This document shows positions 1-64,000 of a stretch of DNA of 64,000 bases, piece after piece. Position numbers and translations under genes: made by a program. Positions within the stretch are counted from its first letter, which is position 1. Every line of letters starts with the position of its first letter. Below the pieces are notes generated by a model. That model had not been told where the DNA came from, made no database searches, and saw nothing but the letters and a program-made list of their open reading frames with translations. Location: contig NC_014166.1 of assembly GCF_000092245.1 (NCBI RefSeq), positions 2,976,001 to 3,040,000 on the forward strand, written 5' to 3'. The DNA comes from Arcobacter nitrofigilis DSM 7299 (GTDB lineage: Bacteria > Campylobacterota > Campylobacteria > Campylobacterales > Arcobacteraceae).

Positions 1-355
1 CTAGATACTTTGATTGGAGTAAAGGTGCTGTTGCATATAAACCGCATACAAAATCATACTTTTCCCCTTGATTTTGTAAAAAAGATAAAGCATGACTTAC
101 TACAGCTCCAGCTCCAGTAAAATCATCACTTAATTCTTTTGGTCTTAAAAAAGGAACTTCCGCTCCATATTCTCTTACTATTCTTGCTATTTCCTCATCA
201 TCTGTTGAAACTACTACTTTTTCAAATAACTTTGACTCTATTGCTGTTTGAATACTATATGAAATAAGAGGTTTACCAAAAAAATCTTTTATGTTTTTTC
301 TGGGAATTCTTTTGCTTCCACCTCTTGCTGGTATTATACAAATACATTTAGACAC
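1..355 (-). CDS. pseF: Pseudaminic acid cytidylyltransferase, N-terminal part (cut by window edge)
   Basis: Activates pseudaminic acid with CTP to give CMP-pseudaminate, the donor for glycosylating flagellin and surface structures. Only the first 118 residues are here; the gene runs off the left edge. The N-terminus has the CMP-sialate synthetase signature IPARGGSKRIPRKNIK, followed by a VVSTDDEEIA segment typical of this nucleotidyltransferase family. The start is a GTG at 353-355, because the family motif begins only seven residues in. It overlaps the end of the upstream pseC by 8 bases, so the two are surely co-transcribed. The family also contains neuraminate and legionaminate cytidylyltransferases; pseB and pseC next door make the pseudaminate assignment likely. 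Confidence 0.85.
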   Translation of the reverse strand, partial: MSKCICIIPARGGSKRIPRKNIKDFFGKPLISYSIQTAIESKLFEKVVVSTDDEEIARIVREYGAEVPFLRPKELSDDFTGAGAVVSHALSFLQNQGEKYDFVCGLYATAPLLQSKYL

Positions 356-1478
356 TTAAAACCTCCAAAATTGAATAAATCACATAATCTTGTTCTTCAT
401 TTGTCAAAGTTGGATAAAGAGGTAAAGAAATAGCTTCTTTATAATACTTATCCATAATAGGAGTATTTTCTTCTCCGTAACCTAAATTTTTATAGTATGG
501 TTGTTTATTTATAGGGATATAGTGAAACTGTAAACCAATATTTCTTTCTCTCATTTTAAGAACGAACTCTTTTTTATCGATATTAAATTTATCAAAATTT
601 ATATTCACAACAAAAAGATGATATGCAGACTCTTGAGTAAAATCATATATTGATTTTATAAAATCATATTTTTCTAAAATCTCACAATATCTTTTAGCTA
701 TTGCTCGTCTTTTATCTAAAAACTTATCAAGTCTTTTCAATTGTGAAATACCTAAAGCACAAGCAATATCAGTAAGTCGATAATTAAAACCTAATTCAGT
801 CATATCATAATGCCAAGGTGCAATTTCACTATTTGCTTTCATGCCATGATTTCTCAAAAGCAAAAGTTTTTCATAAATCTCTTTAGAGTTTGTAGTAATA
901 GCTCCACCCTCACCTGTAGTAAAGCCTTTTACAGGATGAAAAGAAAAAGTTGAAATATCACTATGTATACAAGAACCAGCTTTTACACTGTCATTTATTG
1001 CTCCAATAGAGTGTGCACAATCTTCTAATATCTTTATATTATATTTATCTTTTAACTCTTTTAATCTTTTTTGATTTACACTAAGTCCTGAAAAATGAAC
1101 CACATAAATTGCTTTAATAGAAGAGTCTTTTTTTAAGGCCTCTTCACAAAGGTCTAAATCAATATTTCCATCTTCACAAATATCCACAAAAATTGGCTTT
1201 GCATTTACATAAAGAATAGAATTGGATGTGGCTAAAAATGAGTTTACAGTTGTAATAACCTTATCATATTCATTTAAAAGTACAAGTGAAGCCAGATGTA
1301 AAGCCGCTGTCCCATTTGATACTGCCACACAATATTTAGCCCCAGTATATTTACAAAGAGCCTCTTCAAACTCTTTTATCTTTGGTCCAGTAGTTAAATA
1401 ATCACTTTTTAATGTTTCAACAACTACTTTTATATCTTCATTTGATATATTTTGTTTACTATAGGGAATAAAGTTCAT
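348..1478 (-). CDS. pseC: UDP-4-amino-4,6-dideoxy-N-acetyl-beta-L-altrosamine transaminase
   Basis: PLP-dependent DegT/DnrJ/EryC1-family aminotransferase, 376 residues. It catalyses the second step of pseudaminic acid synthesis, adding the C4 amino group to the product of PseB. The lysine in HPVKGFTTGEGG (about K184) is the expected Schiff-base residue, and the SNGTAALHLA segment (about 54-63) is the usual cofactor-phosphate region. The start codon lies 6 bases downstream of the pseB stop and the end overlaps pseF by 8 bases, so it is the middle gene of an operon. The family covers many sugar aminotransferases; the assignment to PseC rests on the pseB and pseF neighbours as well as the sequence. 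Confidence 0.92.
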   Translation of the reverse strand: MNFIPYSKQNISNEDIKVVVETLKSDYLTTGPKIKEFEEALCKYTGAKYCVAVSNGTAALHLASLVLLNEYDKVITTVNSFLATSNSILYVNAKPIFVDICEDGNIDLDLCEEALKKDSSIKAIYVVHFSGLSVNQKRLKELKDKYNIKILEDCAHSIGAINDSVKAGSCIHSDISTFSFHPVKGFTTGEGGAITTNSKEIYEKLLLLRNHGMKANSEIAPWHYDMTELGFNYRLTDIACALGISQLKRLDKFLDKRRAIAKRYCEILEKYDFIKSIYDFTQESAYHLFVVNINFDKFNIDKKEFVLKMRERNIGLQFHYIPINKQPYYKNLGYGEENTPIMDKYYKEAISLPLYPTLTNEEQDYVIYSILEVLSV

Positions 1479-1484
1479 TTATTA

Positions 1485-2528
<1,044 letters not shown>

Positions 2529-2581
2529 TTATTTTAAGAGCAAATATGCAATAATTTAATAAATCCAAACTTAGGTATTTT

Positions 2582-2794
2582 ATGTCAGAAAATTTCATTC
2601 CAGAAGATATTATCAAAATTCAAAAAAAACTTGCTAGCTTTGAAAAGGGTTCAAGGAATTATAAAAAATATACTAAAATACTAGCAAAGCACATAAAAAA
2701 ATTTACTATGAAAAAAAGAGTTACTTCTCACATTAAAACTATAGAAAACATTCAAAAAATTGATGAAGAACTAAATAAAAAAGATGAAAAATAA
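2582..2794 (+). CDS. Small basic helical protein, unknown function
   Basis: A 70-residue protein I do not recognise. It is lysine-rich (about a quarter Lys), has no signal peptide or membrane segment, and looks mostly helical. An AGG lies about 8 bases before the ATG. It sits between divergent pseB and recA, about 85 bp before recA on the same strand, and could be transcribed ahead of it. Codon use is like its neighbours, so I consider it a real gene, but nothing in it shows a function; nucleic-acid contact would only be a guess from its charge. Confidence 0.6.
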   Translation: MSENFIPEDIIKIQKKLASFEKGSRNYKKYTKILAKHIKKFTMKKRVTSHIKTIENIQKIDEELNKKDEK

Positions 2795-2840
2795 ATTTTT
2801 ATTACAATTTGTAATAATTTTTCTTAATTAAAAAACTTTC

Positions 2841-2849
2841 TGATAGAAT
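2841..2849 (+). promoter_or_regulatory. Candidate extended -10 promoter for recA
   Basis: The sequence TGATAGAAT has a TGn upstream of a TAGAAT hexamer, as in housekeeping promoters of Campylobacterota, where the -35 is poorly conserved. It lies about 31 bp before the recA start, leaving a short leader with the ribosome site AGGAAA. The same TGATAGAAT string occurs in front of fabZ in this window. No LexA-type box was evident, in keeping with the lack of a LexA SOS system in this phylum. Confidence 0.4.
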
Positions 2850-2879
2850 TACACAAAATTAAAACACGTAGGAAAAACG

Positions 2880-3920
2880 ATGGATGATAATCAAAAAAAA
2901 TCACTAGAATTAGCAATTAAACAAATTGACAAGGCTTTTGGAAAAGGTTCACTTGTAAGATTAGGGGATAAAGAAACCGTTCCAGTTGAGTCTATAAGTA
3001 CAGGTTCATTGGGACTTGACTTAGCATTAGGGGTTGGAGGATTACCAAAGGGAAGAGTAATAGAAATATATGGTCCTGAATCTTCAGGTAAAACTACACT
3101 TACACTTCATGCAATAGCTGAGTGCCAAAGACAAGGTGGAGTTTGTGCCTTTATTGATGCAGAACATGCACTTGATGTTATTTATGCAAAAAACTTAGGT
3201 GTTGATACAGATAACTTACTTGTTTCACAACCAGATTTTGGAGAGCAAGCTTTAGAAATACTAGAGACTGTTATTAGAAGTGGGGCTGTTGATTTAATAG
3301 TAATTGACTCAGTTGCAGCACTTACTCCAAAAGTAGAGATTGATGGTGATATGGATGACCAACAAGTTGGTGTTCAAGCTAGACTTATGAGTAAGGCTCT
3401 AAGAAAAATAACTGGGATCTTACATAAAATGAATTGTACTGTAATCTTTATCAACCAAATCAGAATGAAAATTGGTATGACAGGATATGGAAGTCCAGAA
3501 ACTACAACAGGTGGAAATGCACTTAAATTTTACTCTTCTATTAGACTTGATATTAGAAGAATTGCAACACTTAAACAAGCTGAAAACTCTATTGGAAATA
3601 GAGTAAAAGTAAAAGTTGTAAAAAATAAAGTTGCACCTCCTTTCAAACAAGCAGAATTTGATATCATGTTTGGAGAAGGTATCTCAAAAATGGGAGAACT
3701 TGTTGATTATGGTGTTAAACTTGATATTGTCGATAAAGCTGGAGCTTGGTTTAGCTACAATGATAGTAAAATAGGACAAGGAAAAGAGAATTCAAAAGTA
3801 TTCTTAAGAGAAAATCCAGAAATAGCAAAAGAGATTGAAGATAAAATTCTTGAAGCTATGGGTGTAAATGATGCTGTGCCATTTGATGGTGATGAAAGTT
3901 CAGAAGAAGGTGAAGATTAA
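2880..3920 (+). CDS. recA: Recombinase RecA
   Basis: DNA-strand-exchange ATPase for recombinational repair and for natural transformation; 346 residues, the usual length. Walker A is GPESSGKTT at residues 65-73. The core [10 protein letters not shown] Walker B strand, the DNA-binding loop 1 region ([19 protein letters not shown]) and the loop 2 region ([15 protein letters not shown]) are all intact. The C-terminus is an acidic tail (about the last 12 residues), as in other RecA proteins, where it damps DNA binding. AGGAAA precedes the ATG. It is followed 151 bp later by eno, an order also found in Campylobacter. Confidence 0.98.
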
Positions 3921-3921
3921 T

Positions 3922-3940
3922 CTAAGAGAAACTCTCTTAG
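3922..3940 (+). terminator. Hairpin after recA, weak terminator candidate
   Basis: A perfect 8-bp stem (CTAAGAGA / TCTCTTAG) with a 3-base loop begins one base after the recA stop codon. There is no clear T-run behind it, so it may be an inefficient terminator or an RNA-stabilising hairpin, not a classic intrinsic terminator. The rest of the 151-bp gap before eno is AT-rich and contains possible -10 elements (TAAAAT near 4034) for eno. Confidence 0.4.
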
Positions 3941-4062
3941 GTTAAAACAACTTTATACTTACAATATACAAAACTACCCCAAATAATCAAAAATCTCTTC
4001 AATCACAAAAGAACTTTAAAATAAAATTTTAGATAAAATGATATAAATTTAAATATTTATAG

Positions 4063-5346
<1,284 letters not shown>

Positions 5347-5358
5347 TAGTAAAATAAT

Positions 5359-5616
5359 ATGGCACAAAAAAGTAATCGTTTTATAAGTAAAGAGGTCAGA
5401 CGATTTACTGTAATAGCAATAATTTCTATTGCTATTACACTTTTTCTAAGCTATCATGTGGCAAACTTACTCTTTGGAGTAAATTCTTTTGAGGTCTATA
5501 AGTCACTTAAAAATAAAAGGTCTTATTTGATTAGTGAAATTAATAGACTTCAAGAGAGTAATGCAAGATTACAAAAAGAGTATTTTGAATTAAAAAATTT
5601 GGAGCCAGAAGAATGA
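5359..5616 (+). CDS. FtsB/DivIC-like septum formation initiator protein
   Basis: An 85-residue bitopic membrane protein. It has a short basic N-terminus, one membrane helix at about 16-39, and a coiled coil at about 46-80 with heptad-like leucines (the YLISEINRLQ region). This is the architecture of FtsB/DivIC proteins, which bridge FtsL, FtsQ and the septal synthase complex. It starts 12 bp after eno and its stop overlaps the next start (ATGA), so all three genes are probably translated as one unit. Sequence similarity within this family is weak, so the assignment rests on topology, size and gene order. Confidence 0.7.
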   Translation: MAQKSNRFISKEVRRFTVIAIISIAITLFLSYHVANLLFGVNSFEVYKSLKNKRSYLISEINRLQESNARLQKEYFELKNLEPEE

Positions 5617-6419
5617 AATCTTTACCTTTATTTGTTACATCACTACTAATGGTTGCTTCTTTAGAAGCAAGGGAAAATCCGTTTATGCCAACAAAAGCAT
5701 ATAATGATGAAGTTGCAAGACTTATGGAAATAGACCAAAACTATCCACCTGAATTTATGGAGAAAAACCAAGATATTCAAACAGAAGACATGACTCCTAT
5801 TTTAAGAGAGGGTGATGTAAATAAACCAGCTCCTACTGCTGTTGCAAAGAGTGAAGAAGAGATGAAAAAAGAGCAAATGGAAAAAGATGCTCAAATAAAA
5901 AAAGAAAAAGAGCTTCAAGATGCTCTTAAAAAAGTAGAAACTGCTAAAAGAGAAGCGGCTATTGCAAAAAAAGAAAAAGACAAAGCAATGCAAAAAGCAA
6001 AAGAACTTGAAGAAAGAGGTCCTGTAGTTTATGTTAAGCCAAGAGCTACAACAGAAATTATGCCAGATGCCGCCCAAACTCCTACTCAAAATGACACAAC
6101 TATGGCTGTTAAAAGTGTAGATGTATTGCCATTTTTAAAACTTGAATACTCAAATGATAAAATGACATTAAATACAAAATACAAAATTATGAAAAAATTT
6201 TATATAGAAAATGAGAAGAAATTAATTATCGATTTTAAAGCAAATGTTTCATTTTTTACTAAAAACATAGTTTTGGACTCAACTAATTTCAAAAAAATAA
6301 CTGTAGGAAATCATGGTGAAGAACACTTTTTCAGAGTTGTTGTTGAAGTAAATGATATGCCATCAAACTATGATGTTTCTTTTGATGACACTTTAGTTTA
6401 TATTGTCCCTAAACAATAA
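5613..6419 (+). CDS. AMIN-domain periplasmic protein (position of Campylobacter CgpA)
   Basis: A 268-residue exported protein. A signal peptide covers about residues 1-19 (ending SLEA). A Lys/Glu/Ala-rich coiled coil covers about 79-135, a Pro/Thr-rich linker follows, and an AMIN-like beta domain covers about 170-266. AMIN domains place proteins at the cell wall or septum. The order recA-eno-(FtsB-like)-AMIN protein matches Campylobacter jejuni, where the last gene is the glycoprotein CgpA. I see no D/E-x-N-x-S/T glycosylation site here. The 3' end overlaps the convergent antiporter gene by 27 bp, which is unusual and leaves no room for a terminator. Confidence 0.75.
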   Translation: MKSLPLFVTSLLMVASLEARENPFMPTKAYNDEVARLMEIDQNYPPEFMEKNQDIQTEDMTPILREGDVNKPAPTAVAKSEEEMKKEQMEKDAQIKKEKELQDALKKVETAKREAAIAKKEKDKAMQKAKELEERGPVVYVKPRATTEIMPDAAQTPTQNDTTMAVKSVDVLPFLKLEYSNDKMTLNTKYKIMKKFYIENEKKLIIDFKANVSFFTKNIVLDSTNFKKITVGNHGEEHFFRVVVEVNDMPSNYDVSFDDTLVYIVPKQ

Positions 6420-7550
6420 ATTATTTAATAATTTTATTATTATCATTACAATTAGAACTTCTAAGATAGAAGCTAATATAAATGCATAATAATAAAATTG
6501 CGTAATACTATGATTATGATATGCCAAAGTTATTACTGCTATTAAAAGAGTAAGAGGCATTGAGTGAGAAAGTCCTATTAGAAGAAATTTTCCTCTCTTT
6601 AAATCCTTCATAAATAAAAATGATGCCACAAGTCGTATAAAAATCATAGCTGCAACAATCATTAAAGCTTTTGCAAAAAGTCCATCATGAAACAAAGATT
6701 GTAATTCAAATGAAGTACCAACATGAATAAAAAATATTGGAACTAACCATCCAAAACCAAAATGTTCCAATTTAGTGGGAAGTGCTTTATTATGCTCAAA
6801 AAATGTTTTTATAAAAGTTCCAGCAATAAATGCCCCAAAAGCAACTTCAAGTTTTAAGTAAATCATTATGGTAATTAATAAAAAGAAAATAGCCATAGAG
6901 ACACGGATATCTTGCTCTTGATGATCTTCTTCTGGCATAAGATATCTTTTTATCTCAGGATACCACCACAATAAATTATGAAATATCTTGTATATGATTA
7001 TAAGTACGATTAAAAAAGCTGTAAATAACATCATAGTTTTTGCAAATTCCCATCTAAACCCAAGCTCTAAACCTGCAGAAACTGCTGTTAAAACTATAAT
7101 AGAAACTATCTCTCCCACTAAACCTATTAGAATAGATAAAGAGACCCAATCTTCTTCTCCATACTCTTTTTTTAATGCTGCAAGCATTCCAATAGAGATC
7201 AAAGGAAGTGTTACTACAAAAATATTACTTAATCCAAAATACCAAGTAATAAGAAAAGACAAAGAGAATAATATAGCATTATAAACAAGGGATTTTTTCA
7301 AAATCTTAGGGTCTGAGTCAATTATTCTTCTTAAATCAACTTCAAGCCCTGCTAAAAACATTAAATATAAAAATCCAAGTTCTGCAACTAGTTCAAAAAT
7401 AGTATGCTCAACAATAAGTGAAAAATATACAGCAAGTGCACCTAATATAATCTCAACAGGAACCGTTGGTATTTTAGTAAATTTTGATACCAAAGGAGAT
7501 ATAAAAATTATAGTTGAGATTGTAATAATTATTAGGATTTCATCTGTCAT
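6393..7550 (-). CDS. CPA2-type cation:proton antiporter (Kef/NapA-like membrane domain)
   Basis: A 385-residue integral membrane protein with about 11-12 hydrophobic segments, of the Na+/H+ exchanger (CPA2) type. An early MFLAGLEVDLRR segment (about 64-75) is characteristic of Kef-like antiporters. There is no C-terminal TrkA-N/RCK domain, so gating by NADH or glutathione through such a domain is not expected. It probably exchanges Na+ or K+ for protons; the ion cannot be read from sequence. Translation starts at the ATG at 7548-7550. It lies 13 bp downstream of bioB on the same strand, so it may belong to the same transcript. Confidence 0.85.
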   Translation of the reverse strand: MTDEILIIITISTIIFISPLVSKFTKIPTVPVEIILGALAVYFSLIVEHTIFELVAELGFLYLMFLAGLEVDLRRIIDSDPKILKKSLVYNAILFSLSFLITWYFGLSNIFVVTLPLISIGMLAALKKEYGEEDWVSLSILIGLVGEIVSIIVLTAVSAGLELGFRWEFAKTMMLFTAFLIVLIIIYKIFHNLLWWYPEIKRYLMPEEDHQEQDIRVSMAIFFLLITIMIYLKLEVAFGAFIAGTFIKTFFEHNKALPTKLEHFGFGWLVPIFFIHVGTSFELQSLFHDGLFAKALMIVAAMIFIRLVASFLFMKDLKRGKFLLIGLSHSMPLTLLIAVITLAYHNHSITQFYYYAFILASILEVLIVMIIIKLLNNLLFRDNIN

Positions 7551-7563
7551 TTATATTCCTGTT

Positions 7564-8424
7564 TTAATCTCTTTCTCTTTTTATCCTAAAGCCTAACTTT
7601 TCAAGTTCTTGCATATCTTCAATTGGAGATTTTCCAGCAGTTGTTAAATAATCTCCAATAACAAAGGCATTTGCACCTTTTTCGAAGATTTTATATTGTT
7701 CTTCACCAAACATTAGTTCTCTTCCACCAGCAACCATGATTTTCATAGCATTGGGAACCATTTTTCTAGCTAGCGTAATTAATTCAAATGCTTCTTCTCT
7801 TGTAACACTATTTTCGACAATTGGTAAAGCCTTATTTGGATGAAAAAAGTTTAAAGGCACATTCATAGGCTCCAATGATGCAATTGATTCAAGCATAGAT
7901 ATTCTTTGTTCTTGAGTCTCACCAAGACCAAAGATTCCACCACATACAAGTCTTAGTCCTACTTCTTTTACATTTTTACATGTTTGGTATCTCTCTTGCC
8001 AAGTATGAGTTGTAACAATCTCAGGATAATAATCTTCTGCTGTTTCTAAGTTATGATTATAAGCATCAACACCTGCTTCTTTTAGTGTTTGCAGCTGCTC
8101 AACACTTGCAGTTCCATTACAGGCAATTAAGATAAGCCCTAAATTCTCTTTTTTTACAGCCTTTGCAGCTTCAACAACAAACTTTAGTCTCTTGTCATCT
8201 AAACCTTTTCCAGCAGTTACTAGACAAAATCCATTGGCATTATTTGCTTTTGCTCTTTTTGCTTCTTGTACAATTTGCTCTATCTCTTTTCTTTTATATC
8301 TTAGAATATCTGCTTTATATTTTACACTTTGTGTACAAAATTTACAGTCTTCATTACATGTACCACTTTCAATATTACAAATAGCACATAAAAATATTTC
8401 TTTATTTTCTTTATTCTCTATCAT
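7564..8424 (-). CDS. bioB: Biotin synthase
   Basis: Radical-SAM enzyme inserting sulfur into dethiobiotin. The SAM-cluster motif C-x3-C-x2-C is at C23, C27 and C30. Cysteines in GFCLVTAG, LIACNGTAS and RLVCGGIFG and the arginine in VAGGRE match the [2Fe-2S] ligands of characterised BioB. At 286 residues it is shorter than the E. coli enzyme (about 346), lacking the C-terminal extension, as is common in this phylum. Its start overlaps the phosphoesterase gene by 14 bases, so the two are translationally linked. No other biotin gene is in the window. Confidence 0.93.
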   Translation of the reverse strand: MIENKENKEIFLCAICNIESGTCNEDCKFCTQSVKYKADILRYKRKEIEQIVQEAKRAKANNANGFCLVTAGKGLDDKRLKFVVEAAKAVKKENLGLILIACNGTASVEQLQTLKEAGVDAYNHNLETAEDYYPEIVTTHTWQERYQTCKNVKEVGLRLVCGGIFGLGETQEQRISMLESIASLEPMNVPLNFFHPNKALPIVENSVTREEAFELITLARKMVPNAMKIMVAGGRELMFGEEQYKIFEKGANAFVIGDYLTTAGKSPIEDMQELEKLGFRIKRERD

Positions 8425-8926
8425 ATCTTATCTCTTTTTTTAAAAATTCTTTTTCATTAATATTTCTTGAGTAATAATTAATTATATACTCATTTGGGTT
8501 AATTTCCAACAATACACACTCACTCAAAGGTTTTTCTCTAGCACATATTTCACCAGGATTTAAAAACAAAGTTCCCTCTTTATATTCACTTTCAAACATA
8601 TGAGTATGTCCAAAAATGATTACATCACTATCTGCATTTAGATAAAAAGGTAGGTGCATAAGTTTAAACTTTACATCTTCAATTTTGAATAAATAAGGTT
8701 CATTTTCTATTTTATACTCATTTGAAAGACGAACTAAAGAGTTATCATTATTACCATATACACATACATAAGGTAAAGATGACTCTTTTAGCAATTCTAA
8801 GTTTTCTTTCAAACATAAATCACCTGCATGTACTAAGTACTGTGCACCCTGTGATTTTAGAAAATCAATAGCTTCTTTTGTCAAATCAACTTTATTGTGA
8901 CTATCAGAAAGAACTGCTACTTTCAA
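8411..8926 (-). CDS. YfcE/MJ0936-type metallophosphoesterase
   Basis: A 171-residue calcineurin-like phosphoesterase of the small YfcE type. The metal-binding motifs are present in order: DSH (D8, H10), AGDLC (D37), GNND (about 58-61), and GHTHMFES near residue 106. Relatives hydrolyse phosphodiesters such as bis-p-nitrophenyl phosphate in vitro and the cellular substrate is unknown. It starts 2 bp after the topA stop and overlaps bioB by 14 bases, making topA-yfcE-bioB a tight run of genes with no obvious shared pathway. Confidence 0.85.
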   Translation of the reverse strand: MKVAVLSDSHNKVDLTKEAIDFLKSQGAQYLVHAGDLCLKENLELLKESSLPYVCVYGNNDNSLVRLSNEYKIENEPYLFKIEDVKFKLMHLPFYLNADSDVIIFGHTHMFESEYKEGTLFLNPGEICAREKPLSECVLLEINPNEYIINYYSRNINEKEFLKKEIRYDRE

Positions 8927-8928
8927 GT

Positions 8929-11322
8929 TTATTTCTCTTTTTTAGCAGTTGTTTTCTTTGTTGTTGTCTTTTTTACAGGAGCTTTCTTCGCAGGAGCTTT
9001 TTTTGTTGCTGTTTTTGTCGTTGTCTTTGCAGCAGCTGTTTTTTTAGCTGGTGCTCTTTTTGAAGTTTTAGAATCATTTTCAATAATACTTAGACAATCT
9101 TCCAACTCTAAAGATGCAGCATCTTTGCCTTTTGGTATTTTATAATTTTTTCTACCTTGTTTGATATAAGGTCCATATCTTCCATCAAGAACTTGAATTT
9201 TTTCTTTTTCAAAATTTTTAATGGTAGCCTTTGCTTTTTCTTCATCGATTTGTTTTATTAACTCTAAAGCTCTTGGCAACTCAATTTTATATGGATCATC
9301 TTCTTTTAATGAATAATATTTTGTTTTTACTTGTAAATATGGACCAAATCTTCCAATATTTGCTTTAATATCTTCACCATCAGCAGTTTGTCCTACAACT
9401 CTTGGAAGAGTAAATAAAAACATCGCTTCATCCATAGTAATCGTATCCATATTTAGATGAGCTGGAATCGCTACGAAAAGAGGTTTTTCTTCATCATCTT
9501 TTGTTCCAATTTGAACAAATGGTCCAAATCTTCCAACTCTTGCACTTACAGGTTTTCCAGATTTTGGATCAGTTCCTATTTCTCTTATTTGTAAATAATC
9601 TTCTTTATTTACGCTCTCTTCTTTTTCATCAATAGTTTTTTTGAAATCCCCATAGAAGTCCTTCATCACTTGTTGCCAAGCAATTTTTCCATCTGCAATA
9701 TCATCAAACTCTTCTTCAACTTTTGCCGTAAATCCTAAGTCTAAGATATTAGGAAAGTGATCTGTTAAAAACGAATTTACAATTTCACCAGTTGGTGTAG
9801 GTATAAGTTTTTTATCTTCTGATTTAGTTATATACTCTCTTGCTTGAATAGTAGAAATTGTAGGAGCATAAGTTGATGGTCTTCCAATTCCTTCACTTTC
9901 TAGTTTTTTAACCAGTGAAGCTTCTGTATATCTTGCTGGTGGTTTTGTAAAGTTTTGTTCTAAATCTAATTTTTCTAAATCTAATTTTGTTCCAACTTTA
10001 ATTGATGGTAATATTTTTTCACTACTATCAAGTGCAGATTCAGGATTATCACTTCCTTCTGTATAAACTTTCATAAATCCAGGGAAAATAATTCTTTGTC
10101 CCTTAACTTGAAATTCATACTCTTTATCTTTTCCTGCACTTATTTTATATGTAGTATTTGCTATTTTTGCAGTTTGCATTTGAGTAGCAAGTGTTCTTTT
10201 CCAAATAAGACTATAAAGTCTAAATTGAGCATTATCAACATAAGCTTTTATCATACTTGGTTTTAAACTTAAATCAACAGGTCTAATAGCCTCGTGAGCC
10301 TCTTGTGCCCCTTTAGCTTTTGATTTGTACACTCTTGGGCTTTTTAGGCTATATTCCGCTCCATAGGTTTTCTCAATCACTTCTTTAGCTGCACTTGTAG
10401 CAACTGTTGAAAGATTTAAAGAGTCTGTTCTCATATATGTAATCAAACCACCAGTATGATTTGGAATGTTTTGAATATTTCCTTCATATAGTTGTTGTGC
10501 TATTACCATTGTTTGTTTTACAGAATATCCAAGTTTTCTACTTGCTTCTTGTTGTAGGGTAGAAGTTGTAAAAGGAGCTGCTGGATTTCTTTTACTTTCA
10601 CTTTCATCGATATCAAAAAGTTCAAATTCACCTTGATTTATTGAAGCTTCAATTACTTTTGCTTCTTGTTCATTTTTGATTTTTTTTACTTTTCCATCGA
10701 TTTTTGCTAATTCAGTATTTAATTGAGGATTTATAAAATCAGCTTTTATTTTCCAAAACTCTTCTGGAATAAAAGCTCTAATTTCATTCTCTCTATCAAC
10801 TATTATTCTAACAGCAACACTTTGAACTCTTCCAGCACTAAGACCATATCTAACTTTTTTCCATAATAATGGTGAAAGTTCATATCCAACAGCTCTATCT
10901 AAGATTCTTCTTGCTTGTTGGGCATCAACCAAGTTTTGATTCACTTCCCTTGGATTTTCTAAGGCTTTTAGAATTGCACCCTTTGTAATCTCATGAAATA
11001 CTATTCTTTTTAGTGGGTTTTTTTCAACTTTAAGTGCAGGAATAAGATGCCAAGCAATAGCTTCTCCCTCCCTATCCTCATCGGCTGCGAGGTAGATAGT
11101 TGTATCTTTTGTTATCTCTTTTTTCAAATCAGCAATTACTTTTCTTTTATCCGTGGAAATCAGATATTGAGGTTTAAAGTTATCAGCTGGGTCAAACCCT
11201 AGTTTTGACTTTGGTAAGTCTCTTACATGGCCCATAGATGCCATAACTTTATACTCTGATCCTAAGAATTTTGAAATTGTTTTTGCTTTTGCTGGTGATT
11301 CGACGATAACTAAATTTTTCAC
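8929..11322 (-). CDS. topA: DNA topoisomerase I with lysine-rich tail
   Basis: Type IA topoisomerase that relaxes negative supercoils; 797 residues. The Toprim domain begins at VIVESPAKAKTI (E8 region) with DEDREGE at 81-87. The active-site tyrosine is Y296 in TYMRTDS. C-terminal zinc-ribbon-like repeats (FGPF/FGPY/YGPY motifs, about 600-740) have lost most of their cysteines. The last 46 residues (752-797) are a Lys/Ala/Thr/Pro tail with 17 lysines in repeats such as KKAPAKKAPVKK, like eukaryotic histone H1. The start is GTG at 11320-11322. It is the first gene of a run with the phosphoesterase and bioB. Confidence 0.96.
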   Translation of the reverse strand: MKNLVIVESPAKAKTISKFLGSEYKVMASMGHVRDLPKSKLGFDPADNFKPQYLISTDKRKVIADLKKEITKDTTIYLAADEDREGEAIAWHLIPALKVEKNPLKRIVFHEITKGAILKALENPREVNQNLVDAQQARRILDRAVGYELSPLLWKKVRYGLSAGRVQSVAVRIIVDRENEIRAFIPEEFWKIKADFINPQLNTELAKIDGKVKKIKNEQEAKVIEASINQGEFELFDIDESESKRNPAAPFTTSTLQQEASRKLGYSVKQTMVIAQQLYEGNIQNIPNHTGGLITYMRTDSLNLSTVATSAAKEVIEKTYGAEYSLKSPRVYKSKAKGAQEAHEAIRPVDLSLKPSMIKAYVDNAQFRLYSLIWKRTLATQMQTAKIANTTYKISAGKDKEYEFQVKGQRIIFPGFMKVYTEGSDNPESALDSSEKILPSIKVGTKLDLEKLDLEQNFTKPPARYTEASLVKKLESEGIGRPSTYAPTISTIQAREYITKSEDKKLIPTPTGEIVNSFLTDHFPNILDLGFTAKVEEEFDDIADGKIAWQQVMKDFYGDFKKTIDEKEESVNKEDYLQIREIGTDPKSGKPVSARVGRFGPFVQIGTKDDEEKPLFVAIPAHLNMDTITMDEAMFLFTLPRVVGQTADGEDIKANIGRFGPYLQVKTKYYSLKEDDPYKIELPRALELIKQIDEEKAKATIKNFEKEKIQVLDGRYGPYIKQGRKNYKIPKGKDAASLELEDCLSIIENDSKTSKRAPAKKTAAAKTTTKTATKKAPAKKAPVKKTTTKKTTAKKEK

Positions 11323-11411
11323 TATAAAAATAACCCTTCTGATTTTTTTTGAGCAAGAATTCTAACATAATTAGATTAAAAGCACTTAAGCTTTAAAATT
11401 AACATCTTTAT

Positions 11412-12191
11412 CTAAAAAATTATTACCTCTGTTTGTAAATCAATATTAAACTCTGTTTTTACTCTTTCTTTTGCTAGATTTATCAAATAAATTGCATCTT
11501 CAAAAGTTCCATCACCATCATTTACTAAAAAATTAGCATGTACTTTTGAAAAAGACATTCCATTCTTATTAAACCCTTTTAATCCAACTTGTTCAATCAA
11601 TCTTCCAGCACTATCTCCTGTTGGATTTTTAAAACAGCTTCCCGCACTTGGAGCTTGTGGTTGATTGTCTCTCATTTTAGAAAATAGTTCATTCATCTCT
11701 TTACTATATCCACTTGATATGTTAAATACAAGTTCATAAACTATAGTATCTATATTTGTATATCTATATCCGTATTGTACATCTTCTTTTTTAATATATC
11801 CATCTTTTGTCTTAATAGAATCAATGTAATTAAAAATTTCCCACTCTTTTAAACCTGCATTCATCTTAATCAAGCCCCCAAGATTTCCAGGAAGTTTTCC
11901 AAGAAATTCAAAATTTGCTAGATTATTTCTTTTTGCATAAGATAAAAGTTTACCAGATTTTGTAGCACATCCAACATAAAGCTTATCATCAACTTGTCTA
12001 ATATAATCAAATTCTTCACCTAAAACTGCAAATTTAGGAGGAGTATTTGAGACTAAAAGATTATTTGCACGACCAATTATTTGATACTTACTATAATCTC
12101 CTATCTCATTTATAACCAACACCTCTACTGTTGGTCCTATATGAATTGATGAATATTTTGAAAAGTCGATGCTCTTTGTGTAGTTCTTCAT
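11412..12191 (-). CDS. murB: UDP-N-acetylenolpyruvoylglucosamine reductase
   Basis: FAD-dependent reductase making UDP-MurNAc for peptidoglycan; 259 residues, the short form usual in Campylobacterota (the E. coli enzyme has about 342). The FAD-binding region is seen at LPGNLGGLIKMNAG. The catalytic serine lies in PSAGSCFKNP, with GRLIEQVGLKG following and the final glutamate in LQTEVIIF. It starts 16 bp after the mqnD-like gene on the same strand. Confidence 0.92.
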   Translation of the reverse strand: MKNYTKSIDFSKYSSIHIGPTVEVLVINEIGDYSKYQIIGRANNLLVSNTPPKFAVLGEEFDYIRQVDDKLYVGCATKSGKLLSYAKRNNLANFEFLGKLPGNLGGLIKMNAGLKEWEIFNYIDSIKTKDGYIKKEDVQYGYRYTNIDTIVYELVFNISSGYSKEMNELFSKMRDNQPQAPSAGSCFKNPTGDSAGRLIEQVGLKGFNKNGMSFSKVHANFLVNDGDGTFEDAIYLINLAKERVKTEFNIDLQTEVIIF

Positions 12192-12207
12192 TATTCCCTA
12201 TTCATTG

Positions 12208-13071
12208 TTACTTATTACGAAGTTCTTCATATTCACTTGGAATTAAGAATTCTCTTGATTTTACAAGACTATTATAGAAGCCATGTTTATACCCTAGTTC
12301 ATATAGTTTATCTAAGGCATCATATTGAAGCTCACTTAAACTTATAGAGTCATCATTTGCATAAAGGTCTAAATACTTATCAAGTGTTGAAGCATCAACC
12401 CTTATTAGGTTTCTCTCTAATAACATATCTGAAAGTATTTTTTTATTTTTATTCGCGACATGAACTGCTTTTATCAAAGTATTTTCATAATCAATTGCAT
12501 AATTTAGTGGGATTGATCTTCTTAAACACATTCCACCAAGGGGAAGAGGTAAATCTTTTCCAGCTAGCTCTTGCCAAATATCCCAAATCTCACGTTCTAC
12601 TTCCAAACTATCATCATAATTTAAAATTGACTCATGAATTAAAACACCCGCATCAACAGTTCCATCAATTACAGCTTGTTCTATATCTAAAAAGTTCATA
12701 TAAGTAATTCTAGCATCTGGATAAGCAATTCTAAATAGAAGTCCATTAGTTGTATATTCACCACTTAGAGCTACTTTGAAGTTTTTCTTTAATTTTGTCT
12801 CTTTTTTCTTTACTAATTTTGGTCCATAACCATTACCAAATGAAACCGCAGTTTTTAAAAGTGCATAATCATCTTTTACAAAAGGGTATAGAGCAAAAGA
12901 GATTGCACAAATATCATATACACCATTTAAAGTTGCTTGGTTTAAACTCTCAATATCATCTGCTATATTTTCAAATAGAGTATCTTTTGGAGTAACCCAA
13001 CCAAATTTTATAGCATAATACATAAAAATATCATCTGCATCCGGTGAATGTGCAACACTAATTTTTCTCAA
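12208..13071 (-). CDS. mqnD: Futalosine-pathway menaquinone enzyme, MqnD-like
   Basis: A 287-residue protein with a periplasmic-binding-protein-like fold of the MqnA/MqnD family. MqnD converts cyclic dehypoxanthine futalosine to 1,4-dihydroxy-6-naphthoate. The N-terminal AHSPDADDIFMYYAI fits the family's substrate-loop motif, and KLVKKKET and GVLIHESILNY are further family-like segments. It has no signal peptide, consistent with a cytoplasmic enzyme. The start is TTG at 13069-13071, with AAGGA about 6 bases upstream and the first strand beginning immediately. Menaquinone is the quinone used by complex I encoded next door. MqnA is the alternative; length and the HSPDADD motif favour MqnD. Confidence 0.75.
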   Translation of the reverse strand: MRKISVAHSPDADDIFMYYAIKFGWVTPKDTLFENIADDIESLNQATLNGVYDICAISFALYPFVKDDYALLKTAVSFGNGYGPKLVKKKETKLKKNFKVALSGEYTTNGLLFRIAYPDARITYMNFLDIEQAVIDGTVDAGVLIHESILNYDDSLEVEREIWDIWQELAGKDLPLPLGGMCLRRSIPLNYAIDYENTLIKAVHVANKNKKILSDMLLERNLIRVDASTLDKYLDLYANDDSISLSELQYDALDKLYELGYKHGFYNSLVKSREFLIPSEYEELRNK

Positions 13072-13218
13072 AGTCTATCCTTCTTTTTTTTATGAAAAAG
13101 ATTGTATCAAGTTATGGTTTTATCTTTGGTTATATAAAGATATGAATACTAATTCAAAATTTCTACTTTTTACATTAAAATAAGAGTATACTTAAGTAAT
13201 CTAATTAAGGAGATTATT

Positions 13219-13623
13219 ATGAAAGCATGTAAATTAGTCCTTGGATTTTTAGCAGTGGCAACATTAGTTTCAACACTAAATGCTACTGATTATACACAAA
13301 GAGGCCCTTCAAATTTCGAAGAATATGACACAAATAATGATGGTTTTGTATCTGAATCTGAATTTTATGATTTAAGAGCAAAAAAAATGGAAGCAAAAGC
13401 AAATCAAGGTATGAGAATGAAAAATGCAGCAAATGCTCCAAGCTTTGAAAGTTTTGACACAAATGGCGATAAAAAGCTAAGTAAAGCAGAACTTTTAGAA
13501 GGTCAAATGAAGAACATGAAACAAAACATGAATCAAAAAGGAATGGGGAATAAAATGAACTCTGGTCAAGGAATGAACAAAGGTCAAGGTATGGGAAAAG
13601 GAATGAATAATTCCAACCAATAA
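13219..13623 (+). CDS. Secreted EF-hand protein with Met/Gly/Asn-rich tail
   Basis: A 134-residue exported protein. The signal peptide is at about residues 1-22 (ending LNA). Two EF-hand loops are visible: DTNNDGFVSESE (about 38-49) and DTNGDKKLSKAE (about 80-91), each with acidic or Asn ligands at the expected positions, so calcium binding in the periplasm is likely. The tail (about 94-134) is low complexity, rich in Met, Gly, Lys, Asn and Gln (for example KGQGMGKGMNN). AAGGAG precedes the ATG. It is a single-gene unit ended by a strong terminator and divergent from mqnD. Confidence 0.8.
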   Translation: MKACKLVLGFLAVATLVSTLNATDYTQRGPSNFEEYDTNNDGFVSESEFYDLRAKKMEAKANQGMRMKNAANAPSFESFDTNGDKKLSKAELLEGQMKNMKQNMNQKGMGNKMNSGQGMNKGQGMGKGMNNSNQ

Positions 13624-13630
13624 CTTTCTT

Positions 13631-13663
13631 CACAAGGTCATAAATATGACCTTGTGTTTTTTT
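13631..13663 (+). terminator. Intrinsic terminator of the EF-hand gene
   Basis: A perfect 12-bp inverted repeat (arms 13631-13642 and 13645-13656, effectively an 11-bp stem with a 4-base loop) is followed by seven T residues. It is the strongest terminator in the window on the plus strand. Its T-run reaches into the nuoN stop codon from the other side, so the hairpin may also slow convergent nuo transcripts. Confidence 0.9.
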
Positions 13664-15143
13664 AATATCCAGCTATTTGAATATAATAAGAGATAGTTTC
13701 AAGTATATTTTGAATAAAGAATATTGAAAGAATCATAAACACTGCACAAGAGGCAACAATCACTTTACTAGTAGTTGTAGCATTTACCATAAATTTTATT
13801 CCCTCAACACTTGGTTCTTTTAAGAACATGTAAACTATTGGTCTTAGATAATAATAAGCTGCAATAGCTGAGTTTAAAGCCATAATAAGAGCCAATACCA
13901 TATATCCAGCATTAATAGCTGCACCTAAAAGATACATTTTCCCCCAAAATAGTGCAAAAGGAGGAATCCCAGCAAGTGAGAGTAAAAATAAACCAAAAAT
14001 AACAGCAGTCATAGGAGATATTTTAATAAGTCCAGCATATTTTTCTAAAGCATGGTCTGTACTAAAAGTATGATAATCTTTATTTCTATTTAGCCATAAC
14101 ATTGCAAAAGCACCAAGATTTGTAACTGAAAACAAAATCCAATATAAAAACATAGCAGTTGTTGCTTGTGTTGTACCTATCATAATGGCAGCCATTGCAA
14201 AACCTGCATTTGAAATTGAAGAATATGCTAACATTCTATTTATATCTTTTTGTAGTAATGCTATCACATTTGGAATAGTCATTGTTAAAACAATAATTCC
14301 TATTAAAATAGCTTCCACAAACATATTTCCAGAAGAGACAAATATCTCAAAAAATCTTAAAGCTACAACAAAACCTGCTATTTTTGGAACAATTGACATG
14401 AACCCTGCAAGTGAAGCTGTTGAACCTTCATAAATATCTGCAACCCAAACATGAAAAGGTACAAGTGAAAGTTTAAATCCTAAAGCAGATAAAATAAATA
14501 CAACTCCAATTAAAATAAGAGGATAATTTTCAAAATCACTTGTAAAAAGTACTTCTGAAATCTTACCAAACTCTACTGTTCCAGTTACAGCATAAAAAAT
14601 CATTGACCCAAAGGCAAAAAAAGCTGCTGATAAGGCACCCATTGTAAAGTATTTTATAGCTGCTTCTATTGCATTTGCTCTATTGTGCATAGCAATAATT
14701 GTATAAAGTGCCATTGAGGCAGTTTCAAGTCCGACAAATATAAGAATCAAAGAATCAGAACTTACCATAAATTGGAAACCTGCAATCATAAACAAATACA
14801 AGGCATAAAATTCTGGATATCTTTGTTCATTAAATCTTTGTTTTGTAAATGATAATAAAATAAATAAAATCGAAGCAATTATCATAATTGCTTGGGCAAG
14901 AATCGAAATACCATCCACCATCATCAAATCAAACATACCTCTTACATCACCATTGTAACTTATCACGCCTGCTAAATCTACTATTAAAAACAGAACTGTT
15001 AACATGATATACAAAGACTTATCAAGCTTTTTATTTACCAAATCTATACATAAAATAACTAAAGCCCCTACAATGGCAATTGACATAGGAACCAAAGTTT
15101 GAATATTTAAATTTGCAAAATCAATTGAAATAGCTGGTATCAT
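13662..15143 (-). CDS. nuoN: NADH-quinone oxidoreductase subunit N
   Basis: Proton-pumping antiporter-like membrane subunit of complex I, 493 residues with about 14 hydrophobic segments. It has the conserved YFTMGALSAAFFAFGSMIFY region (broken-helix lysine and proline area) and the LAGIPPFALFWGKMYL segment shared by NuoL, NuoM and NuoN. It is the last gene of the nuo operon; its start overlaps the nuoM stop by one base (TAATG). Confidence 0.95.
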   Translation of the reverse strand: MIPAISIDFANLNIQTLVPMSIAIVGALVILCIDLVNKKLDKSLYIMLTVLFLIVDLAGVISYNGDVRGMFDLMMVDGISILAQAIMIIASILFILLSFTKQRFNEQRYPEFYALYLFMIAGFQFMVSSDSLILIFVGLETASMALYTIIAMHNRANAIEAAIKYFTMGALSAAFFAFGSMIFYAVTGTVEFGKISEVLFTSDFENYPLILIGVVFILSALGFKLSLVPFHVWVADIYEGSTASLAGFMSIVPKIAGFVVALRFFEIFVSSGNMFVEAILIGIIVLTMTIPNVIALLQKDINRMLAYSSISNAGFAMAAIMIGTTQATTAMFLYWILFSVTNLGAFAMLWLNRNKDYHTFSTDHALEKYAGLIKISPMTAVIFGLFLLSLAGIPPFALFWGKMYLLGAAINAGYMVLALIMALNSAIAAYYYLRPIVYMFLKEPSVEGIKFMVNATTTSKVIVASCAVFMILSIFFIQNILETISYYIQIAGY

Positions 15144-16669
15144 TATTTTGCCTCCCCAATTGTATTTGACGACATAAGTTGTACTTTTGAAGTTTCTTGT
15201 TGTGCTTTTATTTGCATAACTTGAACTAAATGTTTCACAGAAGTATTAACTGGTTCCAAAATAGGTTTTGGATAAATTCCTAAAATAATAACCAAAGCAA
15301 CTAAAGGAATTAGTGCCACTAACTCTCTTCCTTTTGCATCTTCCAAGGTCTCGTTTTTAGGATTTGTTATTGGTCCAAAGAAAGTCTTTTTATATAAAAC
15401 TAACATATAAACTGCCCCTAAAATAATAGTAAGCCCAGCGATAATTGTAAAGATTGGTGATACTTTAAAAAATCCTAATAAAGATAAAAACTCTCCTACA
15501 AAACCAATAGTTAAAGGAAGTCCAATTGAAGCCATAAGCATAATTGCAAAGATGGTTGCATATTTTGGCATAACCTTTGCCAAGCCTCCAAATTCACTCA
15601 TCATTTTGGTATGTCTTCTATCATAAATCACACCTACAAGCATAAACAGAGCTCCTGAAACAATACCGTGTGAAATCATTAAGAAAATTGAACCACCAAT
15701 TCCCTCTACATTTAAAGCAAATGTTCCTAAAATAATCACACCCATATGTGATACAGAAGAGTAAGCAACAACTTGTTTTATATCTTCTTGGGCATAAGCT
15801 ACCATTGCTGTATAAACTATAGCAATAAGAGCTAATATTGCCATTGGTATCATAAAGTGTACTGTTGCATCTGGAAACAGTGGAAGTGAAAATCTTATAA
15901 ATCCATAAGTTCCCATTTTAAGTAACACAGCTGCAAGGATTACCGAACCAATTGTTGGAGCTTGACCGTGAGCATATGGAAGCCAGGTATGAAATGGAAC
16001 CATTGGAACTTTTATAGCAAAACCTAAGAAAAAGGCTACAAATAACCAAAGTTGCATATCAAATGGCAATATCAGCATATTCCAATCTAAAAGATTAAAA
16101 CTCCAAGAACCTGCTGTCACATAATAAACATAACCTAAATAAAGCATACCAAGAAGCATCACTAAAGAACCAGTGAAAGTATAAATAAAGAATTTAATTG
16201 AAGCATAAATTCTTAAATTTCCACCCCAAGCTCCGATTATATAAAGCATTGGAATAAGTGATAATTCCCAAAATAGGTAAAATACAATTGCATCTAAAGC
16301 TAAAAATACTCCCACCATAGTCATCTCTAAAAATAGTACGGTAATAACCATATTTTTTAAAGCTCTTTTTTCAGTCAATCCTATAATTGATATAAAGGTC
16401 ATAAAAGTAGTCATAAGAACTAAAAATAGTGAAATACCATCTATTCCTACAACATAGTTTATTCCATAAGCATCGATTAGAGGCATTGTTTCTAAAAACT
16501 GCATATCAGGCATCGAGCTATCAAACCCATACCAAACTAATAGTGAAATTAAAAACTCCACGGCTGTTACGATAATTGCATAAGTTCTAATAGAATCACT
16601 CTTTACTAAAAACCCTATAAATGCAGCAAATGCCGGAAAAAATATTAAAATTGATAAAATATGTTCCAT
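15143..16669 (-). CDS. nuoM: NADH-quinone oxidoreductase subunit M
   Basis: Antiporter-like proton-pumping subunit of complex I, 508 residues. The conserved glutamate lies in FWELSLIPMLYIIG; the lysine of the broken helix in FAIKVPMVPFHTWLPYAHGQAPT and the VAYSSVSHMG segment are typical of NuoM. About 14 membrane helices are expected. It starts 13 bp after nuoL and overlaps nuoN by one base. Confidence 0.96.
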   Translation of the reverse strand: MEHILSILIFFPAFAAFIGFLVKSDSIRTYAIIVTAVEFLISLLVWYGFDSSMPDMQFLETMPLIDAYGINYVVGIDGISLFLVLMTTFMTFISIIGLTEKRALKNMVITVLFLEMTMVGVFLALDAIVFYLFWELSLIPMLYIIGAWGGNLRIYASIKFFIYTFTGSLVMLLGMLYLGYVYYVTAGSWSFNLLDWNMLILPFDMQLWLFVAFFLGFAIKVPMVPFHTWLPYAHGQAPTIGSVILAAVLLKMGTYGFIRFSLPLFPDATVHFMIPMAILALIAIVYTAMVAYAQEDIKQVVAYSSVSHMGVIILGTFALNVEGIGGSIFLMISHGIVSGALFMLVGVIYDRRHTKMMSEFGGLAKVMPKYATIFAIMLMASIGLPLTIGFVGEFLSLLGFFKVSPIFTIIAGLTIILGAVYMLVLYKKTFFGPITNPKNETLEDAKGRELVALIPLVALVIILGIYPKPILEPVNTSVKHLVQVMQIKAQQETSKVQLMSSNTIGEAK

Positions 16670-16682
16670 ACTTTCTAACCCT

Positions 16683-18614
16683 TTACTTTAAAAACCCAAG
16701 CGCTACACTTAGAACTAATAATAATACAAACCCATAAACCATCACTTTTAATAGTGTTGATAAGTTACTTGATTGAAGAGGTCTAACCCCTTTACCTGAT
16801 GCATAAACCAGTTTTCCAATACCATCAACAATAAAATCAATAATCTTAAGATCAATATATTTCCAGGCAAATTTACTTATTGCCAAATATGGTCTTGTAA
16901 TTACATATTCTAAAAAATGAGGTATATAATATTGATTTGCCAATAGTTTATAAAAAAAGCTATCTTTTACATTTTCACTAAAATAAGTACCTGCTTTTAC
17001 ATATCTAAGTGCTGCAAATAATACCCCTGCTATTGCCATCGCACTTGTAACAATAATAAGTATAAGTACAACTTCTTCATGAACATGAACATTTAATCCT
17101 GGTAAAACTTTTATTATCATCTCTTCAAAAGAATTTCTAAACCAACCTGTAACAATTGCAAGTATTGCAAGTGGGCTCATAGCGGCTATTACAAAACCAT
17201 AAGTTTCATGGGGATGATAATTAAGTTTTTTAAATCTCTCTTCACCAAAAAATACATACATAACAAGTCTAAATGAATAAAATGCTGTTAACCCAGCTGT
17301 TACCCAAAGGATAGTCCATAAAATATATTGATGGGCTCCAAAAGCAACTTCTAAAATTAAATCTTTTGAATAAAACCCTGCAAGTGGCCAGATACCTGAA
17401 AGAGCGGCTGAAGCTATTATCATAATAATAGCAGTGCCTTTCATATGCTTATACAATCCACCCATATTTTTTATATTTATCTCATCATTTAAAGCATGCA
17501 TAACATTTCCAGCCCCTAAGAAAAGAACTGATTTAAAAAAGGCATGGGTTGCTAAATGAAATAATGCCACCCAATAAGCTCCAAGACCAGCTGCTACAAA
17601 CATATATCCAAGTTGCGACAGAGTTGAGAAGGCAACGATTTTTTTGATATTAGAAGCTACCATTGCTTGAGTTGCTGCAAATATAGCAACAAAAGCACCA
17701 AGACAAGCGATACCATAACCTACTTCAGGAACTGCTGTAAAAATTACATTTGCTCGTACAAGTAAATAAACCCCAGCTGTTACCATCGTCGCTGCATGAA
17801 TTAAAGCTGATACTGGAGTTGGACCTTCCATTGCATTTGCAAGCCATTGATTAAATGGAAATTGTGCTGATTTACCCATAGCACCAATAAAAAGGAAAAT
17901 TGCAATTGCTATTATAATTCCATGGGACAAGTTTCCAACATTTGCAAATACTACATCATATTGAAGAGAGCCTAAATTCCAATAAATCAAAAATATTCCA
18001 ACTAACATACCTAAATCTGCAACTCTATTCATAATAAAAGCTTCATTGGCTGCATATGAAGGTGAGATTGAAGAGTAAGGTGAAAGAGTAGAGTATGGTG
18101 AAGTGTACACATCTTTTGATTTTGCTTTATCTTCTTTGTGATACCAAAATCCAATCAATCCCCAAGAACAAAGACCAACCCCTTCCCATCCAATGAACAA
18201 TCCAGCAAAGTTATCACTCATAACTAATATCATCATAGAAAATACAAAAGCTGATAACCAAGCAAAATATCTATTAAATGATTTGTCATGATCCATATAA
18301 CCAATTGAATGAATATGTACCATAGTTGAAACAATAGTTACAACTACCATCATCGTAGCACTAACTGCATCTGCTACAAAACCAAAAGGAATACTAAGAT
18401 TTCCTATTACTATCCAATCCATAAGTTTTACACTTATTATCTCATCTGATGAAATAATATTAAAAAGTAAAATCAATGAAGCAACCATAGAAACAGCTAA
18501 CATCAAACTTGTGAAAATCCCAGTAAACAAAGTTTTAGGTTTCATTGAAAATAGTGAGGCAACTATTGAACCAACTAAAGGAGCAAATAACGCAATATAT
18601 ACAAATTTTTCCAT
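16683..18614 (-). CDS. nuoL: NADH-quinone oxidoreductase subunit L, with repeat insertion
   Basis: Distal proton-pumping subunit of complex I, 643 residues, ending in the long lateral helix region and a final membrane anchor. Conserved segments are FIGWEGVGLCSWGLIGFWY, MGKSAQFPFNQWLANAMEGPTPVSALIHAATMV and KKIVAFSTLSQLGYM. Between the FWY segment (about residue 158) and NEAFIMNRVADLG lies an extra stretch of about 20 residues made of SPYS-like repeats, encoded by an 18-bp tandem repeat. Most NuoL proteins go directly from FWY to the NEAF helix with a short loop. Reading frame is intact. It begins at the base after nuoK ends. Confidence 0.96.
   Translation of the reverse strand: MEKFVYIALFAPLVGSIVASLFSMKPKTLFTGIFTSLMLAVSMVASLILLFNIISSDEIISVKLMDWIVIGNLSIPFGFVADAVSATMMVVVTIVSTMVHIHSIGYMDHDKSFNRYFAWLSAFVFSMMILVMSDNFAGLFIGWEGVGLCSWGLIGFWYHKEDKAKSKDVYTSPYSTLSPYSSISPSYAANEAFIMNRVADLGMLVGIFLIYWNLGSLQYDVVFANVGNLSHGIIIAIAIFLFIGAMGKSAQFPFNQWLANAMEGPTPVSALIHAATMVTAGVYLLVRANVIFTAVPEVGYGIACLGAFVAIFAATQAMVASNIKKIVAFSTLSQLGYMFVAAGLGAYWVALFHLATHAFFKSVLFLGAGNVMHALNDEINIKNMGGLYKHMKGTAIIMIIASAALSGIWPLAGFYSKDLILEVAFGAHQYILWTILWVTAGLTAFYSFRLVMYVFFGEERFKKLNYHPHETYGFVIAAMSPLAILAIVTGWFRNSFEEMIIKVLPGLNVHVHEEVVLILIIVTSAMAIAGVLFAALRYVKAGTYFSENVKDSFFYKLLANQYYIPHFLEYVITRPYLAISKFAWKYIDLKIIDFIVDGIGKLVYASGKGVRPLQSSNLSTLLKVMVYGFVLLLVLSVALGFLK
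18051..18104 (-). repeat. Three-copy 18-bp tandem repeat inside nuoL
   Basis: Three 18-bp units lie head to tail (18087-18104, 18069-18086, 18051-18068 in coding order), sharing the core TCACCWTACTCT. They encode xSPYSx hexapeptides, with the third unit diverged to SPSYA. The unit length is a multiple of three, so copy-number changes would keep the frame. The encoded residues fall in a loop between helices of NuoL. Confidence 0.85.
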
Positions 18615-18914
18615 TTACCCCTCCATATTTTGTAAAGTATCTAAGTTGATAGAATTTTTTCTTTTATATAATAAAATTAATAATCCCAAACCAACAGCAA
18701 CTTCACTAGCGGCAATTGCTATTATAAAAAATGCAAACATTTGACCTGTCAAATCTTGATGGAAATGTGAAACAGCAGCAAGTCCAATATTTACAGCATT
18801 TAACATTATCTCTGTTGAAAAAAATAGCATCAAAAGATTTTTTCTTCTAATCACACCTATTAAACCTAAACAAAATAGAAGTGATGAAAGTATTAAATAC
18901 TCATTTAAACTCAT
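18615..18914 (-). CDS. nuoK: NADH-quinone oxidoreductase subunit K
   Basis: Small membrane subunit of complex I, 99 residues and three helices. The conserved glutamate that takes part in proton transfer lies in FFSTEIMLNAVNIGL, and the second in IIAIAASEVAVGLGLLIL. It overlaps the end of nuoJ by 4 bases and abuts nuoL directly. Confidence 0.96.
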   Translation of the reverse strand: MSLNEYLILSSLLFCLGLIGVIRRKNLLMLFFSTEIMLNAVNIGLAAVSHFHQDLTGQMFAFFIIAIAASEVAVGLGLLILLYKRKNSINLDTLQNMEG

Positions 18915-19486
18915 TTGCTATCCTTTTCATTTGATGATTCAAGTGCATCTATTTCATCTTCACTAAGTTCTGAATATGATACATCCATTTTTTTACCCGC
19001 AAGTATAATTCCACCTATCATAGCAACTAATAACATCACAGCTGCAATTTCAAAAGGAACTAAAAATTTTGTAAATAAAACAACTCCAACATCTTGTGTA
19101 TTACCATACTCTGGATGAATCGCATATTCTGAAATTATATTATTAGATACAATTGGAGAAAGAAAAGCTACAACAGTAATAAGTGCTGCCAAGCCACTAA
19201 ATAAAAATACTAATCCTGGATTTTGAATCTTCTCTTTTACTTCACTCATAGAATCAAAAAACATCATTCCAAAAGCATAAAGTGCAATAACAGCACCTGT
19301 ATAAACTACAATTTGTACGATTCCTAAAAAATCTGCATTTAACAAAAAGAAAAAAGCAGAGATAAAAATCATACCAGCTGCAAGGGAACTTAGTGCGTAT
19401 AAAGCATTATTTGTAAATACTGTTATTCCAAACATAAATATTGTCAATATTGAAAACAAATAAAAAGCTACAATTTCAAACATCAT
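18911..19486 (-). CDS. nuoJ: NADH-quinone oxidoreductase subunit J
   Basis: Membrane subunit of complex I, 191 residues with five hydrophobic segments. The conserved helix LGIVQIVVYTGAVIALYAFGMMF, which contains the pi-bulge involved in coupling, is intact. The C-terminal tail (about the last 25 residues) is acidic and cytoplasmic. It starts 5 bp after nuoI and overlaps nuoK by 4 bases. Confidence 0.96.
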   Translation of the reverse strand: MMFEIVAFYLFSILTIFMFGITVFTNNALYALSSLAAGMIFISAFFFLLNADFLGIVQIVVYTGAVIALYAFGMMFFDSMSEVKEKIQNPGLVFLFSGLAALITVVAFLSPIVSNNIISEYAIHPEYGNTQDVGVVLFTKFLVPFEIAAVMLLVAMIGGIILAGKKMDVSYSELSEDEIDALESSNEKDSK

Positions 19487-19491
19487 ATCTC

Positions 19492-20115
19492 CTAATACTC
19501 TAATGGAGTTTTTTTGATTTTTTCATCAGCATCAGGTGATACTGCACCAAAACCTTCATACTCTTGTTGTTGTGCCAATTTATCAAGGGGTGTTAATAAA
19601 TCATCTTTTACAACAAAGTGTGCTCGTTGTTCCCCTGCATTTTCATATCTTCCACCATGAACAATGGCAAGTTCTGGACAAACCTCAGCACAATATCCAC
19701 AGAAAATACATCTACCGAAGTTTATTGTATATTCTAAAACCTCTTTTCTAGAGTTTTCATCAATTCTTGTATCCATTCTAATACAATCAGAAATACAAAT
19801 TTTTTCACAAAGCCCACATCCAATACATCTATTTTCCCCAGACTCTAAAAGAGCAAGCAATTTATGTACAGCTCTATATCTAGGTCCTATTGGTAGTTTT
19901 TCAGCAGGATATTGCACTGTGTGCATTTGCTTATTAAATAAAGCTTCTTTCATCATAATAAAGGTGATTTTTAGTCCTGTAAAAAGTTCACCTTTTATTG
20001 ATCTTTTAAAAACTTGTTTAAACTCCTGCCAAGGCGTTTCAAGGGAACTATTGTCTTGAATATTTATATAATCACGTTCGCTTATATTTCTATTTTTCAA
20101 ATCTTCTAAATTCAT
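19492..20115 (-). CDS. nuoI: NADH-quinone oxidoreductase subunit I (2x[4Fe-4S])
   Basis: Ferredoxin-like subunit passing electrons from NuoG to NuoB. Two cluster motifs are visible: CIGCGLCEKIC and CIFCGYCAEVCPE. It has 207 residues, longer than the 180-residue E. coli protein because of a C-terminal tail of about 25 residues. It overlaps the end of nuoH by 4 bases. In Campylobacterota, where NADH is not the donor, ferredoxin-like subunits such as this are near the electron entry route. Confidence 0.96.
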   Translation of the reverse strand: MNLEDLKNRNISERDYINIQDNSSLETPWQEFKQVFKRSIKGELFTGLKITFIMMKEALFNKQMHTVQYPAEKLPIGPRYRAVHKLLALLESGENRCIGCGLCEKICISDCIRMDTRIDENSRKEVLEYTINFGRCIFCGYCAEVCPELAIVHGGRYENAGEQRAHFVVKDDLLTPLDKLAQQQEYEGFGAVSPDADEKIKKTPLEY

Positions 20116-21119
20116 CCTAAACTCCCAACTATCATTACAAATGCACCAGTAAGTAAAATATTAACTACGGCTAGTGGCATTAAGATTTTCCAACATAACC
20201 ACATCAATTGATCTGGTCTTACATGTGGCCAAGACGCTCTTGTCCATAAAAAGAAAAAAATCAAAAATGACACTTTTAAAATAATCGCTAATCCACCTGG
20301 AATAAACCATAAATCATTGTATCCACCAAGAAAAATTAGTGAAATCAAAAATGAGATAGTAAATAAATTTGCATATTCACCTATAAAAAACATTCCCCAT
20401 CTCATACCAGAATACTCTGTTGCATACCCTGCAACAATCTCGGCTTCATGCTCAAGTAAATCAAATGGCGTTCTATTTGTCTCTGCAAATCCTGCCATCA
20501 CAAAAAGAATAAAAGCCAAAGGTTGAGTCCAAATAATCCAAGAAGTAAATCCTGCACTTTGATACTCATTTATATCAATTAAAGATAAAGAACCCACTAA
20601 CATAAGAGGTGCTAAAAGAGCAAGTCCAGATACAACTTCATAAGATAAAAGTTGAATGGCAGTTCTTGCACCTCCTAGAAGTGCCCATTTATTTCCACTA
20701 CTCATACCAGCTAATAAAGGCCCATAAAGTCCAACTGAAGCCACACCCATTACAAATAAAACACCCACATTGATATCTGCAATGATTGGTCTAATTGTAT
20801 ATCCGAATACTTCAAACTCTGGGAAAAAGGGAACTGCTGTCATTGCAATAAAAGCTGTGGCTGCTGTTATAATTGGAGCAATCATAAAGATTGGTTTTAC
20901 AGCATTTTGAGGAATAAAATCTTCTTTTGTAAATAGTTTTATCCCATCACAAACAATTTGTAAAAGCCCATAAGGCCCTACATTTGTAGGTCCCAATCTT
21001 CTTTGCATAAAAGCTAATATTTTTCGCTCAATATAAGTTGTAAACCCAGCAATTGCTGAAAATACAGCTAATATAACTATAGCTTTAACAATTGTCTCAA
21101 TTATAATACTTGTCTCCAT
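20112..21119 (-). CDS. nuoH: NADH-quinone oxidoreductase subunit H
   Basis: Membrane subunit forming part of the quinone chamber of complex I, 335 residues with eight or so helices. Conserved blocks are ERKILAFMQRRLGPTNVGP, DGIKLFTKEDFIP and FAETNRTPFDLLEHEAEIVAGY, the last carrying the glutamates of the E-channel. It begins one base after the nuoG stop and overlaps nuoI by 4 bases. Confidence 0.97.
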   Translation of the reverse strand: METSIIIETIVKAIVILAVFSAIAGFTTYIERKILAFMQRRLGPTNVGPYGLLQIVCDGIKLFTKEDFIPQNAVKPIFMIAPIITAATAFIAMTAVPFFPEFEVFGYTIRPIIADINVGVLFVMGVASVGLYGPLLAGMSSGNKWALLGGARTAIQLLSYEVVSGLALLAPLMLVGSLSLIDINEYQSAGFTSWIIWTQPLAFILFVMAGFAETNRTPFDLLEHEAEIVAGYATEYSGMRWGMFFIGEYANLFTISFLISLIFLGGYNDLWFIPGGLAIILKVSFLIFFFLWTRASWPHVRPDQLMWLCWKILMPLAVVNILLTGAFVMIVGSLG

Positions 21120-21120
21120 A

Positions 21121-23595
21121 TTACACCTTTTTTACATTTGCACTTGTAAATCTATATCCAGAGAAAAGTGCCTTCGTATTTAACTCTTTCTCAAAGCTTG
21201 ACACATATGCAATTTTCCCTGATACTTGATTATCAGTATAAACACTTACTTCTACTTCAGTCCCATTTGCACTTAGTAGCACTTTATCTCCAGCACTTAA
21301 TTCCAACTCTTCTAAAAATGCTTCGTTTGCAAACATTCCACTTTCTAAATTATCTTTAAACTCATGGGCTATTGCTGTAAATTCATTGAATTGATTGATT
21401 GGATTTGCTTTATAAATGGTTATTTCTGAAGAAGCAACTTCAAAACTTACATTTTGTTTTTGAGCTATTTCATCACTTGCTTCCACATCAAAAGTATTTA
21501 AAATATAACCTCTATTCTCACTCCAATCATTTGCAAAGTAGTTAGTTAAACTATCAAATTCAACTGCTTGGAAACCTTTATCTACAGGTAAAGATTTTGT
21601 ATATGAAATGGTATGTTCAACTTCTGTTCCTAATAAACTATTTGCAATATCATTCAAGACATAGCCTTTATAAGGTAAAGCTGCATTTGTAGGAACAACT
21701 CTTTTATCTATATTTGTAAATGTTCCTTCTTGTTGATTAAGAGCTGGCATATCTAAATCTCCATCCCCTAAAGCTGATAGTTGAAAATCTGCTTTTACAT
21801 TGTATCCTACGCAATAACTTCCTTCTTCTTCATCTAAATCACAAATCAAACTTACCCCTAAAGTATTTGTAGAAGTAGGAATAGTCACAACTTTAAATTG
21901 TGTATATTTTTCAACTATTGCTGCTAATTTTGCAAGATTTTGTGAATTAGGATGAGTGATTAAATCTTCACCTAAAATCAAGGTGTAGCTATCTTTTTTA
22001 TCTTTCATAGCTTCAATAGTTTCAAGTAGTGTTGCATCTGCATTTATCTCATCAAGTAATCTTGTATATTCATACTCAACTTCTTTTGTAACTTTTTTAG
22101 GAACCATTTTAGTTACTTCTTTTTCTTCACCACTCTCTTCATCTTTTACAATAGATACTACTTTTTCTTTTATCATCTCTGTAACTGATTTTAATCTTGT
22201 CTCTTTATATGAGTTAAGAGTTGTTTGAATAGCTTCTGGTAAATCTTCACCAAATCTATCTAAAATAAAATATAAAATAGACTCTTCAGCTAAAGGCTTG
22301 TGATAAATGAACTCTGTAGTTTTTCCTCTTTTACCACATTGTTCCATTACAGGGTCACCCATTGGATGAAAATATAGTCCAGCTCCTTTATTCATAACAA
22401 CTGAGTTATTAAAAGCATACTTTGTATTTGGAGAATCTGATTTTAAATAAGACCCAACAGAAATTACAAAGTTAGAGTTATGTATATCTTTTAAATCTGC
22501 ACTATAAAGTGATTTACCACTAACACTTGCATATGCCTCAAGGAATTTTTTATAAGCTAAGGCATCACTATTTACAAGTTTATATGCAAACTTCTCTTTT
22601 AGCTTTTGTAAAATAAGAGCCTCTTCATTTGTAATAAAAGAGTTAAACTTAATAGTATCTGCTTTTTTAAATGCCTCAATTGCTTTATCAAAAGCTATTT
22701 CATCTTGACTTTCAACTCTATTTTCAAAGTCATATCCAAATCTAGCAGCTCCATTTATTGAAGCATAGTGATGCTCATTTGTAACCCTATAGATTTTTTG
22801 TACATTATGATTTACGATTGACTCATGTTTCACTTCATAATAAAGCAAGGCACAATCACTTGAGTGAGGATTTGCTGCTGGTATTTTTGTAAGTTCCCAA
22901 GAGTTTGATTTATATTGGAAATCATTTGATACAAGTGCTCCTACAGGACAAACAGAGATACACTCTCCACAATCAACACACTTATCTTCTTCAAATCCTA
23001 TAAGTGATTTATTTAGTTTATTCCACATAGCATATGCATCTTTTGGCATAGTTGCTTTAAACTTCCCAGGGAGTGCTTCTGCACCTCTTTTTACAGTTGA
23101 TAAAGCATTTGACCCAATCATATCTTTACATACTGTTACACACTTCTCACAAACAATACATAATCCTGGGTCATAATTCATTACTCCCCAATGTTCTCTT
23201 GGTCTATTTACATCTCTTATGGCATAGCTTTGAGAATCTACTTTTTGATAAAGAGTATAATTTTGAAGTTCACAATCACCACTTTGGTCACAAACTCCAC
23301 ATTGTAAAGGATGGTTTACATCGTAAACTTCCATTACTGCTCTTCTTTCTTTTTCAATATTTTCAGTTGTAGTTGTGATATTCATACCATCTTTTGCTTT
23401 TGAATTACATGCATAGATTTGTTTTCCATCAGATTCTACTAAACATAATCTACAAGCTAATGTTGGTGAACATCTAGTTAAATAACAAATTGCAGGTATA
23501 AATATTCCATTTGCACGAGCAATATTTAATACACTATCACCCTCTTTTGCTTTTAACTCTTTGCCATCAATTGTTAAAGTAATCAATTCACTCAT
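21121..23595 (-). CDS. nuoG: NADH-quinone oxidoreductase subunit G
   Basis: Iron-sulfur subunit of the peripheral arm, 824 residues. The N-terminal [2Fe-2S] domain (about 1-80) has CYLTRCSPTLACRLC and a later cysteine. An HPLQCGVCDQSGDCELQ segment follows, then a two-cluster ferredoxin domain (CIVCEKCVTVC, CVDCGECISVCPVGAL, about 147-215). The remaining 600 residues are a molybdopterin-oxidoreductase-like domain without a cofactor signature, containing a charged insert (about 465-500, EKVVSIVKDEESGEEKEV region). It overlaps the upstream NuoF-like gene by 4 bases. That gene looks like a shortened copy of this C-terminal domain. Confidence 0.95.
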   Translation of the reverse strand: MSELITLTIDGKELKAKEGDSVLNIARANGIFIPAICYLTRCSPTLACRLCLVESDGKQIYACNSKAKDGMNITTTTENIEKERRAVMEVYDVNHPLQCGVCDQSGDCELQNYTLYQKVDSQSYAIRDVNRPREHWGVMNYDPGLCIVCEKCVTVCKDMIGSNALSTVKRGAEALPGKFKATMPKDAYAMWNKLNKSLIGFEEDKCVDCGECISVCPVGALVSNDFQYKSNSWELTKIPAANPHSSDCALLYYEVKHESIVNHNVQKIYRVTNEHHYASINGAARFGYDFENRVESQDEIAFDKAIEAFKKADTIKFNSFITNEEALILQKLKEKFAYKLVNSDALAYKKFLEAYASVSGKSLYSADLKDIHNSNFVISVGSYLKSDSPNTKYAFNNSVVMNKGAGLYFHPMGDPVMEQCGKRGKTTEFIYHKPLAEESILYFILDRFGEDLPEAIQTTLNSYKETRLKSVTEMIKEKVVSIVKDEESGEEKEVTKMVPKKVTKEVEYEYTRLLDEINADATLLETIEAMKDKKDSYTLILGEDLITHPNSQNLAKLAAIVEKYTQFKVVTIPTSTNTLGVSLICDLDEEEGSYCVGYNVKADFQLSALGDGDLDMPALNQQEGTFTNIDKRVVPTNAALPYKGYVLNDIANSLLGTEVEHTISYTKSLPVDKGFQAVEFDSLTNYFANDWSENRGYILNTFDVEASDEIAQKQNVSFEVASSEITIYKANPINQFNEFTAIAHEFKDNLESGMFANEAFLEELELSAGDKVLLSANGTEVEVSVYTDNQVSGKIAYVSSFEKELNTKALFSGYRFTSANVKKV

Positions 23596-24398
23596 TCTTC
23601 AACCTTTTCAATTTTTACTTGCTTATACCTATATCCTCGAGATAAGAAACTCGCATCTTCTTCATTTACACCACAAATTGCAATAGTTCCTTGCAAATTT
23701 TTATCTAGTTTAAAAGTTTTTTGAAGGCTATCTTTTCCATAATTTAAATAAATATTATCTTTATCTTGTACTTTTGCAACTCTTGCAAATGATTCACTTC
23801 CATATACAAAACTATCATCTTCATCTGTGTTATATTTATAAATCACTGTTCCATTGTATGAACTTAATTCTTCTACATCTTCAAGTATTTCATTCGAAGT
23901 TATTTCATCAGAAGTTAATAAAACTACATTAAAATCAGTAAACTCTTCAAACGCTTTTATCATAGAGTATAAATTTTCTACTCTTTCATGGGTAAATAAA
24001 TCTTGCCCTATAATTATAGTTTTAGTTTTTTTGTCTAAAGATCTTCCAATCATCTCTTCAAACTCTTCTTCACCAGCACTACTTTCAGCTGAAATATAAC
24101 CATGATCTAAATCATTTAAATACTTTTCTAAAGAAGTACTTCTATTTTTTGTAAAGAAATCTAAAAGTAAAGCTAATACTCCCTCTTCACTTCCAACTTC
24201 ATACTTTAAAAACTGTGTATAAAAAAGTTTTAAATCAATATCATCAATAGGATGCATATAAATAAATTCTGCTTCATTTTTTGCAATAGCTTCTAAAATT
24301 AAATCTTTAACTTCTTCATTATCTCTTGAAATCATTGAACCTAAACATATAATGTAATCACTTTTGGAAACTATTTCTAAATTTGTGTTTTTATTCAT
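23592..24398 (-). CDS. NuoF-position subunit resembling the C-terminal part of NuoG
   Basis: A 268-residue protein in the nuoF place. It has none of the FMN- and NADH-binding glycine motifs or the four-cysteine cluster of true NuoF. Instead it parallels NuoG segment by segment: CLGSMISRD against SVGSYLKSD, YMHPIDD against YFHPMGD, IIIGQDLFTH (128-137) against LILGEDLITH, and the ending LSRGYRYKQVKIEKV (252-266) against LFSGYRFTSANVKKV. I infer a NuoG-derived structural subunit. The frame is open up to 24443, but I chose the ATG at 24396-24398 (a second ATG is adjacent at 24401), where GAAGAAG precedes and the overlap with the upstream gene is short. Confidence 0.75.
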   Translation of the reverse strand: MNKNTNLEIVSKSDYIICLGSMISRDNEEVKDLILEAIAKNEAEFIYMHPIDDIDLKLFYTQFLKYEVGSEEGVLALLLDFFTKNRSTSLEKYLNDLDHGYISAESSAGEEEFEEMIGRSLDKKTKTIIIGQDLFTHERVENLYSMIKAFEEFTDFNVVLLTSDEITSNEILEDVEELSSYNGTVIYKYNTDEDDSFVYGSESFARVAKVQDKDNIYLNYGKDSLQKTFKLDKNLQGTIAICGVNEEDASFLSRGYRYKQVKIEKVEE

Positions 24399-24687
24399 CA
24401 TCGTCATCTTCTTCATCTTTTTCTTTTTTTGGTTCTTCTGCAAATGGTTTTATCTCTGGTTTTACTTTTTTTACAACTATTGTCCAATCTACTTCATTGA
24501 ATTTTAAAGAGTTCATTAAAGTATATCCAGCTTCATAAATAACATCAGCTGATTTTTGGATATGTGAAAAATCTCCTATTTCAAAAAGGAATATTGCATT
24601 TTCACCATCTTTTATATCTTTATCCATAAGTTCTAGCATTCTAGAATAAAAATCATCTTTTAATGGTCTTAAATCGTATCTTTTCAT
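24391..24687 (-). CDS. NuoE-position small subunit specific to Campylobacterota
   Basis: A 98-residue protein between nuoD and the NuoF-like gene. True NuoE is about 160 residues and holds a [2Fe-2S] cluster; this protein has no cysteine at all, so it cannot carry one. The C-terminal 20 residues are nearly all Lys, Glu and Asp. Comparable small proteins occupy the nuoE slot in Helicobacter and Campylobacter, where complex I lacks the NADH module. The role is unknown; docking of an alternative donor such as flavodoxin is an inference. Confidence 0.75.
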   Translation of the reverse strand: MKRYDLRPLKDDFYSRMLELMDKDIKDGENAIFLFEIGDFSHIQKSADVIYEAGYTLMNSLKFNEVDWTIVVKKVKPEIKPFAEEPKKEKDEEDDDDE

Positions 24688-24698
24688 AAATGCATCCT

Positions 24699-25925
24699 CT
24701 ATCTATCAATCTCACCAAAAACTACGTTCAAGTTACCAATAATAGTAACAACGTCAGCTAATTGGTGACCTACTAATACTTCTTCTAAAATAGAAGTATG
24801 CCAAAAAGAAGGAGCTCTTAGTTTCATCTTATAAGCATAAGGACTTCCATCACTTACAATCATAAATCCTAACTCACCTTTTGGTGATTCTGTTGCCACA
24901 TAAACTTCACCACGAGGAGGTCTCATACCTTGAGTTACTAAAACAAAGTGTTGCATCAAGGCATAATTTTGAGTCATAATATCCTCTTTTGTAGCAGAGA
25001 TATATTGGGGTTCATTTGCCATAAGTTGTGAAGGAGAAGCTTTATACATAGGAACTAATTGTCTTAATATTTTTGATGATTCTCTCATCTCTTGCATATG
25101 TACTTGATATCTAGCAAAACTATCTCCAGCAGTTGCTATTGGTACATCAAAATCAAGTTCTGGATATATTCCATAAGGCATCTCTTTTCTTAAATCCCAT
25201 TTTTGACCAGTAGCTCTTAGTATAGGTCCTGTACATCCCCAAGATTTTGCTGTTTCATTATCTATTACTCCAACATTTTCAAGTCTCATTCTCCAGATTC
25301 TATTATCTGTCAAAAGCCCTTCATATTTTGGTATTTCTATTGCTAGTATGTCTAAATACTTCTCTAAATCTTCACACCAATTATCTGGTAAATCTAAAGG
25401 TACTCCTCCAATTCTAACAGCACTATGAGTAAGTCTTGCTCCACAATAGTCTTCTATCAAGTCTAGGGCAAACTCCCTTTCTCTAAAGGCATATAAAAAT
25501 ACAGACATAGCTCCCACATCTAAAGCATGTGTTGCTAGCCAAAATAGATGAGAGATTATTCTATTTAGCTCTATTAACATAGTTCTAATTATCTCTGCTC
25601 TTCTTGGAGCTTCTATTCCTAATAGTTTCTCAACTGCAAGGGCATAACCATAGTTATTTGAAGTAGCAGCAATATAATCCATTCTGTCTGTTGTTGGTAA
25701 GAATTCATTATAAATCATATTCTCACCCATCTTTTCCATACCCCTATGCAAGTATCCAATATGAGGTCTTGATTTAACTATCTCTTCACCTTGTAGTTCT
25801 AAGATAAGTCTCATTTGTCCATGAGCAGATGGATGTTGCGGTCCAAAATTGACCACCATAGTATTATCTTCTCGCTCGAAGTTTATATTTTCAAAAAAAG
25901 GTTTTAGTCTATTGGTTTGTTGCAT
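24699..25925 (-). CDS. nuoD: NADH-quinone oxidoreductase subunit D
   Basis: The 49-kDa-type subunit forming the quinone site with NuoB, 408 residues. Quinone-site features are conserved: [15 protein letters not shown] (His38-type residue), [14 protein letters not shown], and the C-terminal [39 protein letters not shown] ending typical of all NuoD (shown in part: FGEIDR). NuoC and NuoD are separate genes here, 3 bp apart, not fused as in E. coli. Confidence 0.97.
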
Positions 25926-25928
25926 TAT

Positions 25929-26750
25929 CTACCTTCTCTCATCTAATATTTTTGATTTTTTCTCATCAAAATCTTTAATAAGTCGTTTTCCAAAAAGTTT
26001 AACTCCACCCTCTTCTGTATAAGCAAGTGGTGTTTCCTTTTCTTCTCCCTCAACTATTGGTGTTCCAAAAGGAACTTCATGACCTAATCTTGAGAACCTC
26101 GTAGTGTCATATCTATCAATAGCTGCATCGTCTCTCTCTTCTGGACCTATTTCTTCTCTGGCTTCTTTTCCAAAGATATGGTCTACTTCATACCATTGTG
26201 CAACTTCATCACCATGAAGGGGATATGTTTTTCTTAAAGGGTGGTCATACCAATCATCTGGCATAAGTATTCTTTTCATATTTGGGTGATTTATTACTTT
26301 TACCCCATACATATCATACATTTCTCTCTCTGACCAATTTGCCATTTTAAATAAAGAGTAAACTGATTCTATAGGTTCCTTCTCTTCAATAAAACATTTA
26401 ACTCTTATTCTTTTATGTTTATTCATAGAAAGCATTTCATAAAAGATTTCAAAACCTTTTCTTTGTGCTAGATAATCTATTGCAGATAGTTCCATAAGCA
26501 TGTCATACTCTAACTCTTCTTTTAAAAGTTTTAGTGTAGTTACATTATCTTTTGAATTTATATATATTACTAATTCTTTATTTTCAACATAAGCTTCTAA
26601 TATTTGAACTTTTGAGCTTATTTTTTCAATATCTTTTTCATAGATTTCATCACTTTTATAATCACTTCTAGGAACTATAGGTGATACGAAAAATCTATCA
26701 TTGTAGTATGATTTTTTTTGTACATTATCTTTAGGAGTATATTTTCTCAT
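25929..26750 (-). CDS. nuoC: NADH-quinone oxidoreductase subunit C
   Basis: The 30-kDa-type subunit, 273 residues. The conserved signature is SEREMYDMYGVKVINHPNMKR, followed by DDWYDHPLRKTYPL. It is longer than the usual 200 residues: an N-terminal extension of about 45 residues and a C-terminal tail of about 60 residues (from about residue 205) flank the core. Its start overlaps the nuoB stop by a single base. Confidence 0.95.
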   Translation of the reverse strand: MRKYTPKDNVQKKSYYNDRFFVSPIVPRSDYKSDEIYEKDIEKISSKVQILEAYVENKELVIYINSKDNVTTLKLLKEELEYDMLMELSAIDYLAQRKGFEIFYEMLSMNKHKRIRVKCFIEEKEPIESVYSLFKMANWSEREMYDMYGVKVINHPNMKRILMPDDWYDHPLRKTYPLHGDEVAQWYEVDHIFGKEAREEIGPEERDDAAIDRYDTTRFSRLGHEVPFGTPIVEGEEKETPLAYTEEGGVKLFGKRLIKDFDEKKSKILDERR

Positions 26751-27259
26751 TATACTAACCTCTTTTTCTTTTTAGATAAAAATGAAGATTCTCTTCTTAT
26801 TTTCTTTTGAAGCATCATAAGAGCATACTGTAAAGTTTCAGGTCTTGGAGCACATCCAGGAAGATAAATATCAACTGGTATTACTCTATCTACTCCTTGA
26901 ACAGTGGCATAGGTATTAAACATTCCACCTGTATTTGCACATGAACCCATAGAAATAACCCATTTAGGATCTGGCATTTGGTCATATAGTCTTCTCATAT
27001 ATTCAGCATGTTTTTTTGTCAGAGTTCCAGCGACAATAAGAACATCTGCTTGTCTTGGACTTGCTCTAAAGATAGTTCCAAATCTATCAAAATCGTATCT
27101 TGAAGCACCAGATGCCATCATCTCGATTGCACAACATGCCAAACCATAAGTCAAAGGCCATAAAGAGTTACTTCGTCCGAAGTTTACAATTTTGTCAACA
27201 GTTGAAAGAGCAATAGGTGCTCCACCGTCTTGAAAATATTTTATTTTATGCTGTGCCAT
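26750..27259 (-). CDS. nuoB: NADH-quinone oxidoreductase subunit B
   Basis: Carries cluster N2, the last iron-sulfur centre before quinone; 169 residues. Ligand cysteines are in [10 protein letters not shown] (two adjacent Cys), [11 protein letters not shown] and [10 protein letters not shown]. The arginines of the quinone cavity in RYDFDRFG are present. Its start overlaps the end of nuoA by 19 bases. Confidence 0.97.
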
Positions 27260-27630
27260 TCAAGCGCTCCTTTTTTCCATGCATAAATAAAGCCTATAGT
27301 TAGTAGAACAATGAATAAAATCATCTCCACAAATCCAAACCAACCTAAAACTTTAAAATCCACAGCCCATGGAAACATAAAAATAATCTCTATATCAAAT
27401 AAAATAAATAATAAAGCCATAAGGTAAAATTGTACAGAGATAGTATTTGGCTGTTTTGTAACTTCTGGACCACATTCATAGTATGTAGTTTTTAATTTTT
27501 CTGTATCAAGTCTTGCCATTTTTCTACTTACAAGCCTTGCTAACCATACTGTTGCAACAAAGGCACCAAAGGTTAAAACAAACATGATAAAAACACCAAA
27601 ATACGGATGAGAGAAATCCATATGAGTCAT
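27241..27630 (-). CDS. nuoA: NADH-quinone oxidoreductase subunit A
   Basis: First gene of the operon; 129 residues with three membrane helices. The conserved loop YYECGPEV and the [12 protein letters not shown] helix, with the glutamate and aspartate of the proton route, are clear. The ATG at 27628-27630 is preceded by AAGGA at a good distance. The 14 genes nuoA to nuoN run without a gap larger than about 13 bp, so the whole complex is expressed from the region upstream of this gene. Confidence 0.96.
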
Positions 27631-28047
27631 GATTACATCCTTAATTTATTTATATTTAGAGAATTTAGTTTTTTCATTTTAAGTTATATTCAGTTAGATA
27701 TTAGCAAAAAGCTTTTAAATCTAGACTTAATATTTCTGTACATAAAACATGCATCTAATAAAAAATTTATTCCATATTTACACACTTTTACGAAAAAACT
27801 ATTCTATTATGGATTTATAATAAGCTTAGCTTAAAATAAAATAAACAGTTTATATTAGTTTTTTTAATAATTACTTCCAAAGTTCTATATATGCAATATT
27901 TATTCCATTATTTTACTCTTAACTCTTTTAAACTATAGAAATAACTTTTTAGAAATGGGAAAAAATGAAGGTATTATCATCACTATTTTTTGTAGCTTGT
28001 CCAAATGTTACTACAAGAAATAGAAATATCGAAGTAAAAAAACTAAA
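27631..28047. promoter_or_regulatory. Intergenic region upstream of nuoA
   Basis: About 450 bp of very AT-rich DNA separate nuoA from the AAA+ ATPase gene. It must hold the nuo promoter, but AT-richness makes any -10 call ambiguous. A hydrophobic 75-codon frame on the plus strand (27607-27834) overlaps the nuoA start and has no ribosome site, so I do not call it. A 28-codon frame at 27965-28051 is described separately. Confidence 0.6.
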
Positions 28048-28051
28048 ATAA
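27965..28051 (+). CDS. Possible 28-residue peptide
   Basis: An ATG-started frame of 28 codons with GGGAAA upstream, encoding a short hydrophobic start (MKVLSSLFFVACPN) and a basic end. It stops inside the left arm of the hairpin at 28048-28071. It could be a leader or a tiny membrane peptide, but a frame this short arises easily by chance in AT-rich DNA. Low confidence. Confidence 0.2.
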   Translation: MKVLSSLFFVACPNVTTRNRNIEVKKLK

Positions 28052-28071
28052 GTACTCTATCGAGTACTTAT
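28036..28071 (-). terminator. Terminator of the AAA+ ATPase gene
   Basis: A perfect 10-bp inverted repeat (arms 28048-28057 and 28062-28071, loop TATC) lies 14 bp after the stop of the minus-strand ATPase gene. On that strand it is followed by TTTTAG and then a run of seven Ts (the A-run at 28036-28042). It fits an intrinsic terminator for the ATPase transcript. Confidence 0.65.
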
Positions 28072-28084
28072 AAAATAGTTCTTC

Positions 28085-29818
28085 TTAAAAAAATCCAACT
28101 TTATTTTCAGAGTCAAATTGAGATTTTTGCTCTTTTGTAATATGCTCTTGGAAATCTTCCATTTTGAAAATTGGATCATCCATAACTGCTACTTTATAAG
28201 CAGTATTTTTAATCACCAACTCTATTTGTCCACCTGTTAGTTCAATCTCTGATATTTTATTTATATCAAAATCTTTATCTAATGGGATATTTTCTGGTAA
28301 TAGCTTTTTCCAAAGCTCTAGTCTTTGTTCTTTGTTTGGTTTTACAAACTCTATTTTATAATTAAATCTTCTTGAAAATGCCTTATCCAAACTCTCTAAA
28401 AGGTTTGTCGTAGCTATTAGTATTCCATCAAATCTTTCAATTTGTTCTAAAAAGATATTTTGCATCTGATTATGCATCTTATCACTACCACTTGTAGATT
28501 CTGTTACCCTTGAACTTAAAAATTGGTCTGCTTCATTAAGTAAAAGTATTGGTTCACTTTTAGTCCTATCTCTAATATCATTGTATGTTTCAAAGATTTT
28601 TCGAACATTTTTTTCACTCTCACCCACATACATAGATAATATTTTAGAACAGTCAAAGGCTAAAACTTGTCTTTTAAGTGATTTTGCCATAGCTAAAGCT
28701 GTAAGAGTTTTACCTGTACCTGCAATACCATAAAAGATGATTCTTGCATCAATTCCTTTTTTCCTGTCTTTTATTCCCCACTCTTTAAGTCTATTTATTA
28801 CTTTTTTGTCAACTTGTTGCAAAAGAGCATCAAGTGTTTCTTTTGTTTTTGGATTTAAAACAACATCTTCTAATGTCTTATCAGTAGATATTAATTCAAA
28901 CATATCTTGTTCTTTTATCACATTATCAATTTTGATTTTTGAAGTTCTTGTTTTCTTTTTTGCTGGGTGTGAGATTTTATATAAAACTTCATCTGGAATA
29001 TAAAAATTTCTATTTATCCCACCAAAAGGAGTTAGCATCTCATCATAATCCACAAGTCCAGTTGAAACTAGTTTTGAACTCTCTTCTAGTAAACTTCTAT
29101 TTTTGATTTTTTCATAATCATCATGAGAAATCAAGTCAATAAGTGAATTCATATCTCTTATTGATTCATCACCACCTGAATACTCCTCTTTTAATAGGGC
29201 TATAAATATCATTTGCTCTTGTTCATTTAGATCATTTTCTTTGAAAAATCCCACAAGCATGATTTCGTTTGGTGTTGCTATTACTCTCTCTTTTATTCTA
29301 TTTTCCAAAAGTGTAAGTTTTGATTTTAGTCTTTTTATATTTGGTGACTTTTCATCAAAATTGTGTTTAACTACATTTAATTTTTGGGCTAAATCTATTT
29401 TGAAAAACTGGTCTTGTAAATACTCCAAGTGATCACTATATTTTGTAACCTCAGGTAAAGACATATCCATAGAGCCATCTTCCATAAGTTTTAGAAATGA
29501 TGGGGTTAAAGATACACTAGAGTTTAGTAACTCCAACTTTGATAATTCACTTAGCTTTACAGGTGTAAATGAATTTTGAACTAACCAACCTAGTTCAAGT
29601 AATGATTTAATAACTTCAAGTTTCTCTAGATGTTCATATTTTTTTACATCATAAAATTCTGATAAAATATCAATCACCATCAAAGCATCTCTTCCACTTA
29701 TATACTCTTTTGTAAGATATTGAAGTATTTTCCCCTCTTCTAAGTTACACTTCAATTGTACAAAAAGATCCTCTTTTTGTAAGTCTATGCTTTGTATAAA
29801 TTTAATTAATTCGTTCAT
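28085..29818 (-). CDS. AAA+ family ATPase with long N-terminal domain
   Basis: A 577-residue protein. The first 280 or so residues are helical and not recognisable. A classic AAA+ module follows, with Walker A GIAGTGKT (364-371), the GESEKNVRKIF segment (399-409), Walker B LLLNEAD (425-431), sensor 1 in ILIATTNL, and arginine-finger-like RRF in AFSRRFNYKIEF. Walker B has Asn where most AAA+ proteins have Asp (hhhhDE); this NEAD form occurs in one subgroup of ATPases, so it may still be active. The closest functional analogy is protein or complex remodelling; the substrate is unknown. It ends with its own terminator and is probably monocistronic. Confidence 0.75.
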   Translation of the reverse strand: MNELIKFIQSIDLQKEDLFVQLKCNLEEGKILQYLTKEYISGRDALMVIDILSEFYDVKKYEHLEKLEVIKSLLELGWLVQNSFTPVKLSELSKLELLNSSVSLTPSFLKLMEDGSMDMSLPEVTKYSDHLEYLQDQFFKIDLAQKLNVVKHNFDEKSPNIKRLKSKLTLLENRIKERVIATPNEIMLVGFFKENDLNEQEQMIFIALLKEEYSGGDESIRDMNSLIDLISHDDYEKIKNRSLLEESSKLVSTGLVDYDEMLTPFGGINRNFYIPDEVLYKISHPAKKKTRTSKIKIDNVIKEQDMFELISTDKTLEDVVLNPKTKETLDALLQQVDKKVINRLKEWGIKDRKKGIDARIIFYGIAGTGKTLTALAMAKSLKRQVLAFDCSKILSMYVGESEKNVRKIFETYNDIRDRTKSEPILLLNEADQFLSSRVTESTSGSDKMHNQMQNIFLEQIERFDGILIATTNLLESLDKAFSRRFNYKIEFVKPNKEQRLELWKKLLPENIPLDKDFDINKISEIELTGGQIELVIKNTAYKVAVMDDPIFKMEDFQEHITKEQKSQFDSENKVGFF

Positions 29819-29906
29819 TTAATAGTTATTCCTGTTTTTGTTATATCTGTAAAATTTACTTCCATAAATATCAATAATACATTAAAAAATCTTAAAAGAA
29901 GATACT

Positions 29907-30263
29907 CTATTTTAATCTTTTATTTAAGCCTTCATAAAAAGTATCAGAGTCAACTTTTTCTTTAAAATATAACTTCTCATTTCCCTTAGAACTATCGATT
30001 AAAATATCTTTCTTATCTCTTTTTATTTTTTTTATATCATCATACTTAATATATACATTTTTTGTAAAATCTATATTAAACTGATTATTTATAATTGTTA
30101 TATTATCTTTACATAAGCCTTTATATCTTGATTTATATTCATAAACTGTATTACAAGAGTGGTTTTTATAAAACTCTTCTATCATATTTATATTAGATGA
30201 ATCCATATATAAAACCCAAGCAATGGCAACCAAAAATGGAGAAAACAAAAGAAGTAAAATCAT
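29907..30263 (-). CDS. Small single-pass membrane protein, unknown function
   Basis: A 118-residue protein with one N-terminal membrane helix (about 1-18; may be an uncleaved signal anchor) followed by a charged, Lys/Asp-rich domain rich in beta-like Ile/Val pattern. Two cysteines (about 37 and 51) could form a disulfide if the domain is periplasmic. I do not recognise a family. It lies 88 bp upstream of the ATPase start on the same strand, but the gap makes an operon uncertain. Confidence 0.55.
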   Translation of the reverse strand: MILLLLFSPFLVAIAWVLYMDSSNINMIEEFYKNHSCNTVYEYKSRYKGLCKDNITIINNQFNIDFTKNVYIKYDDIKKIKRDKKDILIDSSKGNEKLYFKEKVDSDTFYEGLNKRLK

Positions 30264-30395
30264 AAAATAGTTCCTAAAATTTTTTTTATTTTACATGAGT
30301 TTTTATTAAAGTAGATTATGAAAATATAATTAACTAAAGAGATAATTTTTTTCTCCTTAGTCAAAAGATGAGATTTTGTAATTGATTTTTAAATA

Positions 30396-30968
30396 CTAAA
30401 GAGAAAAAGATTTTTCTATCATATCTTTTATTTTTTCTTGCAAATCGGGATTTTTATCTAAGATTTTTAAACTATTATAAATCTCTAATAATTCTGACTC
30501 ATCAAATATCGAAATATCATCAGCTGCTGCATATACAAATTCAAGTTTTACATAATCAACATTTTCATCACTTGTAGTTTTTACAGAGATTTGACTATTT
30601 GCAAAGGCATTTTTTTCTATGTTTTTTACAATATCATCACTAAAACTCAAAGGAAGATTAGGATTGATTGCTATATGAATAAAGATTTTATTGCTTCTTA
30701 TTTTTATAGAATCAATATCTACACAATCATAATGTTCATAAATTATCTTATCACTTTTAGCAAATAAATCATACAAAGGACAAACATCAAGTACATTTTT
30801 CTTTTTGAACTGTGGTAATGCTGATATCATAAGAAAATAGTTATTAAATTGTTTTCTATCAAGTGGTCTTGCTACTATTTTTTTATGTTCAAAACTACTA
30901 TTAAAAAGTGTCGCTGTTCTATTTAAATCAAGAGTGTTGTTATTTTTTTGCTCATTGTTGTTTATCAT
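30396..30968 (-). CDS. Hypothetical protein, 190 residues
   Basis: Not recognised. A soluble, acidic protein with no signal peptide or membrane segment. The first 20 residues are Asn-rich and probably disordered; the remainder alternates beta-like (KIFIHIAINPNLP, VKLEFVYAA) and helical segments, the last 40 residues being helical and charged. It stands alone between the small membrane protein and the 590-bp non-coding stretch at the edge of the defence island. A ribosome site is not obvious, but the frame is long and its codon use fits. Confidence 0.55.
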   Translation of the reverse strand: MINNNEQKNNNTLDLNRTATLFNSSFEHKKIVARPLDRKQFNNYFLMISALPQFKKKNVLDVCPLYDLFAKSDKIIYEHYDCVDIDSIKIRSNKIFIHIAINPNLPLSFSDDIVKNIEKNAFANSQISVKTTSDENVDYVKLEFVYAAADDISIFDESELLEIYNSLKILDKNPDLQEKIKDMIEKSFSL

Positions 30969-31555
30969 AAACCATACCTTTATTGTCTTAGGTTTATTAT
31001 ATATTTTTGAAGATTTTTTTAAAATGATTTTTTGTGTGAAAAGAGAAGAATTAGAGATTAAAAAGAGTTTCTTAAACTATTTTTAAGCAAAGTAATTCGT
31101 TTTAGACTGATTTTTATTTTATTCACAATTTTCTATAAAACCATATTTTCAGCTTTAACTTAAGGTTTTTTTGTAATTTTTCATAAAGAAAACCCTTTCT
31201 TTGGGACATGGTAAAGAGGTGGGAAAGGTGTGTTATTAGTATTATAATTTAAATTTTCTTTGTGCTATATTTATGAATCTTTCTTGATCATCCTTCAGAT
31301 ATCTCCCCTTTACTTTTTTTATTCGCAAAAAAAGTAACAAAAAAAGCTCTCAACAGCTTCATCGGTCTTCGACTTCCCAAATCTTATGACTATGATTTGC
31401 TTTCAAATAAAACTCATTCTTGTGCTTGCACTCTCTTTGAGAAAATGACCGTTTAGGTCATTTCTTAACATTCAAACAGTTATTTGAGGGTTACGCAAAT
31501 CAAAGTCAACAATTTGGCGATTGCAGATGTTGAATTTTTGGTATAAGGACATGGA
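30969..31555. other. 587-bp gap with a hairpin and frame-broken sequence, island edge
   Basis: No gene fits here. The right half (about 31260-31555) is less AT-rich than its surroundings. On the minus strand it can be read only as a series of short frames broken by stops (for example a start at 31551 ending after 26 codons). That suggests either a decayed gene or a dispersed intergenic element. An 8-bp stem (31443-31450 / 31456-31463) lies inside. The gap separates host-like genes from the restriction island, so it may mark an insertion boundary. Confidence 0.5.
31443..31463. repeat. Perfect 8-bp inverted repeat in the island-edge gap
   Basis: AAATGACC and GGTCATTT flank a 5-base loop GTTTA. 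There is no T-run after it on the plus strand beyond TTT, and nothing similar on the minus strand, so it is not a convincing terminator. Confidence 0.6.
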
Positions 31556-32245
31556 TTAATAGATTTGTTTTAATCTATTTAACAATGAATTTAAAATATT
31601 TTCATCAACTGATAATTCCATTCTATCTGCTATTAAATTTTGTAATTCAACACACTTTTTAATATAACTTATCTGTTCATCAATAGAGAATCTTTCCCAA
31701 TTATTATTTGATTTTTTTACATTGTGATATTTTAAAATAAATTGAAAATTATCAGGATGATGTTCTCCTGCATCTTGCTTATTTAAAAGTGCCTTCGCAT
31801 GGTCAAGTTCAAAATCAAGATTAAAAAATGTTTTAAAAGCCTTTTGAATATTTCTAAATTCATCAAGACGATATAACTCTTTTAAAGCCATTTTATCCTC
31901 AGAATGTTTTTCAATATCTCTTCTATTTAAAGGCTCTAAATCTTCTTCTAAATCTTCTTTAGTATTTTCTTCGAACTCTTCTTTTGTAATATATTTAACT
32001 TTTTTAGGTCGTTCTGTTTTATCTACTTCAATGACTCCATCAAGTTCATATTTTGGAACTTGAGAAGAAATACGAGCAGCTATTTCTCTTACGCCTGTCG
32101 TGTCATTCTTCTGTTTTTGTGCCTCTATATTTGCTTTTTCTAAAAGATCTGGATAAATTTCACCTACTTTTATTGCCCATTCTGAAACGCTCACAAAATT
32201 ATCAATAGTTTTAAGTGCTTCAATATATTTTTCATGGATTTTCAT
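31556..32245 (-). CDS. HNH-like protein at the end of the DpnII operon
   Basis: A 229-residue protein. The C-terminal half has an HNH-like pattern: DH at 148-149, HH at 162-163, N166 in HPDNFQF, and HN at 174-175. The middle (about 70-115) is a very acidic linker, and the N-terminal 60 residues are helical with a SEWAIKVGEIYPDLLEKA segment. No zinc-knuckle cysteines are present. It overlaps the DpnB-like gene by 4 bases, so it is part of the restriction operon. I infer a second nuclease or an accessory DNA-binding factor; cutting activity is not certain. Confidence 0.6.
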   Translation of the reverse strand: MKIHEKYIEALKTIDNFVSVSEWAIKVGEIYPDLLEKANIEAQKQKNDTTGVREIAARISSQVPKYELDGVIEVDKTERPKKVKYITKEEFEENTKEDLEEDLEPLNRRDIEKHSEDKMALKELYRLDEFRNIQKAFKTFFNLDFELDHAKALLNKQDAGEHHPDNFQFILKYHNVKKSNNNWERFSIDEQISYIKKCVELQNLIADRMELSVDENILNSLLNRLKQIY

Positions 32246-33120
32246 TTAATAATCTCATCTAATATACCATTTTTTAGCATCTCTAAATTAACAACGTAGT
32301 CATTATGATTAAAAGTTTCTTCTAAGGGATTAAGTGCAGTTAGCCAACCTTTACCATCCGTTATCCAAATAAAATCTAAATTTTGCATTTTCAAAAAATT
32401 ATGTAAATACTGATATTCTCCAGCCGTTGCTTTAAGTTTTGAACCACCACCACTATAATAATTTACTTCTATTAAATACAACTTCTTTTTTTTTCGATTA
32501 AAAAGTGCAAAATCAAATCTTCTGCTATTTTTATCAATATCGATATTATAATTAAATGTATTTAATATACGTTTTTGAGTCGCTTGCTCTATATAAGTGA
32601 ACTCAGGGTTTTCTTCACAAAATTCATCTAAAAATTTTGCTACTATATTTTCCATGAGTGTACCTGTACGATTTTTTCTTGCATTAGTATCAAAGCCTAC
32701 CTCAACACCAAAAGAATAATCTACTAAATTTTTTATACACTTATTTTCAAAAACTTCTTTAAGCCCTGTTTGATTAAAAAAGATTATAAGTTCTCTTTTA
32801 ATCTCATCATTAAGTTCATCATAAAAAATATAATGTTTATTCTCAGGAATTAATGTCTCAATATTCGTAAGAACAGGAGTAACTATTAGCTTATTCGTTC
32901 TCACAGCAATTAAAAGAGGTAATGCCTTTCTAACATTTGGATATTCTTCGATTAGAGATATAAACTCTCTCTCAAGATTTTCTTTACCAATTAAATAATT
33001 TAATATATTTAATTCTTTTTCTACTTTTTTTACATTTAATCTTACTTTATTAAAATTAGTAAAATAATCCCAAGTAAAAATGGAGTCTTTCAATGTATTT
33101 TTAAAATTTCTAAAATCCAT
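32242..33120 (-). CDS. dpnB: DpnII-type restriction endonuclease (GATC)
   Basis: Type II endonuclease of the DpnII/MboI family, expected to cut unmethylated GATC. The family block VEVGFDTNARKNRTG is nearly identical in pattern to DpnII, which reads VEVGMDTNGRKNRTG. The nuclease core is seen in RRFDFALF followed by YLIEVNYYSGGGSKL, and FIWITDGKGWLTALNPLEETF matches the DpnII C-terminal part. I start it at the ATG at 33118-33120 (292 residues), preceded by GGAAA. An ATG pair at 33136-33141 would add 7 residues and overlap the upstream gene. Methylation partners are the DpnM- and DpnA-like enzymes nearby. Confidence 0.9.
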   Translation of the reverse strand: MDFRNFKNTLKDSIFTWDYFTNFNKVRLNVKKVEKELNILNYLIGKENLEREFISLIEEYPNVRKALPLLIAVRTNKLIVTPVLTNIETLIPENKHYIFYDELNDEIKRELIIFFNQTGLKEVFENKCIKNLVDYSFGVEVGFDTNARKNRTGTLMENIVAKFLDEFCEENPEFTYIEQATQKRILNTFNYNIDIDKNSRRFDFALFNRKKKKLYLIEVNYYSGGGSKLKATAGEYQYLHNFLKMQNLDFIWITDGKGWLTALNPLEETFNHNDYVVNLEMLKNGILDEIIK

Positions 33121-33121
33121 G

Positions 33122-34792
33122 TTATTTCCATATCTCATCATAAATTAAATTTAATATAGTTTCTTTTCTTCTATTAATTTCTTCTGTCGTCCAATCATAA
33201 TGACTCTTAAATAAAGCTCTAGTTGACAATAAATTTGTTTTTTCTAGAATAATAGCTTTTTTATTGGAATAGCTTTTATTACCTACTTCACTATTTAAAT
33301 TACGGTCTAAAAGTGTCAAATTTGCAATATTCATTATAAGTTTTTTATCTATCAACTCTTCCCATTCTGACTTTTTTGCTTTTTCTGGATAAATATGTTC
33401 TATACTCGTATCTAAGTAGTCAACACTACTTGAATGCATTTGATATTCAAGTTTATCTAAAACATATTTGACTAATTTCTTTTGTTTTTCACCTGCTTTA
33501 GTTTCTTTTGAATAGTAAAGTTTTTCATCTATATTTGCTTTTACTTTTTCTATATCAGGTTTCTTTTCTTCAAGATTTTTTACCATTGTATCGATACATT
33601 TATGTTTCAAGTGTTTATCTTCTGCATCATATAAATCTCTTGATATTCTAGAATACATTGTATCTAATCCTGAAGATCTAAATGAACAAATCGCATTATT
33701 TAAAAAATGAAACTTTTCTATTGATAACAAAGCTTTTTCACAATATTTCAAAGAAATGCTTTTATTCTTATATTCTCTCAAAACTGAAAGGATCATCGCA
33801 TTAGAAACCTTTACATTAAATATAGATATTGCGTTTAATGAAATAAAAATATTATATTCATCTTTTTTCCAATCACTTTTTTTAGGTAAGACAACACTAT
33901 TATATAATTTTGAATCACTTAATAAATCCTCTACAAATTTGTTATGATCAAATGTACCTTTTTTAGCTTCTTTCATGAACTCTTTATATATATTTTTATC
34001 TGATACTTTCTTATATCTTGATGCCCAAAAATTATTTAAAAACTTAACATTATTATTTTCAATATTATTAATTATTAATTTCCAACTATCATTTGGTTCA
34101 TTTTTATGAGTTTGTTTTTTATAATTCTTAAATACTTGATTTTTTATCATATCCATTGGCGTTAAATCTTTACCTTTAGCATTTAACGTTTCAAAAATAG
34201 TAAAAGCATCTACTTCATCATCTACTGCAACAAAAATTACCTCTAAATTAAGTATTTTATCTCTAAAAACTTTTAGTTCTTCTTCATCAAATTTGGAAAA
34301 TTCAGATATAAATTTATTATATGCTAGGACAATTTTCTTTTCACCTGATTTTTTTGGTTTATATATTTGGCTTTTATTTTCTGGTAGACTTTGAACATAA
34401 TCTTGTAATATTGGATATGGCATTTGATTATCAAGTACAACATATTCATTTTCTTCCACATCTGTTGAAAATATATATTTATTATGTATCCCATTTGCAA
34501 ATTTATCTAACTTTTTTTCAAAGAAAACATCTCTAATTGCAGATAACATAATAGTTATTGTTGTAATTCTTTGTTGTCCATCAATAACCTTGAATTCTGA
34601 ACCATTATAGTCACCTTCACAAACCATATGTCCTATAAAATAATTTTCATCTTTCTCAGTATCAATAATATCTTCTAAAAATAGATTTAGATTATCCTCT
34701 GTCCAATCATATTCTCTTTGGTACTCAGGGATTATAAATTTTCCCTTATTCAGAATTTGTTTAATTAATTGACTTCTAGCTTCAACATTCAT
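33122..34792 (-). CDS. DUF262/DUF1524 protein, GmrSD-type restriction nuclease
   Basis: A single-chain protein of 556 residues. The N-terminal DUF262 domain has the DGQQR motif (71-75), preceded by IPEYQREYDW, and the later FETLNAKGKDLTPMDMIKN. The C-terminal DUF1524 domain has an HNH core, IEHIYPEKA and IANLTLLDRNLNSEVGNKSY. Characterised members (GmrSD, SspE, BrxU) use DUF262 to bind and hydrolyse nucleotides and DUF1524 to cut DNA bearing unusual or modified bases. It lies between the GATC methylase gene and the GATC endonuclease gene on one strand, 1 bp before the chosen dpnB start, so it is co-expressed with the DpnII system. Confidence 0.88.
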   Translation of the reverse strand: MNVEARSQLIKQILNKGKFIIPEYQREYDWTEDNLNLFLEDIIDTEKDENYFIGHMVCEGDYNGSEFKVIDGQQRITTITIMLSAIRDVFFEKKLDKFANGIHNKYIFSTDVEENEYVVLDNQMPYPILQDYVQSLPENKSQIYKPKKSGEKKIVLAYNKFISEFSKFDEEELKVFRDKILNLEVIFVAVDDEVDAFTIFETLNAKGKDLTPMDMIKNQVFKNYKKQTHKNEPNDSWKLIINNIENNNVKFLNNFWASRYKKVSDKNIYKEFMKEAKKGTFDHNKFVEDLLSDSKLYNSVVLPKKSDWKKDEYNIFISLNAISIFNVKVSNAMILSVLREYKNKSISLKYCEKALLSIEKFHFLNNAICSFRSSGLDTMYSRISRDLYDAEDKHLKHKCIDTMVKNLEEKKPDIEKVKANIDEKLYYSKETKAGEKQKKLVKYVLDKLEYQMHSSSVDYLDTSIEHIYPEKAKKSEWEELIDKKLIMNIANLTLLDRNLNSEVGNKSYSNKKAIILEKTNLLSTRALFKSHYDWTTEEINRRKETILNLIYDEIWK

Positions 34793-34878
34793 ATTATATT
34801 ATCCTTTTAATACAGAATTAAGTATTATTATAAAAACCTGCTTTATTTTGATTGAAATGGTTTTTATTATGGATAAAA

Positions 34879-35739
34879 TTAATTTTTTATCAAAACTTCA
34901 CTAATTTTTCCACGTCCATTACTTTTACTATTAATAAATCTGTTTGCCAGTATCTCATTAATTTGATATTCTTTATATAAATTTTTTATATACTCAGTAT
35001 CAGAATTACTATGTAATACTTGACAATTCATGTGAACTAACTTATCATAAACTTCTTTTAGCTCTTCTTGCTCTTTTTTTAAAAATTCAAATTCACTATA
35101 TGAAGTAAAACTAGAAGTATCATTAAGAGGATAGTATGGAGGGTCAAAATACACTAAATCATCTTTTTTTGCATATTCTAAAACATTTTTATATGAAACA
35201 TTTAAGATATGTGCATTTTGTAAGGCTTTTGAAGAATTAAGAATCACTTTTTCATCACATATATTTGGATTTTTATAATTACCAATAGGTACATTATGTT
35301 GATTTTTTCTATTTACTCTATAAAGTCCATTAAAGCACGTTTTATTTAAATAAATAAAACGCGCCGCTCTTTCTATATTTGTTCTTTCAAAAAAACTTTC
35401 TTCTCTATCCCAAGCTCTAATTTCATAATAAAATTCTTTTGAATGTTTATCTTTAAATTCTTTTAATTGTTCTATTAATTCGTAAGGATTATTTTTTACA
35501 ATATTGTAAGTATTAATAAGTTCTGCATTAATATCAAATAAATAGATTTCTTTATCATATAAAAGCCCTCTATTATATAATTCAAAGAACAATGCTCCAC
35601 CACCAACAAATGGTTCAAAATAGTTATTAAATTTAGTATCTATATGTTCAAAAATCTGAGATAAAAGACCTCTTTTGCCACCTACCCATTTAACAAAAGG
35701 TTGTGTCTCAATAAAATTTATTTTTTTATTTACAGTCAT
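34879..35739 (-). CDS. dpnM: Dam/DpnM-type adenine-N6 methyltransferase (GATC)
   Basis: Alpha-class (D12) DNA adenine methylase of 286 residues. AdoMet motif I is FEPFVGGGAL (41-50) and catalytic motif IV is DPPY (199-202), with PFVKWVGGKRGLLSQI at the N-terminus and the DTSSFTSY loop after motif IV as in Dam proteins. It should methylate double-stranded GATC and protect the host from the DpnB-like enzyme. It is first in the minus-strand operon and diverges from the DpnA-like gene across an 81-bp promoter region. Confidence 0.92.
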   Translation of the reverse strand: MTVNKKINFIETQPFVKWVGGKRGLLSQIFEHIDTKFNNYFEPFVGGGALFFELYNRGLLYDKEIYLFDINAELINTYNIVKNNPYELIEQLKEFKDKHSKEFYYEIRAWDREESFFERTNIERAARFIYLNKTCFNGLYRVNRKNQHNVPIGNYKNPNICDEKVILNSSKALQNAHILNVSYKNVLEYAKKDDLVYFDPPYYPLNDTSSFTSYSEFEFLKKEQEELKEVYDKLVHMNCQVLHSNSDTEYIKNLYKEYQINEILANRFINSKSNGRGKISEVLIKN

Positions 35740-35820
35740 TTTATTCCCATCATTTATTCTAAAGACTATATAATAACCAAAAAAAGATCAATGTTTTATA
35801 AATGTTGTTTTAGGATATAA
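35740..35820. promoter_or_regulatory. Divergent promoter region between dpnM and dpnA, with a GATC site
   Basis: This 81-bp AT-rich spacer must drive both methylase genes. It contains one GATC (35787-35790), the target of the enzymes themselves, placed 31-34 bp before the dpnA start. Methylation of the site could feed back on expression; that is inference. Confidence 0.45.
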
Positions 35821-36612
35821 ATGAGACTAAAAGATTATGCGTATTATGAAAATAATAATGTTAATTTATATTATGGGAACTGTATAGAAATATTAAAAAA
35901 AATAAAAAAAGACTCTATTGATATGATATTTGCTGATCCCCCTTATGGCTTATCAAATAATGGGATTACTTGTAAAAATGGCAAGATGGTTTCAGTAAAT
36001 AAAGGAGAATGGGATAAATCAAAAGGTATTGAAGAAGATTTTAAATTTCATAACCAATGGATAAAAGCTTGTCAAAGAGTCCTAAAACCAAATGGTACAA
36101 TTTGGATATCGGGAACATATCATTCAATCTATGCATGTGGTTATGCACTTCAAAAAAATAAATTTAAAGTTCTCAACGAGATATCTTGGTTTAAACCAAA
36201 TGCAGCTCCAAATTTAAGTTGTAAATACTTTACAGCTAGCCATGAAACAATTATTTGGGCAATTAAAGAATCTACTCAAAAACACACATACAATTATAAA
36301 ACTATGAAGCATGGAGATTGGCATAAAAAAGACATCATAAAAAATGAAGATAAACAAATGCGTTCTGTATGGTCTATCGCAACACCTAGTAAAAAAGAAA
36401 AACTCTTTGGTAAACACCCAACACAAAAACCCATTAAGCTTTTAGAAAGAATTATATTATCTTCTACTAATGAAAATGATATTATCCTTGACCCTTTCAC
36501 AGGAAGTTCTACTACGGGAGTAGTAGCTCTTCAAAACAATAGACAATTTATTGGAATTGATATGGAGAAAGAATATTTAAATTTATCAATAAAAAGAATA
36601 CACAATATTTAA
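35821..36612 (+). CDS. dpnA: DpnA-type adenine methyltransferase
   Basis: Beta-class adenine methylase of 263 residues. Catalytic motif IV comes first (FADPPYGLSNNG, DPPY at 39-42) and AdoMet motif I last (DPFTGSSTTG). The blocks WISGTYHSIY, NAAPNLSCKYFT and GKHPTQKP follow the same order and nearly the same wording as pneumococcal DpnA, which methylates single-stranded DNA so that incoming transforming plasmids survive DpnII. The close match supports the same role. It is transcribed away from dpnM and converges on the next unknown gene, 5 bp apart. Confidence 0.9.
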   Translation: MRLKDYAYYENNNVNLYYGNCIEILKKIKKDSIDMIFADPPYGLSNNGITCKNGKMVSVNKGEWDKSKGIEEDFKFHNQWIKACQRVLKPNGTIWISGTYHSIYACGYALQKNKFKVLNEISWFKPNAAPNLSCKYFTASHETIIWAIKESTQKHTYNYKTMKHGDWHKKDIIKNEDKQMRSVWSIATPSKKEKLFGKHPTQKPIKLLERIILSSTNENDIILDPFTGSSTTGVVALQNNRQFIGIDMEKEYLNLSIKRIHNI

Positions 36613-36617
36613 GATAT

Positions 36618-37331
36618 TTATAAAATTTCATTCAAAAAACTATAATCATATCCATTAAAAGGTTTTGGTCTTACATTTTTATTCATTGCTCGCGCAATAA
36701 TTTGTGTTAATAATCCTTTTTTTTCTGTACTCCAAATTGTCTCAACATATCTCGCGAGAGGCATTTTACGACCTTCAAAACCTTTTGATATAGGATAGTT
36801 TATATCTTCTTGTAAAGCAATCCACTTAATGCTAGTAAAAATTTCCTCAAGTGTTAATTCAAGTTGATTACCTCTATCATCAAATTCTTTCCCACTATTT
36901 TTTAGCATTTCTTCATTTACATAAAGTAATAATTCTTTATTTTCTCTAGTAGGAAAAGTCTTTTTATAATTTAAATTATAATTCGATAAATCAAATACCC
37001 CTTCTTTAAAAACTTCTATTAGAATCTTATATACTTCTTCTTTATCTAAATTACAAAAAGCAATTTTATGATAAATCTCAACAATTATATTTACATGCGA
37101 TAAAGGAATCTCTTCTTGTTTTTTAATAATATTGACTCTATAATCATATTTATAACCATATTGATTTTTATATGATTTATACCCAGGATAGTTTATAGAA
37201 ATTTGTGTACCATTACTTAATGTATCAATTACACTATTAGTGCCGTTAAATTCTTTATTATTAATATTTTTATGATTATCTTCTGTACAAAGAAGACTCA
37301 ATAAATATTCTTTTGCTTTTATATAATTCAT
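36618..37331 (-). CDS. Unknown protein in the restriction island
   Basis: A 237-residue soluble protein I do not recognise. The N-terminal half is lysine- and asparagine-rich; the C-terminal half has a compact, probably helical block (LTLEEIFTSIKWIALQEDIN, about 165-184), then GFEGRKMPLARYVETIW and a basic ARAMNKNVRPKPFNGYDYSF end. There is no clear nuclease or methylase motif. It sits 5 bp from the end of dpnA on the opposite strand, inside the island. A second restriction enzyme is one possibility, but nothing in the sequence proves it. Confidence 0.6.
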   Translation of the reverse strand: MNYIKAKEYLLSLLCTEDNHKNINNKEFNGTNSVIDTLSNGTQISINYPGYKSYKNQYGYKYDYRVNIIKKQEEIPLSHVNIIVEIYHKIAFCNLDKEEVYKILIEVFKEGVFDLSNYNLNYKKTFPTRENKELLLYVNEEMLKNSGKEFDDRGNQLELTLEEIFTSIKWIALQEDINYPISKGFEGRKMPLARYVETIWSTEKKGLLTQIIARAMNKNVRPKPFNGYDYSFLNEIL

Positions 37332-37399
37332 ATGTCTCCAAAAAATAAAACTTCGGAGATCATAATATAATAATAGTTAAACCTTTTAATTCTATTCAA

Positions 37400-37541
37400 A
37401 GACTTAAAAGAATATGCAGATTTTTAAATAGGTCAAGGCGAAAAGAAAATTATACGAAGGATTTTACTTGTAGTAAATGAGTTTGTATGATTTTCTTTCC
37501 AACGCAGAGATATGACGAAAGATGTATGTTATTTTAAGTCT
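37400..37541. repeat. Imperfect 142-bp inverted repeat (long hairpin) at the island's right edge
   Basis: The two halves are near reverse complements around position 37470. The ends match perfectly over 10 bp (AGACTTAAAA / TTTTAAGTCT). An inner 12-bp pair (37444-37455 / 37485-37496) has one mismatch, and the core TTTACT-TGT-AGTAAA is perfect; pairing between these blocks is partial. The right end touches the nfo stop codon. It is far longer than a terminator and looks like a dispersed palindromic element or a small non-autonomous mobile element, possibly also acting as a terminator. Confidence 0.75.
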
Positions 37542-38387
37542 TTATTTTTCTACAAGATTATACAAATCTTGTATTTCTTGTTCCCAGATTTCTTCATTGA
37601 TCGTTTCTAGGACAAGAGGAATATCATCCATTCTCTCATCATTCATAATAAACTTAAAAGCATCCCAACCAATCTTTCCTACACCTAAAGAATCGTGTCT
37701 ATCAACTCTACTTCCTAAGTCTGGTTTTGAGTCATTTATGTGCATGCCCATTAGGTATTGTCTTCCTACTATCTCATCGAACTCTTTCCAAGTTTTATCA
37801 TAGGCTTCTCTTGTTCTTATATCATATCCAGCTGTAAACATGTGACAAGTATCTATACATACTCCTACTCTACTTTTATCTTCTATCTTATCTATGATGT
37901 AAGCTAAGTGTTCAAACTTGTATCCTAGGTTACTTCCTTGTCCTGCTGTATTTTCTATTACTAGTTTTACGTCATTTGTTGAATCAATTGCTTTATTCAT
38001 AGAAAGGGCTATATTATCTAAACACTCTTCTTCACTTATCTTTCGCAAATGACTTCCTGGGTGGAAGTTTAGTCTGTCTAGTTTTAGTATTTCACATCTC
38101 TCAATCTCATGGATAAATCCATCAAGTGATTTTTGACGACTCTCTTCAACGGGATGTCCTAAATTTATCAAATAACTATCATGTGGTAAAATATGCTTTG
38201 GCAATATTCCACATTTGTCCATCTCTTCGAACCATTTATCAAGAACATCATTTTCTAAAGGTTTTGCTGCCCATTGTCTTTGATTTTTTGTAAAAAGAGC
38301 AAAGGCTTTTGCTCCTATTGCTGTTGCATTTATGGGTGCATTGTACACTCCGCCACTTGCGCTTACATGTGCTCCAACGTATTTCAT
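37542..38387 (-). CDS. nfo: Deoxyribonuclease IV (AP endonuclease)
   Basis: Zinc-dependent endonuclease IV cutting abasic sites in base-excision repair; 281 residues, the usual length. The TIM-barrel metal ligands are visible: GAHVSASGG at the start, [62 protein letters not shown] and LVLETINE. It is transcribed towards the long inverted repeat and diverges from lctP. Confidence 0.96.
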
Positions 38388-38558
38388 TTATCATCCTAGT
38401 GTCTTTTTTTATGGCTGATTTTACTTAATCTTGGATTTTATGTTCCTTATTGTTTCATTTTAGTTCATATATTAATAAATGCTACACAAATGCTATTTTT
38501 ATCATGTGAATATCATTTCCTTTAATTATTATTTAGCCTGAAAAAATAAGGAGATTTT

Positions 38559-40250
38559 ATGGAGATAAGCACTCAAGCCTTTTTTGCTGCACTTCCTATA
38601 TTTGTTGCAGCTGTATTATTAGTTGGATTTAGATGGCCAGCTAAAAAAGCGATGCCAGTTGTATTTATAGTGACTGCACTTGTAGCCTTTTATGTATGGC
38701 AAGTAAGTTTTAATAGAATACTTGCATCATCAATTCAAGGTTTTTTGATTACCATAGCTGTTTTATGGATAATCTTTGGTGCAATTTTATTGTTAAATAC
38801 ACTTAAACACTCAGGAGCTATAAAAGCTATTAGAGAAGGGTTTAACAACGTAAGCCCAGATAGAAGGGTACAAGTTATTATCATAGCTTGGTTATTTGGT
38901 TCATTTATTGAGGGTGCATCTGGATTTGGAACACCAGCTGCTATTGCAGCTCCACTTTTGGTTGCTATTGGTTTCCCTGCCATGGCTGCTGTTATGATTG
39001 GAATGATGATTCAAAGTACACCTGTATCATTTGGTGCAGTTGGAACTCCAATTTTAATTGGTGTAAATAAGGGATTAGACTCTGATACTATTAGTCACTC
39101 TTTACAAGCAGTTGGTTCAAACTGGGATAGTTATTTACAAATAATCACTAGTGAAGTTGCAATCATTCATGCTATAACTGGAACATTGATTCCTCTATTT
39201 ATGACTATTATGATGACTAGATTTTTTGGTCAAAATAAATCATGGACAGAAGGATTATCAATCTTACCATTTGCTATTTTTGGTGGATTAGCCTTTACTA
39301 TTCCTTATGCACTTACAGGTGTATTTTTAGGTGCTGAGTTCCCATCACTAATTGGTGCTTTAGTTGGACTTCCAATTGTAGTATTTGCTGCAAAAAAAGG
39401 ATTCTTACTTCCTAAAGATTCTTGGGATTTTGCTCCAAAAGAAAAATGGCCAGTTCATTGGGTATCTAAACTTGAAATGAACATGGATGCAATGAATACA
39501 AAAATTGATATGTCTTTAGCAAAAGCTTGGATTCCATATGTGCTTGTTGCAATTATCTTAGTTATTACAAGAGTATCTAGTGAAGCAAAAGCTTTAGTTA
39601 CATCTTGGGTAATACCTTTCAAAAATATTTTAGGTGAAGGCTTAGGTTATTCTATTACTCCTTTATATTTACCAGGTGGGATTTTAGTATTTGTTGTGTT
39701 GATTACTTATTTCTTACATAAAATGGAATTTAAAGAGATGCAAGCTTCACTAAGTGAATCTTCAAAAGTAATGTTAGGTGCTGGGTTTGTTCTTGTATTT
39801 ACTATTCCATTAGTTAGAATTCTTATCAATTCTGGAGTAAATGCTTCTGGGTTTGAGTCTATGCCTGTTGCTATGGCAAAATATGTAGCACACTCTGTTG
39901 GTGATATTTATCCACTGTTTGCCCCATTAGTTGGTGCATTGGGAGCATTTATTGCAGGAAGTAATACTGTTTCAAATATGATGTTAAGTCAATTTCAATT
40001 TGGTGTTGCTGATGCACTTGGTCTTTCAACTGCACTTATGATAGCTCTTCAAGCAGTTGGAGCAGCAGCTGGAAATATGATAGCAATTCACAATGTTGTT
40101 GCAGCTTCGGCTACTGTTGGCTTACTTGATCAAGAGGGTGAAACATTAAGAAAAACCATAATACCTACTATTTATTATTGTTTAATTGCAGGAATTCTTG
40201 GTTTAATTTCTATGTATTATTTAGGAATAACAGATCCATTAGTTAAATAA
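38559..40250 (+). CDS. lctP: L-lactate permease
   Basis: Lactate:H+ symporter of the LctP family, 563 residues with about 13-14 membrane helices. The conserved [23 protein letters not shown] block and the late [14 protein letters not shown] and [16 protein letters not shown] segments are characteristic. AAGGAG lies 7 bases before the ATG. No lactate dehydrogenase gene is nearby. It stands alone with a hairpin after it, and gives the cell lactate or glycolate as a carbon and electron source. Confidence 0.93.
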
Positions 40251-40251
40251 G

Positions 40252-40281
40252 TTTACAAGGAGAGACTCTTCTCCTTGTAAA
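40252..40281. terminator. Bidirectional hairpin between lctP and the small secreted protein
   Basis: A perfect 12-bp stem (TTTACAAGGAGA / TCTCCTTGTAAA) with a 6-base loop lies between two convergent genes, ending 2 bp before the next stop codon. No long T-run follows on either strand, so it may be only a moderate terminator. Confidence 0.65.
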
Positions 40282-40283
40282 TA

Positions 40284-40706
40284 CTACTTACAAATCTTTT
40301 GATTACTTTTTTTACTATACAATCCATTAATAGCTTTTTGTAAAATATGTATTTCATAACAAACTCTTCCATTAGTTTTACTTCTATTTACTAATCCTGT
40401 TATTTCATATATATCTATTGATTTGGGGTTTGGGAAAATTCCATTTATTGGCTTATGCTTAGAGACAAAGATTTTATTTGTATCAAAAATATAATAGTTC
40501 TCATATTCATCATATTTTACTATATTATCTTTTCCAAACTCAATAATAAAAGGTTCATCAGAACTATTATAAAAACCAAAAGATATATTAATTTTTTCAT
40601 CATTTTTTTCATCTAACTTGCTCATTTCCCAAGTTCCTATGATTTCTTTTGGAGTAATAGCATTAATAGTTGAAATAAAAAAAAGTACTAAAAAAATTAT
40701 TTTCAT
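40284..40706 (-). CDS. Small secreted protein, unknown function
   Basis: A 140-residue exported protein with a signal peptide at about 1-16 (ending TINA). The mature part begins ITPKEIIGTWEMSKLD, a start seen in small lipocalin-like or beta-barrel domains, followed by beta-rich segments. Two cysteines (in RVCYEIH and the C-terminal KICK) could form a disulfide. It has no recognised family and no obvious operon partner. Confidence 0.6.
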   Translation of the reverse strand: MKIIFLVLFFISTINAITPKEIIGTWEMSKLDEKNDEKINISFGFYNSSDEPFIIEFGKDNIVKYDEYENYYIFDTNKIFVSKHKPINGIFPNPKSIDIYEITGLVNRSKTNGRVCYEIHILQKAINGLYSKKSNQKICK

Positions 40707-40807
40707 ATAAAACCACCAATAAAAAGCTTTTTATAAAGTTATTTTACGCTAATAATATTAAATAATACTTAAGATTTATAATTGTATTTTTAAGGAAAAG
40801 AAGTGAG

Positions 40808-40839
40808 GAAAATAAAGAAATAAAGCCTATTAAAAGGCT
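40808..40839 (-). terminator. Terminator of the chemoreceptor gene
   Basis: On the minus strand AGCCT and AGGCT form a short stem (40824-40828 / 40835-40839), followed by a T-rich stretch TTATTTCTTTATTTT. It lies 12 bp after the chemoreceptor stop codon. Confidence 0.65.
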
Positions 40840-40851
40840 CTAATCTCTTTA

Positions 40852-43263
40852 TTAAAAACTTTCCCACTCATCATTATCATTTGATTTTTGCGGTGTGATT
40901 ATTTTTGTTTTTTGAGTAGAACTTTGTTCACTTGTCTTTTTATCTGTAGTTTTAGGGGCTTGAACAGCTTTTTGTGTCTTAGGAGTTTGTTCTTTTTTTA
41001 CTACATCGACATGTTTACCCTTTCCTTCAAAATTATTTAGATTTACATTATTTACAATATCTATTGCTATTTCATTTGTTTTTTGTGCAATATCATTTGT
41101 TTTATCTGCAACTGCTGCATTTTCTTGTGTAAACTTATCTAATTGCCCAACTGCATCAGATATCTGAGCCATACCAATCGATTGCTCTTTTGCTGCATTT
41201 GTCACATCATCTATTAATTTACTTGTTTCTACAATTTTTGCTTCAAGATTAGTAAACCCTTCAATCATTTTATTACTTATTGTTTTACCATTATTTGCTT
41301 TTGAGGTAGCACTTTCAACTAAATTTTTTATCTCTTTTGCAGCTTCTGCAGAACGAGATGCTAAGTTTCTAACTTCTTGTGCAACTACTGCAAAACCTTT
41401 TCCAGCCTCACCTGCTGTTGCTGCTTCTACCGCTGCATTTAAGCTTAGAATATTTGTTTGAAAAGCGATTTGATCAATAACAGTTATAGCTTCATTTATA
41501 TTTATAACAGTGTTATTGATATCTTCCATTGCACTAACCGTATCATTTGCTAAATTTTTACCTTGAGTCGCTGATTCTTTTGTCTGATTTGAGATTGCAT
41601 TCATCTCTTGGGCTTTATGATTTGTTTGTTCAATTGTACCCGTAATTTCATCTATTGAAGCAGCTGTCTCTTCTAGTGATGCAGCTTGTGAAGTAGCATT
41701 TGCACTTAACGTTTTTACATTTGAAGTAAGTTCATTTGAACTTTGTTGTAAAGATAATCCATCCTCTTGATTATCCCTTAACATATCTGTAATCATTCTA
41801 TTCATTTCAATTATTTCTTTTCCGATTTTTCCAGAATGTTCACTATCTAATGTAGCTGTAAAATCTCTTTTCATATATGAAGATAAGGTTTCACTTATTT
41901 TATTTAAATCTTCTCCAACTAATTGTTCTAGATTCTCTAGCATAGTATTAAGAAGATTTTTTAGTTCATTAAGTGAATCTGTACTTGTACTTTTATCTAT
42001 TCGTTTATTTAAATAGCCTTCCCCCACATGATTCACTACATTTTTAACATTTTCAAGTAGTTCATTATCTTGATTTATTCCTACTTGAATTTTAGTTACA
42101 TTTTCATTTATACTTTTAGCCATAGCTCCAAATTCATCATTTGATTTGATTTCAATTGGTTCTGTTTGATTTGTTTCTTTATTTAAATACAAGAAAAATC
42201 CATCTAGTCCTGTTCCAATTGAGCGTAGATTAAAATTAAGTTTTTTAGTAGTGAAAACAACTACTCCAGCCATCAATAAAATCCCAATTAGTGCAGCTAT
42301 AATAGAGAAGTTTCTTATAAAATATGCATCTTGTAAATACTCATCTTCAGGTACAGTTAAAAACAGATCCCAATAAAGACCTTCATTTCCAATAGTAATA
42401 GCTTTTGAATAATAAAAGTTTACTAAACCATTTTCTTCTACTCTTGTAAAAGTTGTATCTTTATGCTCTTGTGCTTTTTTTATAGCATCTTTAAACTTTT
42501 CTGTTGAAGGAAGTAAAACTCCTAGTTTTTCCCTTTTTGGATGAGCCAAAATATATTTGTGTTGCCCTACAAGAAAGAAGTATCCCGTTTTATAATATCT
42601 TGTCTCTTTTGCTTTTTTAGCAAAGGTTTCTAAATTGATATCGATTCCAGATACACCTATATATTGGTTGTTATTATACATAGGTACTCCAATACTTACC
42701 ATAAGTACTTTTTCCCCATTTACAGGATATAAATATGGCTTAGTAATATATAATTTGCCACTTTCCATAGGACCTTTTACCCATGAATCTTTTTCCGAAT
42801 AAACAGCTCCAGGAGAGACTTTTATACCAGAATCTGTTCTTGTAACATATGGGTTAAATTGTCCAACTTTATCATAACCTTCTTTTCCTGCCAATTCCAT
42901 ATTTTCGGGGAAAAGTAAAGTCTTATCTTTGATTTTAAACCAAGTACCAACGATAATCTCATTATGATCTAAAATATCTTTCAAATATTGTAGTACTTCT
43001 TTTGGCTCTAAATGAGTGTCAGTTTTAAAAGGTGCTTCAAACTTTTTACCCATCAATTTAGTAATAAGAATCGTTTTATCAACTTCTCCTTGTATGATAC
43101 TAGCCTCTTTAAATGCAGCTTCTTGTAAATACTGCTTGGCCTCACTTTGTGAAGTTTCATATGAATATTTAATAACAAAAAACATTGTTATTCCAAAAAC
43201 AACAACCATCGTACTTAAAACTTGTAATAATAACTTATTACCAAAACCCAACTGGCTTCTCAT
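40852..43263 (-). CDS. Methyl-accepting chemotaxis protein with Cache sensor and CheR-type C-terminal tether
   Basis: A transmembrane chemoreceptor of 803 residues. TM1 is at about 12-34, an extracytoplasmic double-Cache-like sensor follows (about 36-305; [13 protein letters not shown] and [19 protein letters not shown] are typical), TM2 lies at about 316-338, then a linker and the long signalling coiled coil. The hairpin tip reads [20 protein letters not shown]. The last 60 residues are a low-complexity Lys/Gln/Thr linker ending in EWESF, matching the NWETF pentapeptide by which receptors tether CheR and CheB. The Cache fold usually senses small organic acids or amino acids; the ligand is unknown. 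It stands alone, without che genes nearby. Confidence 0.9.
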
Positions 43264-43483
43264 CTTTTCTCCCTTTACAGATATGTTAATAATCTGTTAA
43301 TATTATACTCCTATTTGGTTACAAAATAGACTACAATAATAATATCTTTCAAACAAAATAAAATTGTGTTAACACCATTTTACGGATGTAAAGAAGCTAT
43401 ATTTAAGTTATTTTTAAGCTAAATGTAATTTACACATGATTAATATTAAACTTACTATAATAAATAAAAAATAAGGTTAGTTT

Positions 43484-44047
43484 ATGATACTTGATTATGA
43501 AAAGATAGATGATTTAACTAAATACAAAATCATGTCAGATACAGTAGTTCCAAGACCCATTGCATGGATAGTAACAGAAGATAATGGCATTTTAAATGCA
43601 GCTCCTTTTTCATACTTTATTCCAATATCAAGTAATCCAGCGACTTTAATTGTATCTATTGGAATAAAAGATGATGGAACTCCAAAAGATAGCTTAGCAA
43701 ATATCTTAAAAACAAAAAAAGCCACAATTTGTTTTGCAAATAAGGACAATGTAGACAAAGTAAAACTATGTTCTACTATGCTAAAAAAAGAACAGAGTGA
43801 AATAAAAGAGTACGATATAGAAGTGCAAAAAATACTTGAGGATTTTCCACCTATGATTTGCTCTTCTCAAAGTGCTTTGTTTTGTGAATATTACGACACA
43901 GTGAAAATTCCTGGAAAAACTACACCTCTTATTTTAGAGATAAAAAAGCAGTTCATAGAAGATGATAGAATCAATGAAAAAATGCATGTAAATGTGGAAA
44001 ATATCGGAAGAAGTGGAGCTTTCTTTAAAGCTATGGTAGACCTTTAA
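43484..44047 (+). CDS. Flavin reductase-like FMN-binding split-barrel protein
   Basis: A 187-residue protein of the flavin reductase-like family. Typical segments are [38 protein letters not shown] and the KDSLANI motif after it, which form the FMN-binding split barrel. Such proteins reduce FMN or FAD with NAD(P)H, or use bound flavin for unknown substrates. No paired monooxygenase is present. The end overlaps the convergent fumC gene by 4 bases. Confidence 0.82.
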
Positions 44048-45444
44048 ATCTTAGGTCTTACCATCTCTTGGGGTTTTACATACTCCTCAAACTCTTTTTC
44101 ACTAAGTATTCCCAATCTTAGCGCTTCTTCTTTTAAAGTTGTTCCATTTTTATGTGCAGTTTTTGCTATAAGTGCTGCTTTTTCATAACCAATATATGGA
44201 TTTAATGCAGTTACAAGCATCAAAGAATCATTTAAGTATTTTTCTATATTTTTATTATTTGCACTTATTCCAACTGCACAATTATCATTAAAGGCTTTCA
44301 TAGTATCACTTAAGAGTCTAATTGACTGCAAAATATTATAAGCAATCACAGGCTTAAAGACATTTAATTCAAAATTTCCTTGACTAGCGCTAATACTAAC
44401 TGTTGTATGGTTTCCCATAACTTGAACAGCAACCATTGTCATAGCTTCACTTTGGGTTGGATTTACTTTTCCAGGCATAATTGAACTTCCCGGTTCATTT
44501 TCTGGGATATTTAACTCTCCTATTCCACATCTAGGACCTGAAGCTAACCATCTTATATCATTTGCCATTTTCATCAGATTACTAGCTAAGGCATTTAAGG
44601 CTCCACTTAAAAAAACTTCTCCATCATGGGAAGTTAAAGAGTGAAATTTATTTGGATGTGAGATAAATTTATAGTTTGTATTAGTATTTATATTCAAGTT
44701 TTCACAAACAAGGCGCGAAAAATCTGGATGAGAATTTAGTCCTGTACCAACAGCCGTTCCTCCAATAGCAAGTTCACAAATATACTTCATACTGTCATCT
44801 ATTTGATTTAATGCTTTTTCTAACATCTCAACATAAGCTGAAAACTCTTGTCCTAAAGTAAGTGGTGTAGCATCTTGAAGATGTGTTCTTCCTATTTTAA
44901 TAATATCTTCAAACTCTTTTGTTTTATTTTCTAGGGTTGTTTTTAGTTTATTTATTGATGGGATTAGTTGTTTTTGTAACTCTAAAACAAAAGCTATTCT
45001 CATGGCACTAGGATATGTGTCATTTGAACTTTGACCTTTATTTACATCATCATTTGGATGAATTAATTTTTCAACTCTAAAATCTTTTCCTAAAAGTTCA
45101 GTTGCTCTTGAAGCTATTACTTCATTTAAATTCATATTTGATTGGGTTCCACTTCCTGTTTGCCAAACAGCTAAAGGAAAATTATCATCAAGTTTTCCCT
45201 CAATTATTTCATCACAAACTTTACTTATAACATCTTTTTTTTCTATTGGAAGTTTTTTTAAATCGAAATTTACTATTGCGCATGATTTTTTTAAATATGC
45301 AAAAGCTTTGATTATCTCTTTTGGCATTTTTTCAATACCTATGGGAAAGTTTTCCAAACTTCTTTGGGTCTGAGCTGCCCAATATTTGTCATTTGGAACC
45401 TTGATTTCTCCCATAGTATCTTTTTCAATTCTATCATCCATCAT
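44044..45444 (-). CDS. fumC: Fumarate hydratase class II
   Basis: Oxygen-stable, iron-free fumarase interconverting fumarate and malate; 466 residues, full length. The superfamily signature [11 protein letters not shown] is present. Other conserved blocks are [35 protein letters not shown] and [12 protein letters not shown]. Two Met codons open the frame and either could start. It converges with the flavin reductase gene. It is close to the C5-dicarboxylate operon, and its product malate is a possible end product of that operon. Confidence 0.95.
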
Positions 45445-45501
45445 AATTCCTTTGTTTTTATTAATTATATATCAAAAAACAAAGAGATTATTTAAAAATT
45501 A

Positions 45502-46344
45502 TTATTGAACTATTTGATGAAGTTTAGAACACTGTGAAAGTAATACATCTGACCCTGACATATCGTGTAAAATATCTTCAAAAGAGTGAAAGTGGGCATT
45601 ATAAACATATATAAATATTTCATCCCCTTTTTCTAAATAGTGATGTTTCCCAAACTCAGTATAAGCAGTAGCCCCTGCTGCTATTAAGATACCTTTTTTA
45701 TTATTTATTTCTTTGAAATATTGAGGTAAGGCTTCAAGTGGACCTACTTCTTCTTGGGTATTAAATTTATCTATCATCCAATCTTTTAATTGACCAAAAA
45801 AGTATGAATATGAATTTACAGCACTAATTGTTCCATAATCATGTACAATTCCATCTCTTTTTAAAAATGAAGCAATATGGTATTTGTTTAAAATTCCAGC
45901 TTCATCAAAACTATCTATTTCAATAAATTCTGGTGCAATTCCCTTTGATGATTTTCCCCAATTTTTTTTAGTGCTTAACATCTTCCCATCTTGCACCCTA
46001 TTTGAGCAATCATTAAATGCTCCAAAATATCTTGGTTTTAAATCTACTAATTTGTTATTTTCATATACAAAATCACAAATTAATCCTACTTCTGCTTCAA
46101 CTTGTAAATGCTCTATTCCATTATGATTTATCTTATCTGTACAAATAGGAAATTGTCCTAAATAACTCTCCTCATTTGGAATATAAAAAGGAAATAATCC
46201 TTTTGGAGCATCTTTTTCCTCTGTTTTGATTACTGAAAACTCATCTGCTTCACCTGCTTCCCCTAAGTGATTTGCGAAGTTTCCTGCAACACCAAAACCT
46301 AAATAATCTTTTAAGTCTTCTGTATTTATATTGTATTTTTTCAT
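45502..46344 (-). CDS. DUF5718-like protein, unknown function
   Basis: A 280-residue soluble protein. I recognise it only as resembling the DUF5718 proteins of Campylobacterota; no catalytic motif is evident. Features include GFGVAGNFANHLGEAGEADEF near the start, HLQVEAEVGLICDFVYENNK in the middle (a segment recalling fumarylacetoacetate-hydrolase-like folds) and a C-terminal MSGSDVLLSQCSKLHQIV. It lies 57 bp upstream of fumC on the same strand and may be co-transcribed. A GC-rich block sits about 120 bp before its start. Confidence 0.6.
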   Translation of the reverse strand: MKKYNINTEDLKDYLGFGVAGNFANHLGEAGEADEFSVIKTEEKDAPKGLFPFYIPNEESYLGQFPICTDKINHNGIEHLQVEAEVGLICDFVYENNKLVDLKPRYFGAFNDCSNRVQDGKMLSTKKNWGKSSKGIAPEFIEIDSFDEAGILNKYHIASFLKRDGIVHDYGTISAVNSYSYFFGQLKDWMIDKFNTQEEVGPLEALPQYFKEINNKKGILIAAGATAYTEFGKHHYLEKGDEIFIYVYNAHFHSFEDILHDMSGSDVLLSQCSKLHQIVQ

Positions 46345-46464
46345 TTTTTTGCCTTTAAATTTTTAAATTTATGACAATTTATTTTTTAATTTGGGATGAT
46401 TATTTATTAAAGTGAGAATATTTTCGTGAAGTTTATGTGGGTAGTTAAATTATCTTTTCTAAAA

Positions 46465-46514
46465 CTCTACCAGCGGTATAAACTCTTCTCACTGCAGTTG
46501 GCGAGCATGACGAC
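46465..46514. other. GC-rich non-coding block, candidate leader element or small RNA
   Basis: About 50 bases with roughly 26 G or C by my count, against about 28% G+C around it. It contains CCAGC and GTTGG, able to pair (46470-46474 with 46497-46501), around a CTGCAG. It lies upstream of the DUF5718-like gene on its strand and after the hairpin ending the CoA operon. No gene explains it. Confidence 0.4.
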
Positions 46515-46547
46515 TTTATTAATTATCATTATTAATCCTTTCATAGT

Positions 46548-46582
46548 TTTTCAGATAAGAATATTATCCTCTTATCTGAAAA
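46548..46582 (-). terminator. Hairpin ending the C5-dicarboxyl-CoA operon
   Basis: A perfect 13-bp stem (46548-46560 / 46570-46582) with a 9-base loop starts about 20 bp after the last stop codon of the operon. The T-run on the minus strand is missing, so termination may be partial or factor-dependent; mRNA 3'-end protection is another use. Confidence 0.6.
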
Positions 46583-46601
46583 TTTAGCTTAAAAAATAAA
46601 A

Positions 46602-47585
46602 TTAAGCAAAAAATCTTTTTTCTACCTCATCTTGAAGTTTTCCACCAGAGAATTTAGCTCTTTGAACTAGTTCCCAAAAGTATCTATATGTTGCTCTATC
46701 GTGTAGTTCACCATCATATTGAATTGGTCCCCACTCGTGATCTTGTGCAGCTAATAAAATATTTTGTGCAGCTTCAAGTTCTGTAAAATCTGGTTTCATA
46801 GCATCTACGATCGCTTGTACTTGTGTTGGATAGATTGACCACATTCTCATAAATCCAAACTCATTTCTTGCTCTCTCTGCGTCTTTAAATGTTTGATATG
46901 GATTTTTTAAATCTAAAGTTACATTGTGACAAGGAATAACATGATTTTCAATAGCTGCTTGACATACTTTTGCTTTAGCAGCTGCAATTAATCTATGTTC
47001 AAATTGTCCTGGACTTCTCATATTAATAGCAGCAATTGCACCTTGATAACCAGAAACAAAGTCCATAAGACCGAAATCTAAAACTTGTAACCAAGGTAAG
47101 GTTGCAGTTTTTTCAACATCTCTTAATGCTCCATGAGTTTCAATTAAAATATGAATAGGAATCTCTCTTTTTATTCCAGCTTCTTTTGCCACTTTTTGAA
47201 TATACTCAATTTGAGTTTTTGCATCTTCATAACAAGTAGATTTTGGCAGAGTAATATATGCCAGTTTTTCACCAGCACCCGGAACTAAAATATCAATATC
47301 TTGTCTCCAATCAGGGTGTGAGAAATCATGGATTCTAGTCCCTGCCATAGCATAAGGATTTGCATCAGAGTTTACAACTCTAACAATCATCTCTGCATGT
47401 TCAACTTCTTTTCCTGTTTCTGCTCCATCTTCACAATCACAAGTGATATCAAAAACTGGTCCTAGTTTTTTTTGCATTTCAAAACCTTTTAGGATTAGCT
47501 TTTCGCTACCTGCAAAGTGCTCACAAGTTGGGATGATTGGTAAAGATTTTCCCGATTCAAATAATGCTTCGTTTGGATGTGTCAT
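46602..47585 (-). CDS. CoA ester lyase, CitE/malyl-CoA lyase-like
   Basis: HpcH/HpaI aldolase-type TIM-barrel enzyme of 327 residues. The acidic metal and CoA-site motifs are intact: TCDCEDGAETG (about 48-58), ILIETHGAL with its glutamate, and DFGLMDF with its aspartate. Relatives cleave malyl-CoA, methylmalyl-CoA or citramalyl-CoA to acetyl- or propionyl-CoA plus glyoxylate or pyruvate. With the neighbouring mesaconyl-CoA hydratase, cleavage of beta-methylmalyl-CoA to propionyl-CoA and glyoxylate is the best guess. It is the last gene of the operon, 20 bp after the hydratase. Confidence 0.8.
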   Translation of the reverse strand: MTHPNEALFESGKSLPIIPTCEHFAGSEKLILKGFEMQKKLGPVFDITCDCEDGAETGKEVEHAEMIVRVVNSDANPYAMAGTRIHDFSHPDWRQDIDILVPGAGEKLAYITLPKSTCYEDAKTQIEYIQKVAKEAGIKREIPIHILIETHGALRDVEKTATLPWLQVLDFGLMDFVSGYQGAIAAINMRSPGQFEHRLIAAAKAKVCQAAIENHVIPCHNVTLDLKNPYQTFKDAERARNEFGFMRMWSIYPTQVQAIVDAMKPDFTELEAAQNILLAAQDHEWGPIQYDGELHDRATYRYFWELVQRAKFSGGKLQDEVEKRFFA

Positions 47586-47605
47586 AATGTTTCCTTTTAT
47601 TAAAT

Positions 47606-48670
47606 TTATTTTTGTTTTTTTGGTATAACTACAGTGTAGTCTAAGTCTAATACAACTTCTTTTTTATACTTTCCATTTTCATCAAAAGTAGTATCAAAAG
47701 TTTCTGGTCTATGGTTTTTAAGAGCTACTGTTCTTAGTCTCAATAGTCCCAAATCTTCTCTTTTATGCTCAATAGTTTCAACTACTTCAGTATAGGCATA
47801 AATAGTATCTCCTGCATATGTTGGGTTTGCATGAGCTCCACTATTTATAGAATAAATCCATTGGGCATTTTGTAAACCATTAAATGAAATACTTCTAGCT
47901 ATTGAAATAACATGTCCACCATACATAAGTCTTTGACCCATTGGAGTAGATTTCATCATAAAATCATCAAAATGTACTTTTGCATTATTTTGATAAAGTT
48001 TAGTTGCAAGTGTATGATCACTATCATCAATAGTAATACCTTCTGCATGATTTAATCTCTCACCTGCTTCATAGTCTTCAAAAAAATAATTTCCACCAGT
48101 TACATCTGTATTTATATCTTTTAAAACTGGGATATTTATCTCTTCTTTTATGGCTTGAGTTTTTGCAAAAGTTGGAACTATATTTATTCCACTCATTTCA
48201 CCTTTGTTTCTTTTGTGAACCATAACCCATCTTTTAAGATTTAGAACCTCATTTTCATCTTGATTATATCCAATAGAGTGAACATAAACCACTCCACTTT
48301 TACCATTTGAGTTCTCTTTTAAACCTATAATTTCAGTCTCAAGTCTAACAGTATCTCCTACAAATACGGGATTAGGGAAAGATACTTCTGCATAACCCAA
48401 GTTTGCAATTGCATTTAAAGAGATATCTTGAACAGATTTTCCAAATGTCAAATGAAACATCAATAAATCATCAAGTGGTTTTTTTGTATAACCCATCTCT
48501 TGAGCTAAAATATCCGATGAATTTAAAGAAAATCTACTTCCAGTAAGAGCGATGTAAAAAGATACATCACCATCACTTATTGTTCTTGGAAGTGGATGAA
48601 CTATTTTTTGACCAATTTCAAAATCTTCAAAGAAGTTCCCAAAATTAATTTTAGTACTTATTTTAGACAT
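47606..48670 (-). CDS. mch: Mesaconyl-CoA hydratase (double hot-dog MaoC-like)
   Basis: A 354-residue MaoC-type hydratase with two hot-dog halves (about 10-170 and 195-345). The N-terminus NFGNFFEDFEIGQKIVHPLP and the block LTFGKSVQDISLNAIANLGYAEV follow the pattern of Rhodobacter mesaconyl-C1-CoA hydratase (beta-methylmalyl-CoA dehydratase), as does NSNGKSGVVYVHS. The reaction is mesaconyl-CoA + water to beta-methylmalyl-CoA. It starts 9 bp after the ligase fusion gene and precedes the lyase. An itaconyl-CoA hydratase role is an alternative, but the length and N-terminal pattern favour mesaconyl-CoA. Confidence 0.8.
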   Translation of the reverse strand: MSKISTKINFGNFFEDFEIGQKIVHPLPRTISDGDVSFYIALTGSRFSLNSSDILAQEMGYTKKPLDDLLMFHLTFGKSVQDISLNAIANLGYAEVSFPNPVFVGDTVRLETEIIGLKENSNGKSGVVYVHSIGYNQDENEVLNLKRWVMVHKRNKGEMSGINIVPTFAKTQAIKEEINIPVLKDINTDVTGGNYFFEDYEAGERLNHAEGITIDDSDHTLATKLYQNNAKVHFDDFMMKSTPMGQRLMYGGHVISIARSISFNGLQNAQWIYSINSGAHANPTYAGDTIYAYTEVVETIEHKREDLGLLRLRTVALKNHRPETFDTTFDENGKYKKEVVLDLDYTVVIPKKQK

Positions 48671-48679
48671 TTTTCTTCC

Positions 48680-51199
48680 TTATTTACCAAATAGATTTTG
48701 ACCTAAAGATTTATATGTTTCATAAAGAGTTATCATCTTTTTAGCCCATTTGATTCTACTAATATCAACAAGTTTATCCTGATATAAAATCACTTCTTTA
48801 CCATCTTTTACAGCATCTTCATATAAAGAAATCATCTCTTCATACTCTTTTACTTCTTCTCTTTTTGGAGTAAAGATATCATTTATGTACTCTATTTGTA
48901 CAGGATGAACTAAAGCTTTTCCATCAAATCCTAAATCAAAAGCATCTTTTGTAGAATCTTCACAAGCAAACTCATCATGTACATCATAATGTGGTCCATC
49001 AATTACTACTTTATCATAAGCTTTAGCAGCAAGTGCTATTTGAGATAGATAATTAATAATAGCTTTTGAACCTTTTTTTACATCTATTTGAAGTCTATTT
49101 GCAAGTTTATTAGAACCTGCAACTATAACTTCAACTCTAGAAGTTGCAGCACATATCTCTTGAATATTTAAAACTGCCAAGGGTGACTCTATCATTATCA
49201 TCATCGTTAATTCAGAATTTACCTCATCAATTAATTTTGCTGCTGCTAGAACATCTTCTTTATTATCAATTTTAGAAAAAAGTATTCCATCAAGCTCTAG
49301 CTCTTTTGCAAGTTCTAAATCCTTTTGTAAGTCTTCACTTCCTAAATTATTAACCCTAAGAACTCTTTCTGATTCTCCAAATTTTGAACCCTCTTCTTTA
49401 AATACCTCTTTTAAAACAGCTCTTCCAGCCTCTTTTTGTTCTGTTAAAATAGCTTCCAAATCAAAAATTACTGTATCTGCTAAAACAGTTTTTGCTTTTT
49501 TCACATACTTTTTATTGTATGAAGGAACATATAAAAGTGATCTTCTCGCTTTATATTCTATAATCTCTTCCCCAACACTTAAAGCAGCCTCTTGTTCATG
49601 GATGTTCTTAACAAGTTGTTTTCTTAAAACTTTACCATTTTTAGTTCTTGGATAATCACTCATGGCAAATATTCTTTTAGGCGCTTTGTATTTTGCCAAG
49701 TTATCTTGAGAATATTTTAAAATCTCAGCCTCTTCTTCTTGGCTTAAAGGTTTATGTCCAATCACTGCAATAGCAACTAAGGTTTTATCTTTTTCAATAT
49801 CTAAACCAAAAGCAACACAATCAGCAACTTTATCATGGGTTTTTACAACTCTTTCAATCTCATGTGGAGATACTCTAAAGCCAAAGGTATTGATAATATC
49901 ATCTTTTCTACCTATGAACCAAATATATCCATCCTTGTCTTTTTTAGCATAATCACCTGTAAAAAAGTATCCATCATGTTTAGCTTTTGCTGTTTCATCG
50001 TCCAATTGCCAATACTCTAAAAATAAACCTGGATCATCAACTCCAATACAAATCATTCCCTCTTCTTCAGTTCCCACTTCTTCTAAAGTATTTGGATCTA
50101 ACAGTTTTACGATATGTCCTGGTTGCACAAAGCCTGCACTTCCTGGTCTTATTGGATTATTAACAGAGTGTGAAATATAATAAGAACATTCACTCATACC
50201 TATTGCTTCATAAATATCTTGTTTAAATCTTTCTCTCCAAAGTCCTAACATCTCATCTGATAAATGTTCTCCTGCACTCATGCAATATCTTAAACTTGGA
50301 CAATCATCTATTTTGAAATCAGTTTTTTGAATAATTTGTCTATAAATAGTTGGAACTCCAATAAAAATAGTACATTTATGTTTTTTGATTAGATTTATCC
50401 AAGTTGAAGCATCATTTGCACCTTCATATGCAATAACTGTATGACCATTATATAAAGGATCCATCAAAGCAGAACCTAAAACATAAGTCCAGTTAAATTT
50501 TCCAGAATGCATGATTCTGTCATTTTCTTTGAAGTTAAACCAATACTCAGTTGCAGGAGTTCTTCCCACAAGTGATCTATGAGAGTGTAAAACTCCCTTT
50601 GGATAACCAGTTGTTCCTGATGTATATACTAAATATGCTGGTTCACCTGATTTTGATTTATAGTGATTTGGTGTTGCATCACCATTTTTTAAAATCTCAC
50701 TTAAGGCATACACATTTATACCTTTTGGTTTTTTAAGATTATCTACACTATCAATAGCTGCTACAATTATTGTCTTTAAGTTATCTACATTTTCTAAATA
50801 TGGAACTAGGTTTTCATACATAGTTGCAGACATAACAATTGCACTTGCTTGTGAATCTTCTGCAAGATATTTAACCTCAGAACCACTTAAAAGTGTAGAA
50901 GTTGGAACTGCAATGATTCCAGCTTTTATTGCCCCAAAAAATGAAATTGGATAAGCCAATGAATTTTTTAAACAAACTAAAACCCTATCCCTTGCTCCAA
51001 TTCCGATACTTGTAAGGAAATTTGCAACTTGGTCAGATTTTTTAGCTAAATCTTTATATGTTATTTCATCAGTACCTAATTTATCATCTTCTATAACCAT
51101 TGCTGTACTATTCTCTTTTGGTGTTCCCAAATGAGATGATGTACAAGCAACCCCAATATTTAAAAATTCAGGTACTTCGATTTTAATAGTTGAACTCAT
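48680..51199 (-). CDS. Acyl-CoA ligase fused to a CitE-like domain
   Basis: A two-domain protein of 839 residues. The first 540 or so are an ANL-family AMP-forming acyl-CoA ligase: YLVYTSGTTGYPKGVLHSH is the P-loop, GDYAKKDKDGY the hinge-region aspartate, DDIINTFGFRVSPHEIE the A8 motif, and PRTKNGKVLRKQL carries the catalytic lysine. From residue 552 a CitE/HpcH-like barrel follows (RRSLLYVPSYNKKYVKKA). In it, the usual LED motif reads FDLEAI and the metal aspartate position reads GSNKLANRL, so two acidic residues are lost while R63 and E120 of the domain remain. I infer a ligase for a dicarboxylic acid with a modified or structural aldolase partner. Confidence 0.8.
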   Translation of the reverse strand: MSSTIKIEVPEFLNIGVACTSSHLGTPKENSTAMVIEDDKLGTDEITYKDLAKKSDQVANFLTSIGIGARDRVLVCLKNSLAYPISFFGAIKAGIIAVPTSTLLSGSEVKYLAEDSQASAIVMSATMYENLVPYLENVDNLKTIIVAAIDSVDNLKKPKGINVYALSEILKNGDATPNHYKSKSGEPAYLVYTSGTTGYPKGVLHSHRSLVGRTPATEYWFNFKENDRIMHSGKFNWTYVLGSALMDPLYNGHTVIAYEGANDASTWINLIKKHKCTIFIGVPTIYRQIIQKTDFKIDDCPSLRYCMSAGEHLSDEMLGLWRERFKQDIYEAIGMSECSYYISHSVNNPIRPGSAGFVQPGHIVKLLDPNTLEEVGTEEEGMICIGVDDPGLFLEYWQLDDETAKAKHDGYFFTGDYAKKDKDGYIWFIGRKDDIINTFGFRVSPHEIERVVKTHDKVADCVAFGLDIEKDKTLVAIAVIGHKPLSQEEEAEILKYSQDNLAKYKAPKRIFAMSDYPRTKNGKVLRKQLVKNIHEQEAALSVGEEIIEYKARRSLLYVPSYNKKYVKKAKTVLADTVIFDLEAILTEQKEAGRAVLKEVFKEEGSKFGESERVLRVNNLGSEDLQKDLELAKELELDGILFSKIDNKEDVLAAAKLIDEVNSELTMMIMIESPLAVLNIQEICAATSRVEVIVAGSNKLANRLQIDVKKGSKAIINYLSQIALAAKAYDKVVIDGPHYDVHDEFACEDSTKDAFDLGFDGKALVHPVQIEYINDIFTPKREEVKEYEEMISLYEDAVKDGKEVILYQDKLVDISRIKWAKKMITLYETYKSLGQNLFGK

Positions 51200-51211
51200 A
51201 TTATCTCCTTA

Positions 51212-52345
51212 CTATATTTGACCATAAGGCCAGTTTTCTTTAAACGTATGTAACGGCATTTTATTTAATACTGTCAAGGCAAAAGCTTGATCCTCTTTAC
51301 TTAAACTTCTAAGTGCATATCCTCTTAAAAGGTTTTGTAAAGATTTACCAAACATCGGTGGATCTAGCATCTCACCTTTATACCTAATAGCTCCACTTAA
51401 AAGTGCATCTGCTTCAATTGCAGCACTTAATATTTCTATATCTTTTGCTATTTCTTTAGGACTTGGAGTAAAAGCAACTTTACAAACATTTATATGGTTT
51501 GGAGTAATTACTTGTTTACCTGTTAATCCCATAGCTGTCTCTCTTTTAGCATGTTCATAAACATGTCTTGAAGCATTATCTCCATGTAAATCTAACCATC
51601 TTCTAATATCTTTTTTCTCAACACAAGAATCAGGTAATGAATTAGGAGTAAGTAAAACTTCAACCCCTCCAATTACACCTTTACCTTTTATTCTAGCTTC
51701 CATTGTAAGCATATTAAAAAATGTCTCTAACTCATCAATCCAACCCTCAGGTGTGATTTTATATGCCATTGCTTTTGAGAAGTCATGGATACCAAATACC
51801 ACATGTTGAACAGTTGAGTGACTCATAAGTCTATCAGCTATTTGAAGTGATTTTGGATGCTCAATGATTGGTTGAATTTGTAAACTACTACCAATAGATA
51901 CTAACCAAGAAGATAAATCTCTAATCTCAGCATCTCCATAAACCTCACCAGCTTTTGCTAATACAATTGCATCGATGTATTTATGAACTTGTTTTAACAT
52001 CTTTAAATCTTCTTCATACTCATCAGTTCTAAAAGGGTTAATTCTAATAGCTATTTGAAAATCCCTTTGAGGAAATTTTGGTAACTCTTGAATTAAAAGT
52101 TCCCTACTCATAGCTTTTTGTCTACAACCATCTTCTAAATCAAATAACACTGTATGTGCTTTTGTTTTATAAGCGTGTTTTTGAAGTCTAAGTTTTGCTT
52201 GCTCCATAGTCTCATAGCTTCCATCTAGTGGATTAAACTTAATTGGAGGATAATATATTTGAATCCCTGGCCAATATCCACCAAGTACTGGTTTCAAATC
52301 GTCGTTTGCTGTTAGTTTTGATAAATCTATTACAGAAGAAGTCAT
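51212..52345 (-). CDS. HpcH/HpaI aldolase/CitE-type protein (possible malyl-CoA lyase or thioesterase)
   Basis: A 377-residue member of the same superfamily as the other CoA ester lyase, but longer and of a different subgroup. Key motifs are intact: VLFDLEDGCRQKAMSRE, IQPIIEHPKSLQIAD and HVVFGIHDFSKAMAY. R-x-N-P-F in IAIRINPFRTDEYEED is the likely CoA-phosphate region. In Rhodobacter, paralogous Mcl1 and Mcl2 act as malyl-CoA lyase and malyl-CoA thioesterase, and a similar split is possible here. It is the first gene of the operon, read away from the IclR regulator gene; AAGG precedes its ATG. Confidence 0.75.
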   Translation of the reverse strand: MTSSVIDLSKLTANDDLKPVLGGYWPGIQIYYPPIKFNPLDGSYETMEQAKLRLQKHAYKTKAHTVLFDLEDGCRQKAMSRELLIQELPKFPQRDFQIAIRINPFRTDEYEEDLKMLKQVHKYIDAIVLAKAGEVYGDAEIRDLSSWLVSIGSSLQIQPIIEHPKSLQIADRLMSHSTVQHVVFGIHDFSKAMAYKITPEGWIDELETFFNMLTMEARIKGKGVIGGVEVLLTPNSLPDSCVEKKDIRRWLDLHGDNASRHVYEHAKRETAMGLTGKQVITPNHINVCKVAFTPSPKEIAKDIEILSAAIEADALLSGAIRYKGEMLDPPMFGKSLQNLLRGYALRSLSKEDQAFALTVLNKMPLHTFKENWPYGQI

Positions 52346-52695
52346 GATATTTACCTTTATAATTTTCTTTTTGTAAGGGAATTAATCCATAGGTAAAATA
52401 AGCTCATATATAAATTATATTATTAGTTTTTAAATTAAGTAATATTTTATAAGTTCTTCTAGATACGATTTTATAGCACCTTTAAGAGAAGTTGCAAAAG
52501 TAAGTTTCACATAGTGAGAAAAATTTTTCTATAAATCTTACAATCTAAAATAAAACTTTTGTAATTATTTAATTAACATGTTACTTTTAGTCAAATAAGA
52601 ACCTATTAAGTTAAAATTAAACATACACAGATAAAAACAAAAGCAATTTAAATAAAAAATGTTAAAATATATAAAACTAAATAAAGAGAAATATA
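52346..52695. promoter_or_regulatory. 350-bp divergent control region between the CoA operon and its IclR regulator
   Basis: AT-rich DNA holding the promoters for both transcripts. The one notable palindromic string is TTTCACATAGTGAGAAA at 52505-52521, symmetric at 6 of 8 positions around its centre, about 160 bp before the operon start. IclR-family operators are often imperfect palindromes of this size, so it is a weak operator candidate. No gene was seen; a 60-codon minus-strand frame (52565-52747) overlaps the regulator gene and is rejected. Confidence 0.4.
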
Positions 52696-53421
52696 TTGCA
52701 AAATCAAAATAAGTCATTAACAAAAGGTTTATTGATTTTAAAATCAATCATGCATTCAAAAAAACCTTTAACAGCTAATTTTTTATGTCAAACCCATGAT
52801 ATAGATAAAAGTACCATGTCAAGACTTATCACAACTTTGGTAAATGAAGGGTTTATTGAATATGTTGAAAACTCTAAGGAGATAGTTTTAAGTGATATTA
52901 TGAATAATATATCACAGATGGAAGCAAGAGATAAAATAGTTGAGAAAACAAGAACTTTGCTTGATGAAATATTTTATTTAACTCAAGAGTGTTCATATAT
53001 AGGAATACTTGAAAAAGATGCCGTTTTATATTTAAATCAAGTGGATAAATCAAATCGAGTTTTAAAAACAAAAGACTCAATAGGTCTACATGCCCCACTA
53101 CATGCAAATGCCTTTGGAAAAGTTTTATTAGCATATGAAAATGTTGATTTTAGAACTTTAGATTTGAAAAAATACACAGCAAATACAATTACTACTGTTA
53201 CAAGATTAAAAAAAGAGATTGAAGAAGTGAAACAAAATGGTTATGCCATTGGTTTTGAAGAGTACGAATTTGGACTTTTTTCAATAGCTGTTCCATACTT
53301 CAACAATAAAAAAGAGTTTGTAGGAACACTTGGAATATCTGGATTATCTGCAAGGGTAAATAAAGAAAAATCTCATGAACTAGGTAAAAAAATATTTAAT
53401 TTAGTTAATCCTATTATTTAA
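52696..53421 (+). CDS. IclR-family transcriptional regulator
   Basis: A 241-residue regulator. The winged helix-turn-helix is at about 8-65 (SLTKGLLILKSIMHSKKPLT, then DIDKSTMSRLITTLVNEGFIEY). The C-terminal effector-binding domain (about 75-240) has GLHAPLHANAFGKVLLAY and YAIGFEEYEFGLFSIAVPYF. The start is TTG at 52696-52698 with GAGAAA upstream; the next Met lies inside the helix-turn-helix and would destroy it. It faces the CoA operon across 350 bp, the classic layout for a local regulator; an organic acid or CoA ester is its probable ligand. It overlaps the lipoprotein gene by 4 bases tail to tail. Confidence 0.88.
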   Translation: MQNQNKSLTKGLLILKSIMHSKKPLTANFLCQTHDIDKSTMSRLITTLVNEGFIEYVENSKEIVLSDIMNNISQMEARDKIVEKTRTLLDEIFYLTQECSYIGILEKDAVLYLNQVDKSNRVLKTKDSIGLHAPLHANAFGKVLLAYENVDFRTLDLKKYTANTITTVTRLKKEIEEVKQNGYAIGFEEYEFGLFSIAVPYFNNKKEFVGTLGISGLSARVNKEKSHELGKKIFNLVNPII

Positions 53422-53804
53422 TCTTTTTTTACCTTTATTAAAATATTATGTTCTTTATCCCTAAAAACTGTCTCTTTTTTATTGTTATTAAAAATAGATT
53501 CTAAAAAATCATCTTTGTAAGCGCTGTTCAAATATTTTTTATTAAACTCTTTTAAACTTTCGCACTCAAAAGTAGAAGTACAAACTCTATCTTTATATAT
53601 TTTCATATCCAAAATAGTTTTTCCTGCGCTGTAAATTTGAACTTGGGTATAATTATCAAACTTAGAAATAAAGCCTTTATCATAAAACTTCATAGTAGGT
53701 GTTTTTATAAGAATCGTTGCACTTGTGGAGTTTATAACTTGTTTTGAGGCACAAGATGAAAGTAAAAAAGTAATAAAAATAATACTAATAAGTTTTTTAA
53801 TCAA
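53418..53804 (-). CDS. Lipoprotein, unknown function
   Basis: A 128-residue protein with a lipoprotein signal: a hydrophobic stretch then lipobox LLSSC (Cys18). The mature part is mixed alpha/beta with two further cysteines (RVCTSTFECES) near residues 80-90 that could pair. No recognised family. It converges with the IclR gene and has no clear partner. Confidence 0.65.
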   Translation of the reverse strand: MIKKLISIIFITFLLSSCASKQVINSTSATILIKTPTMKFYDKGFISKFDNYTQVQIYSAGKTILDMKIYKDRVCTSTFECESLKEFNKKYLNSAYKDDFLESIFNNNKKETVFRDKEHNILIKVKKD

Positions 53805-53993
53805 AGATAGTTCCTTTTAATTTAAAAATGATTTTACAATAATACTTTCAAAAAAGCTACATTTTTAAATTAAAAGTACCACCTCACATTAAAGCTATAT
53901 GAACACATGATTAAGTCGTATTAAAAAAGCTATTTAAAAGCTAAAATTAAACTTAATAATAAGACTACAAACTTTACATTGAAAGAATACCAA

Positions 53994-55022
53994 ATGCAAG
54001 ATATAAAGCAACAGTACATAAAAGATTTAATCTATATGCTAATCTTTACAATTTTAATGTTACTACTTCTATTAAAAGTTAATGCTTTTGATTTGTTGAT
54101 AAAATACACAAGAGCACATGAAGAATACCAATTAGATGAAGTTATTTTACTTGTACTTATTTCATCATTTAGTTTTATTTGGTTTTCTCTAAGAAGGCTA
54201 AAAGAACTTAAAATATTAAAAGATAAACTTTCTGTTCAAAACAATAAACTCGAAGAAAAAATAAAAAAAGAGTTAAAAACATCCCTAGAAAAAGAAAAGA
54301 TTTTATTCAAACAAGCAAGAATGGCTCTTATGGGTGAGATGATTAATCACATTAGCCACCAATGGAAACAACCCTTAAGCGTTATTAGAATGTCAAATAC
54401 TCTGCTTGAAATTAGTAGAGATAAATTATACCATGTAAATGAAAACGATTTAGATGAAGCTATAAAAAATATTGATGATTCTGTTCAAAACTTATCAGAT
54501 ACAATTGATGATTTTAGAGATTTTTTTCAAATAAATAAACAAATAACACAGTTCAGTCTTACAAAGGTATTTAATAAAGTACTCAAATTAATTGAAAATC
54601 ACTATAAGAACTCTCACATAATAATACACAAAAATATAGAACATGAAAATGCCTATGGATTTGAAAGTGATATATTACAAGTATTACTTAACATATTAAG
54701 AAATGCCAAAGACGAACTTGAAAGAAAAGATTTAAAACTAAAAAGACATTTGTTTATACATGTATACAGAGAAAATGAACAAATCATAATCAAAATTAAA
54801 GACAATGGCGGAGGAATAAAAGAAGAAAATTTAAATAAACTATTCGAAGCTTATTTCATTAGTGAAGAAAATAGTGAAAACCTAGGCACAGGTCTATATA
54901 TGTGCAAACAAATAATTACTAATATGAAAGGACAATTAAGCGTAATAAATAGTGAATATGAGTTTGAAAATGAGCATTACAAAGGTGCTGAATTTATTAT
55001 TTCTATTCCTATAAATAATTAA
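53994..55022 (+). CDS. Membrane histidine kinase (orphan)
   Basis: A 342-residue sensor kinase. Two membrane helices (about 12-30 and 49-64) frame a short extracytoplasmic loop of about 20 residues. A coiled linker follows, then the H-box SHQWKQPLSVIRM, the N-box LLNILRNAKDEL, the G1 box DNGGGI and the G2 box GTGLYMCK. The small sensor loop suggests sensing in the membrane or through a partner. I prefer the ATG at 53994-53996 over the TTG at 53979, because GAAAG lies about 8 bases before it. No response regulator is next to it. Confidence 0.82.
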   Translation: MQDIKQQYIKDLIYMLIFTILMLLLLLKVNAFDLLIKYTRAHEEYQLDEVILLVLISSFSFIWFSLRRLKELKILKDKLSVQNNKLEEKIKKELKTSLEKEKILFKQARMALMGEMINHISHQWKQPLSVIRMSNTLLEISRDKLYHVNENDLDEAIKNIDDSVQNLSDTIDDFRDFFQINKQITQFSLTKVFNKVLKLIENHYKNSHIIIHKNIEHENAYGFESDILQVLLNILRNAKDELERKDLKLKRHLFIHVYRENEQIIIKIKDNGGGIKEENLNKLFEAYFISEENSENLGTGLYMCKQIITNMKGQLSVINSEYEFENEHYKGAEFIISIPINN

Positions 55023-55087
55023 CTTGAGACTCATTCTAAAACGCTTATAAGCTAAGCACATTATTTGGAGATTTAATAATTTTTTAC

Positions 55088-55093
55088 TATAAT
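55088..55093 (+). promoter_or_regulatory. Consensus -10 (TATAAT) before queH-lpxB
   Basis: TTTTTACTATAATGCG contains a perfect TATAAT 21 bp before the queH start, with a T-rich stretch upstream as is typical of housekeeping promoters in Campylobacterota. It probably drives queH and lpxB together. Confidence 0.55.
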
Positions 55094-55114
55094 GCGATTA
55101 AATAAAGGATTTAA

Positions 55115-56188
55115 ATGCTCGTTCACATATGTTGTTCCGTTGATAGTCACTATTTTTTAGAAAGACTACAACAAGATTTCCCCGATGAAAAATTAGTTGG
55201 TTTTTTTTATGACCCTAATATTCATCCTTACAATGAATACTTACTAAGACTAAAAGATGTTGAATACTCTTGCCATAAATTAGGCATAGAATTAATAGAA
55301 GGTCCATACAATCTTGAAGAGTGGTTAAGAAAAGTAAAAGGACTAGAAAATGAACCTGAAAAAGGTGATAGATGCACAGTCTGTTATGATGATAGATTAG
55401 AGACTAGTGTAAAAAAAGCTGTTGAATTAGCTCATGATAAGTTTACTACAACCCTTCTTATTTCACCAAAAAAATCACAAGAAAAATTAGAAATAATTGG
55501 AGCCGATTTAGAAAAAAAATATGGTTTACAATGGATTTTTAAAGATTATAGAAGTGGTAAAGGAATGGAAGAGCAAGCAAAAGTAGTAAAAGAAAACTCA
55601 TTTTATAGACAAAATTATTGCGGTTGTTTATTTGGGTTGACTCCCCAAAGAGAACAACAAAATAAAATCATGGATGAGATGTTTTTACCAATTTCTAATC
55701 AAATCTTGCCCCAATCAATAGAGTATCGATTGGAATTATACAATAATAGAACAAATTTAGATGAGACAAATATTCCATATAAAATAGTAAAACAAAAATT
55801 TTTAAACTATAGACTTTTAAATGCAAAAGTTAAAGTAGATAAAGAAGTTATTCCCTCTTATTTCTTATGTTACTCAACAATAAGTAAAGGCAGAACAAGC
55901 GGAAAAATTGCATTTGAAAAAGCAGAAATACACTACTTTAATAAAGATGAAGTAAAAATCATCACAATTGATACTTTTAATGACTTTACCCAATCTCATT
56001 ATAGAGATGTAAAAGATTTAATGTATCACCCTTTAACCTTTGAAGCAGAATTGAAAATTCGAGATAAAATTACTCAAAATCCTTATGGCTTATCTGCAAT
56101 TATAATAGTTGATGAAATAAGTGAAGGAAAATATGAGATTTCAATTGATGCAAAAACTTATGAAGATGTAAAAGAGGTAATAATATAA
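55115..56188 (+). CDS. queH: Epoxyqueuosine reductase QueH with C-terminal extension
   Basis: Last step of queuosine tRNA modification, reducing epoxyqueuosine. QueH proteins (DUF208) carry a metal-cluster cysteine set; here HICCSVD (C6, C7), DRCTVCYDDRLE and QNYCGCLFGL supply them. Typical QueH is about 180-220 residues and starts HxCCAPC; this one is 357 residues and has CCSVD in place of CCAPC. The extra C-terminal 170 or so residues are unrecognised, beta-rich and charged. AAGGA precedes the ATG. LpxB follows at once, so the pair is co-transcribed. Confidence 0.85.
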   Translation: MLVHICCSVDSHYFLERLQQDFPDEKLVGFFYDPNIHPYNEYLLRLKDVEYSCHKLGIELIEGPYNLEEWLRKVKGLENEPEKGDRCTVCYDDRLETSVKKAVELAHDKFTTTLLISPKKSQEKLEIIGADLEKKYGLQWIFKDYRSGKGMEEQAKVVKENSFYRQNYCGCLFGLTPQREQQNKIMDEMFLPISNQILPQSIEYRLELYNNRTNLDETNIPYKIVKQKFLNYRLLNAKVKVDKEVIPSYFLCYSTISKGRTSGKIAFEKAEIHYFNKDEVKIITIDTFNDFTQSHYRDVKDLMYHPLTFEAELKIRDKITQNPYGLSAIIIVDEISEGKYEISIDAKTYEDVKEVII

Positions 56189-57232
56189 ATGAAACTTCTT
56201 GTAAGTGCTATGGAAACTTCTTCAAATGTACATTTAGCGGAACTAAAAAAACACCTAAGTGACGACATTGAACTTCTTGGAATATTTGATAAGAAACTTG
56301 GAAATCCAAATTATGATATTGAACAACTTGCTATTATGGGCTTTGTAGATGCACTAAAAAGACTACCTTTCTTTTTTAAACTAAAAGATGAAATGGTAGA
56401 GTTAGCAAAAGATGTTGACAAAGTGTTACTTATGGATTCATCAGGTTTTAATTTACCACTAGCAAAAGCTATTAAAAAGAAATATCCAAATAAAGAGATT
56501 ATTTATTATATCCTTCCCCAAGCTTGGGCATGGAAAAAGGGAAGAATTCCTAAGATTGAAACATACTGCGATAAGCTTTGTTCAATCTTACCTTTTGAAA
56601 AAGATTACTATTCAAAAAAAGAGAAAATCACTTATGTGGGGCACCCTTTACTTGATGAAATAAAAGATTATAAAACTACAGCTTCAACTTCTAACAAAAT
56701 AGCTTTTATGCCAGGAAGTAGAAAAAATGAGATAATAAATCTTATGCCAATATTTAAAAAGCTTATAAAAAGTATTCCAAATAAAGAGTACATTTTAATA
56801 ATACCAGCAAAATTTGATGAAGAGTATATTAAAACTATTTATGGTGATATTTCAGAATTTACTATTTCAACTAATGCCCATGAAAGTCTTAAACAAAGTG
56901 ATTATGCCTTTATTTGTAGTGGAACAGCGACTTTAGAAGCAGCACTTATTGGAACACCTTTTACCCTGAGTTATATTGCTAAAAAACTAGATTATTTTAT
57001 AGGTTCTCGTCTTGTAAAACTTCCAGCTGTAGGATTGGCAAATATCTTCTTTTCTAAAATGGGTAAAGAGTTAATTCATAGTGAATTTTTACAAGAAAAA
57101 GTTACAGTTGAAAATCTTTTAAATGATTATAAAAAAATGAATACAAACAAATTTATGGAAAATTCAAAAGTATTAAGAGAATATCTTAAATTTGGAAGTT
57201 CTAAGAATGTCGCTCACATAATTCAAAACTAA
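56189..57232 (+). CDS. lpxB: Lipid-A-disaccharide synthase
   Basis: GT19 glycosyltransferase joining lipid X and UDP-diacylglucosamine in lipid A synthesis; 347 residues, a little shorter than the usual 380. Conserved blocks are SAMETSSNVHL near the start, IYYILPQAWAWKKGRIPKI, YVGHPLLDEI, AFMPGSRKNEI and FICSGTATLEAALIGTPF. It begins at the base after the queH stop. FabZ and lpxA follow 50 bp later. Confidence 0.93.
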   Translation: MKLLVSAMETSSNVHLAELKKHLSDDIELLGIFDKKLGNPNYDIEQLAIMGFVDALKRLPFFFKLKDEMVELAKDVDKVLLMDSSGFNLPLAKAIKKKYPNKEIIYYILPQAWAWKKGRIPKIETYCDKLCSILPFEKDYYSKKEKITYVGHPLLDEIKDYKTTASTSNKIAFMPGSRKNEIINLMPIFKKLIKSIPNKEYILIIPAKFDEEYIKTIYGDISEFTISTNAHESLKQSDYAFICSGTATLEAALIGTPFTLSYIAKKLDYFIGSRLVKLPAVGLANIFFSKMGKELIHSEFLQEKVTVENLLNDYKKMNTNKFMENSKVLREYLKFGSSKNVAHIIQN

Positions 57233-57241
57233 TTTAAATTT

Positions 57242-57250
57242 TGATAGAAT
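57242..57250 (+). promoter_or_regulatory. Candidate extended -10 promoter before fabZ
   Basis: TGATAGAAT, identical to the string before recA, lies in the 52-bp gap between lpxB and fabZ, 34 bp before the fabZ ATG. It probably gives the fabZ-lpxA-clpX-mreBC run its own start. Confidence 0.4.
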
Positions 57251-57284
57251 ATATGCCTTAAATAAAAAGATATAGGAAAATTAT

Positions 57285-57728
57285 ATGCTAGACGTTACAC
57301 AGATTCAAGAGATACTTCCACATAGATACCCTTTTTTACTTGTAGATAGAATTACAAGCATGGAAGAAGGCAAAAGTATCATTGGTTTTAAAAATATCTC
57401 TATTAGTGAACCTGCTTTTATGGGACATTTCCCTGGACATCCAATTTATCCAGGTGTATTAATTCTAGAAGGAATGGCGCAAGCTGGTGGAATTTTAGCT
57501 TTAAAAAGCAATGATTTATCATATGAAGAGATGAAAAGTAAAGTTATTTATTTCATGAGTATTGATGGGGCAAAATTTAGAACACCTGTGAAACCTGGTG
57601 ATAAATTAGAATACAGAATTGAAGTAAAAAAATTAAGAGGAAATCTAATAGTGCTTGCAGGTCAAGCTTTTGTAGATGAAAAGCTAGTTGCTGAGGCTGA
57701 ATTAAAAGCCATGGTAGTGGATAAATAA
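57285..57728 (+). CDS. fabZ: 3-hydroxyacyl-ACP dehydratase FabZ
   Basis: Hot-dog dehydratase of fatty-acid elongation, 147 residues. Catalytic histidine is in [20 protein letters not shown], with glutamate in the same helix; [11 protein letters not shown] is the typical N-terminal segment. It is followed 7 bp later by lpxA, with which it shares the hydroxyacyl-ACP pool. Confidence 0.96.
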
Positions 57729-57735
57729 TAAATAT

Positions 57736-58524
57736 ATGAATAATATCCATAAAACAGCTATAATAGAAGATGGCGCAATTGTCGGGGATGATGTAACTAT
57801 TGGCGCTTATACTATTATAGGCTCTAATGTAAAAATTGGAAATGGAAATATAATTGGTTCACATACTGTAATTGAGGGTAAAACTACAATTGGTGACAAT
57901 AATAAGATTTACTCACATGCAGCCCTTGGAACTGATCCTCAAGATTTAAAATTTGATGGTGAAGAAGTTGAACTAATCATTGGAAACAGTAATAAAATTA
58001 GAGAATTCACACTTTTTAACCCAGGTACTAAAGGTGGAGGTTCAATTACAAAAATCGGTGATGATAACCTTTTTATGGGTTATGTTCATGTTGCCCATGA
58101 TGTAATCATTGGTAGTCATTGTGTATTTGCAAATGTTGCAACACTTGCAGGACATGTTGAGATTGATGATTATGTAGTTGTTGGTGGATTAACACCAATT
58201 CACCAATTTTGTAAAATTGGAAGTCATGCTATGATTGGTGGGGGCTCTGTCTTAACTCAAGATATACCACCTTTTTGTTTAGCAGAAGGAAATAGAGCAA
58301 ATCTTAGAGGTCTAAATTTAAATGGACTTAGAAGAAGACTTGGAAGAGAAGATATCAATGCCGTTAAAAAAGCATACAAAGATATTTTTGAATCAGGACA
58401 ACCAATTCAAGAGATAGCAAATGAATTAATAAAAACTCAAGATAATAAATATGTGTTAGAATTTGCAAACTTTATTATAAATACAAAAAGAGGAATTCCC
58501 TTTATTAGAAAGCAGGAGAGATAG
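57736..58524 (+). CDS. lpxA: UDP-N-acetylglucosamine acyltransferase
   Basis: First step of lipid A synthesis; 262 residues. Left-handed beta-helix hexapeptide repeats (IGxxxxIG pattern) run from about residue 10 to 180. The catalytic histidine is in [15 protein letters not shown], and [14 protein letters not shown] and [15 protein letters not shown] are family signatures. It ends 5 bp before clpX. Confidence 0.96.
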
Positions 58525-58529
58525 AATAT

Positions 58530-59753
58530 ATGAGCAAATTAAAATGTGATTTTTGTGGAGTACAAGATAGTGCTCAAAATCCAGTAATATCAGGGGACAA
58601 TGCTTGTATTTGTAAATCTTGTGTAAACGCTGCCCATGATATTATTAGTGGAAAAGAACCAGCTGAAGATGAACAAGCATTAAGTCCTGAAGTAAAAGCA
58701 GAAAGTGAAATTAAACTTCATACACCAAGTGAATTAAAAGCTTTACTTGATGATTATGTAGTTGGACAACATAGAGCTAAAAAAGTTCTTTCAGTTGCAG
58801 TATATAACCACTATAAAAGAATTTTTAGAAGAGATGAAATTGGTGAAGATACAGAAATAAATAAATCAAATGTTTTACTAATAGGACCAACAGGTTCTGG
58901 TAAAACATTACTTGCACAAACAATTGCAAGATATTTAGATGTTCCTTTAGCAATAGCTGATGCTACAAGTTTAACAGAAGCTGGTTATGTTGGTGATGAC
59001 GTTGAAAATGTTATTACTAGACTTTTACAAGCAGCTAATGGCGATATTAAGAAAGCTGAAACTGGTATTATTTTTATAGATGAAATTGATAAAATAGCTA
59101 GAATGAGTGAAAATAGATCAATCACTAGAGATGTATCAGGTGAAGGTGTTCAACAAGCTATGCTTAAAATCATAGAAGGAAGTGTTGTAAATGTTCCACC
59201 AAAAGGTGGAAGAAAACACCCAGGTCAAGATATGACACAAGTTGATACTACAAATATCTTATTCATTTGTGGTGGGGCTTTTGATGGTCTAGAAGAGATT
59301 ATCAAAAGAAAAAAAGGTAATAATATATTAGGTTTTAACCAAGTTAAAAATAGTAAAAAAGATGAAGCTGGACTTATCTCTTTTGTTGAAGCAGATGATT
59401 TAGTAAAATATGGTTTGATTCCTGAATTAATCGGAAGATTACATATGATTGCAACATTAAATGAAATAACAGAAGATGATATGGTTCATATTTTAACTGA
59501 ACCAAAAAATGCTTTAATAAAACAATATATTAAACTTTTTGAGATGGACAAAGTAAATTTAGAATTTGACAAAGATGCCTTACTTGCAATTGCTAAAAAA
59601 GCAATTGAGCGAAAAACAGGAGCAAGAGGTCTTAGATCAATTTTAGAAGATATTATGCTTGATATTATGTTTGATTTACCAAATTACAAAGAAAAAACTA
59701 TTACTATTACAAAAGACGTAGTTAGTGATAAAAAAGACCCAAAAATCGCTTAA
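58530..59753 (+). CDS. clpX: ATP-dependent Clp protease ATP-binding subunit ClpX
   Basis: AAA+ unfoldase that feeds ClpP; 407 residues. The N-terminal zinc finger has CDFCG and CICKSCV (about 5-31). Walker A is GPTGSGKT, Walker [12 protein letters not shown], and the arginine-finger helix and sensor 2 ([10 protein letters not shown]) are intact. The ClpP-contact loop ('IGF'-type) appears as LGF in [10 protein letters not shown]. The clpP gene is not in the window. It lies between lpxA and mreB, an order kept in Campylobacter jejuni. Confidence 0.97.
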
Positions 59754-59774
59754 TTTAAAAAGGAGAAAGAGTAT

Positions 59775-60806
59775 ATGTTTTTAGACAAATTAATTGGATT
59801 CTTTTCTAATGATATGGCTATCGACCTTGGTACTGCTAATACTATCGTTTCTGTAAAAGGAAAAGGTATTATTATCAATGAGCCATCAGTTGTTGCCGTT
59901 CAACATGATAAGTATGGAAAAGATAAGATATTAGCAGTAGGTGTTGAAGCTAAGCAAATGATAGGTAAAACACCTTTGAATATTCAAGCTGTTCGACCAA
60001 TGAGAGATGGAGTTATTGCAGACTTTGAAATGACAGAGAGAATGATTAGATATTTTATCGAAAGAGCTCACTCAAGAAAATCTTTCATAAGACCTAGAAT
60101 AATCATTTGTATTCCGTATGGAATTACTCAAGTTGAAAGAAAAGCTGTAAGAGAATCAGCATTAAGTGCAGGGGCAAGAGAAGTATTCTTAGTGGAAGAA
60201 CCAATGGCAGCTGCAATTGGAGCTGGAATTCCTGTTTCTGATCCGTCTGGTTATGTTGTTGTAGATATTGGGGGAGGTACAACTGAAATTGGTGTTACTT
60301 CACTTGGTGGACTAGTTCTATCTAAATCAATTAAAACAGCTGGTGACAGATGTGATAAAGCGATTATGGATTATGTTAGACAAAACTACAACTTATATAT
60401 TGGTGAGAGAACTGCTGAAACTATCAAAATAGAAATTGGTACTGCTGTTAAACTTGACCAAGAGCTAAAAATAAGAGTAAAAGGTAGAGATAATTCTGGT
60501 CTTTTATCTACTATTGAATTAGGGAGCGAAGGTGTAAGAACTGCAATTAAAGAACCTCTTAGAGAAATAGTTGCTGCTGTAAGAAGTGTATTGGAAGATA
60601 TGCCACCTGATTTAGCAGGTGATGTTGTTGACAATGGGGTTACACTAACAGGTGGTGGAGCACTTATTCGTGGTTTAGATACATATTTAGCTGACATTAT
60701 TAAATTACCAGTTAGAGTTGCTGATGAGCCACTTTTAGCTGTTGCTTACGGTACAAGTAAAGTATTAGATGAGGAAGCTTTATTAAGATTAATTTCTAAT
60801 GAATAA
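59775..60806 (+). CDS. mreB: Rod-shape-determining protein MreB
   Basis: Actin-like cytoskeletal ATPase that guides cell elongation; 343 residues. Actin-fold phosphate motifs are MAIDLGTANT (about 14-23), VVVDIGGGTTEI, and the adenosine motif GGGALIRGLD. The N-terminal amphipathic segment MFLDKLIGFF is the membrane anchor. It has a strong ribosome site (AGGAGA) and overlaps mreC by 8 bases. Confidence 0.97.
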   Translation: MFLDKLIGFFSNDMAIDLGTANTIVSVKGKGIIINEPSVVAVQHDKYGKDKILAVGVEAKQMIGKTPLNIQAVRPMRDGVIADFEMTERMIRYFIERAHSRKSFIRPRIIICIPYGITQVERKAVRESALSAGAREVFLVEEPMAAAIGAGIPVSDPSGYVVVDIGGGTTEIGVTSLGGLVLSKSIKTAGDRCDKAIMDYVRQNYNLYIGERTAETIKIEIGTAVKLDQELKIRVKGRDNSGLLSTIELGSEGVRTAIKEPLREIVAAVRSVLEDMPPDLAGDVVDNGVTLTGGGALIRGLDTYLADIIKLPVRVADEPLLAVAYGTSKVLDEEALLRLISNE

Positions 60807-61569
60807 ACTACTCTTCGTTCTCCTTTTTATAATCATGATTGGTCTATACATTTTTAATGTAGACCAATCATTATCTTCAAAATTTATTTTTATCAATAAA
60901 ATAAAAGATTACTACACAGAAAAACTTGTAATTATTGAGAAAACCTTAACAAAATATTTTTTTCAAGCCCAAACCATAGAAAACCTTGAATTAGAAAATC
61001 AAGATTTAAAAAAATTTAGACTTCTTTATACGGAAAAGAATTTAGAACTTACTCATATAAAAGATAGTCATATGGATTTAAAAAACTATAAAGCTGATTT
61101 AAGACTTGCCCAAGTATTATCATATGTTGATTTTGATGACTTTACAAAAGTTTGGTTAGATGCAAAAAAAACAGATACTCAAATAGAGGGACTTATTTCT
61201 GAAAATTATGCTGCTGGAATAGTTGTAAATAAAGACAATCAAGCATTGGCTTTATTAAACGGAAACGAAAAAAGTAATTATGCCGTTTATATAGGCGAAA
61301 ACAAAGCTCCGGGAATCACCCATGGTAAAGCAAACTCAAATATCCTTTTAGCAAAATTTATCCCAATTTGGATAAATATAAAAATAGGAGATGAAGTAAT
61401 AACTTCTGGTATGGATAATATCTTCTTTGAAGGCCTAAAAGTAGGCAAAGTAATAGCAATCAAAAAAATGGCAGATATGCAAGAAGCTCAAATAGAACCT
61501 TACATTAATGCCCTTAACCAAAATTTCTTCTATATATATTCTAAAAAGTCACTAAAAAAAATTAAATAA
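60799..61569 (+). CDS. mreC: Rod-shape-determining protein MreC
   Basis: Bitopic partner of MreB that links the cytoskeleton to the cell-wall synthases; 256 residues. A single membrane helix lies at about 2-20, a coiled coil at about 60-95, and a beta-barrel C-terminal domain with KIGDEVITSGMDNIFFEGLKVGKV, the usual MreC block. It overlaps the mreB end by 8 bases. MreD is not directly downstream. Confidence 0.92.
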   Translation: MNKLLFVLLFIIMIGLYIFNVDQSLSSKFIFINKIKDYYTEKLVIIEKTLTKYFFQAQTIENLELENQDLKKFRLLYTEKNLELTHIKDSHMDLKNYKADLRLAQVLSYVDFDDFTKVWLDAKKTDTQIEGLISENYAAGIVVNKDNQALALLNGNEKSNYAVYIGENKAPGITHGKANSNILLAKFIPIWINIKIGDEVITSGMDNIFFEGLKVGKVIAIKKMADMQEAQIEPYINALNQNFFYIYSKKSLKKIK

Positions 61570-61628
61570 TTTTATTAAGTGCTCAATAAGTATCTTTATG
61601 TTTAAATTTTTAAACAAAGGATTTATTT

Positions 61629-63635
61629 ATGTCAAATTCTATTATCAATAATTTATCAATTTTATATGTTGAAGATGATACTACGGTTAGAGAATCATTA
61701 TCATCTACATTAAAAATTTTAGCAAAAAAAATTTACACAGCAAAAGATGGTCTTGAAGCATTAAATATTTTAAAAGACAATAAAATCGATTTAATTATAA
61801 CAGATATAAAAATGCCAAATCTTGATGGTCTTGAATTATCTAAAAAAATACAAGATTTAGATTTAAATATACCAATTTTAATCACAACAGCACATGATGA
61901 GATAGATTATTTACATAGAGCAATAGAATTAAATGTTGATGCATTTATAACAAAACCATTAAATATATCTTCTTTAATACAATCAATTACAAAATTAGCA
62001 AAAATCATAGCAACTAGAAAAGAGCTAGAAAAGAAAAAGCATCAACTTGAGCAATTCAAAAAAGCAGTTAATTTCTCAAATTTGATTATTAATATTTCGA
62101 AAGAAGGTGATATATTAAATATCTCAACAGATAATCCACTAGAATTTGACTTATTTAATCCAGATAAGATAAAAATAGCAAATATAAAAGAGTGTTTAAG
62201 TAGTGATAACTTTTTATCTATTATAAAAAGTGTTAATGATTTAGATATATTTCACAAAAACCTATATTTAAAAATAGGTGAAGAACAATACACTGTAAAT
62301 ATAACTGCCTTTGCAAATGAATATGATGATGAAATAGAAACAATAAATCTTATTCTTAAAGACTTAACAAAAACTTTAAAGAAAAAAGATGAAATAATTG
62401 AAAAACTCTATATTGACCAAATAACAAAACTAAAAAATAAATTTGCCTTGTACAAAAGAATAAATGAACTTGAACATTGCAATTTAATGCTTAATATAAT
62501 CAATTTAGATGATCTCGGAAAAGTTACAAAGATGTATGGGTACAAAATGGGAGATGAGATATTAAAGATTGTCTCTAAAAAAATCATACAAATCATACAA
62601 ATAGAACAAAATGATAAAATTTCATTTGAGTTATATCAACTTGAATCAGACAAATTTGCACTCATTGTTTTATCTCAAAATAATATAGAAACAGAAGAAC
62701 TGAATCTTATAGCAAATAATTTAATTACAAAACTTGAAAGAGGTTCATTTGAAATTGAAGATAATTTATCTTTAGATATGTCTTTTACTTTAGGTATTGC
62801 ATATAAAGAAGAAGAAGATATTTTAACAGAAGCCTTAATCGCGAAAGATGTAGCAATTGAATTAAAAAAAGATTTCGTATTTTATAATGAAATTACAGGT
62901 ATAAAAGATATTTTTGCTAAAAATCTACAATTACAAAAGAAAATAAAAAAAGCCTTTGATGAAGATAGAATTATTCCATATTTTCAACCTATAGTAGACA
63001 AAGATAAAAATATAGTAAAATATGAAGCACTAGCAAGAATAATTGACACAGAAGAAAATAGAGTATTAACTCCTTTTTTCTTTTTAGATCAAGTAAAAGC
63101 TTCGAAAAACTACTCTAAATTTACAAAAACAATTATAGAAAAATCTTTGAAATGCACAAGTATTTTACAAAAAGAGATATCTATAAATCTCTCTTTTGAA
63201 GATATCTCAAATCCCGAAATCATACTTTTTTTAGAAGAGAAATTATTAAAATATAGTTCTGTCATAACCATAGAATTATTAGAAAGTGAAGGATTAAAAG
63301 ATATAGAAAAGACTATTAGTTTTTGTAACTTAATGAAAGATTATGGAGCAAAAATTGCTATTGATGATTTTGGGGCAGGATATTCAAATTTTGAATATTT
63401 CTTTTCTCTACCAATAGATAAAGTAAAAATAGATGGAAGCTTAATAAAAAAAGTGAATGAATACAAAGGATATGTTTTAGTAGAGGCAATAGTTAATTTT
63501 TGTAAAAAACTAGATATCAAAGTTGTTGCTGAATTCGTAGAAGATGAAAAAACCTTTGAGACACTTAAAAATCTTGGTATTGATTGGTTTCAAGGATACT
63601 ATTTTAGTGAACCAAAACCCATAGAGGAACTTTAA
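61629..63635 (+). CDS. Response regulator with degenerate GGDEF and intact EAL domain
   Basis: A 668-residue output protein for cyclic-di-GMP. The receiver domain (about 8-125) has acidic E15, D16, phospho-acceptor D59 (IITDIKMP) and K109 (FITKP). A coiled linker leads to a GGDEF-like domain (about 250-400) whose signature reads ESDKF instead of GGDEF, so it should not make c-di-GMP. The EAL domain (about 415-665) has YEALARI, INLSFED, IELLESEG, IDDFGAGYSNFEYF, KIDGSLIKK and QGYYFSEP, so phosphodiesterase activity is expected. It begins 59 bp after mreC, and a membrane sensor gene starts 2 bp after its stop, suggesting a sensor-effector pair. Confidence 0.88.
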   Translation: MSNSIINNLSILYVEDDTTVRESLSSTLKILAKKIYTAKDGLEALNILKDNKIDLIITDIKMPNLDGLELSKKIQDLDLNIPILITTAHDEIDYLHRAIELNVDAFITKPLNISSLIQSITKLAKIIATRKELEKKKHQLEQFKKAVNFSNLIINISKEGDILNISTDNPLEFDLFNPDKIKIANIKECLSSDNFLSIIKSVNDLDIFHKNLYLKIGEEQYTVNITAFANEYDDEIETINLILKDLTKTLKKKDEIIEKLYIDQITKLKNKFALYKRINELEHCNLMLNIINLDDLGKVTKMYGYKMGDEILKIVSKKIIQIIQIEQNDKISFELYQLESDKFALIVLSQNNIETEELNLIANNLITKLERGSFEIEDNLSLDMSFTLGIAYKEEEDILTEALIAKDVAIELKKDFVFYNEITGIKDIFAKNLQLQKKIKKAFDEDRIIPYFQPIVDKDKNIVKYEALARIIDTEENRVLTPFFFLDQVKASKNYSKFTKTIIEKSLKCTSILQKEISINLSFEDISNPEIILFLEEKLLKYSSVITIELLESEGLKDIEKTISFCNLMKDYGAKIAIDDFGAGYSNFEYFFSLPIDKVKIDGSLIKKVNEYKGYVLVEAIVNFCKKLDIKVVAEFVEDEKTFETLKNLGIDWFQGYYFSEPKPIEEL

Positions 63636-63637
63636 AA

Positions 63638-64000
63638 GTGGAACGATTAAGAAGAGAGAATTATCTTAAAAGATTTAGTATATTATTTATCTTAGCATCT
63701 GTATCCTTTACTATTTTAATACTGTGTTTTGCACTATATGAAATCGTAAAATATAGAGATATTATTTATAAAGAAAAAGCACAACATGAATATTCTCAAA
63801 AAAAAGATACAATAAATAAATACTATAAAAACTATAAACAACTTTTAAAATCTATAAAAACAAATCCTTTATTTACTAACTACATAATAAATCCTTCGCA
63901 AGAGAATCTAAAAAATTCCATATCCCTTTTTGAGAGTTTTATCTCTTTTGACAAACACATAACTCAATTGAGATATATTGATATAAAGGGACAAGAACAA
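63638..64000 (+). CDS. Membrane sensor protein, N-terminal part (cut by window edge)
   Basis: The first 121 residues of a gene running off the right edge. It starts with GTG at 63638, 2 bp after the previous stop, with GAGGA about 10 bases upstream. A membrane helix lies at about 12-33 (ILASVSFTILILCFALYEIV), followed by an extracytoplasmic domain whose last visible segment, RYIDIKGQEQ, fits the Cache-type sensor strand found in histidine kinases and GGDEF proteins. A kinase partner for the receiver of the gene before it is the natural guess; the output domain is not visible. Confidence 0.65.
   Translation, partial: MERLRRENYLKRFSILFILASVSFTILILCFALYEIVKYRDIIYKEKAQHEYSQKKDTINKYYKNYKQLLKSIKTNPLFTNYIINPSQENLKNSISLFESFISFDKHITQLRYIDIKGQEQ

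Follow-up and report, generated by a model that had tools for sequence, protein, structure and literature searches.

The question raised by this locus, which lies in a 64 000-nucleotide stretch of the Arcobacter nitrofigilis DSM 7299 genome (hereafter the window), is what a CitE-like barrel can do once it has become the C-terminal half of an acyl-CoA ligase and has lost acidic residues of its metal site. The open reading frame at 48680-51199 (minus strand, 839 aa), whose coordinates and domain boundary were confirmed, encodes an AMP-forming acyl-CoA ligase joined to a CitE-like TIM barrel. Pfam analysis assigned residues 33-397 to the AMP-binding domain (PF00501, E = 9e-75), residues 447-523 to the AMP-binding_C domain (PF13193) and residues 553-766 to the HpcH_HpaI (CitE-like) domain (PF03328, E = 6e-31), in agreement with the original prediction that the ligase runs into such a barrel from about residue 552. 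The ligase half, with its core motifs intact, was taken as residues 1-540 (49580-51199, minus strand), and the TIM-barrel domain, whose model matches 5ugr and whose C-terminal lid runs beyond the Pfam match to the end of the protein, as residues 553-839 (48683-49543, minus strand). Among 54 fusions, the ligase motifs to which we assign the names A3, A5, A7, A8 and A10 were largely invariant, and the TSGTTGxPKG nucleotide-binding, TGD, hinge and C-terminal Lys motifs, as we take these to be defined for this half, were all found and were likewise largely invariant. As these motifs are so well kept, the ligase half is predicted to be active and should be so.

The 54 fusions are the distinct full-length sequences among 58 collected, four identical copies among the 58 having been left out together with the window fragments L001-L003 and the truncated L060. 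They were compared with 42 distinct standalone CitE-like proteins, namely CitE1 and CitE2 of the window, 12 plasmid hits, 20 proteins from genomes of the same class and eight from plasmid neighbourhoods, a set picked by similarity to the domain, to CitE1 or by hydratase neighbourhood rather than at random, and in which 13 of the 20 class proteins are close relatives of each other. According to the accessible part of Zarzycki and Kerfeld (PMC3832036), an Mg-binding Glu/Asp pair and a water-holding Glu/Asp pair are absolutely conserved throughout the CitE-like superfamily and the malate synthases; in the malyl-CoA lyase (MCL) of R. sphaeroides, Asp168 is a direct Mg ligand and Asp45 hydrogen-bonds the Mg-bound water. 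The fusion reads LEA at residues 581-583, where E582-A583 (49451-49456, minus strand) is by alignment the remnant of LED with the water-holding Asp gone, and GSNKLANRL at residues 695-703, where K698 of G695-S696-N697-K698 (49106-49117, minus strand) stands at the place of the Mg-ligand Asp168. The operon paralogues hold the acids, CitE1 reading CED...GLMDF and CitE2 LED...GIHDF. The claim that the CitE domain of the fusion has lost two conserved acidic positions is thereby well supported, no acid being present at 583 or 698 in any of the 54 distinct full-length fusions, and a search for close fusions with the full motif found none among them. Position 583 is Ala in 49, Gly in four and Met in one of the fusions, and position 698 is Lys in 45, Thr in four, Asn in three and Ala and Ser in one each, while all 42 standalone relatives have both E and D at the LED site and D at the place of residue 698. 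With respect to the Mg-ligand pair (Glu141/Asp168 of MCL), Glu671 is kept and the Asp is missing in 54/54 fusions; with respect to the water-holding pair (Glu44/Asp45), Glu582 is present in 53/54 and the Asp is again missing in all. G-S-N at 695-697 is invariant (54/54), and no other acid appears to take over the metal site, residues 695-698 being non-acidic in all 54 fusions. The truncated fusion L060, which starts past residue 583, also has GSNK.

The metal Asp was placed at position 698 by the alignments with CLYBL and R. sphaeroides MCL and by the 42-protein alignment. The LED Asp aligned as a one-residue gap in some alignments (e.g. 5ugr and 4l9y) and stood opposite Ala in others (e.g. 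CLYBL), so that a deletion looks the same as a substitution. A one-residue shift would not restore the missing acid, as the HMMER alignment with M. tuberculosis CitE (6aq4) puts Asn697 opposite the motif Asp and neither Asn697 nor Lys698 is acidic. Chance or a sequencing fault was ruled out by the lack of an acid in every one of the distinct fusions, and recent local decay by a loss shared between two bacterial families, with domains 54-59% identical to that of the window. It is also unlikely that Lys698 serves as a newly acquired, conserved catalytic lysine (Schiff base), given T, N, A or S at this position in 9/54 fusions.

As a test of selective loss we used the 16 columns that are identical across the plasmid-borne standalone relatives (12/12). 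Four of these columns are lost in the fusions, the two Asp, P642 and G808; the fusions keep P559, D580, R593, N617, E671, G695, D734 and G757 in 54/54 and E582 and R615 in 53/54, and vary conservatively at L581 and K589. R615 (49355-49357, minus strand), equivalent to the catalytic Arg76 of R. sphaeroides MCL, is Arg in 53 fusions and Lys in one, with Arg in all 42 standalone relatives, and E671 (49187-49189, minus strand), equivalent to the Mg-ligand Glu141, is present in 54/54 fusions and 42/42 standalone proteins. The original prediction had named R63 and E120 of the domain as remaining, of which Glu120 (Glu671) was correct, whereas the arginine is domain residue 64 (Arg615). Missing from its list was the lid residue D812 (48764-48766, minus strand), which is also conserved (54/54) and is equivalent to Asp299 of MCL, a residue that completes the active site of the neighbouring subunit. 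Asn697 was invariant as well (54/54). Judged from these sequence comparisons, the loss is selective, the metal site being the main part gone from the pocket, and the pocket itself is under selection; the invariant E671, N697 and D812 and the nearly invariant R615 would suit catalysis no less than binding. Two fusions each depart at one pocket residue, L041 with E582A and L027 with R615K.

Both sequence family (PF03328, E = 6e-31) and TIM-barrel fold (Z 26.8) place the domain in the CitE-like superfamily. The domain model had a mean pLDDT of 78 and was usable for the barrel, with residues 193-205, 221-223 and 225-231 below 50; it superposed on the malyl-CoA lyase 5ugr with an rmsd of 2.3 over 222 residues, which is the alignment giving the above Z score, and also matched CLYBL and other CitE-like enzymes, the top Foldseek match being 4l9z (E = 8.5e-19). 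Alignments including the lid gave an rmsd of 9-10, and the lid in the domain model is thus placed unlike that of closed lyases. The whole-protein model, a single chain, was poor (mean pLDDT 60). Compared with the malyl-CoA/beta-methylmalyl-CoA lyases 4l9y, 5ugr and 4l80, the fusion has the same barrel (Z 25-27), the Arg, one metal Glu and the lid Asp, but lacks the metal Asp and the second Asp of LED. The best PDB sequence match of the domain was human CLYBL (5vxc, E = 1.4e-22, tied with 5ugr), in which, unlike in the fusion, the two sites read CED and GGED.

At a threshold of E 1e-60, matches to the fusion were obtained in 40 of 397 genomes of the class, 38 of them full-length fusions, of which 34 belonged to the 42 own-family genomes listed and four to genomes of another family; the remaining two matched the ligase half only, at 30% identity. 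CitE1 was found in the same 38 of the 397 genomes. A domain-profile search of these 397 genomes located all 38 copies inside long fused frames of 840-881 aa and revealed no unfused close relative of the domain, the next matches, no better than E 1e-38, being separate proteins some 300 aa long. No plasmid-borne fusion was seen among the matches listed (the best 30 of 3641 records), and 80% or more of the query was covered by at least four of the 3641 plasmid records, three of them annotated as separate genes and one unannotated. A scan of the viral collection gave no close relative of the domain, and neither did the phage collections, in which six records matched at 25-27% identity.

The genes on the minus strand are ordered CitE2, fusion, MaoC-type hydratase, CitE1, DUF5718 and a fumarase-like gene, and a divergent IclR-family regulator is located at 52696-53421 (plus strand; PF01614, PF09339). 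CitE2 (51212-52345, minus strand, 377 aa) and CitE1 (46602-47585, minus strand, 327 aa), both matching PF03328, keep the E, D, E and D of the two pairs and the lid D. These two and the fusion account for all three PF03328 matches above cut-off in the genome, a single contig of 3.19 Mb. CitE1 matched 3qqw by phmmer at E 6e-138, an entry named only 'putative citrate lyase'. The hydratase (47606-48670, minus strand, 354 aa; PF19315) is mesaconyl-CoA hydratase-like and starts 9 bases past the stop codon of the fusion; phmmer matched its residues 7-352 to 8hgn, a 'Beta-methylmalyl-CoA dehydratase', at E 1.6e-100, and its top NCBIfam match was RipB/Ich, whose cut-off of 340 bits was not reached (111 bits). 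In every locus read whose sequence extends far enough, the genes run CitE2-fusion-MaoC-CitE1.

From these gene neighbours, the substrate of the ligase is most likely a small dicarboxylate, mesaconate or a close C4-C5 relative. A route from mesaconate through mesaconyl-CoA and beta-methylmalyl-CoA to glyoxylate and propionyl-CoA, or its reverse, fits the cluster, and itaconate or citramalate routes are possible too. A similar route was proposed in the 2007 A. butzleri genome paper, with any of three CitE proteins as a possible malyl-CoA lyase (accessible part of PMC2147049). As two paralogues with all motif positions are present in the cluster, lyase activity could come from them, and CitE1 and CitE2 are better candidates for the lyase of the pathway than the fusion. 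In four of seven plasmid regions with a homologous hydratase/CitE1, a class III CoA transferase (checked by Pfam) stands beside these genes or a few genes away, and the other three regions list none; such a transferase was absent from the window genome and occurred in one of 61 genomes searched in its own family, a set that contains the window genome. In this cluster, the CoA ester would come from the ligase rather than from a class III CoA transferase. That the fusion replaced the transferase as a specific event is unsupported, since eight fusion-less genomes of the family are also without it. Malate synthase had no match in the window genome and was found in 6/61 genomes of the family, and the ICL-family hit of the window genome matched only in part, within a 300-aa frame.

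What the domain does for the ligase can be read in several ways. The one that we favour, with confidence that is about evenly balanced, is that the protein is an AMP-forming dicarboxylate-CoA ligase whose CitE domain, without metal-dependent aldol chemistry, acts as a CoA-ester-binding, trimerising module; such an oligomerising, non-aldolase module would combine the scaffold and the channel that the original prediction had offered, beside altered chemistry, as separate options, the present comparisons being compatible with all three. The ligase would make the CoA ester of a small dicarboxylic acid from ATP, and the metal-less barrel would not activate glyoxylate or pyruvate in the manner of its relatives. 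Having the Arg, one metal-ligand Glu and the lid Asp, the barrel probably still binds CoA esters. The domain probably trimerises, each lid closing the pocket of the next subunit, and the trimer would hold several ligase modules together, with the domain either keeping the CoA ester or passing it to the adjacent hydratase, CitE1 and CitE2. The importance of the lid is questionable in M. tuberculosis CitE, given that removal of 50 C-terminal residues reduced its activity by only about 6% (accessible part of PMC7164622).

The phylogenetic position of the domain bears on another reading, which we regard as unlikely, namely that it is a metal-independent acyl-CoA thioesterase of Mcl2-type descent that would hydrolyse one CoA ester, either a product or the wrong isomer, alongside the synthesis of another by the ligase. 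In the trees, the fusion domain groups with standalone proteins that have a lid Glu and read GTND (one GLND), with support values of 89/82 and 86/91, both below the star level of 95/80; the second tree was calculated without six near-copies and without CitE1 and CitE2, and the last eight proteins as well as any Mcl2 sequence are outside both trees. Eight of the 42 standalone proteins have a lid Glu, and the Asn of G-x-N-D occurs in seven of these eight and in no others, the lid Glu being the mark of the malyl-CoA thioesterase cluster (accessible part of PMC3832036). In Ruegeria sp. TM1040, a GTND-type gene is located near TCA-cycle genes and precedes, with two small genes between them, a gene for a MaoC-family hydratase that shares 46% identity with the hydratase of the window, and the fusion is located directly upstream of its own hydratase. 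We take mcl2 and mch of R. sphaeroides to be similarly close to each other. Based on the lid Glu and this gene order, the GTND proteins, which are the nearest standalone group by tree and carry a GTN motif, are likely the (3S)-malyl-CoA thioesterase (Mcl2) group of R. sphaeroides. The invariance of N697, E671 and D812 in the fusions is consistent with a thioesterase as well. However, the Mcl2 group keeps the Mg Asp and the lid Glu, whereas the fusions are without that Asp and carry Asp instead of Glu in the lid (D812, 54/54). Furthermore, the characterised enzymes of the superfamily, one thioesterase included, need Mg or Mn according to the accessible part of PMC3832036, and it would be futile to hydrolyse what the ligase itself has produced.

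The rate at which the domain evolves could suggest that it is nothing but a structural spacer or oligomerisation unit that binds no ligand. In 25/25 complete loci (not all of them independent, since some of L042-L062 belong to genomes already represented by an earlier locus, e.g. L035 and L054), conservation of the domain is below that of the ligase half, CitE1 and CitE2, and the stem branch of the fusion domain is long, at 2.1-2.3 changes per site. The invariant pocket residues would be unexpected in such a spacer, and the mean identity over 19 own-family loci, 75.6% for the domain and 76.9% for the hydratase, indicates that the domain, being about as conserved as the hydratase, is not simply decaying. 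We consider a ligand-free role improbable.

Little credence is given to a surviving metal-dependent lyase, in which Glu671 and Glu582, together with water and the substrate, would hold Mg without both Asp. In M. tuberculosis CitE, the D138A mutation lowered the activity significantly and bound Mg by about 70%, and D37A had no obvious effect (accessible part of PMC7164622). By motif, D138 would correspond to the lost Mg-ligand position and D37 to the second lost Asp, and as D37A was harmless and D138A weakened the enzyme but was not shown to kill it, some weak lyase activity could remain in the fusions, in which Glu582, Arg615, Glu671 and Asp812 are retained. On the other hand, the lysine at the metal-ligand position in 45/54 fusions should repel Mg, and not one of the 42 standalone relatives is without the Asp. 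That the domain has gained a metal-free CoA chemistry, for example a shift of CoA between the carboxyls of mesaconate in which E671 or D812 serves as the nucleophile or base, ligase and domain together filling the role of the class III mesaconyl-CoA C1-C4 transferase, seems very improbable, the absence of the transferase being no sign of a replacement when fusion-less genomes lack it too.

The fusion itself is already known, and it is the conserved loss of its metal site that appears to be new. AB1918 of A. butzleri, in the cluster ab1917-ab1921, was reported in 2007 as a fusion and possible malyl-CoA lyase, and by the description in the accessible part of that paper it is alike in architecture, with a CaiC domain at residues 50-550 and a CitE domain at 550-825, and in its neighbours, which are two CitE-like proteins, an enoyl-CoA hydratase and a fumarate hydratase (PMC2147049). 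Unlike here, AB1918 was read there as a possible lyase, and the loss of the metal site is unmentioned in that accessible part (PMC2147049); nor was any mention of the consistent metal-site loss found in the literature searched, which leaves most subscription journals outside. This loss argues against the malyl-CoA lyase idea of 2007 for fusions of the AB1918 type. Absolute conservation of the metal site has been stated for the superfamily and for the malate synthases, yet a ligase-fused lineage of 38 out of 397 genomes has lost it while most of the remaining pocket stays, and the capabilities of a metal-free CitE pocket can be tested cleanly on the fusion.

Beyond CitE1 the loci differ from one another. 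In the window, the DUF5718 gene (45502-46344, minus strand; PF18985, E = 1.2e-97) is followed by a class II fumarase-like gene (44044-45444, minus strand), classes I and II of the fumarase-like genes being our own assignment by eye from the sequence. Among the 28 loci from L034 on with a CitE1, 16 continue with a class I fumarase-like gene (L034, L035, L038, L043-L047, L049, L051-L054, L057, L060 and L061), one (L056) with class II and 11 with neither, although two of these 11 stop at CitE1 and some loci represent the same genome twice. The window, past DUF5718, and L056 point to a swap between unrelated fumarases at this one position, and the window genome has two class I fumarase matches outside the cluster. 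DUF5718 was found in all 17 own-family loci that extend 5 kb or more past CitE1, two of which are the same contig, and was absent from all four loci of the other family. In L028, two hydratase-like open frames follow the fusion, and since the space up to CitE1 fits one hydratase gene only, they are probably a single gene split by a frame change. In L040 and L041, which belong to the own family, the domain is about 57% identical to that of the window, as divergent as in the other family, with CitE1 and CitE2 about 90% identical, and an exchange of the fusion gene alone is possible. An LctP-family permease is encoded near the cluster at 38559-40250 of the window, and likewise in L056.
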